A stretch of DNA of 51,379 nt from an uncultured Pelagibacteraceae bacterium (lineage in GTDB: Bacteria; Pseudomonadota; Alphaproteobacteria; Pelagibacterales; Pelagibacteraceae). How positions within the stretch are numbered: position 1 is the first letter of the stretch; the number at the start of each line of letters is the position of its first letter. The DNA lies in contig CACPKQ010000008.1 of NCBI GenBank assembly GCA_902634455.1, positions 1-51,379 on the forward strand, written 5' to 3'. Of the stretch, positions 1 to 51,379 are shown piece after piece. The notes under the pieces were generated by a model, which saw nothing but the letters and a program-made list of their open reading frames with translations, did no database searches and was not told where the DNA came from. The position numbers and the translations under genes are program-made.

Positions 1-1134
1 TTTTCAAAGTATGGTTTAATTTTATTAAAAAATTCATCTTTAGAACAAGCTATAGAAATAGTCAGGCGTAGAGTTGACGAAATAGGAACAAACGAACCAA
101 ATATTTTAAAAAGAGGAAATGATCGAATTTTAGTTGAACTTCCAGGCTTAGATAATCCAGACAGAATTAAATCCCTGCTTGGCAAAACTGCAAATTTAAC
201 TTTTCAATTTGTTACACAAAACGAAGAAGAATCTTTTGGTACAATTAAACTTCCTTATGAAGATGGAACGGGCGAAGCTATAGTTAGTAAAAGAATTATT
301 TTAAGTGGTGATAATTTAGTTGATGCTAGTCCAAGAATGGATAATGAAATAAATCAAACTGTAGTTACATTTGATTTAGATAGAGTGGGTGCAAAAAAAT
401 TTGGTAAAGCGACTAGTACTGGTGTTGGTAAGAGACTTGCAATTGTTTTAGATGGAAAAATTATAAGTGATCCAGAAATTAGGGAGGCAATAGTTGGTGG
501 TTCTGGACAAATAAGTGGAGATTTTACTTTTCAATCAGCCACAGATCTTGCACTTCTATTAAGATCTGGTGCATTACCCGCACCTTTAAATATAATCGAA
601 GAAAGAACTGTAGGACCTGATCTTGGACAAGATTCTATAGAAGCAGGAATTCTATCATTAATAATCGGTTTTTTCTTAGTAATCATTTATATGATTTACA
701 AATATAGAATTTTTGGAGTTATAGCGAACGTAACTCTTATAACAAATCTATTTTTGTTAGTTGGAATTTTGACATTATTTGAAGCAACTTTAACATTACC
801 TGGAATAGCTGGAATTATTTTAACAGTCGGTATGGCTGTTGATGCAAATGTGCTTATTTTTGAAAGAATTAAAGAAGAAACAAAAACTGAAAAAAACAAA
901 ATAATAGCGTTTGATAGTGGTTATACAAAATCTAGAACTACAATTTTAGATGCCAATATAACTACATTAATAGCAGCTGTAATTCTTTTTTTCATGGGGT
1001 CAGGGCCTGTTAAAGGTTTTTCAGTTACTTTGGCTATAGGTATTTTAACGACCTTATTCACTGTCTATTTTATAGCAAGACTAATAACAGCTATCTATGT
1101 GTTAAAAAATAAAGAAAAGGTTCAAATTATATAA
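1..1134 (+). CDS. secD: Protein translocase subunit SecD (5' end outside window)
   Basis: SecD is the inner-membrane subunit that works with SecF and SecYEG to pull secreted proteins across the membrane using the proton gradient. The reading frame is open from base 1, so the N-terminus lies upstream of the window. The visible part starts in the periplasmic P1 region (RRRVDEIGTNEP, then ELPGLDNP). It continues through the conserved DGKIISDPEIREAIVGGSGQ segment and ends in the membrane half with about five helices, including the GMAVDANVLIFERIKEE motif. An internal ATG at 337 is not the real start, because conserved SecD sequence lies before it. secF follows one base after the stop, the usual secDF arrangement. 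Confidence 0.96.
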   Translation, partial: FSKYGLILLKNSSLEQAIEIVRRRVDEIGTNEPNILKRGNDRILVELPGLDNPDRIKSLLGKTANLTFQFVTQNEEESFGTIKLPYEDGTGEAIVSKRIILSGDNLVDASPRMDNEINQTVVTFDLDRVGAKKFGKATSTGVGKRLAIVLDGKIISDPEIREAIVGGSGQISGDFTFQSATDLALLLRSGALPAPLNIIEERTVGPDLGQDSIEAGILSLIIGFFLVIIYMIYKYRIFGVIANVTLITNLFLLVGILTLFEATLTLPGIAGIILTVGMAVDANVLIFERIKEETKTEKNKIIAFDSGYTKSRTTILDANITTLIAAVILFFMGSGPVKGFSVTLAIGILTTLFTVYFIARLITAIYVLKNKEKVQII

Positions 1135-1135
1135 A

Positions 1136-2032
1136 ATGACCAATATACAATTTAACAAATATTATAAGTTTTTTAATATCCTTTCTTTATCTTTAATATT
1201 AGTTTCACTTATTTTATTGGTTATTAAAGGACTTAATTATGGTGTAGATTTTAAAGGTGGTACCTTAATTGAGCTTAGAACTTCAGAGGAAAATTCAAAT
1301 ATTTCTAAAATAAGAGATTCTTTTAATCAAATGAACTTAGGCGATGTTACAGTCAAACAATTCGGTAATGAAACAGATTTTATAATTAAATTTGAAAAAA
1401 AATCTTTAAATGAATCAAGTTTTATTAAAAATATTAAAAATAAACTATCAAACTCAATTGGAAATGATTTTGACTTTAGAAGAGTAGAGAATGTTGGTCC
1501 TAAAGTTAGTTCAGAACTACTTAGATCTGGAGTTATTGCCATATGTTTATCATTAGCAGCAATGCTTATTTATATATGGATAAGATTTGAGTGGCAGTTT
1601 AGTCTAGGTGCTATTGCAGCAATATTTCATGATGTTATTATAACTTTAGGTATATTTTCATTATTTTCGTTAGAAATAAATCTTTCAATTGTAGCTGCGG
1701 TATTAACAATAGTCGGTTATTCTATGAATGACACAGTTGTTATCTTTGATAGAGTTAGAGAAAATTTAAGAAAACATGCAGATATAAAAATATTTCAACT
1801 AACAAATATCTCTATAAATGAAACTCTATCAAGAACTTTAATAACATCTGCAACTACTTTGTTGGCACTATTATCAATATTTTTTTTCGGTGGAGAGATA
1901 TTAAAAGGATTCTCACTAGCAATGATACTTGGTGTTATTTTTGGAACTTATTCATCTATATATATAGCCAATCCTATATTGATAGTTTTAAAAGTAACTC
2001 AAAAATCTATTGTTAAAGATGAGAAAGAATAG
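1136..2032 (+). CDS. secF: Protein translocase subunit SecF
   Basis: SecF is the partner of SecD in the proton-driven SecDF export motor. The 298 residues are near the usual length of about 300. An N-terminal helix (about residues 12-30) is followed by the family signature GVDFKGGTLIEL, a periplasmic domain to about residue 125, and five helices. These include VGYSMNDTVVIFDRVRENLR, the SecF counterpart of the SecD FERIKEE motif. The ATG lies one base after the secD stop, indicating co-transcription and probably coupled translation. The gene converges on the PuuD-domain gene, with no intergenic space. Confidence 0.97.
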   Translation: MTNIQFNKYYKFFNILSLSLILVSLILLVIKGLNYGVDFKGGTLIELRTSEENSNISKIRDSFNQMNLGDVTVKQFGNETDFIIKFEKKSLNESSFIKNIKNKLSNSIGNDFDFRRVENVGPKVSSELLRSGVIAICLSLAAMLIYIWIRFEWQFSLGAIAAIFHDVIITLGIFSLFSLEINLSIVAAVLTIVGYSMNDTVVIFDRVRENLRKHADIKIFQLTNISINETLSRTLITSATTLLALLSIFFFGGEILKGFSLAMILGVIFGTYSSIYIANPILIVLKVTQKSIVKDEKE

Positions 2033-2635
2033 TTAATATAAATTTTGTGCCGCAACCATTGAAAGTAACATAGGCAATGAAAGAAGTGTATTTATTCTAG
2101 AAGTAATCATAGCTTTTTTTAATGCTGCAGCTTTTTCTTCTGGAGAACATTCAACAATTCCTAAAGCTTTTTTTTGATTTGGCCAAATTATAAACCAAAC
2201 ATTAAAAGCCATTATTAAACCAAGCCACATTCCGATACCGATAGCGGTATATTTACCACCACCATTTCCTATGCCAAGAGTCATTGCTTGATGAACATAT
2301 CCATTTAAGTACGCTACGATCAAACCTGTAATAATTGTTGCTAATGCAGCCCATCTGAACCAAAAAAGTACTGCTGGTGCTATAATTTTAGTAATAGCTG
2401 GTTTTTGATCATCACTGATTTTAGGCATACTTGGTATTTGAACAAAATTTAAGTACCATAGTAAACCAATCCACATAATTCCAGCAAGCACGTGCATATA
2501 TCTAAATAACCAGCTCCAAAATATTGTATCAAAAGCAAATCCCCCGGTAGTGAAAAATAGAAATAAAAATAATAATATAGTTAAAGCTAAAGAAGCGTGT
2601 ATTACTTTTGAAAGTGAGCTAAAAAAATTTCCCAT
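2033..2635 (-). CDS. Integral membrane protein with PuuD-type (urate oxidase N-terminal) domain
   Basis: This 200-residue protein has about five predicted transmembrane helices. The motif RYMHVLAGIMWIGLLWYLNF and a later FNVWFIIWPNQKK stretch match what I know of the PuuD N-terminal membrane domain (PF06181, formerly DUF989). PuuD proteins that oxidise urate carry an extra cytochrome c domain at the C-terminus. This protein ends at QNLY after the last helix and has no CxxCH, so urate oxidation cannot be assumed. His residues in the helices could bind haem (inference). It converges with secF and has 32 bases before uvrA, with which it may share a transcript. Confidence 0.65.
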   Translation of the reverse strand: MGNFFSSLSKVIHASLALTILLFLFLFFTTGGFAFDTIFWSWLFRYMHVLAGIMWIGLLWYLNFVQIPSMPKISDDQKPAITKIIAPAVLFWFRWAALATIITGLIVAYLNGYVHQAMTLGIGNGGGKYTAIGIGMWLGLIMAFNVWFIIWPNQKKALGIVECSPEEKAAALKKAMITSRINTLLSLPMLLSMVAAQNLY

Positions 2636-2667
2636 ACATATTTATATATACTATTTAATTATATTTA

Positions 2668-5547
2668 TTAAGCAATTTTTTTGAATTTATTGCTTAATAA
2701 AGGCTTAATAAATAGACCTGTGTAACTTTGTTTAACGTTACAAATTTCTTCAGGTTTTCCTTCAGCTATTATTTTACCACCATTAATTCCACCTTCTGGG
2801 CCCATATCAATTATATAATCAGCTGTCTTGATCACATCTAGATTATGTTCAATTACCACAACAGAATTTCCTGTCTTAACAAATGTATGAAGAATTTCTA
2901 AAAGTTTTTTTATGTCATCTTGGTGCAAACCCGTGGTAGGTTCATCTAATATATACATAGTTCTTCCTGTAGATCGTTTTGATAATTCCTTAGCAAGTTT
3001 AATTCTTTGTGCTTCTCCACCTGATAAAGTGGTAGCTTGTTGTCCAATCTTTATATATCCTAATCCTACTTTTTTTAACGTTAGTAATTTTGATCTAATA
3101 GTTGAAATATTTTCAAAATATTCACATCCTTCGTCTACTGTCATGTTTAAAACATCAGCTATACTTTTATCTTTATATTTAACTTCTAAAGTTTCTCTAT
3201 TATATCTAGTGCCTTTACACTCATCACATTGAATATAAACATCTGGTAAGAAATGCATTTCATAAGTGATTACACCATCACCCTCACATGCTTCACATCT
3301 ACCTCCCTTTACATTAAAAGAAAATCTTCCAGGTTTGTAACCTCTGCTTTTAGACTCGGGTAAACCTGTAAACCAATCTCTTATTGGTCCAAAAGCTCCA
3401 GTATATGTTGCTGGATTAGATCTTGGAGTACGTCCTATTGGTGATTGATCTATATCAATAACTTTGTCTATAAATTCAATTCCTTTAAATCCTTTAAAAG
3501 GTTTTGGAATTCTTCTTGATTTGTTATTATTTAAAGTTAAATTTAATGCATTATAAAGGGTTTGAAGTATTAAAGTTGATTTTCCACTTCCAGATACACC
3601 TGTTACACAAGTGAAACTACCTAATGGTATTTTTAAATTAACATTTTTTAGATTATTACCAGTAGCTCCATTAATTTGCAAAAACCTCCCATCTTTTGCT
3701 AATCTTCTATTCTTTGGAACTGGTATAAATTCTTTGTGAGATAAATATCGACCAGTAATACTTTTTGAATTATTTAAAATATCCTTGTATGACCCTTGAA
3801 CAACAATTTGGCCACCATTATTACCAGCCTTTGGTCCTAGATCAATAATATGATCTGCGTTTTCCATAGTTTCTGTATCATGCTCAACTACTATTATAGT
3901 ATTACCTAAATCTCTTAATCTTTTTAAAGCATTGATAAGTTTAATATTATCTTTTTGATGAAGACCTATGGAAGGTTCATCCAAAACATACAAAACACCA
4001 GTTAAACCAGAACCTATTTGAGATGCTAATCTTATACGCTGCGATTCACCACCAGATAAAGTTCCTGACTCTCTAGATAGAGTTAAATATTCCAATCCTA
4101 CATTTAATAAAAAATCCAATCTTTCATTTATTTCTTTCAAAATATGTTCGGCTATTTTAAATCTTCTTTCATCTAAATTGGATTCTAAGGATTTAAACCA
4201 TTTTCTAGACTCATAAATAGATTTTTCTGAAACTTCACTAATATTTAAATTATCGATTTTAATACACAAAGCTTCATCTTTAAGTCTATAACCTTTGCAA
4301 CTATCACATTTTGTATCTGATTGATATTGACTTATTTCATCTCTCATCCAGTCACTATCGGTTTCTAGATATCTTCTTTCTAAATTATTAACCACACCTT
4401 CAAATGTTTTCTTTGGTGTAGTATATTTTTCATAACCATCGTCATAAGTAAATTGAATTTCATCATCATCTGAACCAAATAAAATTATATTTTGAATTTT
4501 TTTTGGTAATTTTTTCCAAGGATCATTTAAAGAAAATTTATAATGTCTTGCTATAGAGGATAAGGTTTGAGCATAATACAAAGACGTAGATTTTGACCAT
4601 GGTTCTATTGCACCATCGGCTATACTTTTTTTATCGTTAGGAACAACTAAGTTAGGATCGATATTTAATTTTATTCCTATGCCTTCACATTCTTCACAAG
4701 CGCCGTATGGACTATTAAAAGAAAATAACCTTGGTTCAATTTCTTCAATTGTAAATCCACTTTCCGGACATGCAAATTTTGTTGAAAATATTATTTTTTC
4801 AGTTTTTCTATATTTAGCTGGCAAAGTTTCATTTTCATATTCAACGAATAATAAACCATTTGAAATATTAATCGATGTTTCAACTGATTCAGCTAATCTA
4901 TTTCCAAGAGATGAATTAATTACAATTCTGTCTACTAGAATTGATATATCATGTTTAATTTTCTTATTTAATAGTGGAACTTTATCAATATCATAAAGTT
5001 GATCATCTACTTTAGCTTTTCTAAAACCTCTTTTTTTAAAATTTAATATTTCTTTTTTATATTCACCCTTTCTACCTCTAACTATAGGAGCATATAAATA
5101 AATAGTGGATTTTTTTGGGAGTTCTTTTATTTTATCTACAATTTGACTTACCGTTTGAGATTCGATTGGCTTTCCTGTAAAAGGTGAATAAGGTATTCCT
5201 GCTCTAGCGAACAATACTCTCATATAATCATATATTTCTGTTACTGTAGCTACTGTAGATCGTGGATTTTTTGATGTGTTTTTTTGTTCTATAGATATAG
5301 CTGGACTTAATCCTTCTATTAAATCAACATTGGGTTTTTTCATTTTGTCTAAAAACTGTCTTGCATATGCAGATAAACTTTCCACATATCTTCTTTGACC
5401 TTCGGCATATATAGTGTCAAATGCTAAAGATGATTTTCCTGAGCCCGAAAGACCTGTTATTACAATAAATTTATCCTTTGGTATTTCCAAAGAAATATTC
5501 TTTAAATTGTGTTCTTTTGCCCCTTTAATAACTATCTTTTTAAGCAT
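2668..5547 (-). CDS. uvrA: Excinuclease ABC subunit UvrA
   Basis: UvrA is the damage-recognition ATPase of nucleotide excision repair and loads UvrB at distorted DNA. The 959 residues are full length for the family. Two ABC modules are visible: a first Walker A ([14 protein letters not shown], about residue 31), paired signatures [14 protein letters not shown] and [14 protein letters not shown], a second Walker A ([14 protein letters not shown]), and Walker B stretches reading [11 protein letters not shown] and [11 protein letters not shown]. Cys clusters CPESG...CEECEG and CEACEGDG...CDECKG are the zinc modules. It is divergent from ssb, with 88 bases between the starts, a common uvrA/ssb arrangement. 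Confidence 0.98.
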
Positions 5548-5635
5548 AATTTTTCTTGCTTTAAATTAATAAAATACATATTCAACTAAATTTGTGTTAT
5601 ATATATATAAATCATTTCAATTTAATTAAAATATT

Positions 5636-6085
5636 ATGGCTGGAAGTTTAAATAAAGTATTATTAATTGGTCGTTTAGGCGCAGATCCTGAAATTAAACA
5701 AATGGTAAATGGCAAAAATGTTGCAAGAATTAGCTTAGCAACAAGCCAAACTTGGAAAGATAAAAATACTGGTGAAAAAAAAGAAAAAACCGAATGGCAC
5801 AGGATTGTTGTTTTTAACGAGGGTTTAGTAAATGTTATACAGCAATATTTAAAAAAAGGTTCCCAGATTTATATTGAGGGTCAATTAAGCACGCGTAAAT
5901 GGAAAGATGAAAAAACAGGTCAGGATAAGTACTCTACAGAAGTAATTTTACAAGGATTTAATTCTACTTTAACTATGCTTGGCGGACCAAACCAAAATAC
6001 TATTTCATCACAAGAAAACAAACAAAGTTTTGATGAAACTCCTAATTCACCTCAAAATGATTTAGATGATGATATTCCTTTTTAA
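5636..6085 (+). CDS. ssb: Single-stranded DNA-binding protein
   Basis: SSB coats single-stranded DNA during replication, repair and recombination and recruits partners through its C-terminal tip. The OB fold occupies about residues 1-110, beginning [19 protein letters not shown] and including [21 protein letters not shown] short flexible linker leads to the acidic tip DLDDDIPF, the canonical protein-docking end. The length of 149 residues is normal, with a shorter linker than in enterobacteria. gyrA begins five bases after the stop, so the two probably share a transcript driven from the AT-rich 88-base gap shared with uvrA. Confidence 0.97.
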
Positions 6086-6090
6086 TTTTT

Positions 6091-8670
6091 ATGCAAAAAG
6101 ACCAGCCTTATAGAGAAAAAAATATAAAGCCAATAACAATGTATGATGAGATGAGCTCATCATATTTATCTTATGCTATGAGCGTTATAATTAGTAGGGC
6201 GCTTCCTGATGTAAGAGATGGATTAAAACCTGTTCACAGAAGAATAATATATGCCATGCACAAAGGTGGTTTTGATTGGTCAAAACAATATAGAAAATCC
6301 GCAAGAATTGTCGGAGATGTTATTGGAAAGTATCACCCGCACGGAGATCAGGCAGTTTATGATGCTTTAGTTAGGATGGTTCAAGATTTTTCAATGAGCT
6401 CTCCTCTTATAGATGGCCAGGGTAATTTTGGATCAATAGATGGTGATCCGCCTGCAGCAATGAGATATACTGAAACAAGATTATCAAAAATTTCACAATA
6501 TCTAACTGAAGATATTGAAAAAAATACAGTAACTTTTAAAAGTAATTACGATGAAACAGAGATTGAACCATCTGTATTACCAGCGCAATTTCCTAATTTA
6601 TTAGTTAATGGTGCTGGTGGAATAGCTGTTGGAATGGCAACAAGCATACCTCCGCATAACCTAGGTGAAGTAATTAATGGCTCTCTTGCTTTAATAAACA
6701 ATAAAGACATTAAAATAAGCGAACTTATGAAACATATACCAGGTCCTGATTTTCCAACAGGTGGAATAATTATTGGTAAAGATATAATTAAACAAGGTTA
6801 TAAAACTGGCAGAGGTTCATTTAAAGTTAGAGGAGAAATTAATGTTGAAAATTTGAAAAATGGTAGGGATAGATTGGTAATTACCTCAATACCTTATCAA
6901 ATCAATAAGTCTGTTCTTAATGAAAAAATAGCTGAATTAGTCAGAGAAAAAAAGATAGAAGGTGTAAAAGATATCAGAGATGAATCTAATAGAGAAGGTA
7001 TAAGAGTTGCAATTGATTTAAGAAACAATGTCGAGCCAGAAACTATAAGAAGACAACTTTTTAAATATACTTCAATAGAAAGTTCTTTTAGTTTCAATAC
7101 TTTAGCTATAGTTGATAAAAAACCAAAAATTTGCAATTTAAAAGAGTTTATAGAAAATTTTCTTAAATTTAGAGAAAATGTTGTAATTAAAAGAACTAAA
7201 TTTGATCTAAAAAAAGCAGAAGATAGGGCGCATGTATTAATTGGTCTATCTGTTGCAGTAGAAAATATAGATAAAGTTATAAAAATAATTAAATCTTCTA
7301 AAACACCCGATGAAGCAAAAAAACTATTGTTAAAAAGCAAATGGAAAATTAATAAATCAATTAAATTAATTAAGTTAATTGAAAATAATAAATCTAAAGG
7401 TTTATATAATTTAACATCACAGCAAGTTAACTCAATATTAGAACTTAGATTGCAAAAGTTAACAACTTTAGGAATTAATGAAATAGATAATGAGATTAAA
7501 AAATTATCAGATTTAATTACTAAATATAAAAAAATAATTAATTCAAAAAAAGAATTATTTAAAGTAATCAGTGATGAACTAAAATTTATCAAAGAAAAAT
7601 TTTCTAAACCTAGAAGAACACAAATTATCGATGCTGTTTTAAATTATGATATCGAAGAAACAATACAAAAAGAAAATGTTATAATAACAGTTACATTGCA
7701 AGGTTATATAAAAAGAGGTGCATTAAGCAGTGTTAAACAGCAAAAAAGAGGTGGTAAGGGTAAAACTGGTATTAAAACTAGAGATGAAGATTCTGTTGTT
7801 CAAACTTTGTCAGTTAATACTCACACACAAGTTCTTTTTTTTTCAACAGAAGGTTTAGTTTATAGAATAAAGGCATGGAAAATACCGGAAGGTTCACCTT
7901 CATCAAAAGGCAAATCATTATTTAATATACTGCCTTTAAAAAGTCATCAATCAGTTAGTTCGATAATGCCGTACCCAGATGATTCATCTAATACTAATGG
8001 AATGCATATTATTTTTGCCACTTCTAATGGTAAAATAAGAAAAAACGATTTAAAAGATTTTTCATCTATAAACACTTCAGGTAAAATCGCAATGAAACTT
8101 GACACCAATGACAAGATTATTGGTGTTAAAATATGCAAAGATGATCAGGATATTATTCTAAGCACAAGACATGGTAAGTGTATTAGATTTGAGGCAAAAA
8201 AACTTAGAGTATTTAAAGGTAGATCTTCAAAAGGAATAAGAGGAATTAACTTAAAGGATGGAGATTCAATAGTTTCACTATCAATAACCGATCATGATAA
8301 ATCAAAAAATAATAATAAATTAAATAAAAATGATAAATCTGAAAAGATAGCAAAAGAAAAATTCATACTATCAATAACTGAAAATGGATATGGAAAAAGA
8401 ACCTCTCATTATGATTTTAGAGTAACAAATAGAGGAGGAAAGGGAATTATTGGTATAGTTAACTCTGTAAGAAATGGAAATGTTTCATCCTCTTTTCCTG
8501 TTAATGAGGGAGATGATATATTAATTTCAACTAATAAAGGAAGGGTAATAAGAACAGCAGTAAAAGAAATTAGAATTGCTGGAAGAAACACCCAAGGCGT
8601 TAGAATAATTAAATTATCTGGCGATGAAAAAGTTGTATCTTCAATAAAAATTGAAGATAATTTAAAATAA
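6091..8670 (+). CDS. gyrA: DNA gyrase subunit A
   Basis: GyrA cuts and rejoins DNA during ATP-driven negative supercoiling with GyrB. The catalytic tyrosine is Tyr126 in AAMRYTETR. The C-terminal DNA-wrapping propeller carries a GyrA-box-like [10 protein letters not shown], which marks this as GyrA and not ParC. At the quinolone contact region ([16 protein letters not shown]) the residue aligned with E. coli Ser83 is Gln87, while the Asp87 equivalent is kept as Asp91. The 859-residue length is normal. A Lys/Asn-rich insert (about residues 735-750) sits between propeller blades. The stop overlaps the coaD start (TAATG), indicating coupling. Confidence 0.97.
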
Positions 8671-9164
8671 TGAAAAAAATAGCAATTTATCCAGGAACAT
8701 TTGATCCAATTACTTACGGACATATAGATGTTATAAAAAAAGCTTTTAAAGTAGTTGATAAAATTATTATAGCTATTTCTGAAAAAAACAAAAAAGAACA
8801 TCTTTTTTTATCCGATGAAAGAGTTGAAATAGTTAAAAATGCTTTATTTAAAGATCTAAATTTTAAAAAAAATAAAATCTTAGTAGTACCTTTTAGTATT
8901 TTAACAACTAATCTTTGTAAAAAATATAAATCAAATATTATACTTAGAGGTTTGAGAGCAGTTTCAGATTTTGAATATGAATTTCAATTAGCTGAAATGA
9001 ATAGAAAATTAAATCCCACTATAGAAACAATTTTTTTAATGTCAGATGTAAAAAATCAAATTATTTCTTCAAGATTAATTAAAGAAATAATTGAGCTTAA
9101 AGGTGATATAAGAAAATTTACAACAAAAAGTACAGTTAAAGCATTAAAAAAAAAGTATGAATAA
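8670..9164 (+). CDS. coaD: Phosphopantetheine adenylyltransferase
   Basis: CoaD makes dephospho-CoA from 4'-phosphopantetheine and ATP, the penultimate step of coenzyme A synthesis, in the cytoplasm. The protein opens with the nucleotidyltransferase signature YPGTFDPITYGH (the T/HxGH motif). It also has LRGLRAVSDFEYEFQLAEMN and the C-terminal ISSRLIKEI, corresponding to the ISSTxxR region. The 164-residue length matches the family. The ATG overlaps the gyrA stop by one base, and the end overlaps the next gene by 8 bases. Confidence 0.96.
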   Translation: MKKIAIYPGTFDPITYGHIDVIKKAFKVVDKIIIAISEKNKKEHLFLSDERVEIVKNALFKDLNFKKNKILVVPFSILTTNLCKKYKSNIILRGLRAVSDFEYEFQLAEMNRKLNPTIETIFLMSDVKNQIISSRLIKEIIELKGDIRKFTTKSTVKALKKKYE

Positions 9165-9717
9165 TTTTTTTAACAAATTAATTATATTATTTATATTGGT
9201 ATATCCAAACAATATAACAGCAAAGGAGAATGTTATGATACTTAAGTTAAAAGATGGTAATGTTAAAATTAAATTATTTCCTGATGTGGCGCCCAATCAT
9301 GTGGAAAGAATAAAAAAATTAGCTGACGAAGGAAAATATGATAATGTTGTTTTTCACAGAGTAATTGAAGGTTTTATGGCTCAGACTGGTGATGTTAAGT
9401 TTGGAAATTCTTCATCCGCTAACTATAATTTACAAAGTGCTGGAACAGGCGGATCTGATTTACCTGATTTAAAATCTGAATTTAGCGATTTGCCTCATGA
9501 TAGAGGTACAGTTTCAATGGCGAGATCAAATGATCCAAATAGTGCCAATAGTCAATTTTTTATTTGTTTTGAACCAGCCCCTTTTTTAGACAGAAATTAT
9601 ACAGTCTTTGGTAAAGTTATTGAAGGAATGGAATTTGTAGATAAGATAAAAAAAGGTGAGGGTTCTAACGGATCTGTATTAAATCCTGATAAAATTATTA
9701 GTTTTAAATCTGAGTAG
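9157..9717 (+). CDS. Cyclophilin-type peptidyl-prolyl cis-trans isomerase with signal sequence
   Basis: Cyclophilins speed up cis-trans isomerisation of prolyl bonds during folding. The core runs from about residue 27, with catalytic-site motifs FHRVIEGFMAQTGD, SMARSNDPNSANSQFFICF and a C-terminal NYTVFGKVIEGM. The first 22 residues form a hydrophobic segment ending near TAKEN that looks like a signal peptide, so export to the periplasm is likely. An alternative ATG at residue 27 (MILKLKDGNV) would give a cytosolic form. The start used here overlaps coaD by 8 bases, as expected in this compact genome. It is a PpiA/PpiB relative, and I cannot decide which. Confidence 0.9.
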   Translation: MNNFFNKLIILFILVYPNNITAKENVMILKLKDGNVKIKLFPDVAPNHVERIKKLADEGKYDNVVFHRVIEGFMAQTGDVKFGNSSSANYNLQSAGTGGSDLPDLKSEFSDLPHDRGTVSMARSNDPNSANSQFFICFEPAPFLDRNYTVFGKVIEGMEFVDKIKKGEGSNGSVLNPDKIISFKSE

Positions 9718-9729
9718 ATTTAAAATTTA

Positions 9730-10842
9730 ATGAAAACAAAAAAATTTAAATTTAAGTTAATTAAAACCAGTAATAATGCAAGACTAGGAATTATAAATAC
9801 TAGTAGAGGTAAAATTCATACACCAGCTTTTATGCCTGTAGGAACTCAGGCTACCGTTAAAGGTGCTTTTATTAAAGATATAATTAAAGCGAAATCTGAA
9901 ATTATCTTATCAAACACATATCATTTAATGATAAGACCAGGCGTTAAAAGAATTCGAAAAGCTGGTGGTATACACAAATTTATGAATTGTAATTTACCTA
10001 TTTTAACAGACTCCGGTGGTTTTCAGGTTATGTCTCTTTCAAAACTAAATATAATTGATAGAGAAAAAGGTGCTATTTTTAAATCTCACGTTGATGGAAA
10101 AAAATTTATTTTGAGTCCAGAAGAAAGCATTAGAATTCAAAAATCTTTAGATTCAGATATTTTAATGGTTATGGATGAATGTCCTAAAAAAACTAATGAT
10201 TATAAAAAAATACAAAATTCAATGGATTTATCAATATATTGGGCTTCAAGATCTAAAAAAGCTTTTGGAAAGGATTCTAAAAAAGCACTTTTCGGTATAG
10301 TACAAGGAGGTTTGTTTAAAGATCTAAGAATAAAATCATTGAATGCTTTGATGAAAATTGGATTTGATGGTTATGCCTTAGGAGGATTGGCAGTTGGTGA
10401 GTTACAAAATGAAATGTTTGAAGTTTTGGAAAATATTACTCCAGAAATGCCTCAAAATAAACCAAGATATTTAATGGGTGTTGGCACTCCTTCAGATATT
10501 TTGGGATCTGTTAAAAGAGGTATCGATATGTTTGACTGTGTTATGCCTACAAGGTCTGGTAGGACGGGTTTGGCTTTTACTTGGAAAGGTAGAATTAATA
10601 TTAGAAATTCTAAATATAAAAATGATAATACCCCACTAGATACAAATACAACAAACTTTGATTTAAATAAATATTCGAAAAATTATTTAAATCATCTTTT
10701 TAATACAAATGAAATGTTGGGATCTATGCTTCTTACCTTAAATAATATCAATTTTTATCAAGAGCTTATGTTATCAATTAGAAAAAATATTAAAAGAGGT
10801 ACTTTTTCAAAGTTTCATGACAAATATATTAATATCCTATAA
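9730..10842 (+). CDS. tgt: Queuine tRNA-ribosyltransferase (TGT) lacking the zinc cysteines
   Basis: TGT swaps guanine-34 for preQ1 in tRNAs with GUN anticodons, a step of queuosine synthesis. The TIM-barrel core is intact: general base Asp94 in LTDSGGFQVMS, GIVQGG, the GGLAVGE loop, and nucleophile Asp269 in MFDCVMPTR. In well-studied bacterial TGTs the C-terminal zinc site has a CxCxxC plus a later His. Here the aligned positions are Thr306, Asn308 and Leu311, with only His322 kept (NHL). The surrounding NYLNHLF...NEMLG and NFYQELM blocks still align, so this is ligand loss, not truncation. The length of 370 residues is normal. Confidence 0.95.
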   Translation: MKTKKFKFKLIKTSNNARLGIINTSRGKIHTPAFMPVGTQATVKGAFIKDIIKAKSEIILSNTYHLMIRPGVKRIRKAGGIHKFMNCNLPILTDSGGFQVMSLSKLNIIDREKGAIFKSHVDGKKFILSPEESIRIQKSLDSDILMVMDECPKKTNDYKKIQNSMDLSIYWASRSKKAFGKDSKKALFGIVQGGLFKDLRIKSLNALMKIGFDGYALGGLAVGELQNEMFEVLENITPEMPQNKPRYLMGVGTPSDILGSVKRGIDMFDCVMPTRSGRTGLAFTWKGRINIRNSKYKNDNTPLDTNTTNFDLNKYSKNYLNHLFNTNEMLGSMLLTLNNINFYQELMLSIRKNIKRGTFSKFHDKYINIL

Positions 10843-10852
10843 TTTTTTACAA

Positions 10853-10880
10853 TTGATTAAATAATAAAAAAGAATATAAG
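10853..10880 (+). promoter_or_regulatory. Probable promoter of tRNA-Lys
   Basis: TTGATT at 10853-10858 and TATAAG at 10875-10880 are separated by 16 bases and match sigma-70 -35 and -10 elements well. The expected start point is about 10887, a few bases before the mature tRNA 5' end at 10891. Identified by eye only. The surrounding DNA is AT-rich, so chance matches are possible. Confidence 0.5.
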
Positions 10881-10890
10881 AAACTTCATC

Positions 10891-10966
<76 letters not shown>

Positions 10967-11797
10967 TTACGACAAGTTAATTGGTGGATATTTAATTATA
11001 ATATCGTTCATCCATTCGTTTATTTTTTTAATTCTATTTTCTGGTGATGGATGAGTACTCATAAACTCTGGTGGCGTTTTTCCTTTGTTAGCTTTTTTCA
11101 TTCTTTCCCACACTTTAACAGTTTCGCGTATATCATATCCTGATAAAGAGGAAAAAATTAAACCCAAATAATCTGCTTCACTTTCTTGTTTTCTATTAAA
11201 AGGCATCAAAATTCCCATTTGAGTAAGCAAACCTACGGTATTCATTCCTGTTGTTCTGTTAACTGTAGAAAGTTTGCCGCCAGACAATATATCCGTAACT
11301 TGTGTAACTAGATTAATAGCAACATTTCTGCTAGCTCTTTCATTTGAATGTTTGGCAACAGCGTGAGCAATTTCATGACCCATAACAGAAGCTAATCCGT
11401 TAGCATTTTTTGTTACATCTAAAATCCCGGTATAGACCGCTATTTTACCTCCTGGCATACACCAAGCATTCTTTACTTTCTTTCTATCTATAAGAATATA
11501 TTCCCATTGAAAATTTGTTGTCGGGTCAGGAAGATTTGATTGATAAAAATATTCACTTATAGACTCTTCTATTTTTTTTCCTATTTCTTGAATTTCAGTC
11601 AATCTACTATCTTTAATCAATTTTTTTTTTTCTTTTTCTTTAACTTTTTCATAAATCTGAGCAGCTTGAGCATTTAACTTAGCATCAGATATTAATTTTA
11701 ACTGTTTTCTATCTGTGATTGGTGTTGTAGTACATGAGTTAACTCCAATAGCAACACAGCCACAACCCATAAAATGTAAAAAATTTCTTCTATTCAT
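10967..11797 (-). CDS. M48 family zinc metalloprotease, lipoprotein
   Basis: This is a gluzincin-type protease of the M48/BepA-like class, probably acting on misfolded envelope proteins in the periplasm. The zinc motif is GHEIAHAVAKH (HExxH), with the third ligand in ESEADYLG. The N-terminus MNRRNFLHFMGCGC...GVNSC combines a twin-arginine-like start (RRNFL) with cysteines usable as a lipobox, so it is likely a lipid-anchored protein, possibly Tat-exported (inference). The 276-residue length fits single-domain family members, with no TPR extension. It is convergent with tRNA-Lys and divergent from the DUF502 gene. Confidence 0.9.
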   Translation of the reverse strand: MNRRNFLHFMGCGCVAIGVNSCTTTPITDRKQLKLISDAKLNAQAAQIYEKVKEKEKKKLIKDSRLTEIQEIGKKIEESISEYFYQSNLPDPTTNFQWEYILIDRKKVKNAWCMPGGKIAVYTGILDVTKNANGLASVMGHEIAHAVAKHSNERASRNVAINLVTQVTDILSGGKLSTVNRTTGMNTVGLLTQMGILMPFNRKQESEADYLGLIFSSLSGYDIRETVKVWERMKKANKGKTPPEFMSTHPSPENRIKKINEWMNDIIIKYPPINLS

Positions 11798-11834
11798 ATT
11801 TTAGATAATTTGATAATAATTTAATTGATTCAAA

Positions 11835-12455
11835 ATGGCTAGAATAAAAAGAAAAAGTATTTCTATAATTGCTAGATTAAGAAACTATTTTTTTACTGGA
11901 GTAGTTGTTCTGGTGCCTTTGGGATTTACTTTATATTTAACTTTTTTTTTAGTGTCAATTTCAGGAAATTTGATACCTGAAGAAATTAATCCAAACAATT
12001 ATCTCCCTTTTTCCATACCAGGTTTAGAAATACTTTTATCTGTAATCTTTATAACATTTATTGGCGGATTATCATTGTCATTTATAGGTAAAAAATTTTT
12101 TCAAATTATAAATGATGTTTTAAAAAAAATTCCAATCTTAAGGACAATTTACTCTGCAATCGGTCAAATGACTGAAACATTTACTCAAAATAAAGGCAGA
12201 AAAAAAAGTGTTGTTTTAGTTGAATATCCTCGAAAAGGTAGTTGGGCGGTTGGTTTTGCTACTAAAGAAAATAGTGGTGAAATAACAAAAAAAACAAATA
12301 AAAAATTAATTAATGTATTTGTACCTACTACACCTAATCCTACTAGTGGTTTTTTATTAATGTTTCCCAAAGATGAGGTTAAGTATTTAGATATGTCTTT
12401 TGAAGAAGCTTCAAAGTTTATTGTTTCGGCTGGAACATCAAATCCAAAAAACTAA
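11835..12455 (+). CDS. DUF502 family membrane protein
   Basis: This 206-residue inner-membrane protein belongs to the DUF502 family (PF04367), whose function is unknown. Two helices near the N-terminus (about residues 15-40 and 58-85) lead to the family block KIPILRTIYSAIGQMTETF. A soluble C-terminal domain follows, with VVLVEYPRKGSWAVGFATKE and VFVPTTPNPTSGFLLMFP, all typical of DUF502. The end overlaps the recG stop region by four bases on the opposite strand, so transcription is convergent. Confidence 0.88.
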   Translation: MARIKRKSISIIARLRNYFFTGVVVLVPLGFTLYLTFFLVSISGNLIPEEINPNNYLPFSIPGLEILLSVIFITFIGGLSLSFIGKKFFQIINDVLKKIPILRTIYSAIGQMTETFTQNKGRKKSVVLVEYPRKGSWAVGFATKENSGEITKKTNKKLINVFVPTTPNPTSGFLLMFPKDEVKYLDMSFEEASKFIVSAGTSNPKN

Positions 12456-14494
12456 ACTAAATCATTAATTATCTCTGCTTGATCGTAGAGTTTTATTAAA
12501 GGTAAATATTTTTTTAAATTTTTCTCTTCTTTTTCAATTCTTCTAACTTCCTTTTCAGCAATAATAAATAATTCACTATTTTGTATAGGATCAGCCAATT
12601 TAAAATTCTTAATACCACTTTGTTTAAAACCTAATAGATCACCAAATCCACGCATTCTCATGTCTTCTTCAGAAATAAGAAATCCATCATTAGTTTTTTT
12701 TAATATATTGATTCTTTGTCTAGCAGCATCACTGAGATTTTTTTTAAACATCAATATGCAAGTTGCTTGCTTAGCACCTCTTCCAACTCTACCTCTTAAT
12801 TGATGTAGTTGTGATAAACCAAATTTATTTGAATTTTCGATAATTATTACGTTTGCATTAGGAAAATCAATTCCAACTTCAATTATTGTTGTGGAAACTA
12901 ATATATAAATTTTTTTTTCTAAAAATTTTTTTAATGTATTATTTTTTTCTTCTTTGCTTAAACTGCCATGAATGATAGCTACTTTATTAGGAAATTTTTT
13001 TTTCAAAAATTCATATTTTTTAATAGCAGATTCGTGGTCAATTTTTTTAGACTCTTCGATCAAAGGACAAACCCAAAAAATTTGATTTTCATTCTTAATT
13101 TCATTTTTTACAAAAGATACAACTTCATTAATTTTACTTTCAGGTTTGCTGTAGGTGGTTATATCTTTTCTTATATTTGGTTTTTCCTGAATTAATGATA
13201 AATCCATATCACCATAAATAGTCATAGTAAGAGTTCTTGGTATGGGAGTTGCTGACATTAATAAAATATCGCAATTAGAACCACCTTTATCTGAAAGTTC
13301 TTTTCTCTGCTTAACACCAAACTTATGCTGTTCGTCAATTATAATATAGCCCAAATTTCCGAATTGCATTTTTTTTTGAAAAAGTGAATGTGTACCAAAT
13401 ATCATATTTATTTTTAACTCCTTAGCTTTTTTTTGAATTTCTTTTTTATACTTTGGATCTGTTTTACTTGTTAATAGGTCAATTCTAATTTCTGGAGGAA
13501 AAATTTTTTTTGCCAAAAAATAATGTTGACTGGCCAATATTTCTGTAGGAGCCATTAATGCTACCTGGTATCCTGATTCAATAACATTTAATGCGCTAAT
13601 CAAAGAAACTATTGTCTTTCCGCTGCCAACATCACCTTGCAGTAGTCTAAACATTTTTGAGCTTGAAGATAAATCTAGGTTTATTTTATTTAAAACTTTT
13701 TTTTGATCGTTCGTTAAATCATAATCTAATTTTTCTATCACTGTACGTGAATAATAATTGCTAAATTTTTTTTTATTTTTTTTTATTTTTTTAATTGATT
13801 TTCTAATTTCAGAAAATATTAAAAAAGAAGCTAATATTTCGTCGAATACAAGTCTTTTAAAGAAATTATCTTTATAATTGCCAATATTTTTTGGGTCATG
13901 CAATTTTAATATAGATTTTTTCCACGTTAAATTGTTAAATTTGTTTAAAATTTCTGGATGCAACCATTCATCTAAGTCAGGTAAAGATTCTAAAACATTA
14001 TTTATAATTTTATTGTATTGCTTTTCTGAAATACCTTCTGTTAAGCTATATTTGTTATGAATTTTTTTAATTAAATTGCTTTCTTTAGAAACATAGGTAG
14101 GATTTGTTATTTGATATCTATTTTTAAAATAATTAATTTTACCGCTAATTGTTACATTTTCATTTAATGGTAGTATTTTTCTTATATAACCTTCATAGCT
14201 ATTAAAAAAAACGCAATCTATTTTACCTGTATCATCTTCACAAATAACTTTGTTGGGTAGATTTCTTACTCTTGGAAAAGAATATTTTTTAACAACAATA
14301 TCTATTGTTGAAATTTTACCAATTTGTAATTCATTAATTTTAGATTTAATTGATCTATCAGTAAATGATTGGGGTAGCTTCCAAATTAAATCAAAAAGAT
14401 TATAAATTCCTTTTTTTTTAAGAATATTTGATGTTTTTATTCCTATACCTTTTATTTGTTTTAAATCTTTTAATAAATATTCATATTTGTTCAT
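12452..14494 (-). CDS. recG: ATP-dependent DNA helicase RecG
   Basis: RecG remodels stalled forks and branched recombination intermediates. The 680 residues cover an N-terminal HhH-like and wedge OB region (about 1-190). The superfamily 2 helicase core has Walker A LLQGDVGSGKT, motif II IIIDEQHKFG (DEQH), motif III MSATPIPRTL, and motif VI QLRGRVGRG. The C-terminus includes DMRMRGFGDLLGFKQSG. It starts with MNKYEYLLKDLKQIKGIG. sdhE is divergent, with 32 bases between the starts, also a common alphaproteobacterial pairing. Confidence 0.97.
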   Translation of the reverse strand: MNKYEYLLKDLKQIKGIGIKTSNILKKKGIYNLFDLIWKLPQSFTDRSIKSKINELQIGKISTIDIVVKKYSFPRVRNLPNKVICEDDTGKIDCVFFNSYEGYIRKILPLNENVTISGKINYFKNRYQITNPTYVSKESNLIKKIHNKYSLTEGISEKQYNKIINNVLESLPDLDEWLHPEILNKFNNLTWKKSILKLHDPKNIGNYKDNFFKRLVFDEILASFLIFSEIRKSIKKIKKNKKKFSNYYSRTVIEKLDYDLTNDQKKVLNKINLDLSSSSKMFRLLQGDVGSGKTIVSLISALNVIESGYQVALMAPTEILASQHYFLAKKIFPPEIRIDLLTSKTDPKYKKEIQKKAKELKINMIFGTHSLFQKKMQFGNLGYIIIDEQHKFGVKQRKELSDKGGSNCDILLMSATPIPRTLTMTIYGDMDLSLIQEKPNIRKDITTYSKPESKINEVVSFVKNEIKNENQIFWVCPLIEESKKIDHESAIKKYEFLKKKFPNKVAIIHGSLSKEEKNNTLKKFLEKKIYILVSTTIIEVGIDFPNANVIIIENSNKFGLSQLHQLRGRVGRGAKQATCILMFKKNLSDAARQRINILKKTNDGFLISEEDMRMRGFGDLLGFKQSGIKNFKLADPIQNSELFIIAEKEVRRIEKEEKNLKKYLPLIKLYDQAEIINDLV

Positions 14495-14526
14495 ATTAGT
14501 TTAAAAAGTATATTATATTAAATATC

Positions 14527-14787
14527 ATGTCCTTAAAAATTGAAGAATTAAAAAAAAAAATAATTTACAGATCTTCATATAGAGGAAATAAGGAGATGGA
14601 CATTATACTTAAGTCATTTATCAGAGAATATATAGATAAACTTACAGATGATGAGCTAACAGTTTTATATGACTTTTTAGATATAGACGATGATACTTTG
14701 TATAAATTTAAAAATGGTTTAAAAACCAATCATAAAATACCTAAAAATAGAATCACGCAATTATTTAAAAATTTTAATATAAATTAA
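14527..14787 (+). CDS. sdhE: FAD assembly factor SdhE (succinate dehydrogenase flavinylation)
   Basis: SdhE helps attach FAD covalently to SdhA of succinate dehydrogenase. The 86-residue protein has the family signature YRGNKEMDIIL (RGxxExD) and an acidic middle DELTVLYDFLDIDDDTLY, both typical of the Sdh5/SdhE fold. The start ATG sits 32 bases from the divergent recG start, and the stop is followed five bases later by the convergent tRNA-Ser gene. Confidence 0.92.
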   Translation: MSLKIEELKKKIIYRSSYRGNKEMDIILKSFIREYIDKLTDDELTVLYDFLDIDDDTLYKFKNGLKTNHKIPKNRITQLFKNFNIN

Positions 14788-14792
14788 TATAA

Positions 14793-14882
14793 TGGCGGAA
14801 GGACTGGGATTCGAACCCAGGAAAGAGTTGCCCCTTTGCCGGTTTTCAAGACCGGTGCTTTCAACCGCTCAGCCATCCTTCC
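14793..14882 (-). tRNA. tRNA-Ser (anticodon TGA)
   Basis: Read on the minus strand from 14882, acceptor GGAAGGA pairs with TCCTTCC and is followed by discriminator G and an encoded CCA. The anticodon loop CTTGAAA, between ACCGG and CCGGC-type stem strands, gives TGA. A long variable arm and the T loop TTCGAAT are present, as expected for a class II tRNA. The gene is 90 bases long. Confidence 0.97.
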
Positions 14883-14978
14883 TTAAGTGATTATTTATAA
14901 TGATAATAATTAAATTCAACTAAAAAAAGTGTATAAGTAGTGTAAAATCCAATAATAAAAATTTAATACAATTAGTTA

Positions 14979-15857
14979 ATGAATATAAGTAGATTTAATA
15001 AAGGAATTTTTTTATCAAGTTCGGGATCTTTGTGGTGGGGTCTATTAGGTACTTACTATTTTCAATATATTTCCTTCATCGGTACTTTAGAAGTTGTTGT
15101 TCACAGGTCTATTTGGACTTGTCTTATTTTATTATTAACAACAACTATATTTAATAAATGGTTTTTTTTTAAAAAAATTTTTTTAAATAAAAAAAAAGTA
15201 TTTATTTTAATGATAACAAGTATTCTTATTTTTGGTAATTGGTCAGTGTGGATATATGCTGTTTCAACAAATAGAATTATTGATGCAAGTTTTGGTTATT
15301 TTATTTTTCCAATTATTAGTGTTTTTTTAGGATTTCTTTTTTTAAAAGAAAAATTAAATAAAAAAAGAATTGTTGCTATTACTTTGGTAATAATATCTAC
15401 TTTATATTTATTATTTAATTTCTCTGGCTTACCATGGGTTGGTTTTACTGTTGCTATATTGTGGAGCACATATAACTTGCTTAGAAAAAAGATAAATGTT
15501 GAAACTGATATAGGTTTATTAATAGAAAGTTTATTTATACTACCTATTGCAATAATTTTCTTTTATTTAATAGCTAAATCTAACTTAAGTGATTTTTCAA
15601 TAACAAATCCATCTCTAATGCTTTTAATCTTTTTAGCAGGACCAATGACGGTGATTCCTTTGTTTTTATATGTCAAAGGAGTTGAATTTTCAGGTCTAGG
15701 TCCAACTGGAATGATTTTTTTTATTACACCTACATGTCAATTTTTACTTGGTTTTTTTTACTATAACGAGCCTTTTTCGACTGAAAAGTTGATCGGTTTT
15801 ATTTTAATTTGGTTTGCTGTATTTATTTATTTAAAAGATATTTATGAAAATAATTAA
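14979..15857 (+). CDS. rarD: RarD-like EamA/DMT superfamily transporter
   Basis: This 292-residue inner-membrane protein has about ten predicted helices in two EamA-type halves. The opening KGIFLSSSGSLWWGLLGTYY, with VVVHRSIWT soon after, matches the RarD subfamily (RarD is annotated as chloramphenicol-sensitive protein). The transported substrate is not established; small metabolite efflux is the general family role. The end overlaps the mltB-like start by 14 bases, beginning the long plus-strand run that continues to 23334. The 96-base gap to tRNA-Ser must hold promoters for both. Confidence 0.82.
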   Translation: MNISRFNKGIFLSSSGSLWWGLLGTYYFQYISFIGTLEVVVHRSIWTCLILLLTTTIFNKWFFFKKIFLNKKKVFILMITSILIFGNWSVWIYAVSTNRIIDASFGYFIFPIISVFLGFLFLKEKLNKKRIVAITLVIISTLYLLFNFSGLPWVGFTVAILWSTYNLLRKKINVETDIGLLIESLFILPIAIIFFYLIAKSNLSDFSITNPSLMLLIFLAGPMTVIPLFLYVKGVEFSGLGPTGMIFFITPTCQFLLGFFYYNEPFSTEKLIGFILIWFAVFIYLKDIYENN

Positions 15858-16839
15858 ATTTACCTTAATATTATATTTTATTTTTCTTCAATCTTATGCA
15901 AAATCTAATACTGACTTTAATAATTGGTTAATTTCTTTTAAAAAAACAGCTCTTAAAAAAGGTGTTTCTGAAAAAACTTTTAATAAAGTAATGTCTGGTG
16001 CAGAATTTTTACCAAAAGTTATTGAATATGATCGTCACCAACCTGAATTTTATGAAGATACAATAACATATATAACTAAAAGAACCTCTTCAAAAAAGAT
16101 CACCCAAGGTCTTAAAGTATACAGAAATAATAAAAAATTAATTGATTCAATAGAAAAAGAATTTTCTGTAGAGAAAGAATTATTATTAGCTTTAATGGGA
16201 ATAGAGACTAACTTCGGTAAATATCTTGGAAAAATGGATATAATTTCATCTTTAGCAACTTTGAGTTTTGATAAAAGAAGAAGTAAATTTTTTACAAATG
16301 AGTTGGTAAAAGTTTTGTTATTAATTGATAAAAATATAATTGATCACAATATTCTCTACGGTTCTTGGGCTGGTGCTTTCGGTAATTTTCAATTCATGCC
16401 TTCAACAATAACTTTGTATGCAATCGATTATGATAAAAATAATAAAATTGAATTAAAATCAATTGAAGACTCTTTTGCTTCAGCAGCTAATTATATAAAT
16501 AAAATGGGTTGGAATATGAAAAAACCTTGCTTCATTAAAGTTGAATTAAATAATAATACCCCAAATAATTTATTAAATACTTCAGCAAAAAAAATAAAAA
16601 ATAAAAAAAAACTTAAAAACTTAAAAAAATATATAAAAAAACCTGATGAAATTAACTTAAACAACAATATTAAAGCTGCAATAATTACACCTGATAAAGA
16701 CATTGTTCCTGATGCAAAGTTTCTTAAACCCGCATATATTGTATTTGACAATTATGATTTAATTTTAAAGTGGAATCGTTCTTTAAGATTTGCTCTTGCA
16801 GTTTGTCACTTAAAAAATAAATTTAAAAATGAATTATAA
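15844..16839 (+). CDS. mltB: Lytic murein transglycosylase, MltB family
   Basis: MltB-type enzymes cleave the glycan strands of peptidoglycan to 1,6-anhydro ends in the periplasm. A signal peptide ends around residue 20 (SYAKSN). The core starts with FNNWLISFKKTALKKG and includes YDRHQPEF. The catalytic Glu is in LLALMGIETNFGKY, and WAGAFGNFQFMPST follows, typical of family 3 (GH103). A Lys-rich insert lies around residues 235-265 before the C-terminal segment. There is no lipobox, so it may be soluble. It is coupled to the next gene by an 11-base overlap. Confidence 0.92.
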   Translation: MKIIKFTLILYFIFLQSYAKSNTDFNNWLISFKKTALKKGVSEKTFNKVMSGAEFLPKVIEYDRHQPEFYEDTITYITKRTSSKKITQGLKVYRNNKKLIDSIEKEFSVEKELLLALMGIETNFGKYLGKMDIISSLATLSFDKRRSKFFTNELVKVLLLIDKNIIDHNILYGSWAGAFGNFQFMPSTITLYAIDYDKNNKIELKSIEDSFASAANYINKMGWNMKKPCFIKVELNNNTPNNLLNTSAKKIKNKKKLKNLKKYIKKPDEINLNNNIKAAIITPDKDIVPDAKFLKPAYIVFDNYDLILKWNRSLRFALAVCHLKNKFKNEL

Positions 16840-17578
16840 ATTATTAATTTTTTTTTTATTGGTAATTGCTTGCGCCACACCATCTAAAAAAGTGCAAGAA
16901 GAAATAAAAATTCAAAAGATATTCTCCAACAAGGGTTTTGCTTTATTGTATAGGGATAATATTAATAAAAACAATTTAATATCAAAAAAAATTGAAGAAA
17001 GATCATTAATCATTTTTCAGAAAAATCTTGAAGAAAACACTATTGTTAAAATTACGAACCTTTTAAATAATAAGTATTTGATTGCAACAGTAGGTCCGGA
17101 ATCGAATTATCCTATATTTTATAAAGCTGTATTTTCAAAAAGAATATTTAATGAATTAGAAATTGATCCAAAGGAACCTTATATTGAAATAACTACAGTT
17201 GGTAGTGATGGTACTTTTATTGCAAAAAAAGCAAAAACATTTGAAGAAGAAAAAAAAGTAGCTGATAAAGCTCCTGTTGAAGAGATAACTATTAACAGTT
17301 TAAATAAGAAAGAAAAAAAGAAAGTTGATAAAAAGATAACAAAAAGTAAATTCAGCTATATTATTAAAGTAGGAGATTTTTATTTTAAAAATTCAGCTGA
17401 ATTGATTTTTGATAGAATTAAAAAAGAAACACCCATAAATAAACTTAAAATTATGAAAATTTCAAATAATCAATATAGAGTATATTCTGGTCCATTTAAA
17501 AATTTAAAATCGCTTAAAAAAGCTTTTAATGATATTAGTATAATTGATTTTGAAAATTTAGAAATAATTAAACAATGA
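16829..17578 (+). CDS. rlpA: RlpA-like lipoprotein with C-terminal SPOR domain
   Basis: The N-terminus (LLVIACATPSKK) is a signal peptide with a lipobox Cys at about residue 15. Residues 30-125 resemble a divergent RlpA double-psi beta-barrel (GFALLYRD, then TIVKITNLLNNKYLIATVG and FSKRIFNELEI). Residues 175-249 look like a SPOR domain (FSYIIKVGDFYFKNSAE, then NQYRVYSGPFKNL), which binds denuded glycan strands. The position between mltB and dacC supports a role in cell-wall cleavage or septal binding. Lytic activity is not shown by the sequence. It overlaps dacC by four bases. Confidence 0.8.
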   Translation: MNYKLLIFFLLVIACATPSKKVQEEIKIQKIFSNKGFALLYRDNINKNNLISKKIEERSLIIFQKNLEENTIVKITNLLNNKYLIATVGPESNYPIFYKAVFSKRIFNELEIDPKEPYIEITTVGSDGTFIAKKAKTFEEEKKVADKAPVEEITINSLNKKEKKKVDKKITKSKFSYIIKVGDFYFKNSAELIFDRIKKETPINKLKIMKISNNQYRVYSGPFKNLKSLKKAFNDISIIDFENLEIIKQ

Positions 17579-18729
17579 AGAAAATATTTTTTTACATCAT
17601 TTTAACTATAATTTATTTTAATATTTCCTTGGCAAAAGCTGAGTTCGAAATAAAAGCTAGAACAGCTATTTTACAAGATCATTTATCTGGTAAAATTTTA
17701 TATGAAAAAGATCCTGACATAAAAATTTTTCCTGCATCAATGACAAAAATTATGACATCTATAATTGCTTTTGAACTATTAGAAACTGGGGATTTGAATC
17801 TAGATGATAAATTTTTTGTATCTGAAAATGCATGGAGGTGGTCACAGCAAGGATATTCTTCTATGTTTATTATGGTTAATGATCAAGTTAGTGTAGAGAG
17901 TTTATTAAGAGGTATTATAGTTGCATCTGGTAATGATGCATGTATTGCATTGGCTGAAGGTATTGCAGGTACAGAAGAGGAATTTGCACTAATGATGACT
18001 TCAAAAGCTAAAGAAATCGGAATGAACAACACTAATTTTAGTAATTCATCAGGTATGACTTCTGCATATAATTATTCAACAGTAAGAGATGTTTTGATTA
18101 TGTCGGATTATTTAATTAGGAATTACCCTGAATATTATAAGTACTTTGAAGAAAAAGAATTTACTTGGGAAAGAACTGGTGGTGATCCAATAACACAAGG
18201 TAATAGAAATCCTTTACTCTACAAAAATATTGGTGTGGATGGAATAAAAACTGGCTATCTTGGTGCTGAAAAATATTCCTTAGCTTCTTCAATTAAAAGA
18301 AACGAACGTAGACTGATAGCTGTTGCTAGTGGATTTGAAACTAAAAAAAGTAGATCTAAAGAATCTGCAAAATTACTTACTTGGGGTTTAACTAATTTTG
18401 ACACAATTGAAATAGCTAAAAAAGAAGAACATTTGTTATATTTAGATGTTTGGCTAGGAAAAAAAGATAAGATTTCAGTTCATGTAAATTCTGATATTTA
18501 TAAAACTATACCAAAATCTAGAAAAAAATATTTAAATATTAAAGCAATTTATGAAGGTCCTGTGAATGCTCCAATCAATAAAAATGAAAAAATTGGTAAA
18601 CTATTAATATCCTATAAAGATGATAAAATTGGTGAATACGATCTGTTAGCTTCTGAAAACATAAAAAGACTTAATATTTTTTCAAGACTAATAAAATCAA
18701 TAAATTATCTAATTTGGGGTGATGTCTAA
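17575..18729 (+). CDS. dacC: D-alanyl-D-alanine carboxypeptidase (DacC/DacF type)
   Basis: This low-molecular-weight penicillin-binding protein trims the terminal D-Ala from peptidoglycan pentapeptides in the periplasm. After a signal peptide (about residues 1-22) the three serine peptidase motifs are present: SMTKIM (SxxK), SGNDAC (SxN) and KTGYLG (KTG). A C-terminal beta-rich PBP5-C domain follows. The 384-residue length is typical. It starts inside the end of the RlpA-like gene (ATGA overlap) and its end overlaps tmk. Confidence 0.95.
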   Translation: MKKIFFYIILTIIYFNISLAKAEFEIKARTAILQDHLSGKILYEKDPDIKIFPASMTKIMTSIIAFELLETGDLNLDDKFFVSENAWRWSQQGYSSMFIMVNDQVSVESLLRGIIVASGNDACIALAEGIAGTEEEFALMMTSKAKEIGMNNTNFSNSSGMTSAYNYSTVRDVLIMSDYLIRNYPEYYKYFEEKEFTWERTGGDPITQGNRNPLLYKNIGVDGIKTGYLGAEKYSLASSIKRNERRLIAVASGFETKKSRSKESAKLLTWGLTNFDTIEIAKKEEHLLYLDVWLGKKDKISVHVNSDIYKTIPKSRKKYLNIKAIYEGPVNAPINKNEKIGKLLISYKDDKIGEYDLLASENIKRLNIFSRLIKSINYLIWGDV

Positions 18730-19336
18730 AAAAAAACCACTTATAGTTTTCGAAGGTATAGAAGGAACAGGTAAAACATTGCATATAAATAATATTGCTA
18801 AATTTTTTAAAAAAAAAGGTATTGAATACATTAAAATACGTGAACCAGGGGGTTCGAAAAATTCTGAATCAATAAGAAAAATAATTTTAAATAAAAAATC
18901 AAATTTTAATAAATTAACAGATTTATTTCTTTATTTAGCCGCAAGAAATGAAAATAAAGAAGAAATAATTCATAAAAATTATAAAAAAAAAATTATTTTA
19001 ATTGATAGATTTACAGATTCAACTTTAGCCTATCAACATTATGGAATGGGAATAAATAAAAAACTAATTATCTTGCTAAACAAAACTATTTTAAAAAAAA
19101 TAAAACCTGATTTTACATTTTTGTATACTATTAATCGTAAAAATTTACTTAATAGATTGCGAAAAAGAGTTAATAAAAATAGATATGATAAGTTTAAATA
19201 TGAATTTTATAATAAAGTACAAAAAGGTTTTATCAACCTATCTAAAAATAAAAAAAAATATTTAATAATTGATTCAAATAATGAAATTGCAGAAAACAAA
19301 AAAATAATTTTAAATAAAATTAAAAAAATTATATAA
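18722..19336 (+). CDS. tmk: Thymidylate kinase
   Basis: Tmk phosphorylates dTMP to dTDP for DNA synthesis. The P-loop FEGIEGTGKT is at the N-terminus. IREPGGS is the dTMP-binding loop, and IDRFTDSTLAYQHYG is the DRY/DR motif region. The 204-residue length is normal. I use ATG at 18722 (MSKKKPLIVFEG); a GTG immediately upstream at 18719 would add one residue. The gene overlaps the end of dacC by 8 bases and precedes holB by one base, the conserved alphaproteobacterial dacC-tmk-holB-metG order. Confidence 0.95.
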   Translation: MSKKKPLIVFEGIEGTGKTLHINNIAKFFKKKGIEYIKIREPGGSKNSESIRKIILNKKSNFNKLTDLFLYLAARNENKEEIIHKNYKKKIILIDRFTDSTLAYQHYGMGINKKLIILLNKTILKKIKPDFTFLYTINRKNLLNRLRKRVNKNRYDKFKYEFYNKVQKGFINLSKNKKKYLIIDSNNEIAENKKIILNKIKKII

Positions 19337-19337
19337 A

Positions 19338-20276
19338 ATGGAATTACACCCAAATAATCAAATTAAACTTTATGGTTTCAATGAAACATTTGAATTGTTA
19401 AAAAATTTATTTGATCAAAAAAAAATACCAAATAAAATATTATTTTCAGGACAAAAGGGTATAGGCAAAGCTACATTTGCCTATCATTTGTCTAATTATA
19501 TTTTTTCAAAAAATGAAAAATATCCATACAAAATTACCGAATATCAAATTGATACAAATAATAGATCATTCAATTTTGTAATAAATAATTCACATCCTAA
19601 TTTCTTTTTAATTGATCTAAAGGATGGAAAAAAAAATATCGAAATTTCTCAAATTAGAGAAATGATAAACTATACAAACAAATCTTCTTTTAATTCTAAC
19701 GATAAAATTATCATCATTGATAATGTTGAATTTTTAAATACAAATTCGGTAAATGCCTTACTCAAAGTTTTAGAAGAACCTAATGAAAAAATTATTTTTT
19801 TTTTGATACATGATAACCAAAAAAAAATAAGCTCTACATTAAAATCAAGATGTATTGAATTTAATTTGCATTTATCAAATTCTATTAAAAAAAAAATAAT
19901 TGATTCTTTAACTGAAGAAAATTTCTATAACTCATTAAGTAATGATTTTAAAAATTACTATATTTCACCTGGTCAATACATTAATTTATACTATTATTGC
20001 CAAAACAATAACCTAGATTTTAAAAATATTGATATAGGTGTTTTTTTAAAAGATTTAATATTAAATTATCAAATTAAAAAGAGTAGTTTTCTAAGAGAAA
20101 ATTTAATTCAATATATTGAATTTTTTTTTGCGAAAAAATTTAATACCCATGAATCTAAAAATGATACACATAATCTATATAAAAAGTTTATAGAAAAAAT
20201 ATATAATATAAAAAAATATAATTTAGACCTAGAAACTTTATTAATTGAAATTAATTCTGAATTAATTAATGAATAA
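19338..20276 (+). CDS. holB: DNA polymerase III delta' subunit
   Basis: Delta' is the stator of the clamp-loader complex that places the sliding clamp on DNA. Visible are a P-loop-like GQKGIGKATFAYHL, a Walker-B-region IIIIDNVEFLN, NALLKVLEEPNEKIIFFLI, and the SRC motif in LKSRCIEFNL. The Cys cluster that forms a zinc module in E. coli delta' is absent. The C-terminal third is highly divergent and Asn/Lys rich. The length is 312 residues. Identity is firm from the SRC motif, the EEP block and the tmk-holB-metG context. It overlaps metG by 8 bases. Confidence 0.92.
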   Translation: MELHPNNQIKLYGFNETFELLKNLFDQKKIPNKILFSGQKGIGKATFAYHLSNYIFSKNEKYPYKITEYQIDTNNRSFNFVINNSHPNFFLIDLKDGKKNIEISQIREMINYTNKSSFNSNDKIIIIDNVEFLNTNSVNALLKVLEEPNEKIIFFLIHDNQKKISSTLKSRCIEFNLHLSNSIKKKIIDSLTEENFYNSLSNDFKNYYISPGQYINLYYYCQNNNLDFKNIDIGVFLKDLILNYQIKKSSFLRENLIQYIEFFFAKKFNTHESKNDTHNLYKKFIEKIYNIKKYNLDLETLLIEINSELINE

Positions 20277-21807
20277 AAACTATTACATAACAACTCCAAT
20301 TTATTATCCTTCTGCGAAACCTCATATGGGCCATGCGTACTCTAGTATAGTTGCCGATTTTTTTGCTCGATTAAAGAGGATTCAGGGATTTAATGTTTTT
20401 TTTTTAACAGGAACTGATGAACATGGACAAAAAATTCAAAGAGCAGCAAAAAAAAAAAATATGGATCCACTAACTTTTTGCGATGAAATTAGTAAAACTT
20501 TTAAAAATTTATCTAAAACATTAAATCTTTCAAACACAGATTTTATAAGAACTACAGAATCTAGACATGTAAAATCAGTTCAAAACTTATGGAATGTGCT
20601 AGAAAAAAAAGGTGAAATATATCTTTCGAAATATTCTGGCTGGTATTCAGTATCTGATGAAGCTTTTTATTCAGAAAATGAAATTAAAAACGAAAATAAT
20701 AATAAAACTTCTATAGTATCTGGTTCTCCTGTTGAATGGGTTGAAGAAGAGTCCTACTTTTTTAAACTTTCAAAATGGGAAAAACCTCTTCTTGAATTTT
20801 ACGAAAATAATCCAAATTTTATTTTACCTCAAGCTAGAAAAAATGAAGTTATTAATTTTGTAAAAGGTGGTTTAAAAGATTTGTCTGTAAGCAGAAAATC
20901 CTTTTCATGGGGAATAAAAGTTCCATCAAACAATGATCATGTTATTTATGTTTGGTTAGATGCACTTACCAATTACATTAGTGCATTAAATTATCCTAAC
21001 CAAGAAGATAGTCTGTACAAAAAATTTTGGCCAGCAACACTACATTTGATCGGTAAGGATATTCTAAGATTTCATGCTATATATTGGCCTGCTTTTTTAT
21101 TAGCTGCAAATATTCCTCTTCCAAAAAGAATTTATGGTCACGGTTGGATACTTTCTGGTGATGAAAAAATGTCTAAATCAAAAGGAAATATTTTAGATCC
21201 TTTAGAAATTATTGATAAATACGGTTTAGATCAATTGAGATATTATTTAATTAAAGAAGTATCTTTTGGAAATGACGGAAGTATTTCAAAAGACAAATTG
21301 GAAAGTTGTATCAATAGTGATTTAGCTAATAATTATGGTAATTTATGTCAAAGAGTTTTTTCTTTTAATGAAAAAAATTTAAGTTTATCAATACCAACAA
21401 AATCAAAATTTGAGAAAGAAGATCTAGAAATATTAAATAATTTTAAATTAAACTATAAATATTTAATTCAGAATATAGATAGTCAAAATATTAATTTTTA
21501 TGTTGATTTCATTGTAAATCATTTATTTGCGGCAAATAAATATTTTAATGATCAAGAACCATGGAAAAAAAAATCTGATCAAAAAAGGATGAGCACTATT
21601 GTCTATGTATCTTTGGAGTTAATTAGAAAACTATCTATTATGCTTTATCCAATTATTCCCGTAAGTGCTTCTAAAGTTTTAAGAGTTTTTAATATATCAG
21701 AAGATAAAATTGATTTTAACTCAATAATTGATAATGAGTTTTTAAAATCAGAAAATAAAATTAATAAAATTGGAATTTTATTTAAAAAAATTGATAATAA
21801 TGATTGA
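20269..21807 (+). CDS. metG: Methionyl-tRNA synthetase
   Basis: MetG charges initiator and elongator tRNA-Met. It is a class I enzyme: the HIGH-type motif is PHMGHAYS near residue 18, and KMSKSKGN carries the second ATP-binding signature. The connective region reads WYSVSDEAFYSE without the Cys knuckles of zinc-binding forms, as in other alphaproteobacterial MetRS. The protein ends at 512 residues with no C-terminal Trbp111-like dimerisation domain. It starts within holB and its stop overlaps the tatD start. Confidence 0.97.
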   Translation: MNKNYYITTPIYYPSAKPHMGHAYSSIVADFFARLKRIQGFNVFFLTGTDEHGQKIQRAAKKKNMDPLTFCDEISKTFKNLSKTLNLSNTDFIRTTESRHVKSVQNLWNVLEKKGEIYLSKYSGWYSVSDEAFYSENEIKNENNNKTSIVSGSPVEWVEEESYFFKLSKWEKPLLEFYENNPNFILPQARKNEVINFVKGGLKDLSVSRKSFSWGIKVPSNNDHVIYVWLDALTNYISALNYPNQEDSLYKKFWPATLHLIGKDILRFHAIYWPAFLLAANIPLPKRIYGHGWILSGDEKMSKSKGNILDPLEIIDKYGLDQLRYYLIKEVSFGNDGSISKDKLESCINSDLANNYGNLCQRVFSFNEKNLSLSIPTKSKFEKEDLEILNNFKLNYKYLIQNIDSQNINFYVDFIVNHLFAANKYFNDQEPWKKKSDQKRMSTIVYVSLELIRKLSIMLYPIIPVSASKVLRVFNISEDKIDFNSIIDNEFLKSENKINKIGILFKKIDNND

Positions 21808-22561
21808 TTCACATTGTCATCTTGATCACGAACCTTTGATAAATAATTTGAATAAAATTATTACTAGATCAAAAAATGTTGGAATAGAAAAACTATTAAC
21901 TATTTGCACTACAATTAATTCATACAAAAATATTCTTAAAATTGTTGAATCAGATCCTATTGTGTATGGGACTTTTGGGATACATCCTCATGAAACACAG
22001 AAAGATAAAGTTGATGTCAATTTTATAACTAACAAAATTTCAATTAATAAAAAAATAATTGGTGTAGGAGAAACTGGACTAGATTTTTATTACAATAATA
22101 GTGATAAAGACTCACAAATATTTAGTTTTAAAAATCATATTGAAGCTGCCTTAAAATTGAATATTCCTTTAATTGTTCATTCACGAAATGCTGAAAATGA
22201 AACTCTTAAAATTTTAAATGAATATAAAAAAGAAAATTTAAAAATTTTAATGCATTGTTTTACTGGAACAAATAAATTTGCTGAAAATCTTTTGCAATAT
22301 AATACATATTTTTCTGCAAGTGGGATTATTACATTTAAAAATACCATTGAATTACAAAACACTTTTAAAAAAATTCCTAATAATAGAATTTTAATTGAAA
22401 CTGATAGTCCTTTTTTGTCTCCTATTCCAATGAGAGGAAAAAAAAATGAACCCAGTTTCATTAAATTTACTTTAGAAAAACTTGCTGAAATAAAGAAAAT
22501 AAATATTGATAATCTTGACATGATTACAACAAATAATTTTAATAATCTTTTTTTTAATTAA
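21800..22561 (+). CDS. tatD: TatD family deoxyribonuclease
   Basis: TatD is a metal-dependent TIM-barrel hydrolase with DNase activity linked to DNA repair. The start at 21800 is chosen because it gives MIDSHCHLDH at once, with the HxH metal ligands. The frame also opens 30 bases earlier, but those residues are non-homologous. Other motifs are GETGLDFYY (Glu ligand), IVHSRNA, LMHCFTGT and IETDSPFLSP (Asp ligand). It overlaps the metG stop by 8 bases and ends TAATG into the next gene. Confidence 0.95.
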   Translation: MIDSHCHLDHEPLINNLNKIITRSKNVGIEKLLTICTTINSYKNILKIVESDPIVYGTFGIHPHETQKDKVDVNFITNKISINKKIIGVGETGLDFYYNNSDKDSQIFSFKNHIEAALKLNIPLIVHSRNAENETLKILNEYKKENLKILMHCFTGTNKFAENLLQYNTYFSASGIITFKNTIELQNTFKKIPNNRILIETDSPFLSPIPMRGKKNEPSFIKFTLEKLAEIKKINIDNLDMITTNNFNNLFFN

Positions 22562-23334
22562 TGTCTGTGAAATTTACAATATTGGGCTGTGGCTATTCTT
22601 TAGGTGTTCCACAAATAGACGGGAATTTTGGTAAATGCAATCCTAACAATAAAAAAAATTATAGAACACGATGCTCTGCATTAATTAGCTCTACTAATTT
22701 AAATATTTTAATTGATTCTTCTCCAGATATAAAAATACAATTAATAAAAAATAAAATTAAAAATATAGATAAAGTATTTTATACACACGAACACGCTGAT
22801 CAAACTCATGGAATAAATGATTTAAGGTTTTTTTACTTAAAAAATAAAACAAAAATTCCTGTTTTTGCCGATAATAAGACGCAAAATTATCTTTTATCAA
22901 CTTTTAAATATTGTTTCAAAAATGTATCTGAATATCCTCCTATTTTAAAAATAAATAAGCTTAAAAAAAAACATACTTTTACAGATAATACTGATAAAAT
23001 TTCAATCAAAAATATTAAAGTTCAGCATGGTAAAATTAAAAGTATTTGCTACATAATAAATAATAAATGTGCATATGCGAGTGATGTAAATAAAATTTTT
23101 AAAAAAGATATGAATAAATTTTCAAACCTAAAATATTTAATTATTGATTGTCTAAGGTATGACTCACATTATTCTCACTATAATCTTAATGATGTTCTTA
23201 GCTTAATTAAAATTATTAAACCTAAAAAAACAATTTTAACTAATCTAAATATCGATATGGATTATGGTAAATTAAAAAAAAAATTACCAAAAAATGTAAT
23301 TCCTGCTTATGATGGATTAAGTTTTTTAATTTAA
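22561..23334 (+). CDS. MBL-fold metal-dependent hydrolase (PhnP-like)
   Basis: This 257-residue protein has the metallo-beta-lactamase fold. The metal motif is YTHEHADQTHGINDLR (HxHxDx...H), with later ligands in VQHGKI and YASDVNK. The opening FTILGCGYSLGVPQIDG is typical of the alphaproteobacterial subfamily found downstream of tatD. Relatives include PhnP, a cyclic ribose phosphodiesterase, but no phn genes are present here, so a phosphodiester substrate is only a family-level guess. It is translationally coupled to tatD by TAATG. Confidence 0.85.
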   Translation: MSVKFTILGCGYSLGVPQIDGNFGKCNPNNKKNYRTRCSALISSTNLNILIDSSPDIKIQLIKNKIKNIDKVFYTHEHADQTHGINDLRFFYLKNKTKIPVFADNKTQNYLLSTFKYCFKNVSEYPPILKINKLKKKHTFTDNTDKISIKNIKVQHGKIKSICYIINNKCAYASDVNKIFKKDMNKFSNLKYLIIDCLRYDSHYSHYNLNDVLSLIKIIKPKKTILTNLNIDMDYGKLKKKLPKNVIPAYDGLSFLI

Positions 23335-23898
23335 AGCTTTTTCAATCGCTAATTTAATTTTTTTTGACATTGGGTTCGTAAAAGAAGCATATGTGTCAAT
23401 AATTTTCCCATCTTTACCAATTAAAATTTTATGAAAATTCCATTTAGGTATAGCTGAATTTCCGTGATTTTTTTTAGCCCACTTATATATTATATGTGCA
23501 TTTTCTCCCTTAACATCATTTTTACCCGTCATTGGAAAATTAATATTAAAATTGACTTCACAAAATTTTTTTATTTCTTCATTTGAGCCTGGTTCTTGTC
23601 CTCCAAATTGATTAGATGGGACTCCTAAAACAATGAAATCATTATTTTTATAAGTTGACCATAATTTTTGTAGATCTTTATATTGTTTAGTGAAACCACA
23701 GTTGCTCGCAACATTAACGAGTAATATTACTTTATCTTTATATTTATCTAAATTTAAAATATTTCCTTCAATGGAGTTGATTGAAAAATCAAAAAAAATT
23801 TTTTCATATTTGCTTTCACTATTATTTATAAACATTAAAGATATTAGTATTGTTAGTATATATATGTAAATTTGGTTCTTTTTAATTATTTTTTTCAT
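23326..23898 (-). CDS. Glutathione peroxidase family protein
   Basis: The protein reduces peroxides using a thiol. The catalytic Cys is in NVASNCGFTKQY and is a cysteine, not selenocysteine. GVPSNQFGGQEP (Gln) and KWNFHKILI (Trp) complete the catalytic set. The N-terminus MKKIIKKNQIYIYILTILIS resembles a signal peptide or anchor, suggesting a periplasmic location. The frame is open back to 23964, but I prefer the ATG at 23898: the longer form would overlap nhaA by over 80 bases and put odd residues before the signal peptide. It is convergent with the MBL gene (9-base overlap). Confidence 0.9.
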   Translation of the reverse strand: MKKIIKKNQIYIYILTILISLMFINNSESKYEKIFFDFSINSIEGNILNLDKYKDKVILLVNVASNCGFTKQYKDLQKLWSTYKNNDFIVLGVPSNQFGGQEPGSNEEIKKFCEVNFNINFPMTGKNDVKGENAHIIYKWAKKNHGNSAIPKWNFHKILIGKDGKIIDTYASFTNPMSKKIKLAIEKALN

Positions 23899-25066
23899 TC
23901 TTATTGGTAAGCAATAGTAAAAAATATCCAAATAAAGTAGATAATAATGATCCTGATAAAACACCTATTTTTACACCATCCATATATTCAGTGTTTTCTA
24001 CGAATGCAAGATTACCAACAAACAAACTCATGGTGAATCCTATTCCTGTTAAGATTCCAACGCCATAAAAACTCAACCAATTACAATTAGTTGGCAGTTG
24101 TGCAAAACCAATTTTAATAGATAGGTATGAAAAAATAAAAACACCTAATTGTTTACCTATGAAAAGTCCAAGTAATATGCCCAAAGGAACAGGAAGTAAA
24201 AATGATGAAAACGATAATCCCTCTAAAGAAACACCGGCATTAGCAAATGCAAATATTGGCATTATAAAATAAGCTACGTAAGGGCTTATATTATGTTCAA
24301 TTTTTACTAATAAAGAAAAATCATGTTCTTTTTTTCTATGTGGAATAATAGTTCCAAGAAGAACTCCTGCGATTGTTGCATGAACTCCAGATTTATAAGT
24401 AAAATACCATAATACTAAACCAAGAATTAAATAAGGTAAAAATTTCTTAACTCCAAATTTATTTATAATTAAAAGAAAAATAAATACTAAAAATAAAATT
24501 ATCAGATTTGTAACATTTAAATCTCCAGTGTAAAAAAATGCAATTATAATTATAGCACCGAGATCATCAATAATTGCCAGAGCTGTTAAAAATACTTTTA
24601 AAGATATTGGGATTCTTGATCCCAGGAGAGATAAAATTCCAATTGAAAAAGCGATATCAGTAGCAGAAGGTATAGCCCAACCATTTAAAGTTTCAGGATT
24701 ATTAAAGTTAATATATATATAAATTAATGCAGGTACAAGCATACCACCGACAGCGCCAATAACAGGTAGAGTTGCTTGTTTAGTAGTAGATAGTTCTCCT
24801 TGAATAAATTCTCTTTTGATTTCTAATGTTACAAAAAAGAAAAATATGGCCATCAAAGCATCATTTATCCAATGTAAGAGTGATAATTTAAGACCAAAAT
24901 TATTTATACCAATAAAAAAATATTTTTGTAAAGAATTAAAGTATAGTTCAGATAATGAAGAATTACTTATAATTAAAGCTATAATTGCACTAATTAATAA
25001 AAGTAAACCACTGGCAGCTTCTAGTTTAAAAAACCATCTAAATGGAGCGGAAATATAATTAAGCAT
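23882..25066 (-). CDS. nhaA: Na+/H+ antiporter NhaA
   Basis: NhaA exchanges protons for sodium across the inner membrane and controls sodium and pH balance. The 394 residues form about 11-12 helices. Diagnostic stretches include WINDALMAIFFFFVTLEIKR, AIPSATDIAFSIGIL with the T-D-I-A crossing region, and LTALAIIDDLGAIIIIAFFY with the paired Asp residues of the ion site. The C-terminus includes GVGILTGIGFTMSLFVG. It lies between the zinc-ribbon gene (one-base spacing) and glutathione peroxidase (17-base overlap), so all three are probably one transcript. Confidence 0.96.
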   Translation of the reverse strand: MLNYISAPFRWFFKLEAASGLLLLISAIIALIISNSSLSELYFNSLQKYFFIGINNFGLKLSLLHWINDALMAIFFFFVTLEIKREFIQGELSTTKQATLPVIGAVGGMLVPALIYIYINFNNPETLNGWAIPSATDIAFSIGILSLLGSRIPISLKVFLTALAIIDDLGAIIIIAFFYTGDLNVTNLIILFLVFIFLLIINKFGVKKFLPYLILGLVLWYFTYKSGVHATIAGVLLGTIIPHRKKEHDFSLLVKIEHNISPYVAYFIMPIFAFANAGVSLEGLSFSSFLLPVPLGILLGLFIGKQLGVFIFSYLSIKIGFAQLPTNCNWLSFYGVGILTGIGFTMSLFVGNLAFVENTEYMDGVKIGVLSGSLLSTLFGYFLLLLTNKNEKNN

Positions 25067-25468
25067 CTATTTAATAAGATCAATAATAAATAATTTAATA
25101 TCTTTTAAAGTTTCATATAAATTATTTAAATATACTTCAATATTAGGAAATATATGAGCGATTTCATTTTTAAAAGTATCAATAATTATTATTAATGTTG
25201 CAAAGGAAATAATTATTACAAGAAAAAGTTTAAAATAGTTTTTATTATCAGCAGCTTTTATTTCTATTTTTTGACTTTCGTCTTTAGCTACCTTATTAAC
25301 ATTTTTTTTAATTTCTTCATTTTTAAGTATTTTTTCTTCAGTTATTTTTTCTTTTATAAAGAACCATTTATGTTGACAACTTCCACATTGTAACATTCTA
25401 CCCTTTGAAGGAATTAAATCATCTTGAACATTGAAGCTTTTTGAACAACTCTCACATCTTATAAGCAT
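25067..25468 (-). CDS. Zinc-ribbon (MJ0042-type) single-pass membrane protein
   Basis: The N-terminal 36 residues (MLIRCESCSKSFNVQD...LQCGSCQHKWFF) form the two-CxxC MJ0042 zinc ribbon common in alphaproteobacterial hypothetical proteins. A charged Lys/Glu-rich linker follows to about residue 75. One transmembrane helix (FKLFLVIIISFATLIIIID) and a short tail complete the protein. The function is unknown; such proteins are often near ftsE/ftsX, but those genes are not here. It lies directly upstream of nhaA on the same strand. Confidence 0.8.
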   Translation of the reverse strand: MLIRCESCSKSFNVQDDLIPSKGRMLQCGSCQHKWFFIKEKITEEKILKNEEIKKNVNKVAKDESQKIEIKAADNKNYFKLFLVIIISFATLIIIIDTFKNEIAHIFPNIEVYLNNLYETLKDIKLFIIDLIK

Positions 25469-25563
25469 TACTAATATATATCAGATTCTTAATAAATTAC
25501 TTTATTTTTACTGTTGTTTATGCTTTAAAAAAACCAACATGTACTGTATTAGTATCCAATTAA

Positions 25564-25640
<77 letters not shown>

Positions 25641-25647
25641 TTGAGAT

Positions 25648-25929
25648 ATGAAAAAAGCAAAAATATATAAACCTGGAAAAACTGCTATGCAATCAGGTAC
25701 AAAAAAATATAACAAGTGGGTAATAGAGTTTATTACAAAAAAACCAGGTATTAACCCATTAATGGGATGGGAAAGCTCAACAGATACTTTTACTGAGGTT
25801 AAATTAGAATTTTCTACAAAGGACTCGGCTATACAATATGCAAAAAAAAATCAAATAGACTTTGAATTAATAGAATCAAAAAATAGAAAAATTGTAAAAA
25901 AGTCATATTCTGATAATTTTATAAAATAA
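25648..25929 (+). CDS. NDUFS4-like NADH dehydrogenase accessory subunit (ETC complex I)
   Basis: This 93-residue protein matches the NDUFS4/AQDQ accessory subunit of respiratory complex I (PF04800). Supporting segments are [16 protein letters not shown]-containing [20 protein letters not shown], and [17 protein letters not shown], all hallmarks of this family in alphaproteobacteria and mitochondria. It probably sits on the peripheral arm of complex I near the NADH module. It stands outside any nuo cluster here, as is usual for this gene. The SbmA-like gene starts five bases later. Confidence 0.9.
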
Positions 25930-25934
25930 TTAAA

Positions 25935-26930
25935 ATGTTTAAATTTTTTTTACAAAAAAAATGGTTTCTTTGGAGTATTTTTGGTTCACTATTAATCCTA
26001 GTATCAACCTGGTATCAAGTTCAACTAGATGTTAAGATAAATGAATGGTTTGGTGAATTTTATGATACCCTTCAAAAAGCTTTAACTACTCCAAACTCAG
26101 TTTCTGAAAGTGAATTTATTGGTTACTTATTTACTTTTGCAAAAATAGCTGGTCTTTGGATCATAATTGCTGTTCTCACAGGTTTTTTTACTAGTCACTG
26201 GGTATTTAGATGGAGAACGGCTATGGCTGATTACTATCATGAACAGTGGTTAAAAGCTAGATTAACTGAAGGTGCTTCTCAAAGAGTTCAGGAAGATACT
26301 TTAAAATTTGCAAGAATTATGGAAGGCCTAGGAACAGGTCTGCTTGATAGTATTATGACATTGATTGCGTTTACTCCAATATTGTGGGGACTTTCAAAAC
26401 AAATAGATGTTTTACCTTGGATAGGTGAGGTTGATCATGCTTTGGTATGGGTAGCTATTCTGTCAGCTTTAGGTGGTACTATACTACTAGCAGCTGTTGG
26501 AATTAAATTACCAGGTATAGAATATGACATCCAAAAAGAGGAAGCTGGATATAGAAAAGAACTTGTCCACGGTGAAGATGATCCTATAAGAGCAGCACCT
26601 CCAACTATTGGACAATTATATAATAGAGTTAGAGGGATACATTACAAATCTTATTTTCACTATTTATACTTTAATACTGTAAAATGGAGTTACTTCCAAG
26701 GAATGGTGATTGTTCCTTATTTAGCATTAGCACCAACAATAGTAACTGGTGCAATAACTTTGGGATTTGTTCAACAAATAACAAGAGCTTTTGGCAGAGT
26801 TGAAGGATCTTTACAATACTTGGTTAAAAGTTGGTCAATAATAGTTGAACTTATATCAGTATGGAAGAGATTAAGAGAGTTTGAGGCAAAATTACATTCT
26901 GTAGAAAATGATAGCACTTTAAAAATTTAA
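25935..26930 (+). CDS. sbmA: SbmA/BacA-like peptide transporter
   Basis: SbmA/BacA are homodimeric inner-membrane proteins that import peptides using the proton gradient. They resemble ABC transporter membrane domains but have no ATPase. About seven helices are visible. Family blocks include TWYQVQLDVKINEWFGEFYDT near the N-terminus, WRTAMADYYHEQW, EGASQRVQEDTLKFARIMEG, and VKSWSIIVELISVWKRLREF at the C-terminus. The 331-residue length is somewhat shorter than E. coli SbmA (about 400). No ATP-binding domain is present. glpX follows after two bases. Confidence 0.9.
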   Translation: MFKFFLQKKWFLWSIFGSLLILVSTWYQVQLDVKINEWFGEFYDTLQKALTTPNSVSESEFIGYLFTFAKIAGLWIIIAVLTGFFTSHWVFRWRTAMADYYHEQWLKARLTEGASQRVQEDTLKFARIMEGLGTGLLDSIMTLIAFTPILWGLSKQIDVLPWIGEVDHALVWVAILSALGGTILLAAVGIKLPGIEYDIQKEEAGYRKELVHGEDDPIRAAPPTIGQLYNRVRGIHYKSYFHYLYFNTVKWSYFQGMVIVPYLALAPTIVTGAITLGFVQQITRAFGRVEGSLQYLVKSWSIIVELISVWKRLREFEAKLHSVENDSTLKI

Positions 26931-26932
26931 TA

Positions 26933-27886
26933 GTGAAAATAGTGAAAATTGATAAAACATTAGTTGATAAATTTATTAACATCACATCGATGTCAGCAAT
27001 AGCTTGTCATAAACACATTGGAAAAAATGATAAAATTATTGCTGATAAAGCTGCAACTGACAATATGAGAGAGAACTTAAATAAATTAGATATTAATGGC
27101 AAAGTTGTAATTGGCGAAGGTGAATTAGATGATGCTCCAATGCTTTATATAGGTGAAAAACTAGGAACAGGAAAAGGTCCTTTTCTTGATATTGCGGTTG
27201 ATCCTTTGGAAGGTACGAATTTTGCTGCACAGAATTTGCCAGGAGCATTATCAGTTATGGCTATAGCTTTAAAAGGAAATTTATTCAATGCTCCTGAAAC
27301 TTACATGGATAAATTAGCAGTTGGAAAAGATGTACCAAAAGATGCTACTGACCTCGATTTTTCTATTGAAAAAAATATAAAAAATATTGCAGAATCAAAA
27401 AACAAAAACATAAATCAAATAACTGCTTGTTTGCTCAATAGACCAAGACACAAGGAGATAATTAACAAACTAAGAAATTTAAATGTAAATTTAAAGTTAA
27501 TATCAGATGGAGATGTTTCTGGAGCTCTTCTTGTAACAGATAAAAAATATAAAGTAGATATATTTCTTGGTATTGGGGGAGGTCCAGAAGGGGTTTTGGC
27601 TGCATCAGCCTTAGATGCTTTTGATTGTAAATTTCAAGGAAGATTTCTATTTAAAACTGATAAAGATATATTTAGAGCCAAAGAAATGGGTATATCTGAT
27701 TTAAATAAGAAATATGAATTACACGAAATAGTTAAAGGTGATTCAGTTTTTTGTGCAACTGGTATAACCACTGGTGATCTTGTTAATGGTGTTAAAATAA
27801 TTGATAAAAATTTCATTACAGAAACTCTTGTTACACACAAAAACACTTCAATCAATATTGTAAAAAAAGAGGTACCAATTACTTGA
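26933..27886 (+). CDS. glpX: Class II fructose-1,6-bisphosphatase GlpX
   Basis: GlpX removes the 1-phosphate from fructose-1,6-bisphosphate in gluconeogenesis. Metal and substrate motifs are GEGELDDAPMLYIGEKLG and AVDPLEGTNFAAQNLPGALSV, with GIGGGPEGVLAASAL and CATGITTGD near the C-terminus. The 317 residues match the family. Translation must start at a GTG: one at 26933 and a second in frame at 26942 lie within a short repeat (GTGAAAATA GTGAAAATT). No in-frame ATG precedes the conserved TSMSAIACHKHIG block. The stop codon lies inside the likely tRNA-Glu promoter. Confidence 0.95.
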   Translation: MKIVKIDKTLVDKFINITSMSAIACHKHIGKNDKIIADKAATDNMRENLNKLDINGKVVIGEGELDDAPMLYIGEKLGTGKGPFLDIAVDPLEGTNFAAQNLPGALSVMAIALKGNLFNAPETYMDKLAVGKDVPKDATDLDFSIEKNIKNIAESKNKNINQITACLLNRPRHKEIINKLRNLNVNLKLISDGDVSGALLVTDKKYKVDIFLGIGGGPEGVLAASALDAFDCKFQGRFLFKTDKDIFRAKEMGISDLNKKYELHEIVKGDSVFCATGITTGDLVNGVKIIDKNFITETLVTHKNTSINIVKKEVPIT

Positions 27887-27911
27887 TTAAATATTATATT
27901 TGCAATAAAAG
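27883..27911 (+). promoter_or_regulatory. Probable promoter of tRNA-Glu, overlapping the glpX stop
   Basis: TTGATT at 27883-27888 and TAAAAG at 27906-27911 are 17 bases apart, placing the start near 27918, four bases before the tRNA. The -35 hexamer is the same as the one proposed for tRNA-Lys at 10853 and contains the glpX TGA stop. Seen by eye only. Confidence 0.42.
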
Positions 27912-27921
27912 ATCTTCCTTT

Positions 27922-27996
27922 GGTCCCTTCGTCTATCGGTTAGGACACATGGTTTTCATCCATGAAAGAGGGGTTCGATTCCCCTAGGGACCGCCA
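27922..27996 (+). tRNA. tRNA-Glu (anticodon TTC)
   Basis: Acceptor GGTCCCT pairs with AGGGACC, then discriminator G and an encoded CCA. The anticodon stem CATGG/CCATG encloses TTTTCAT, giving TTC. The T arm GGGG/CCCC encloses TTCGATT. The gene is 75 bases long. It marks the left border of the oxygenase and glycosyltransferase block, but I saw no repeat of its 3' end near the integrase. Confidence 0.97.
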
Positions 27997-28027
27997 TTGA
28001 ATTATAGTATAATATTTATTAATTAAA

Positions 28028-28573
28028 ATGAGAAAAGCACTTTTTGCATACACTAATAAATTATATTCTTTGGAAAAAATAAAAGAAATTAATTCTGTTA
28101 TTGATCAAAACTTACATTCAAGTAAAGATTATCCTGCTGCAAAAACAACAAAAACGTCTGAAGTTAAATTTATACACTTTGGTAGAATAGGTAAATTTTT
28201 ATTGCCGTTTACACAATTTGTTTTATCATCAAATAAGACTAATTTTGGTTTCGATTTACATCAATTAACTGCTGATGAGGTTTTAAATTATAATGTTTAT
28301 AAAAAAAATACTGAGTATGATTGGCATATAGATGCAGAACTTGAAAAACCCTTATTTGATATTAAATTGACATGTTTGCTTAACTGCTCAGATTCATCAT
28401 ACGATGGTGGAGATCTATGCTTATTTAGTGGCAAGGAGAGAATTTGTGAGGAATTTAATACACCAGGTAGTATTATTGTATTTCCCTCTTTTATTAATCA
28501 TAGAGTAACAAAAGTCAAATCAGGAGAAAGAAAAACTTTGGCTGTTTGGTGGAGTGGACCAAAATTTAGATAA
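28028..28573 (+). CDS. 2-oxoglutarate/Fe(II)-dependent oxygenase, PKHD-hydroxylase-like
   Basis: This 181-residue protein has the double-stranded beta-helix fold of Fe(II)/2-oxoglutarate oxygenases. The iron ligands are visible as HID in YDWHIDAEL and His in FINHRVTKV, and the 2-oxoglutarate Arg is in GERKTLAVWWSGP. GGDLCLFSG sits between them, as in PKHD-type/PiuC-like hydroxylases. The substrate is unknown. PiuC-like proteins often accompany iron-siderophore receptors, but no such receptor is present. It follows tRNA-Glu, and a GIY-YIG gene begins 10 bases after it. Confidence 0.8.
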   Translation: MRKALFAYTNKLYSLEKIKEINSVIDQNLHSSKDYPAAKTTKTSEVKFIHFGRIGKFLLPFTQFVLSSNKTNFGFDLHQLTADEVLNYNVYKKNTEYDWHIDAELEKPLFDIKLTCLLNCSDSSYDGGDLCLFSGKERICEEFNTPGSIIVFPSFINHRVTKVKSGERKTLAVWWSGPKFR

Positions 28574-28583
28574 TTCTGTTTTG

Positions 28584-28838
28584 ATGGCTTTTTATGTTTA
28601 TATGATCAAAACTATATCGAGTTCAGTAAAAAAAAGTTATGTTGGATTTTCAAACAATGTCAATAAAAGATTAAAAAAACACAATTCCAATAAAGGAGCT
28701 AAATCAACAAAGGGCCATAAATGGAAATTAATTTATCAAAAAAAATTTGCATCAAAAAGTAAAGCTATGTCTTTTGAATATAAGTTAAAAAATGATAAAA
28801 AAAAAAGACTATCTATACTAAAAAAATTTTACAATTAA
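28584..28838 (+). CDS. GIY-YIG domain protein (UPF0213/YhbQ-like)
   Basis: This 84-residue single-domain protein has the GIY-YIG nuclease fold. The motif appears as FYVYMIKT and KKSYVGFSNNVNKRLKKHN, followed by the conserved Lys/His segment and FEYKLKN (a Glu-containing helix), like UPF0213 proteins. Nuclease activity of this subgroup is generally unproven. The ATG at 28584 is preferred over an in-frame start at 28554 that lies within the preceding gene. It is likely co-transcribed with the oxygenase and the glycosyltransferase genes. Confidence 0.82.
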   Translation: MAFYVYMIKTISSSVKKSYVGFSNNVNKRLKKHNSNKGAKSTKGHKWKLIYQKKFASKSKAMSFEYKLKNDKKKRLSILKKFYN

Positions 28839-28842
28839 TCTT

Positions 28843-30948
28843 ATGTTAAAAATTGCTACCATACTACCTTACAAGGAAAATTATACTTTCAGTAAAGCTG
28901 CTGCTGCATCTTTGTGGGTTTCAGATTTTTTTAAATATTCTAAATACAAAAAAAACAATTACATATATGGTAGCACCGATAGTAAAGACTATTTAACTAA
29001 AAATTATGTAAATATAGATTTAAAAAAAAAAAATAAACTATTTAGTACTACGGCTGTTTATTGCGATAGTTTAATTAAAAAAATTAATAACAAAAATTTC
29101 GATATTATTGAAATTCATAATAGACCTTTAGTATTTTTATATCTAAAAAAAAATTTAAAGTGTAAGTATATTATATACTTTCATAATGATCCTTTATCAA
29201 TGAAAGGGTCAAAAAAAATTAATGAAAGAATTCGTTTACTTAATGAAACTGATAAAATAGTTTTTGTAAGTAAATGGGTTCAAAAACGTTTTTTTATAGG
29301 TATTGATAAAAGGCTTATAAATAAAACTGAAGTAGTTTATCCAAGTATTAATATCGATAAAAAAAGAATTAAAAAAACAAAAAGAATTGTTTTTGTTGGT
29401 AAACTTAATCCTTCTAAAGGCTATGACATATACAGAGACGCAATAATTAAAATTTTAAATGAATTTAAAAACTGGAAAGCTTTTTCAATAGGTGATGAAA
29501 GTAGAAATAAACCAACAATTAATCATAAAAACCATTTTGAAATAGGTTATTTAAAACACAAAATTGTATTGAATTTTTTAAAAGGATCTCAGATAGCCGT
29601 TGTTCCTTCAAGATGGGAAGAGCCATTTGGTAGAACGGCACTAGAGGCATCTTCAAGAGGATGTGCAACAATTATATCGAATAGGGGGGGTCTGCTAGAA
29701 ACTACTGATCACTGTATAATATTAGAAAATATTAACAGTAATGAATTGTATAGTCAGATTAAAAAATTAATTGTTAATAAAAAATTAAGAAATAAATTAC
29801 AAAATGATGGATCAAAATATGTTAAGCATATAACTAAAGAAAATTCAGATCTTATAGATCAAATAAGAAGTGAGCTAATTGACATATTTAAAATTAATTT
29901 TAATAAAAATAATTTAAAAATTATGAATATTTATAATGTTGGTCAAAAACTTGACCATCGTCTTTATAATATTTCTATAGGAAAAAAATTCACTAATGGT
30001 TTTATAAGAAATGGCAATGATGTTATAGAAATTAGTGATAGAGATTTTGTTAAACAAAATAGAGGTTTTAATTTTGTTAATACAACTGAAAAATTTCAAA
30101 AATACTTAATATCTACTTTTAAAAATTATCATCCAAATTTAGTTTTTTTTGGACATACTAACAATATTTACTTAGATACCTTAGACCAGTTTAAAAATAT
30201 AAATAAAAATGTAGTAATTTCTCAGTGGAATGAAGATCCAATGATGGCAAGTCTTAAAGACTCAAAATCAAATATCGAAAAAATTACATATTATAACAAT
30301 TATGTTGATCATAATTTTATAACTACAGATCCATCTGTTTTAAAAAATCAGAAAAAAAAGTTAAAAAATACAAAATTTCTTTTTATACCTGTTGATAAAA
30401 ATATTGAAAGTTACAATGTTTATGATCTAAATCCACGAAAAGATCTATTTTATGCAATGAGTCATGGTGTAAATAGAGCAAAATTAAAATCAGGAAAAAG
30501 TGATAGCAGGATTTTTTTTCTTAATAGATTAATTGAAAGAATGAATAATATTAATTATGACTTTTATGGCTTTGAAAATAAAGAGCCAATTTGGGGAAAT
30601 GATTTTTATACAGCTTTAATTAACTCAAAAATGGGTTTAAATCTAAGTAGAGGAAATCCAACAAAATATTATTCTAGTAACAGAATAGCATCCTTAATGG
30701 GAAATGGTTTGCTTACATTTATCGATAAAAGAACTTCATTTGATGATATTTTTAATAAAGATGAAATAATATTTTATACAAGTATAAGAGAATTAGCAGA
30801 AAAAATATCATTTTATAAAGTTAATCATAAACAAAGGAGAAAAATTGCTAGGAAAGGTCAAATAAAATATTTTAAATTATTTAATGAAAAAAGAATTACT
30901 AAGTACATTATAGAAAATTCTTTCAATAAAAAAATTTCATTATTTTAA
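28843..30948 (+). CDS. Two-domain glycosyltransferase (GT4-like plus CgeB-like)
   Basis: The 701-residue protein appears to be a fusion of two transferases. Residues 1-350 form a GT-B enzyme of the GT4 type: FVGKLNPSKGYDIYRDAI starts the nucleotide-sugar domain, and WEEPFGRTALEASSRGCATI carries the EX7E motif. The second half starts near MNIYNVGQKLDHRLYN (residue 361, an internal ATG at 29923). It contains QWNEDPM, AMSHGVNRAKLK, NLSRGNPTKYYSSNRIASLM and GNGLLTFIDK, resembling CgeB/GT1-like domains. It probably assembles surface polysaccharide or LPS. Sugar donors are unknown. It is the first gene of the surface-sugar block. Confidence 0.8.
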   Translation: MLKIATILPYKENYTFSKAAAASLWVSDFFKYSKYKKNNYIYGSTDSKDYLTKNYVNIDLKKKNKLFSTTAVYCDSLIKKINNKNFDIIEIHNRPLVFLYLKKNLKCKYIIYFHNDPLSMKGSKKINERIRLLNETDKIVFVSKWVQKRFFIGIDKRLINKTEVVYPSINIDKKRIKKTKRIVFVGKLNPSKGYDIYRDAIIKILNEFKNWKAFSIGDESRNKPTINHKNHFEIGYLKHKIVLNFLKGSQIAVVPSRWEEPFGRTALEASSRGCATIISNRGGLLETTDHCIILENINSNELYSQIKKLIVNKKLRNKLQNDGSKYVKHITKENSDLIDQIRSELIDIFKINFNKNNLKIMNIYNVGQKLDHRLYNISIGKKFTNGFIRNGNDVIEISDRDFVKQNRGFNFVNTTEKFQKYLISTFKNYHPNLVFFGHTNNIYLDTLDQFKNINKNVVISQWNEDPMMASLKDSKSNIEKITYYNNYVDHNFITTDPSVLKNQKKKLKNTKFLFIPVDKNIESYNVYDLNPRKDLFYAMSHGVNRAKLKSGKSDSRIFFLNRLIERMNNINYDFYGFENKEPIWGNDFYTALINSKMGLNLSRGNPTKYYSSNRIASLMGNGLLTFIDKRTSFDDIFNKDEIIFYTSIRELAEKISFYKVNHKQRRKIARKGQIKYFKLFNEKRITKYIIENSFNKKISLF

Positions 30949-30974
30949 ACAGAAAATAATTAATTGCTTAAAAT

Positions 30975-32009
30975 ATGAAAAGTAATAAAAGTCATATAGT
31001 AATATTAAAAAATGATGCTGTGGGAGATTTGGTTCATAGCTTGCCTGCAATTTACAGCATAGTCAACAATGATAAAGTTACAAAGATAACCTTATTTTTA
31101 TCTAAACAAAGCAAAGGATTTAATTTTTTTTTCGACAATAAAAAAATAAATATTAAAATAATTAACAATAATTTAACTATTTTAGAAAAAGTTAAATTAT
31201 TCATTTTTTTTATTCTTAACCAAATAGATAAAGTTTTTATTTTAGCTCCAAAAGAATATTTCTTTTATTTACCGTTCTTCTTTAGAAAAATTAAATTTTT
31301 TGCAATATGTATAAATAATATTAATAACTACAAAAGACCGAAAGAATTTTTAAGAAATTATCTTTTTAAATACAAAATCAACCATAGAGATGCTGTCTTT
31401 AAAAGACTACCATCGGCAGATCTGCAATTTTCACTATGCAATGAAAAAAATCTAGAAAAGAAAAATTTTAATTTCTCACCCCATATATCTACTAAATTAA
31501 AAGAAAAATTACCTTCAAATTATATTTATTTTCATGTTAAAAAAAAAATTACTGATGAATTAGGATGGGGTATAAATGAGTTAAAAAATCTATTCAATAA
31601 ATTTACTGATTTTTATCCAAAAGTTATATTAACAAAAGATAATGAGATTGATGAAAATAATTTAATCTTTAAACAAAATTTCAATTTCTTTGATTTAAAA
31701 ACATATGAATTTATTAATAATAAAAGCAAAGTCCTTTTTATAAACAATATTGAAGGAAAGGATCTTTATAATGTTATTAAGTTTTCAAAAAAGGTAGTTG
31801 CTTTCCACGGAATGATGACAAATCTTGGAAGTTTAGAATATAAACCAGTTATCGATTTGTTTTATTGTAAAATTAGTTCATGGAATGATTATCGAAACTA
31901 TAGAAACTCATTTTACGAATTTAAGCCTAAATATAAAGGTTATAATTTTATAATACCTAGTAAAGATATAAATAGAACTTTAAAAAAAATAACCTTTTTA
32001 CTTAAATGA
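30975..32009 (+). CDS. Glycosyltransferase family 9-like (heptosyltransferase-type)
   Basis: The 344-residue protein begins VILKNDAVGDLVHSLPAIYSI, the nucleotide-sugar/acceptor loop typical of GT9 ADP-heptose:LPS heptosyltransferases. Near the C-terminus VVAFHGMMTNLGSLEYKPVIDLF corresponds to the family's GPxSGxxHLA region but is quite altered, with FHG in place of GPD. LPS core or another surface glycan is therefore likely; heptose itself is not certain. It overlaps the next gene by four bases (ATGA). Confidence 0.72.
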   Translation: MKSNKSHIVILKNDAVGDLVHSLPAIYSIVNNDKVTKITLFLSKQSKGFNFFFDNKKINIKIINNNLTILEKVKLFIFFILNQIDKVFILAPKEYFFYLPFFFRKIKFFAICINNINNYKRPKEFLRNYLFKYKINHRDAVFKRLPSADLQFSLCNEKNLEKKNFNFSPHISTKLKEKLPSNYIYFHVKKKITDELGWGINELKNLFNKFTDFYPKVILTKDNEIDENNLIFKQNFNFFDLKTYEFINNKSKVLFINNIEGKDLYNVIKFSKKVVAFHGMMTNLGSLEYKPVIDLFYCKISSWNDYRNYRNSFYEFKPKYKGYNFIIPSKDINRTLKKITFLLK

Positions 32010-32902
32010 ATAAAAAAATAATTGTTAGAATTGCGGAAGGTATTGGAAATCAATTATTTATATATGCACATGCATATGCTTTATCTAGAAATCTTGGTTG
32101 TGATTTATTTGTAGATGATACATCTGGCTATCTTAAAAAAACTAATCAACTAAGATCATATCAACTAGATAAATTTAATATTGATATTTTATTATCTGAG
32201 CAAAAATATCGGTTTGACACTTTTGCTTCCAATTTAAAAAGAAATTTTTTAAAAAAAATTGATTTTTTTAAAAAAAATAAACTTTTTTTACTTGAAGCAA
32301 CAGATAAAAATAAACATACTCAATATAATAACACCAGTGCGATAAATTTTTCTGATTTATTATATGTTGAAGGTTATTTTGAGACTGAAAAATACTTTAA
32401 AAAATTTCAAAATAATTTAAAATCTATGTTTATTGTTAAAGACGAATATATTGATACTAATAATAAATTTTTTCACCTCCTAAATAATTCTAACTCAGTT
32501 TCTATTGCTATTAGGCAAAATCGATACTCTGAAAGAGGAGCAATTAATAATGAAAAATCACTAGAATTCACTAAAAATACCATAGATTATATTAATAAGG
32601 GTGTATCTTTTTTTAAAAAAAAAATTTCTAATCCAAAGTTTTTTATTTGGTCTAATGACTTTAAAAACCTAAATCAATATTTTAATGAAAGTGAATTTAC
32701 ATTTATTGAGAATCAAAATAATAAATCCTTAAATGATTTTAATCTTTTTAAATATTCAAAACATTTTATAGTAGGTCCAACTTCTTTTCATTGGTGGGGT
32801 GCATGGTTAAATGAAAATCCTTATAAAATTTGTTTAAGACCGTCTAACATAAATCCTTCAAATAATAAGGATTTTTGGCCAGATAGTTGGATTAAAATTT
32901 AG
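32006..32902 (+). CDS. Glycosyltransferase family 11-like (alpha-1,2-fucosyltransferase-type)
   Basis: The 298 residues match the GT11 layout: VRIAEGIGNQLFIYAHAYALS at the N-terminus, VEGYFETEKYF in the middle, and VGPTSFHWWGAWLNE near the C-terminus, the last being the clearest GT11 signature. The usual HxRRxD donor motif is replaced by AIRQNRY, keeping one Arg but losing the His and Asp, so the fucose specificity is doubtful. It likely adds a deoxyhexose or related sugar to a surface glycan. The stop overlaps the convergent integrase gene by four bases. Confidence 0.75.
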   Translation: MNKKIIVRIAEGIGNQLFIYAHAYALSRNLGCDLFVDDTSGYLKKTNQLRSYQLDKFNIDILLSEQKYRFDTFASNLKRNFLKKIDFFKKNKLFLLEATDKNKHTQYNNTSAINFSDLLYVEGYFETEKYFKKFQNNLKSMFIVKDEYIDTNNKFFHLLNNSNSVSIAIRQNRYSERGAINNEKSLEFTKNTIDYINKGVSFFKKKISNPKFFIWSNDFKNLNQYFNESEFTFIENQNNKSLNDFNLFKYSKHFIVGPTSFHWWGAWLNENPYKICLRPSNINPSNNKDFWPDSWIKI

Positions 32903-33852
32903 ATTTTAATTTTATTTAAAGCATTATTTTTAAATATATTTGCTTCTCTTATATATCTTCTAACCATTTGTGTTGTTTTGTGACCTGTCATTGCCATAAT
33001 ACTTCTTTCATCAGCTCCTGATTCAGCGGCAACTGTTGCAAAACCTGATCTTAAACTATGTCCTGAGTAATTCTTATTTTCTATACCCGCTAGATTCAAA
33101 TAATCTTTAATTATTAAAACTACTGACTGATCTGTTAATCTATTGTTTGTTAATACGGATCCTTTTGCAAATCGTCTAAAAATTGGACCAGATTTTATAT
33201 TTGATAACTCTATCCATCTTTTTAGGTTAATTACTGGACAGTATTTTTCATTTGTGAAGTAGGGTAGACCTTTTATCATTCCTTCGCCAAATTGATCTGT
33301 TTTTGACCTTTTGATAGTTATTTTAACACCCTCTGGAACGAATTCTAAGTCCTCATGATCAATTGATATTAATTCGGTTCTTCTAAATCCGCCTCCAAAA
33401 CCAACTAACAAAATTGTTTTGTCTCTAATTTTTTTTATTTCTTCTGCTTCTTGATCATCAATAACATTAATAATTGATTTTAAATGATTGATTAATATGG
33501 GTTTTTTTCCTTTTTGGATGCTTCCTTTAACCCTTCTAATACCCATTAAATTTTCTATAATTATAGGATGTTTGGTATCTAGATAATGCCCTTTAAGCCT
33601 ATGAATCATGCTTATTGATACTAATCTTCTTCGTAAAGTACTGATTTTTGAGCTTTTTGATAGATGGGTTAGGTAAAGAGATATTATTTTAGGTTCAGTT
33701 GGAAGGGAATCAAAGCCATGCTTTACACAAAAAGCCCCAAAATCTCTAAAATCTGACTTGTAAGCTCTTAAAGTGTTATTAGACTTAGAGCTTTTGAGGT
33801 TATTTAATGTTTCCTCATGAAGTGATTTTATGTCTGTAACAAGTTCATTCAT
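32899..33852 (-). CDS. Tyrosine recombinase / phage-type integrase
   Basis: This is a full-length 317-residue tyrosine recombinase. Residues 5-105 form the N-terminal SAM-like core-binding domain. The catalytic set is complete: Arg157 in GGFRRTELISID, Lys184 in the KRSKTDQ turn, His265 and Arg268 in SGHSLRSGF, His291 in MTGHKTTQ, and Tyr300 in RRYIREAN. It could be XerC/D-like or belong to a mobile island. No other phage genes are seen nearby. A near-perfect 14-base inverted repeat with a 7-base centre sits four bases before its start codon. Confidence 0.92.
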   Translation of the reverse strand: MNELVTDIKSLHEETLNNLKSSKSNNTLRAYKSDFRDFGAFCVKHGFDSLPTEPKIISLYLTHLSKSSKISTLRRRLVSISMIHRLKGHYLDTKHPIIIENLMGIRRVKGSIQKGKKPILINHLKSIINVIDDQEAEEIKKIRDKTILLVGFGGGFRRTELISIDHEDLEFVPEGVKITIKRSKTDQFGEGMIKGLPYFTNEKYCPVINLKRWIELSNIKSGPIFRRFAKGSVLTNNRLTDQSVVLIIKDYLNLAGIENKNYSGHSLRSGFATVAAESGADERSIMAMTGHKTTQMVRRYIREANIFKNNALNKIKI

Positions 33853-33855
33853 ATA

Positions 33856-33890
33856 ATTACTATTGATAACAATTAATTATCGATAGTAAT
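33856..33890. repeat. 14-7-14 inverted repeat before the integrase gene; possible recombination core site or operator
   Basis: ATTACTATTGATAA (33856-33869) and TTATCGATAGTAAT (33877-33890) are inverted copies with 13 of 14 positions matching, the odd pair being G-T in RNA. They flank a 7-base centre, CAATTAA. Two inverted 11-14 base arms around a 6-8 base spacer is the usual design of tyrosine recombinase core sites such as loxP, FRT and lambda core. An operator for autoregulation is the alternative. The repeat is seen directly; its role is inference. Confidence 0.6.
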
Positions 33891-33933
33891 ATATCAAGTG
33901 AATTTTAGTGTCAATATAATAAATTAGAAACTA

Positions 33934-34137
33934 ATGATTAAAAATTCTAAAGAACATTTAAAATCAGTTAACGAAAAGTATTTTCAGCATTTAAAAGCTG
34001 CATTTTTAATTGGTATAACAATGATAATTGGAGGATTTCAAGCAATATCACACGGTATATGCCCCGGAATATTGCAAAAATCAGCAAGTGATAAGATTAA
34101 AAAACTATATTTCATTATTTCGGGACGTACAAATTAA
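33934..34137 (+). CDS. DUF6356-like small membrane protein
   Basis: This 67-residue protein has a polar N-terminus (HLKSVNEKYFQHLKAAF), one transmembrane helix (LIGITMIIGGFQAISHGICP) and a short basic tail (GILQKSASDKIKKLY). The layout H-x2-S-V-x2-x-YFxH, with HGICPGIL after the helix and SxxxI, matches my memory of DUF6356, a small alphaproteobacterial family of unknown function. It is divergent from the integrase across the 14-7-14 repeat and overlaps the next small gene by one base (TAATG). Confidence 0.68.
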   Translation: MIKNSKEHLKSVNEKYFQHLKAAFLIGITMIIGGFQAISHGICPGILQKSASDKIKKLYFIISGRTN

Positions 34138-34301
34138 TGCCAAAATATATTCTTATTGGTTTAATAGTGGTAATAGGCACATTTGTGATTATGAATTATT
34201 GGCCTAAATTACATGATTACACTAAAAATAAGATAATTGCCTCTATATTTGGAATTATAGCAATAGGCTTTGTTGTTCTTATTAGCCTCTTAATATTTTA
34301 G
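34137..34301 (+). CDS. Small two-helix membrane protein (54 aa)
   Basis: The frame starts at the ATG that overlaps the previous stop (TAATG) and encodes 54 residues. One hydrophobic helix (YILIGLIVVIGTFVIM) is followed by a short loop (NYWPKLHDYTKNK) and a second helix (IIASIFGIIAIGFVVLISLL). Translational coupling to the DUF6356-like gene and a clean two-helix pattern argue that it is real. I recognise no family. Both ends of the protein are very short, so it is almost wholly embedded in the membrane. Confidence 0.6.
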   Translation: MPKYILIGLIVVIGTFVIMNYWPKLHDYTKNKIIASIFGIIAIGFVVLISLLIF

Positions 34302-34307
34302 TTTAAG

Positions 34308-34316
34308 TTATCCACA
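34308..34316 (+). promoter_or_regulatory. Single perfect DnaA-box-like 9-mer
   Basis: TTATCCACA matches the E. coli high-affinity DnaA box. It lies in the long gap before the structured RNA. No second box was seen nearby, and one 9-mer may be chance. Confidence 0.25.
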
Positions 34317-34394
34317 CTATTCTACCCTGTTAAAAACTTAATAAATTCAACAAAAAAGTGATACATACAACCTTTTTACTCTGATAATGTTGAA

Positions 34395-34581
34395 AATGAA
34401 TTAAGGGGCAACCCTTAACTGGCCGATTGGGGAAAAACCGAGAGGTTCAAGCCCAGGGGGCAGAAAGCTCTACAAAGCAGCGCTAAACATGTAGAGCGGA
34501 AGGCATGGCGGTAGCGCATACAACGACGTGCCAAAACTACTGTTCTTTGCACCGTTAAAAGTGCAAGGAAACAGTGTTTTT
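34395..34581 (+). ncRNA. Unidentified G+C-rich structured RNA
   Basis: About half of the bases from 34401 to 34532 are G or C, in a gap of otherwise very AT-rich DNA. Helices seen: TTAAGGG-GCAA-CCCTTAA (34401-34418, GNRA loop); AACC-GAGA-GGTT (34436-34447, GNRA loop) inside TGGG/CCCA (34428-34431/34452-34455); GCTCTACA/TGTAGAGC (34467-34474/34490-34497); and GGCAT/GTGCC (34502-34506/34528-34532). Loop bases GCGCTA (34480-34485) can pair with TAGCGC (34512-34517) as a kissing or pseudoknot contact. A strong terminator closes it. The 5' end is a guess based on GATAAT at 34383-34388. No motif of tmRNA, RNase P or SRP RNA is present. Confidence 0.7.
34539..34581 (+). terminator. Intrinsic terminator of the structured RNA
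   Basis: ACTGTTCTTTGCAC (34539-34552) pairs with GTGCAAGGAAACAGT (34561-34575), with one bulged A and one G-U, around an 8-base loop. It is followed directly by GTTTTT. The stem has 14 base pairs. It ends nine bases before the next gene's ATG, so it could end a small RNA or act as an attenuator for that gene. Confidence 0.85.
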
Positions 34582-34590
34582 ATCAGTTTA

Positions 34591-34866
34591 ATGATCATAA
34601 AAGGAACTAAGTTTCAAATAAAAGTCTGGAAATACCTTAAAACCATACCTAGAGGCAAAGTAAAAACTTATAAACAAGTAGCAATAGGTATAAATAGACC
34701 GAAATCTGCCCGTGCAGTAGCAAATGCATGTGCCAAAAACCCATACGCACCTAAAATACCTTGTCATAGGGTCGTTAGATCTGATGGAAAAATAGGTGGT
34801 TTCTCTGCACCTGGAGGAGTAAAAACTAAAAAAAAACTCCTTAAAAAAGAGGGTTTTTTGATCTAG
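34591..34866 (+). CDS. Single-domain methylguanine-DNA methyltransferase (Ogt/Ada C-terminal type)
   Basis: This 91-residue protein is only the DNA-binding and active-site domain of O6-alkylguanine-DNA alkyltransferases. Motifs in order are FQIKVWKYLKTIPRGKVKTY, SARAVANACAKNP (Arg finger region), the active-site IPCHRVV with acceptor Cys, and GKIGGFSAPGG. The N-terminal ribonuclease-H-like domain of Ogt/Ada is missing. The frame is open back to 34528, but that stretch is the terminator hairpin, so ATG 34591 is preferred. No Shine-Dalgarno is visible in the nine bases after the T-run. Confidence 0.85.
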   Translation: MIIKGTKFQIKVWKYLKTIPRGKVKTYKQVAIGINRPKSARAVANACAKNPYAPKIPCHRVVRSDGKIGGFSAPGGVKTKKKLLKKEGFLI

Positions 34867-35313
34867 AAATTAACAATATCAACACTTTTAGGTCATTTAC
34901 TTCGTATTAGTATGATATTTTGTTATTTCACCTTTCAGTTGCACTGTATATGAATATATCTCAAAATACACCCCTTCTATGGCCGTTTAAATGCTATATT
35001 CAATTTATGCAATACTAATATATTTTGCTATATCTATATTGCTTTTACTTCCATAAAATACTCATTTTTTTCTTATTTATAGCTGATAGCAATTTTATTT
35101 TTTTACAAATTTGAACTGGCGTCCTTTTAATAGCCAAAAAGCCCCATTTTAAGGGCTTTTTTTTTAATATTTATTTATTATTAATTATAATCATTTATTT
35201 GATATTTTTAGGAATGTATTTTAGTTACTTAATGTGATACATTAAATAATTAAAATTAGTTAATAAATACAGTTATATATATAATAAAATTAATGTACTA
35301 GTTTAAGAGTATA
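34867..35313. other. 447-base intergenic region, AT-rich
   Basis: I see no convincing gene here. It is strongly AT-rich with many short TA repeats. Two stretches, GTATTAGTATGATATTTTG at 34904 and AATACTAATATATTTTG at 35010, resemble each other imperfectly. A small GGC...GCC hairpin (about 35118-35135) and an intrinsic terminator (35137-35165) lie in the right part. In a genome where most gaps are under 40 bases, such a space may hide a small RNA or decayed DNA. Confidence 0.5.
35137..35165 (+). terminator. Intrinsic terminator, probably bidirectional
   Basis: AAAAGCCC (35137-35144) and GGGCTTTT (35153-35160) form an 8-bp stem around an 8-base loop, followed by five further T residues. On the minus strand the same hairpin is followed by a shorter T-run, so it could also end the minus-strand series finishing with the EamA gene at 35314. 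Confidence 0.8.
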
Positions 35314-36159
35314 TTAAGGCTGATTAACTAGTTCTCTTCGAAATATATAAATACCAGATGAAATAATTATAATAAGACCAAGAAATGTCCATTTATCTGG
35401 AAAATCACTAAAAAAATAATAGCCTAAAATAATGTTAGTAATAATTTCAAAATAACCAAAAGGAGCTAATTTTGAAGCATCAGCATATCTTAGAGATAAT
35501 ATAAGCAGGATATGACCCAAACAAGCAAAAATACCCATCAATGCTAGCCAAGACCATTGGTATAGTGTTGGATTTACCCAAACTACAGGAACTAGAAATG
35601 ATGCAATGATAGCCCCTACTACACCTGTTAACAAAAGTGTTAGTAATGGATTGTCTGTAGAATGAAGTTTTCTGGTTATTACTACATAAATTCCATAGAA
35701 ACATCCAGTAACGAGAGCGGCAATTGTGGCTAAATTAAATTCTAAAAATCCAGGTCTAATAACAACTAAACTCCCAATAAAGCCGACTAATACTGCAAAC
35801 CATCTTCTTAATCCTACTTTTTCATTTAAAAAAAAAGGAGAAATTGCAGTAGTAACTAAAGGAGCAACGAAAGCCAAAGTAAGGGCTTTAGCCATAGATA
35901 TGACTGAAATAGAATAAAAAAAACATATGTTTGCACTAAAAAGAGTAAGGCCTCTTAAAATTTGAAGTTTTGGATTTTCAGACCATCTTAAATTTTTTCT
36001 AAAGAAAAAAAACATAAATGGAAGAGTCCAAAAAACAGTAAAAAAATATCTTGCCCAAGTTATTTGAAAAAAAGATAATTCTGATGATAGATATTTTGCA
36101 ATAGTATCCATGAATGGTAAAACCATCCACGCAGAAAGATTTAATATTATTGCCTTCAT
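35314..36159 (-). CDS. EamA/DMT family transporter
   Basis: This 281-residue protein has ten predicted helices in two EamA halves. SSELSFFQITWARYFF and ILRGLTLFSANICFFYSISVI in the first half, and LSLRYADASKLAPFGYFEI in the second, are typical of drug/metabolite transporters of the amino-acid or S-adenosylmethionine exporter type. The substrate is unknown. It starts at the stop of the AEC gene (TAATG), so the two transporters are coupled and lie downstream of hom. Confidence 0.87.
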   Translation of the reverse strand: MKAIILNLSAWMVLPFMDTIAKYLSSELSFFQITWARYFFTVFWTLPFMFFFFRKNLRWSENPKLQILRGLTLFSANICFFYSISVISMAKALTLAFVAPLVTTAISPFFLNEKVGLRRWFAVLVGFIGSLVVIRPGFLEFNLATIAALVTGCFYGIYVVITRKLHSTDNPLLTLLLTGVVGAIIASFLVPVVWVNPTLYQWSWLALMGIFACLGHILLILSLRYADASKLAPFGYFEIITNIILGYYFFSDFPDKWTFLGLIIIISSGIYIFRRELVNQP

Positions 36160-37058
36160 TAAGAAAAGAACTTTAACGATATGAATACAATAATAGGAAC
36201 AGTAAATATAGACATAATAGTAGAAACCACAACTGTGCTTGCAATATTATCAACTATTTTTTTTGGGGAATACATCGATGCAATTAGATAAGTTAATATT
36301 GCACTTGGCATAGAAGATTGAATTAATAGTACTCCAGCTGCAAAACCAGATAAATTAAATACTTTAATTAAAAAAAAACCTATAATAGGACCAAAAATTA
36401 CTCTTCCAATTGAAGAGATAATAGAATTTTTTAAAGAAAAAACCTTCAATTGAGTTAATGCTATACCTAGAGACATCAGTATCATAACTATCATAGCGTA
36501 ACCCAAGAGCATAACGGTGTTTAATACAAATGTAGGCATACCTATTTCAAAATATAGAAAAGCTACAGTAACTAAAATTGCATAAAATGATGGACTTTTA
36601 ATAATAACAAAAATGTCAAATTTTTTACTTGCTAAAAAAATATTTAAAGTAAAATGTAAGAGGACAATTACAGCTGAAATTGCAGCAGCAATCCCCATTC
36701 CCGCAGTACCATAAGCAAATAGACAAATTGGTATACCCATATTACCTGTATTAGGAAGAATGAAAGGTGGTAATTCTCTGCTATAATCTTTCTTCAGAAA
36801 AACTAAAAAAATAATACCAGTAACTGCAAAAAAAAACATGGCAAAAAGCCAGTAAATAAAATAATCAGCAAACATATTGTATGAAAGACCGGAAGTCATA
36901 ACAGCAAAAATTATTAAAGCTGGAGTTCCAAAGTTTGCAGAATAATTAGTTATAAAAGAAGTATCTATTTTTGGATTTTTTTTACCCAAAAAATAACCTA
37001 TACCAACAATAAAAAAAACTGGAAATAATACTTCAAAAAGCTTTATGTATATTTCCAT
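36159..37058 (-). CDS. AEC family transporter (auxin efflux carrier/malate permease-like)
   Basis: This 299-residue protein has about ten helices. The family blocks FPVFFIVGIGYFLGKK at the start, LPNTGNMGIPICLFAYG in the middle and LLIQSSMPSAILTYLIA near the end are diagnostic of AEC permeases, which carry organic acids or similar anions. It is coupled to both neighbours by TAATG overlaps. Its place between hom and an EamA exporter suggests export of an amino acid or organic acid related to aspartate metabolism (inference). Confidence 0.88.
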   Translation of the reverse strand: MEIYIKLFEVLFPVFFIVGIGYFLGKKNPKIDTSFITNYSANFGTPALIIFAVMTSGLSYNMFADYFIYWLFAMFFFAVTGIIFLVFLKKDYSRELPPFILPNTGNMGIPICLFAYGTAGMGIAAAISAVIVLLHFTLNIFLASKKFDIFVIIKSPSFYAILVTVAFLYFEIGMPTFVLNTVMLLGYAMIVMILMSLGIALTQLKVFSLKNSIISSIGRVIFGPIIGFFLIKVFNLSGFAAGVLLIQSSMPSAILTYLIASMYSPKKIVDNIASTVVVSTIMSIFTVPIIVFISLKFFS

Positions 37059-38344
37059 TAAAATAATCGAATTAAAGTGGGAAATTTAAGTATATTTTTA
37101 TTTAATTTAAATGATTTTAAACACTTTCGTGAATTAAATTCGCTAGTTCTATGTGTAATTATTATAATTGAAGCTGTCTTTTTTTTATGTTCAGGTACTT
37201 GAATTAAACGTTCAATCGATATTTTATATTTAGCAAGGTTTTTAGTAATTTGAGATAAAACGCCAGGTTTATCAATGACTTCAAATCGTAAATAAAGTGA
37301 ATTGTTGTATTTATTAACATCATATAAATTAATTTTATTTCTATTTTTATAAGAAATTCCAAAAGGATATTTGATATTACCTCTCAGTACAGATAATAAA
37401 TCTGACATCAATGATGAAGATGTCGGACCAGGTCCCGCACCTTCTCCTTGTAAAACAGACTCTCCAACTGGTGTACCATTAAGAATTACGGCATTCATTA
37501 CACCATTAATATTACCAATATAGCTTTCTTTTTTAAGAAGACATGGATGAACCCTTTCAAACAACTTTCCATCAACAATTTCTGTAATACCTAAAAGTTT
37601 AATTTTCATACCTAATTCATTTGCCATTCTTATATCCTTAAGTTCAATATTCTCTATTCCAGACATAAGATTTTTAAATTTTGAAATTTTTTTATTAAAA
37701 GCTAATGAAGACAAGATTTTAATTTTAGATAAAACATCATTACCATTTAAATCAAATTTTGGGTTTGGTTCGGCATAACCAAGAGATTGTGCTTTTTTAA
37801 GTACTTCATCAAAATTTTTATTGCTATTTTGCATTTCAGTTAAAATATAATTTGATGTTCCATTAAGTATACCAACAACTTTTATTATTTTATTTGTAGC
37901 AAGACCATCTTTTATAGTTCTTAAAATTGGTATACCTCCGGCTACAGATGCTTCGAATTCTAAATTTACTTTATTTTTTTCTGCTAATAGTGATAAATAA
38001 TCACCATGTTTGGAAATTAGGGATTTATTGGCTGTAATTACATGAATTTTCTTTTTTAAAGATTCTTCAACAATTTTTTTTGATATTCCATCAGATTTTC
38101 CTATTAGTTCAAACAAAATATCAATTTTTTTATTTTGAATAATTTTTAATGGATTTTGATAAAATATTTTTTTGTTTATTTTAAATTTTCTTTTTTTATT
38201 TTTATTTCTAGCACATACTGCAGCAATATAAATTTTTCTTCCTGTTTTATTTTCAATATCTTTTTTCTTTTTATTTAACTCATTTAGTAAATAAGAGCCT
38301 ACATTTCCTAAACCTACTACAGCTATGTTTATATTTTTTTTCAT
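37058..38344 (-). CDS. hom: Homoserine dehydrogenase
   Basis: This enzyme reduces aspartate semialdehyde to homoserine, the branch point to threonine and methionine. The 428 residues show the Rossmann motif VVGLGNVGSYL and ITANKSLIS. The catalytic domain has GGIPILRTIKDGLATN and GTSNYILTEM, with EPNPKFDLNG, GAGPGPTSSSLMSDLL and a C-terminal ACT domain (YLRFEVIDKPGVLSQITKNL). The start lies three bases after the small lipoprotein stop. Product homoserine would feed the MetY-like enzymes at 40.6-44 kb. Confidence 0.96.
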   Translation of the reverse strand: MKKNINIAVVGLGNVGSYLLNELNKKKKDIENKTGRKIYIAAVCARNKNKKRKFKINKKIFYQNPLKIIQNKKIDILFELIGKSDGISKKIVEESLKKKIHVITANKSLISKHGDYLSLLAEKNKVNLEFEASVAGGIPILRTIKDGLATNKIIKVVGILNGTSNYILTEMQNSNKNFDEVLKKAQSLGYAEPNPKFDLNGNDVLSKIKILSSLAFNKKISKFKNLMSGIENIELKDIRMANELGMKIKLLGITEIVDGKLFERVHPCLLKKESYIGNINGVMNAVILNGTPVGESVLQGEGAGPGPTSSSLMSDLLSVLRGNIKYPFGISYKNRNKINLYDVNKYNNSLYLRFEVIDKPGVLSQITKNLAKYKISIERLIQVPEHKKKTASIIIITHRTSEFNSRKCLKSFKLNKNILKFPTLIRLF

Positions 38345-38347
38345 TAT

Positions 38348-38515
38348 TTAATCTTTAATATTTGGAAAATCACTATTTTTTGCATAATTAATTATTTTTA
38401 ATTTAAATTCATTAAATGACAAATTTTCGTAAATGTTAAATTTTTCTGTAACAGTTTTTTTATTTTGTATGTCAGAGCATCCTATAACTAGTAGTAATAA
38501 AAATAACTTTTTCAT
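38348..38515 (-). CDS. Small lipoprotein (55 aa) between argC and hom
   Basis: A 55-residue frame starts with MKKLFLLLLVIGCSDIQ, a compact lipoprotein signal with a lipobox Cys at residue 13. A charged segment, including NEFKLKIINYAKN, follows and ends SDFPNIKD. Its ATG overlaps the argC stop (ATGA), and its stop lies three bases before hom, so it fits the operon perfectly. It is too short for most gene callers. I recognise no family and propose no function beyond membrane anchoring of a short peptide. Confidence 0.72.
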   Translation of the reverse strand: MKKLFLLLLVIGCSDIQNKKTVTEKFNIYENLSFNEFKLKIINYAKNSDFPNIKD

Positions 38516-39534
38516 ATTAATCCTTTGTTCTTTTTAAAATTAAACAAAATATTCAAATTCTGGACAGCTTGTCCTGCACCACCTTTTATCAAATTATCTA
38601 TTGCTGACAAAATAATAATTTTATCTTTAAACTTAGTTTTACAAACTGATATATAAGAATAATTGGTATTAATAACGTCATTTGTACTAATGTGTGTTTC
38701 TGCTTTTTGTATTTTAATAAAATTTTCACTCTTATAAAAATTTTTTAGAGATTTAACTATTTTTTTAATGTTACTACCTTTTGTTAAATCTACATATATG
38801 GTACTTAAAATACCTCTAAACATAGGAGATAAATGAGGTGTAAAACTAAAATTAACATTTTTTTTTGTATAAATTTTAAATTCTTGCTGCATCTCAGGAT
38901 TATGCCTGTGAAAACCTACTCCATAAGCAGATAAAGAAGCATATAAATTTTTCTTTTTATATTTTTTATGTACTCCTCTACCAGCACCAGAATAGCCAGA
39001 CTTTGAATCAATAATTATATTTTTGTGATTTATTAATTTTTTTTTTATCAATGGAATTAACGGCAACAATACAGATGTAGGATAGCACCCTGGACATGAT
39101 ATAATTTTATAAGATTTAATTTTTTGTTTTGTAATTTCTGGTAAAGCATAAATACTTTTTTTTATATTTTTTATTGCGTTATGTTTTGTTTTATACCATT
39201 TTAAATATTCTTTAGAGTTTTTAAGTCTGAAATCTGCTGATAAATCGATTAAAATATTAGTTGGTAATAATAAATTTGATAATTTTTGAGCTTCTCCATT
39301 AGGTAGCGATGTAAATACGATGTCTATATTCTGTAAATATTTTTTATTAAATTTAATAATTTTTGGAAGATTTTTGTTTTTTAATGATTTATCAAAAAAA
39401 GAAACAGATTTTCCTATTGATTTATTGCCACAAAGATATTTTATATTAATATTACTATGTTTTAGTAATAATTTAATTAATTGTATTCCAATATAACCAG
39501 TTGAACCAGCAATTAATACGTTTAGCTTTCTCAT
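38512..39534 (-). CDS. argC: N-acetyl-gamma-glutamyl-phosphate reductase
   Basis: ArgC reduces N-acetylglutamyl phosphate to the semialdehyde in arginine synthesis. The protein opens with the NADP-binding VLIAGSTGYIGIQLIKLL. The catalytic Cys is in ISCPGCYPTSVLLPLIPL, and SGYSGAGRGVHKKY and VGFHRHNPEMQQEF are family blocks. The length is 340 residues. It follows rpsI by 33 bases, an arrangement (rplM-rpsI-argC) that is common in alphaproteobacteria. Confidence 0.96.
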   Translation of the reverse strand: MRKLNVLIAGSTGYIGIQLIKLLLKHSNINIKYLCGNKSIGKSVSFFDKSLKNKNLPKIIKFNKKYLQNIDIVFTSLPNGEAQKLSNLLLPTNILIDLSADFRLKNSKEYLKWYKTKHNAIKNIKKSIYALPEITKQKIKSYKIISCPGCYPTSVLLPLIPLIKKKLINHKNIIIDSKSGYSGAGRGVHKKYKKKNLYASLSAYGVGFHRHNPEMQQEFKIYTKKNVNFSFTPHLSPMFRGILSTIYVDLTKGSNIKKIVKSLKNFYKSENFIKIQKAETHISTNDVINTNYSYISVCKTKFKDKIIILSAIDNLIKGGAGQAVQNLNILFNFKKNKGLI

Positions 39535-39567
39535 AATTTAGTATAGCAGTAAAAAATAAAAAAAAAA

Positions 39568-39999
39568 TTATCTTTTAGAAAACTGATAACTTCTACGAGC
39601 TTTTCTATGACCATATTTTTTTCTTTCAACTGATCTAGAATCTCTTGTTGTAAGTTTCTCTTTTTTTAAGGTGGTTTTAAATTCAGAATCAAACATTACC
39701 AATGCCTTTGAAATACCGTGCACCATTGCACCAACTTGACCTGTTAAACCTCCACCCTTAACATTACATTTAACATCATATGTAGTTTCTTGTTTAATTA
39801 TTTCAAAAGGTCTTAATAACTGCATTTTATGAGTGTCTCTTTTGAAATAATCTTCATAATTTTTTCCATTAACAAAAATTTTACCAGATCCTTTTTTTAA
39901 CCAAATTTTGGCAATTGAAGTTTTTCTTCTACCAGTTGCGTATTTGCTATCTTTAAATTCTATTTTTTCTTTTTGAGTTAAATTTTCAGAATTTTCCAT
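39568..39999 (-). CDS. rpsI: 30S ribosomal protein S9
   Basis: S9 sits in the small-subunit head and reaches the P-site tRNA with its C-terminal tail. The 143-residue protein has ATGRRKTSIAKIWLKKGSGK, GGGLTGQVGAMVHGISKAL and the conserved tail KYGHRKARRSYQFSKR. An extra N-terminal stretch of about 18 residues is rich in Glu and Lys. It is two bases downstream of rplM. Confidence 0.98.
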   Translation of the reverse strand: MENSENLTQKEKIEFKDSKYATGRRKTSIAKIWLKKGSGKIFVNGKNYEDYFKRDTHKMQLLRPFEIIKQETTYDVKCNVKGGGLTGQVGAMVHGISKALVMFDSEFKTTLKKEKLTTRDSRSVERKKYGHRKARRSYQFSKR

Positions 40000-40001
40000 A
40001 T

Positions 40002-40460
40002 TTAATTTCTTACCAAATTCTTATTATTTAATTTAGATATATCAATAGTCTTAGGATTTTGAGATGAATGAGGATGAGTAGATCCAGAATAAATTTTTAA
40101 TTTTGTTAGTTGTTTTTTTGCTAAAGGACCACCCGGAAGCATTCTTTTAACTGCTAGCTTTAATGCTTCTTCAGGTTTTTTTTTAAATAATTTTTCAGGT
40201 GTAGTTTCTTTAATACCACCTGGGTATCCAGTATGTTTGTAATATTTTTTATTTTGAAATTTTTTTCCAGTAAATTTTATTTGTTCTATGTTTTTTACAA
40301 CTACAAAGTCACCATGATCCATGTGTGGTGTATAACTGGTTTTGTTTTTTCCTCTAATTATTTTTGTTATAATTGTAGCAAGTCTTCCAACTACGGCATT
40401 TGTAGCATCTATTTCATACCAGTCATTTTTTAATTCGCTTTTTTTTACAAATTTTGTCAT
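40002..40460 (-). CDS. rplM: 50S ribosomal protein L13
   Basis: L13 is an early-assembling large-subunit protein. Family blocks are WYEIDATNAVVGRLATIITK, DHGDFVVVKN, KKYYKHTGYPGGIKE and AVKRMLPGGPLAKKQL. The 152-residue length is normal. It is first in the minus-strand series with rpsI and argC, and is divergent from the MetY-like gene. A TTGACA promoter lies just upstream. Confidence 0.98.
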   Translation of the reverse strand: MTKFVKKSELKNDWYEIDATNAVVGRLATIITKIIRGKNKTSYTPHMDHGDFVVVKNIEQIKFTGKKFQNKKYYKHTGYPGGIKETTPEKLFKKKPEEALKLAVKRMLPGGPLAKKQLTKLKIYSGSTHPHSSQNPKTIDISKLNNKNLVRN

Positions 40461-40470
40461 GAATGCCGGA

Positions 40471-40499
40471 GTAATACTTATAAATACTTATATTGTCAA
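40471..40499 (-). promoter_or_regulatory. Probable promoter of rplM-rpsI
   Basis: On the minus strand a perfect TTGACA (40499-40494) is followed after 17 bases by TATTAC (40476-40471). The start would fall only about five bases before the rplM ATG, implying a very short or nearly leaderless transcript. Identified by eye. Confidence 0.45.
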
Positions 40500-40578
40500 T
40501 TTATTATATAAATGCTAGAAAAATGCTAATTTATTAACTTTAGATAACAAAATTAAAAAACATTAATAGGAGATTTTT

Positions 40579-41910
40579 ATGAGTGATAAAAAAAAACCAA
40601 TAAACCCACATACATATAAATTTGACACCTTAAGTTTGCATGCTGGATATCAACCACACAAAAATGCAGGATCTCGACAGGTACCTATATACCAAACTAC
40701 TTCATACCTTTTTGATGATGTTGATCATGCTGCTGCACTTTTTAACTTAGAAAGAGGTGGACATATATATAGCAGAATATCAAATCCAACAGTTGGAGTA
40801 TTAGAAGAAAGAGTTGCTTCTCTTGAAGGTGGAACAGCTGCTCTAGCAACATCTTCAGGGATGGCTGCTATATTTTTAACAGTTATGACCTTATGTGAAG
40901 CTGGTGATCATCTTGTAGTATCTTCTCAATTATATGGTGGTACAGTTAATTTGTTTAGATTAACACTTCCAAAATTTGGAATTAAAACAACTTTTGTCAA
41001 ACCTAGAGACACAGAAGGTTTTAAAAAAGCTATTCAAAAAAACACTAAGGGTATATTTGGAGAGCTAGTTGGCAATCCTGGAAATGAGCTTATGAATATG
41101 CCTGAAATTGCAAACATAGCTCATGATGCTGGTATACCATTGATTGTAGATGCGACTTATCAAACACCTTATCTTTGCAAACCTTTTGAACATGGTGCGG
41201 ATATAGTTGTTCATTCATTAACTAAGTGGATGGCAGGTCATGGCTCGTCTATGGCTGGTATTTTAGTAGAAGGAGGTAAATTTGATTGGATGCAAAATGA
41301 TAAATTCCCAACTATGACAAAGCCTTATGAAGGATATCATGGCTTGTCTTTTGCTGAGGAGTTTGGGCCAACTGCATTTACTATGAAAGCTAGAGCAGAA
41401 GGTATGAGAGATTTTGGTCCTTGTTTAAGTCCACAAAATGCATGGAATGTATTACAAGGAATTGAAACATTATCTGTTAGAATGAAAAAACATTGTTCAA
41501 ATGCAGAAGAAATGGTTAAATATTTATTAGCTCATGAAAGTGTTGCTTGGGTTTCTCATCCAAGCGTTCCTGATCATCCAGATCATGAACTAGCAAAAAA
41601 ACTTTTACCAAATGGACGTGGTTCAATGATAGCTTTTGGTATTAAAGGTGGGAAAGATGCAGGAGTTGCTTTCATAAATAATGTAAAACTTTCATCACAT
41701 TTAGCTAATGTCGGTGATACCAGAACTTTAGTTATTCATCCAGCTTCTGGAACACATTCTCAAATGGATGAAGCTACATTAAAATTTGCTGGATTGTCTC
41801 ACGATATGATTAGATTGTCAGTAGGTATAGAAGATATTAATGACATAAAAAATGATTTTGAGATCGGTTTTAGAGCTGCTAAAAAACCTAGACTTGTCTC
41901 AAACCAATGA
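40579..41910 (+). CDS. metY: MetY-like O-acetylhomoserine sulfhydrylase, copy 1
   Basis: This PLP enzyme of the Cys/Met metabolism family replaces the acyl group of O-acylhomoserine with sulfide or a thiol to make homocysteine or methionine. Motifs are YSRISNPTVGVLEERVASLEG, ATSSGMAA (phosphate cup), VDATYQTP (Asp for the PLP ring) and Lys216 in VVHSLTKWMAGHG. The 443 residues match the long MetY/CysD type. A strong Shine-Dalgarno (AGGAGA at 40568-40573) sits 5 bases before the ATG, unusual in this genome. It overlaps the next gene by four bases. Confidence 0.9.
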   Translation: MSDKKKPINPHTYKFDTLSLHAGYQPHKNAGSRQVPIYQTTSYLFDDVDHAAALFNLERGGHIYSRISNPTVGVLEERVASLEGGTAALATSSGMAAIFLTVMTLCEAGDHLVVSSQLYGGTVNLFRLTLPKFGIKTTFVKPRDTEGFKKAIQKNTKGIFGELVGNPGNELMNMPEIANIAHDAGIPLIVDATYQTPYLCKPFEHGADIVVHSLTKWMAGHGSSMAGILVEGGKFDWMQNDKFPTMTKPYEGYHGLSFAEEFGPTAFTMKARAEGMRDFGPCLSPQNAWNVLQGIETLSVRMKKHCSNAEEMVKYLLAHESVAWVSHPSVPDHPDHELAKKLLPNGRGSMIAFGIKGGKDAGVAFINNVKLSSHLANVGDTRTLVIHPASGTHSQMDEATLKFAGLSHDMIRLSVGIEDINDIKNDFEIGFRAAKKPRLVSNQ

Positions 41911-42731
41911 AGTTCAAAGTAGACAATAATGAGGTTTTTGCCTCAACGGGTGGTAGACCTTTCGACAAAAATAAACCTTTAATTATTTTTGTTCACGGAA
42001 GTGGTCTAACACATATGACATGGGTTCTTCAAACAAGATATTTTGCATTTCATGGTTATAGTGTTTTAGCATTAGATTTACCAGGTCATGGTCTCTCAAG
42101 TGGTGAAAGTTTAAAATCAATTGAAGAAATGTCAGATTGGTTGAGTAAAGTGATAGATGCTGTTGGTTACAAAGAAGCTTCTCTAGTTGGCCATTCTCAA
42201 GGATGTTTAGTTACCATTGAGTGTGCTTCAAAATATTCAAATAAAATTAAAACACTAAGTCTAATTGGTGGTGCTGGTGCTATACCAATGAATCCTGAAC
42301 TACTATCTCTTGCAGAAAACAATGATCCAAAAGCAGTAGATTTAATGATGGATTGGGCACATGGTCCAGCAGGACATTTTGGTGGGCATCCAGTTCCTGG
42401 ATTATATCACATAAACACAGGAACAATGTTAGCAAAAACAAGAACTATTAAAAACACTCTAGGTGTAGATTTTAGAGCCTGTGATAATTATAAAAATGGA
42501 TTTGAAGCTGCAAAAAAAATAAAAATTCCTACTTTATCAATTTTAGCTACTGACGATAAAATGTGTCCTGTAAAAGAAGGTAAAAAACTTGCTGATTTAA
42601 TAGAAGGAAGTCAGGTTGATATAATTGACAATTGCGGTCACATGATGCTGCTTGAAGAAGCAGACAGAGTTTTGGCAGTATTAAAAAAATTTATAACATC
42701 TAAATACCCGCCAAAGGAGATAAAAAAATGA
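41907..42731 (+). CDS. Alpha/beta-fold hydrolase between two MetY-like genes
   Basis: This 274-residue protein has the full alpha/beta hydrolase triad: nucleophile in VGHSQGCLV (GxSxG), Asp in ILATDDKMCPV and His in NCGHMMLLEE. The oxyanion segment is IIFVHGSGLTHMTW. It is shorter than the homoserine acyltransferase MetX (about 370 residues) and lacks its pattern, so I do not call it MetX. Overlaps of four bases with both neighbours tie it to sulfur or methionine metabolism. It might hydrolyse an acyl or thioester compound in that route (inference). Confidence 0.82.
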   Translation: MKFKVDNNEVFASTGGRPFDKNKPLIIFVHGSGLTHMTWVLQTRYFAFHGYSVLALDLPGHGLSSGESLKSIEEMSDWLSKVIDAVGYKEASLVGHSQGCLVTIECASKYSNKIKTLSLIGGAGAIPMNPELLSLAENNDPKAVDLMMDWAHGPAGHFGGHPVPGLYHINTGTMLAKTRTIKNTLGVDFRACDNYKNGFEAAKKIKIPTLSILATDDKMCPVKEGKKLADLIEGSQVDIIDNCGHMMLLEEADRVLAVLKKFITSKYPPKEIKK

Positions 42732-44029
42732 GTAAAATAAAAAATCCTGAAACTATAGCTCTCCATGGAGGAGATTATAGAAGTGATCCAGCAACAACCG
42801 CTGTAGCTGTACCTTTATATAGGACTACATCTTATCAATTTAACAATACAGAGCATGCTGCAAATTTATTCGCACTTAAAGAATTTGGAAATATTTATAC
42901 AAGAATAATGAATCCAACCAACGATGTACTCGAAAAAAGAGTTGCAGCATTAGAGGGAGGTTTAGCATGTGTAAGTGTAGGGTCTGGACAAGCTGCATCG
43001 ACATTTGCAATTATAAATATTTGCCAAGCTGGAGATAATTTTATTAGTTCTACAGATTTATATGGTGGCACAGTTAATTTGTTTACTCATACTTTAAAAA
43101 AACTAGGTATTGAATGTAGATATGCCGATCCCGCTGATCCAAGAAATTTTGAAAAACTAATTGATGAAAAGACTAGATGCTTTTATGCAGAAACATTACC
43201 AAATCCTTATTTAAGAGTTTTTCCCATACAGGAAGTTGCTGATATTGGAAAAAAATATAACATTCCATTAATAATGGATAACACTGCTTCACCTATTATA
43301 TGTAAACCAATTGAACATGGTGCCGCAATTGTTGTTCATTCATTAACAAAATTTATTGGTGGCCATGGTACGGTAATAGGTGGTTGTTTAGTTGATGGTG
43401 GAAATTTTAATTGGACCGCTGATCCAAAAAGGCAACCCAATTTCAATGAACCAGACCCTAGTTATGGAGGAGCGGTATGGGGAGAAGTGGTTCCTCAATT
43501 AACTGGAGCAAATGTTGCTTTTGCAATAAGAGCAAGAGTTTGTTTACTCAGAGACTTAGGAGCACCTTTGGCTCCTGATAATGCATGGGGAATGATACAA
43601 GGTTTAGAAACTGTCCCATTAAGAATGAAACAACATTGTTTAAATGCAGAAAAAGTTGTCAACTTTCTTCAAAAGCACAAAAATGTTGATAGAGTAATCT
43701 ACCCTACTCTTCATGCTGGTGATATAGCTGTACGTTCAAAAAAATATCTTAAAGGGGGAAATGGAGCATTAGTTGGAATAGAATTAAAGGGCGGTGTAGA
43801 AGCTGGCAAAAAATTCATAGAATCATTAAAAATGTTCTATCATGTAGCAAACATTGGAGATGCAAGGAGTCTAGCAATACACCCTGCTACAACTACACAC
43901 AGTCAACTTACCGAAGATGAACTAGTTGCTGCAGGAGTAACTCCTGGGTATGTAAGACTATCTATTGGCATAGAACATTCGGATGATATAATCTCTGATT
44001 TAGATCAGGCACTTAATTCAACAAACTAA
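42728..44029 (+). CDS. metY: MetY-like O-acetylhomoserine sulfhydrylase, copy 2
   Basis: This is a second, diverged PLP enzyme of the same family (433 residues). It has YTRIMNPTNDVLEKRVAALEG, SVGSGQAAS, ETLPNPYLRVF, MDNTASPIICKPIEHGA and Lys208 in VVHSLTKFIGGHG. It is closer to the classic MetY consensus (DNT, ETLPNP) than copy 1, which has DAT and ELVGNP at these places, so the two may use different acceptors. An AGGAGA (42715-42720) precedes the ATG at 42728. It is convergent with the heme A synthase gene (four-base overlap). Confidence 0.9.
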   Translation: MSKIKNPETIALHGGDYRSDPATTAVAVPLYRTTSYQFNNTEHAANLFALKEFGNIYTRIMNPTNDVLEKRVAALEGGLACVSVGSGQAASTFAIINICQAGDNFISSTDLYGGTVNLFTHTLKKLGIECRYADPADPRNFEKLIDEKTRCFYAETLPNPYLRVFPIQEVADIGKKYNIPLIMDNTASPIICKPIEHGAAIVVHSLTKFIGGHGTVIGGCLVDGGNFNWTADPKRQPNFNEPDPSYGGAVWGEVVPQLTGANVAFAIRARVCLLRDLGAPLAPDNAWGMIQGLETVPLRMKQHCLNAEKVVNFLQKHKNVDRVIYPTLHAGDIAVRSKKYLKGGNGALVGIELKGGVEAGKKFIESLKMFYHVANIGDARSLAIHPATTTHSQLTEDELVAAGVTPGYVRLSIGIEHSDDIISDLDQALNSTN

Positions 44030-45042
44030 TTAATTTTCTTGTTTAAAAATAAAAAATAAATGCTTGAGCTAACAAGGAAAATTGAATTTATTTGATGTAA
44101 AGAAGAAATAATAATATGAGCTCCATAAATTAAAGTTAAAATTCCCAAAAAAATTTGAAGAATCAGTAAAAAGCCAAGTAAAATTACAGCAAATAGTAAT
44201 TTAAATATTTTACTTTTATAAATTTTGAAAAATATAAATAAATAATAAAAAAATATTAAATAAGCTAAGTTTCTGTGCATAAATTGAACTAGTGATGGAT
44301 CAGAAAATGCAGAAAGTTTAAACAAATTTTCAAACTCACTGTCATCTGGAAAATAACTATATCCCATTAAAGGCCAGGAATTATATATTTTACCAGCATC
44401 CATGCCTGAAACAAAAGCGCCTACTATAATTTGAATAAAAAGTAAAATTATAAAGAAAATAGGAAAATATGAATTAATTTTTTTATTAGATAATTCAATA
44501 TTTTTTAAATCTAAATAGTTCCATAAAATAAGTGAAAGAATTAAAAATGCTATTATCAGGTGAATAGATAGCCTAAAATGACTTACATCAACTCTGTCAA
44601 CTAAACCACTAGAAACCATGTACCAACCAATAAAACCCTGAAAACATATTAAAAAAAATATGAAATGGTAGTTTAGTAGTTTTTTAAAACCTAGCTTATA
44701 TGTAAAAAAAACTAAAGGTATTAAAAAAGTTATCCCTATTAATCTACCTAAAAACCTATGAATCCATTCCCACCAAAATATTATTTTGAATTCATCTAAT
44801 GACATAGAATAGTTTTGAAGTTTAAATTCAGGAATCTCTTTATACAAATTAAAATAATTATTCCAATGGCTTTCATTTAATGGTGGAAAAAAACCAGTAA
44901 ATAATTCCCATTTAGTAATTGATAAACCAGAATCAGTCAATCTTGTTAAACCACCTACTGCAATTATTAATGAAATCATGCAAAACATGAAACCTAACCA
45001 AAAAGAAATATATTTTTTTTGATGCTTATTATCTATGTACAT
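44026..45042 (-). CDS. ctaA: Heme A synthase (COX15/CtaA)
   Basis: CtaA oxidises heme O to heme A for cytochrome aa3 oxidase in the inner membrane. The protein has eight helices. Family blocks are AVGGLTRLTDSGLSITKWEL, WWEWIHRFLGRLIG (haem His), VSHFRLSIHLIIAF, GAFVSGMDAGKIYNSWPLMG and FMHRNLAYLI, all of the alphaproteobacterial/mitochondrial type. I prefer the ATG at 45042 (338 residues). The frame is open to 45117, but this would overlap the divergent chorismate mutase gene. Confidence 0.93.
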   Translation of the reverse strand: MYIDNKHQKKYISFWLGFMFCMISLIIAVGGLTRLTDSGLSITKWELFTGFFPPLNESHWNNYFNLYKEIPEFKLQNYSMSLDEFKIIFWWEWIHRFLGRLIGITFLIPLVFFTYKLGFKKLLNYHFIFFLICFQGFIGWYMVSSGLVDRVDVSHFRLSIHLIIAFLILSLILWNYLDLKNIELSNKKINSYFPIFFIILLFIQIIVGAFVSGMDAGKIYNSWPLMGYSYFPDDSEFENLFKLSAFSDPSLVQFMHRNLAYLIFFYYLFIFFKIYKSKIFKLLFAVILLGFLLILQIFLGILTLIYGAHIIISSLHQINSIFLVSSSIYFLFLNKKIN

Positions 45043-45085
45043 AGTCTGATAAATATAATAATTATTAATAAATCCAAATATATAA

Positions 45086-45373
45086 ATGTCGCCCATAAAA
45101 CGAAAAAAATTGAACAAATTGAGAAGTCAACTTGATAAATTGGACAATTCATTCATAAAATTAGTAAAAAAAAGAACACAATTGGTTAAAAAGGTACTAG
45201 AGTTAAAAGATTATAAAAATCAAATAGTCGACAAAAAAAGAATTAAATTTATTCTTAATCAAATAAAAAAAAAATCTTTGAAGAATAAAATAGATCCAAA
45301 AATTACAAAACGTATTTGGAAAAATATGATTTGGTCGTATATAGATTTTGAAAAAAGAAATTTTAAAAAATAA
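45086..45373 (+). CDS. Chorismate mutase type II (AroQ domain)
   Basis: This 95-residue all-helical protein converts chorismate to prephenate for Phe/Tyr synthesis. The pattern KLNKLRSQLDKLDNSFIKLV, then KRTQLVKKVLELK, with later Lys-Arg and Ile-rich helices, matches stand-alone AroQ domains; the first-helix Arg and the Arg-x-x-Leu-Val helix are the expected active-site elements. It is very rich in Lys, which weakens the match slightly. It is divergent from ctaA and convergent with rpmG. Confidence 0.82.
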   Translation: MSPIKRKKLNKLRSQLDKLDNSFIKLVKKRTQLVKKVLELKDYKNQIVDKKRIKFILNQIKKKSLKNKIDPKITKRIWKNMIWSYIDFEKRNFKK

Positions 45374-45375
45374 TT

Positions 45376-45567
45376 TTATTTACTATGTGGTGGAAGTTTT
45401 TTTTCTATAAAAATTTCATGTTTTCTTGTACTGGGATTATATTTTTTAGCTTTTAGTTTAATTTTAGCCTTTTCACCGCCAGCTGGTTTTTTTACATAAT
45501 AAAAAAAAGGACTATTTGGCTTAGATTCTGGAACTAATCTAACTTTAACATGTGTTTTTTTTGCCAT
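45376..45567 (-). CDS. rpmG: 50S ribosomal protein L33 (cysteine-free form)
   Basis: L33 is a small large-subunit protein. The 63 residues read MAKKTHVKVRLVPES, FFYYVKKP, then KLKAKKYNPSTRKHEIFIEKK, the L33 pattern. The two CxxC pairs of zinc-binding L33 are absent, so this is the zinc-free type. The protein is slightly longer than the usual 55, with an insert at PAGGEKAK. It is four bases downstream of the MerR gene. Confidence 0.94.
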   Translation of the reverse strand: MAKKTHVKVRLVPESKPNSPFFYYVKKPAGGEKAKIKLKAKKYNPSTRKHEIFIEKKLPPHSK

Positions 45568-45570
45568 AAA

Positions 45571-45951
45571 TTATTTTTTTTTAAGTTCTTTTGCTAGTTT
45601 TGAAATTTTTTTTAATTTTGATTTCAAAATTTTTTTACTGTTTATAATTCTATTATCGTAATGGTCAAGTTTAAAAGAATTTTCATTATTAAGGTATTTA
45701 TTAGCTCCTTGAATAGTCATTCCTCTATCTTTAAGCAAAAACTTAATTTTTTTAATGATTTCTATAGATTTACTATCATAGTATCTTCTATTGCCTGCTA
45801 AAATTTTTGGTTTAATTTGATTAAATTTTTTTTCCCAAAATCTTAATGTATGAGTGCTTAAAGATCCATTTTTTTTATTAACTAAATTTAATAATTTTGC
45901 TACTTCACTTATGGTTTTGTAATATGGTTCAGACTTATTTTTCATTTTCAT
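45571..45951 (-). CDS. MerR family transcriptional regulator
   Basis: The N-terminal winged helix has YKTISEVAKLLNL and THTLRFWEKKF, followed by GNRRYYDSKSIEIIKKIKFLL, the MerR HTH layout. A short coiled-coil helix with MTIQGANKYL follows, and there is no obvious ligand-binding domain. The length is 126 residues. In alphaproteobacteria a MerR gene of this type normally follows ihfA. Its start overlaps ihfA by 17 bases. The target genes are unknown. Confidence 0.9.
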   Translation of the reverse strand: MKMKNKSEPYYKTISEVAKLLNLVNKKNGSLSTHTLRFWEKKFNQIKPKILAGNRRYYDSKSIEIIKKIKFLLKDRGMTIQGANKYLNNENSFKLDHYDNRIINSKKILKSKLKKISKLAKELKKK

Positions 45952-46231
45952 TTATGTAATTTTTTAATTCTTTTGAAGCCTTAAAAAGTAGTACATTTCT
46001 TTCAGAAATTTTTTTCTCTTCTTTTGTTTTTGGATTTCGACCAACGCGACTTTTTTTATTTTTAACTATAAAAGTACCAAATTTACTAATTTTAACTTTT
46101 TTATTTATTACTAGTTTTTCAACAAGTAAATCTAATATATCATCAAGTAAAGTTTCAGATACTTTTTTTGAAAAACCAAGCTGCATATATATAGAACTAA
46201 CTATTTCTTTTTTTGTTAGGTTAACTCTCAT
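45935..46231 (-). CDS. ihfA: Integration host factor alpha subunit
   Basis: IHF is a sequence-preferring DNA-bending heterodimer used in transcription, replication and recombination. The 98-residue protein has LTKKEIVSSIYMQLGFSKK, KKVKISKFGTFIVKNKKSR and GRNPKTKEEKKISERNVLLF. The Pro-containing arm is the one that intercalates into DNA. The neighbourhood plsX-ihfA-merR supports IhfA over HU. It starts three bases after the plsX stop. Confidence 0.9.
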   Translation of the reverse strand: MRVNLTKKEIVSSIYMQLGFSKKVSETLLDDILDLLVEKLVINKKVKISKFGTFIVKNKKSRVGRNPKTKEEKKISERNVLLFKASKELKNYINENEK

Positions 46232-46234
46232 TTA

Positions 46235-47242
46235 TCAATATATATTATCTTTGATCTTTTCGATTAATCTACCTTTTATTGTTTTTTCACAAACTTTTAA
46301 TGAATTATAAAAACCCAAATAATCAGTTGAACCATGGCTTTTTATCACGGGGGAATTTAATCCTAATAATATTGCACCGTTATAAAGTCTAGGATCCAAT
46401 TTTTTTTTAAAAGCTGTCAAATTTTTAATATTCATAAAGGAAGAAATTTTTCCCATTGCTGAAGAAGATAAAGCTTTTTTTAATTCTGCAGTTATAAAAT
46501 TTGCTGTTCCTTCGGCCGTTTTTAATGCAACATTGCCGGTAAAACCATCAGTTACTATAACATTAACATTGCCCTCCATAATGTTATTCCCTTCTATGTA
46601 GCCGTAAAATTCATAAAGTTTATTTTTTATTGAACTTAATTTTTGATATGTATTTTTAATAATATTATTCCCCTTTAATTCTTCAGATCCAATGTTAAGC
46701 AATGCAACTTTTGGGTTTTCATTTGGATACAAAGCTTTATGAAGAGCTGACCCCATTAAACTGAAATCAATTAAATTCTTTTCGTTACATTCAACATTAG
46801 CTCCTAAGTCTAAAACAACATTAAGTCCGTTCTTGTTTGGCCATAGTCCTGATAAAGCAGGCTTATCTATATTTTCTATCATTTGTAAATTTAACTTAGC
46901 TATAACAAATAATGCCCCTGTATTGCCTGCAGAAATCATTGCATCTGACTCTTTTAATTTGAGACTTTCTATCGCCAACCACATGCTAGTGTTTTTTCCT
47001 TTTTTTGCAGCAGATAAAGCGCTATCTTCTCCTTCAATTTTTTCTCTTGTATGTATAAGTTGATATTGGTTTTTTTTAATTTTTTTTTTTGTAATTATTT
47101 TTTGAATTATTTCTTCATCACCATATATTTTATAAAAAACATTTTGGGACTCTTGAGAATGCATTTCAATACCATCAATTACTTTTGAAGGTGAGTCATC
47201 ACCTCCCATTGCATCAACTGCAATTGTTATAGTTTTAGTCAT
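46235..47242 (-). CDS. plsX: Phosphate acyltransferase PlsX
   Basis: PlsX converts acyl-ACP to acyl-phosphate, the first step of phospholipid synthesis with PlsY. Family motifs are IAVDAMGGDDSPSKVIDG, SAGNTGALFVIAK, VVLDLGANVECNEKNL, LLNIGSEELKGN and VIVTDGFTGNVALKTAEG. The length is 335 residues. The next gene downstream is ihfA, not fabH; many alphaproteobacteria have plsX-fabH-ihfA. It is preceded by rpmF, 18 bases upstream. Confidence 0.96.
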   Translation of the reverse strand: MTKTITIAVDAMGGDDSPSKVIDGIEMHSQESQNVFYKIYGDEEIIQKIITKKKIKKNQYQLIHTREKIEGEDSALSAAKKGKNTSMWLAIESLKLKESDAMISAGNTGALFVIAKLNLQMIENIDKPALSGLWPNKNGLNVVLDLGANVECNEKNLIDFSLMGSALHKALYPNENPKVALLNIGSEELKGNNIIKNTYQKLSSIKNKLYEFYGYIEGNNIMEGNVNVIVTDGFTGNVALKTAEGTANFITAELKKALSSSAMGKISSFMNIKNLTAFKKKLDPRLYNGAILLGLNSPVIKSHGSTDYLGFYNSLKVCEKTIKGRLIEKIKDNIY

Positions 47243-47260
47243 TTTATTATTATAAATGAT

Positions 47261-47440
47261 TTATTCCTTTGGGTCTAAGACTTGTCTTCCTTTGTACATG
47301 CCAGTTTTATGATCTAAATGATGAGATAATCTATATTCACCGGTTTTTTTATCCTCAATTACATTTTTAGGTGCAAACTTTATATGAGAACGTCTTTTTC
47401 CTGATCTTGATGGTGAAGTTTTTCGTTTTGGTACAGCCAT
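47261..47440 (-). CDS. rpmF: 50S ribosomal protein L32
   Basis: A 59-residue protein begins [19 protein letters not shown], the highly conserved L32 N-terminus, and ends with [20 protein letters not shown]. It has no cysteines, so it is the zinc-free type. It was found by reading the frame directly because it is short. It lies between the CBP3-like gene (two-base gap) and plsX, the standard rpmF-plsX pair. Confidence 0.96.
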
Positions 47441-47442
47441 AA

Positions 47443-47916
47443 TTAAAATTTATGTTTATTTACACTTTTTACAAAAAAATTCAAATTATTATTTGTTAAG
47501 TAATCTACATATTTTTCAAAATATGACGATAATTCAACTAATTTATCTTCTGCATCAATGTATTTATTCAATATTTTGGATTTATCGTTTTCTTTAAAAT
47601 TATCCCAATTGCTTATTTTATCAATAATTACATGAAAAATATTTATGTAGTCTTTCATTTTTTTATTTATGCTGACATCTCCGTATCCAATCTCTCTTAA
47701 ACTTAACTCAATTTGTTTAAACACAAAATCATATATTTTTTGAATTAAATCTTTGCTATTATTTTGCTTATAAATTTTTAAAAAAAAAGCAAAATGAAAA
47801 AAAAACAAGATTAGTCTATTAGAAAATGTATCTTTTATATTGTTTTTTAGATATAAATTTTTATTTCTCGTCAAAATCATTAATCTATTGTAAATTTTCA
47901 AAAAGAAATTATTCAT
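47443..47916 (-). CDS. Ubiquinol-cytochrome c chaperone (CBP3-like)
   Basis: This 157-residue protein resembles the ubiquinol-cytochrome c chaperone family (PF03981), the bacterial relatives of mitochondrial Cbp3 that aid cytochrome b assembly. The signature [20 protein letters not shown], and the preceding YDFVFKQ helix, fit the family. In alphaproteobacteria it is usually divergent from the bamE/omlA gene, as here. The start codon overlaps that of bamE by two bases; a second Met at residue 13 (47880) is an alternative start leaving room for promoters. Confidence 0.82.
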
Positions 47917-48379
47917 GAAAAAGATTTATTTAATTATAATTTTTATATTAGTTACAAATTGCTCCATTGAGAAAGTTTCAAAACATCATGGTATATATCA
48001 TCTTGAAAATAAACATCAAAAATTGATCTTATCAAAAACTAATAAAAATGACATCATTTCATTATTAGGTCCACCTTCAACAACTGGAACTTTTGATAAT
48101 GATTTGTGGATTTATGTCGAAATGGAAAAATCCAACACATCTTTATTTACTCTAGGTAATAAAAAAATTATAAAAAATAACGTATTAATATTAGAAATTG
48201 ATGACAAAGGTCTGTTAGCAAAAAAAGATTTTTTAAATATTGATAAAATGAATGATATTAAATTTACAGAAGTCACAACTAGCAATATATATAAAAAAAA
48301 TACTTTTGTGTATGAATTCTTATCGAGTATGAGACAAAGGTTAAATGATCCTTTAGGAAAAAGGAAAAAAATTGATTAA
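47915..48379 (+). CDS. bamE: Outer-membrane assembly lipoprotein BamE (SmpA/OmlA)
   Basis: BamE is a lipoprotein of the beta-barrel assembly machine at the outer membrane. A lipoprotein signal (IIIFILVTNCS, Cys at residue 16) precedes the SmpA fold: LSKTNKNDIISLLGPPSTTG and DNDLWIYVEMEKS, typical of the alphaproteobacterial type. The C-terminal tail is Lys-rich. The length is 154 residues. It is divergent from the CBP3-like gene with overlapping start codons, and convergent with hppA five bases away. Confidence 0.88.
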   Translation: MKKIYLIIIFILVTNCSIEKVSKHHGIYHLENKHQKLILSKTNKNDIISLLGPPSTTGTFDNDLWIYVEMEKSNTSLFTLGNKKIIKNNVLILEIDDKGLLAKKDFLNIDKMNDIKFTEVTTSNIYKKNTFVYEFLSSMRQRLNDPLGKRKKID

Positions 48380-48384
48380 TTAAT

Positions 48385-50490
48385 TTATTGAGCTATTACG
48401 GCTAATAATAAAAGAGCTACTATATTAGTAATTTTTATCATCGGATTTACCGCAGGACCAGCTGTATCCTTATATGGATCTCCTACTGTATCACCTGTTA
48501 CAGCAGCTTTATGAGCTTCAGAACCTTTTCCTCCATAGTTACCGTCTTCAATATATTTTTTTGCGTTATCCCACGCTCCTCCACCTGCGGTCATAGATAT
48601 TGCTACAAATAATCCAGTTATAATTACACCTAACAACATAGCACCAACTGAAGATAGCGCTGCAATTTGACCACCAACAGGCAAAATAATTAAATATAAA
48701 ACTATGGGAGATAAAACTGGTAAAAGTGAAGGTACTATCATTTCTTTAATTGCAGCTTTAGTTAAAAGATCTACTAATCTACCATAATCAGGTTTGGATT
48801 TTCTTTTCATTATTCCAGGAATTTTTTTAAATTGTCTTCTAACTTCAATTACAACAGCACCTCCTGCTCTACCTACTGCTTGCATTCCCATAGAGCCAAA
48901 TAAATATGGAAGCATACCTCCTACCAATAGTCCAACTACAACGAATGGATTTGATAGATCAAATGTTACAACTATTCCTTCTAATTTAGATCCAGCAACT
49001 TTTGAAAAATGTTTAATATCTTCTGTATAAGCTGCAAATAATACAAGTGCACCAAGACCAGCTGATCCAATTGCGTATCCTTTAGTTACAGCTTTAGTTG
49101 TATTTCCCACAGCATCTAAGGAGTCAGTAGTTTTTCTAACATTTTTTGGTAAATTAGACATCTCCGCAATTCCTCCAGCATTATCAGTAACTGGACCGTA
49201 AGCATCAAGTGCTACTACCATGCCTGCTAAAGCTAACATTGTTGTTACTGAGATAGCTATACCAAAAAGGCCAGCTATATGATTAGTTAACAATATTCCT
49301 ATAACAATAATTAAAGCTGGTATTGCCGTTGCTTCCATTGAAACAGCTAAACCTTGAATAACATTAGTTCCATGTCCAGTTGTTGATGAAGAAGCAACAC
49401 TTTTTACTGGTCTATAATTCGTTCCAGTATAATATTCAGTGACCCAAATTATTAATCCAGTTATAATTAATCCTATAATCCCACATATATATAAGCTCAT
49501 TCCAGTAAATGATTTATCTGAAATTTTATAGGTGTTCTCTAATCCTAAAACGTAATCTGTGATTGGATATAAAATTATCAATGATGTTATAGCTGTAACA
49601 ACAAAACCTTTGTATAAAGCTGTCATGATATTTTTTGATTTTCCTAACTTAACAAAAAAAGTTCCTATTATAGAAGTTAATATGCAAGCTCCGCCGATTG
49701 ATAAAGGGTAAATCATCATATTTAGATCACCATGGAAAAATATTGAAGATAACACCATAGTAGCAACTATTGTAACTGCATATGTTTCAAACAAATCAGC
49801 TGCCATACCCGCACAATCGCCAACGTTATCTCCTACATTATCGGCAATTACAGCAGGATTTCTAGGATCATCTTCTGGTATACCAGCCTCTACTTTTCCA
49901 ACTAGATCCGCACCTACATCAGCACCTTTAGTAAAAATTCCACCACCAAGTCTAGCAAATATAGAGATCAAGGATGCACCAAAACCTAGGGCAACTAAAG
50001 CATTTACAATTTCTCTTTCTTCAACTTTAAAAGATAATAATAAATAATAATAAACCGCGATTGATAAAAGTGCTAAACCAGCAACCAACATTCCAGTTAC
50101 TGCACCAGATTTAAATGCGATTGCAAGTCCTTGGGACAGTCCTTTTCTAGAAGCTTCTGCTGTTCTTACATTGGCCTGAACTGAAACAAGCATTCCAACA
50201 TAACCAGCAATTCCGGATAAGGTAGCTCCTATTAAGTATCCCAAACCGACTAAAATACTAAATGCATAACTAATAATAACAAGTACAACTAATCCAACTA
50301 CAGCAATTGTTTTATACTGTCTGTTCAAATAAGCTTTTGCACCAACTTGTATCGCAGAAGCTATTTCTTGCATCTTATTATTACCAGGACTACAATTCAA
50401 AATATTCTTACCTGTGAAAAAACCATAAACGATTGATAATAAACCCGATAAAATAATAAGTTGAAGTATATTTGATACTGAAGATTCCAT
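48385..50490 (-). CDS. hppA: Membrane proton-translocating pyrophosphatase, K+-independent
   Basis: HppA hydrolyses pyrophosphate and pumps protons across the membrane. The 701 residues form about 16 helices. Substrate-site motifs are [40 protein letters not shown] (a long conserved block, about residues 187-226, given here as DVGADLVGK and DNVGDNVGD) and [27 protein letters not shown] carries Lys and Thr at the positions that define the K+-independent type; K+-dependent forms have [23 protein letters not shown] ends the catalytic part. It probably saves energy in a nutrient-poor setting (inference). Confidence 0.97.
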
Positions 50491-50572
50491 AATTCCTTTA
50501 ATTGTTTGTTAATTAGTAAATATTAAAAATCGGACATTACAAAAAAAGGAATAAAAGGCAATATTTAACTTA

Positions 50573-51379
50573 TCAAAACTTGTGAGAATAACCTTTAAAT
50601 TTGCTTAAATTTAGAGGTTTGTTGCCCACTTTTATTGAATTTTTTTTATATCTATTATTTATTTTGCCTATAATTGTAAATCTTTGATTCATCCGTTTTC
50701 CAATTGAACTAATCAAAGATCGATTTTTTTGTGGTGCTGTAAATAATATTTGATAGTCGTCGCCTTTAAAAAAGTAGTGTGTTCTTATTTTTTTATATTT
50801 ATTTAAATAAACTTTTAAATTTTTTGATATAGGTATTTTATTAAAATCGATTTCGAAAGATAGTTTTTGCTTGTTAATAAGTTTATTCATATCTGAGACT
50901 AAGCCATCCGATATATCGATAGATGTGTTAGCAAATTTATAAATAAATTTACAAATTTTATAAGGTAAATTGGGACAATAAAATTGATTAATAAAATATT
51001 TTTTTAATTTTGGATTAATTTTAATATTATTTTTAACTACTTTTAGACCAAGAAAGCTATCTCCTATAACCCCTGTAACGTATATATCATCATTTAATCT
51101 AGCTTTATTTCTTTCAACAATATTTTTTGAAAATCCAATAGATGTAATAGAAAAAGAAACTTTATTAGAATTGGTAGTGTCGCCTCCTGATAGTTTCAAA
51201 TTATATTTCTTTTGTTCTTGATTTAATGATTTTGAGATCATTTTTAAATTCTTTTTTGTAAATTTTTTTTTACTTCCACTACCAGAAATAAAGTAATACT
51301 CAGGTTTAACACCTTTGGCTATTAAGTCAGAAATTGATGATCTTATAATTTTTTTTATTACTAAATTTGGATATTTAAA
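50573..51379 (-). CDS. thiL: Thiamine-monophosphate kinase (N-terminus outside window)
   Basis: ThiL phosphorylates thiamine monophosphate to the active cofactor thiamine diphosphate. The frame stays open to the right edge, so the N-terminus is missing. Visible motifs are SISDLIAKGVKPEYYF (the SDLAAMGA region), KLSGGDTTNSNKVSFSI (Gly-Gly-Asp metal site), DIYVTGVIGDSFLGL, DISDGLVSDMNKL and FFKGDDYQILFTAP. An internal ATG at 51241 is not the start because conserved sequence precedes it. It is upstream of hppA by 82 bases on the same strand. Confidence 0.9.
   Translation of the reverse strand, partial: FKYPNLVIKKIIRSSISDLIAKGVKPEYYFISGSGSKKKFTKKNLKMISKSLNQEQKKYNLKLSGGDTTNSNKVSFSITSIGFSKNIVERNKARLNDDIYVTGVIGDSFLGLKVVKNNIKINPKLKKYFINQFYCPNLPYKICKFIYKFANTSIDISDGLVSDMNKLINKQKLSFEIDFNKIPISKNLKVYLNKYKKIRTHYFFKGDDYQILFTAPQKNRSLISSIGKRMNQRFTIIGKINNRYKKNSIKVGNKPLNLSKFKGYSHKF

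Follow-up and report, generated by a model that had tools for sequence, protein, structure and literature searches.

A G+C-rich block in a SAR11 contig is a copy of the IMES-2 noncoding RNA gene with a covarying kissing loop and a conserved promoter-like element

Results

A full-length IMES-2 RNA in the window

The G+C-rich block at positions 34394–34534 (+ strand) of the window, the whole stretch of 51,379 nucleotides that was analysed, is an IMES-2 noncoding RNA gene (RF02035) of a SAR11 bacterium. IMES-2 is the sole non-tRNA Rfam match in the window, scoring 162.3 bits against a cut-off of 54.7 (E 7e-43) and covering model positions 1–141 of 141. The original prediction had placed an unassigned structured RNA at 34395–34581, which locates the block almost exactly; the Rfam search that it proposed, with a hit to a known family as the outcome that would count against novelty, returned such a hit, and IMES-2 is therefore an already catalogued family and not a new RNA class. 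The prediction was right that the block is none of tmRNA, RNase P or SRP RNA: the Rfam scan gave no match to tmRNA or SRP RNA, and a permissive scan restricted to the block (E up to 5) found no family besides IMES-2, and in particular no 6S RNA (RF00013). Elsewhere in the same genome (Pelagibacteraceae, 1.09 Mb, 81% complete, one IMES-2 copy) we found an alpha_tmRNA (C7, 228.8 bits) and an SRP-like RNA just below the cut-off of 40 (C32, 39.3 bits).

The 141-nt RNA is 52% G+C within a window of 27% G+C, and lies, as had been noted, in a gap of about 289 nt between genes (34302–34590). Elsewhere in the window a G+C content of 48% over 141 nt is reached in just one region, which lies over a tRNA (25510–25705). 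The + strand of 34395–34581 folds at −71 kcal/mol, compared with −48.2 ± 3.7 for dinucleotide shuffles (z −6.2; none of 200 as good), and the − strand folds less well (z −4.7).

Five covarying helices and a kissing loop

All helices lie on the + strand. P1 (34401–34418) is a 7-bp hairpin capped by a GCAA tetraloop (34408–34411) that is identical in 30/30 aligned copies. It is followed at 34419–34463 by P2, an internal loop and P3 with a GAGA tetraloop (34440–34443), where 6 of 11 and 3 of 4 pairs, respectively, show changes on both sides. P4 (34467–34497) is an 8-bp stem, GCTCTACA/TGTAGAGC, in which all eight pairs covary, and its loop carries the strand GCGCTA (34480–34485). P5 (34502–34532) is a covarying stem of nine positions, one of them a mismatch kept in 30/30 copies, with the complementary strand TAGCGC in its loop (34512–34517). 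Both tetraloops, the perfect 8-bp stem and the complementarity of the two loops had been read correctly from the letters of the window.

Covariation across 28 copies maintains the consensus secondary structure of IMES-2 and is strong in all five helices. Standard pairs fill 94.5% of cells, 25 of the 45 pairs show changes on both sides, none of 500 shuffles matches the observed covariation, and sliding the partners against each other lowers pairing to 31–41%. The signal persists when a distant genus is added (30 copies), in an alignment that is fitted to the model and thus biased towards it. This covariation, together with conservation of the sequence, upholds the expectation of a functional, multi-helix noncoding RNA. 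Thirty-nine bases are invariant, and about half of these are unpaired in the nested fold, where they sit in the GCAA loop, an AAA linker and the kissing loops.

The kissing helix has separate support from covariation: 96% of cells are paired, compared with at most 56% when the strands are slid. The two strands change in step in three lineages, so that GCGCTA/TAGCGC of the window becomes GCACTA/TAGTGC in one (L038), GTACTA/TAGTAC in another (L036) and AGCACT/AGTGCT, offset by one pair, in a third (L031 and L032). One subgroup (L040, L043, L047 and L048) has lost the outer G-C pair. Such pairing of the P4 loop with the P5 loop would lock the 3′ half of the molecule.

A promoter-like element and a terminator frame the RNA

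Upstream of the RNA lies a promoter-like element, CAAC-N6-GTGATAC (34348–34364, + strand), which may be a −35 region or an activator site and has the general form CAAC-N5/6-AGTGATAC. With G[TC]GAT picked by eye as the anchor, this motif stands 33–36 nt upstream of the RNA in 50/50 copies, across three unrelated gene contexts. A C ten bases upstream of it is present in 50/50 copies, independently of the choice of anchor, and the adjacent upstream A in 48/50. The element gave about 65 loose matches in roughly 0.9 Mb of scanned SAR11 sequence against 57 in shuffles; with matches so near the shuffle level, there is no sign of broader use in SAR11. Sequence and spacing mark GATAAT (34383–34388, + strand) as a candidate −10 box, TGATAAT-like in many copies, the spacing of the −10-like box not being constant in a simple automatic scan. 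From these elements we infer that the RNA is transcribed from its own promoter, with a start at about 34394–34396.

At the 3′ end, a hairpin (34540–34574) followed by a T run (34577–34581) forms an intrinsic terminator (34540–34581, + strand). A 14-bp terminator had been predicted; the hairpin and T run are present, whereas the consensus stem has 13 bp and the minimum-energy fold is longer. In an alignment of 21 copies, 4 of the 13 consensus pairs show changes on both sides. Hairpin and T run follow the RNA in genus g2 as well as in the genus of the window, and the copies of genera g5 and g6 are followed by a long hairpin with a weaker T run. Transcription from such a promoter to the terminator would yield a free-standing transcript about 185 nt long.

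Three gene contexts

The neighbours of IMES-2 differ between genera. In the genus of the window, the RNA lies between a recombinase and an alkyltransferase-like (ATL) gene; in g5 and g6, between mnmA (named by eye from its sequence) and a membrane protein that matches nothing in Pfam; and in g2, between a nuclease and an SRAP-domain gene. A riboswitch or leader would be expected to lie consistently in front of genes of a single family, and we observed three different contexts. The recombinase–alkyltransferase pair also occurs without IMES-2, and IMES-2 without the pair; these neighbours, once considered suggestive, are uninformative and their proximity is incidental. Because the promoter-like element is kept while the gene neighbours change between genera, we have strong grounds to regard IMES-2 as a free-standing RNA gene that probably acts in trans.

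Patchy distribution within SAR11

SAR11 bacteria are the commonest in the ocean, and many of them carry IMES-2: of the 197 Pelagibacterales genomes sampled, 81 have it, always as a single copy, and these belong to four of the ten genera. Among 385 genomes sampled from the class just three matched, all of them SAR11, and no IMES-2 was found outside Pelagibacterales; the named genomes among the matches listed in a pattern scan were likewise all Pelagibacteraceae or Pelagibacterales. A complete genome of 1,308,759 bases (G011) gave no detectable copy, and a list of sRNA candidates for Ca. P. ubique HTCC1062 does not include IMES-2 (PMC2704228). Our own covariance model (R1), run on 20 genomes, missed known distant copies and was too lossy, so the calls of absence rest on the Rfam model and are still approximate. 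Since many SAR11 genomes carry no copy, IMES-2 is not a universal housekeeping RNA, and some SAR11 lineages can do without it. Mapped on a tree of the recombinase, its presence and absence require about 12 changes, a patchiness that is only suggestive, since most branches lack good support and recombination at the locus is possible.

The most distant form comes from another genus (L031 and L032), scoring 62–69 bits with about 52% identity to the window copy. We consider these sequences true homologues because they share the upstream element with the other copies. They lie in another gene context (L031, 4960–5101; L032, 5036–5177), and have an 8-bp P1, a P3 without the GAGA hairpin loop and a shifted kissing helix.

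We also asked whether SAR11_0636 or IMES-1 replaces IMES-2 in genomes that lack it, and rejected both. IMES-1 (RF02034) had no match over the cut-off in the 197 Pelagibacterales. SAR11_0636 is not an alternative since the two RNAs are found in the same genomes. In several genomes of g5, IMES-2 lies about 3–5 kb from a weak SAR11_0636-like RNA (for example G094, C1, 59304–62850).

A resident recombinase with a dif-like palindrome

The neighbouring ‘integrase’ (32899–33852) is a resident tyrosine recombinase of SAR11 and the sole tyrosine recombinase match in most of the 15 SAR11 genomes that we searched. Directly adjoining it is a 35-bp palindrome, ATTACTATTGATAACAATTAATTATCGATAGTAAT (33856–33890), the only such site in its genome. 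The same palindrome adjoins the recombinase both in genomes that carry IMES-2 and in others that lack it, G011 included, and was not found near the recombinase in G001, G009 and G164 when up to 9 mismatches were allowed. Sampled GC skew changes sign at the recombinase and palindrome in two of three complete genomes (G011 and G003); in the third (G015) the switch lies about 130–200 kb away. Pelagibacter ubique has been said to have no dif/Xer system (PMC2731167). This juxtaposition of recombinase and palindrome is reminiscent of the single-recombinase XerS/difSL and XerH/difH systems, and by this analogy looks like a putative single-recombinase Xer/dif system. On the other side of the recombinase are glycosyltransferase-type genes (28843–32902), one matching Glyco_transf_11, and the neighbours on this side differ between genomes.

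Discussion

Taken as a whole, our reading is that this IMES-2 gene would be transcribed from its own promoter into an RNA of five helices that is locked by a kissing contact and acts in trans as a scaffold for protein; we assign it a probability of about 0.5. The unit would serve as a rigid scaffold for one or a few bound proteins. This step is drawn solely from the pattern of invariant bases: the unpaired ones, in the tetraloop of P1, the AAA linker and both kissing loops, lie where contacts with protein or tertiary contacts would be expected, and long unpaired stretches that could pair with mRNA are few. A rigid protein-binding scaffold is our first-ranked account of function, favoured over each competitor yet held at slightly less than even odds.

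Ranked second, and appreciably less probable, is an antisense role in trans, in which IMES-2 as an sRNA would pair with mRNAs by way of its unpaired segments: the 5′ tail, the P2/P4 linker and the internal loop. A free-standing gene, an intrinsic terminator and patchy presence among relatives are typical of regulatory sRNAs, and the AGAAAG linker is almost invariant. The unpaired stretches are short, however, the larger loops are taken up by the kissing contact, and covariation maintains all five helices and not one seed region. We rate the remaining readings low. A cis-acting leader or attenuator of the alkyltransferase-like gene would explain why, in the genus of the window, that gene begins a short way past the terminator in almost every copy examined; it is nonetheless unlikely, as three other genera place the RNA elsewhere with the next gene on the opposite strand, and many genomes have the alkyltransferase gene without IMES-2.

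That IMES-2 might functionally replace 6S RNA, the regulator of RNA polymerase, is a little less likely still. The Rfam 6S model, under strict filters, matched none of the 197 Pelagibacterales and yet detected the RNA in Caulobacter and E. coli, an absence that is compatible with a 6S-like role without lending it direct support. Against such a role, a long stem interrupted by a central bubble is missing from the fold, IMES-2 itself is also absent from over half of the genomes sampled in the order, and the permissive scan of the block turned up nothing 6S-like. The least credible reading makes IMES-2 an attachment site or passenger of the adjacent recombinase or of a phage. A tyrosine recombinase does adjoin it in the genus of the window, but as a resident gene with a palindrome of its own that also occurs without IMES-2, and searches for IMES-2 in viral contigs by pattern and in phage records by BLAST gave no match.

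These results turn a catalogued motif into a defined gene with testable ends, fold and hosts, on the basis of the covarying kissing loop, the promoter-like element, the terminator, the three contexts, a map of presence and absence across SAR11 and a form of about 52% identity. Complete genomes with and without IMES-2 provide natural comparisons. We regard it as a long shot that IMES-2 forms the core of an RNA–protein particle acting as a global regulator in SAR11 genomes in which the Rfam 6S model finds nothing; the kissing-loop lock, the promoter-like element and the distant form would then be the first mechanistic handles on that particle.

IMES-2 reportedly is an abundant transcript in seawater, and is said to come from the same discovery study as IMES-1, a different family despite the similar name. 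SAR11_0636 (RF01827), also a noncoding RNA of SAR11 and presumed to be free-standing (PMC2704228), likewise belongs to a different Rfam family. 6S RNA (RF00013) is of roughly similar size and also free-standing, but differs from IMES-2 in architecture. Relative to RF02035 as catalogued, the terminator of the window copy lies outside the model and the kissing helix is absent from the nested structure as printed by cmscan. In its full-length match, all of its helices, family-level sequence conservation and marine SAR11 host, the block otherwise shows essentially no difference from IMES-2.
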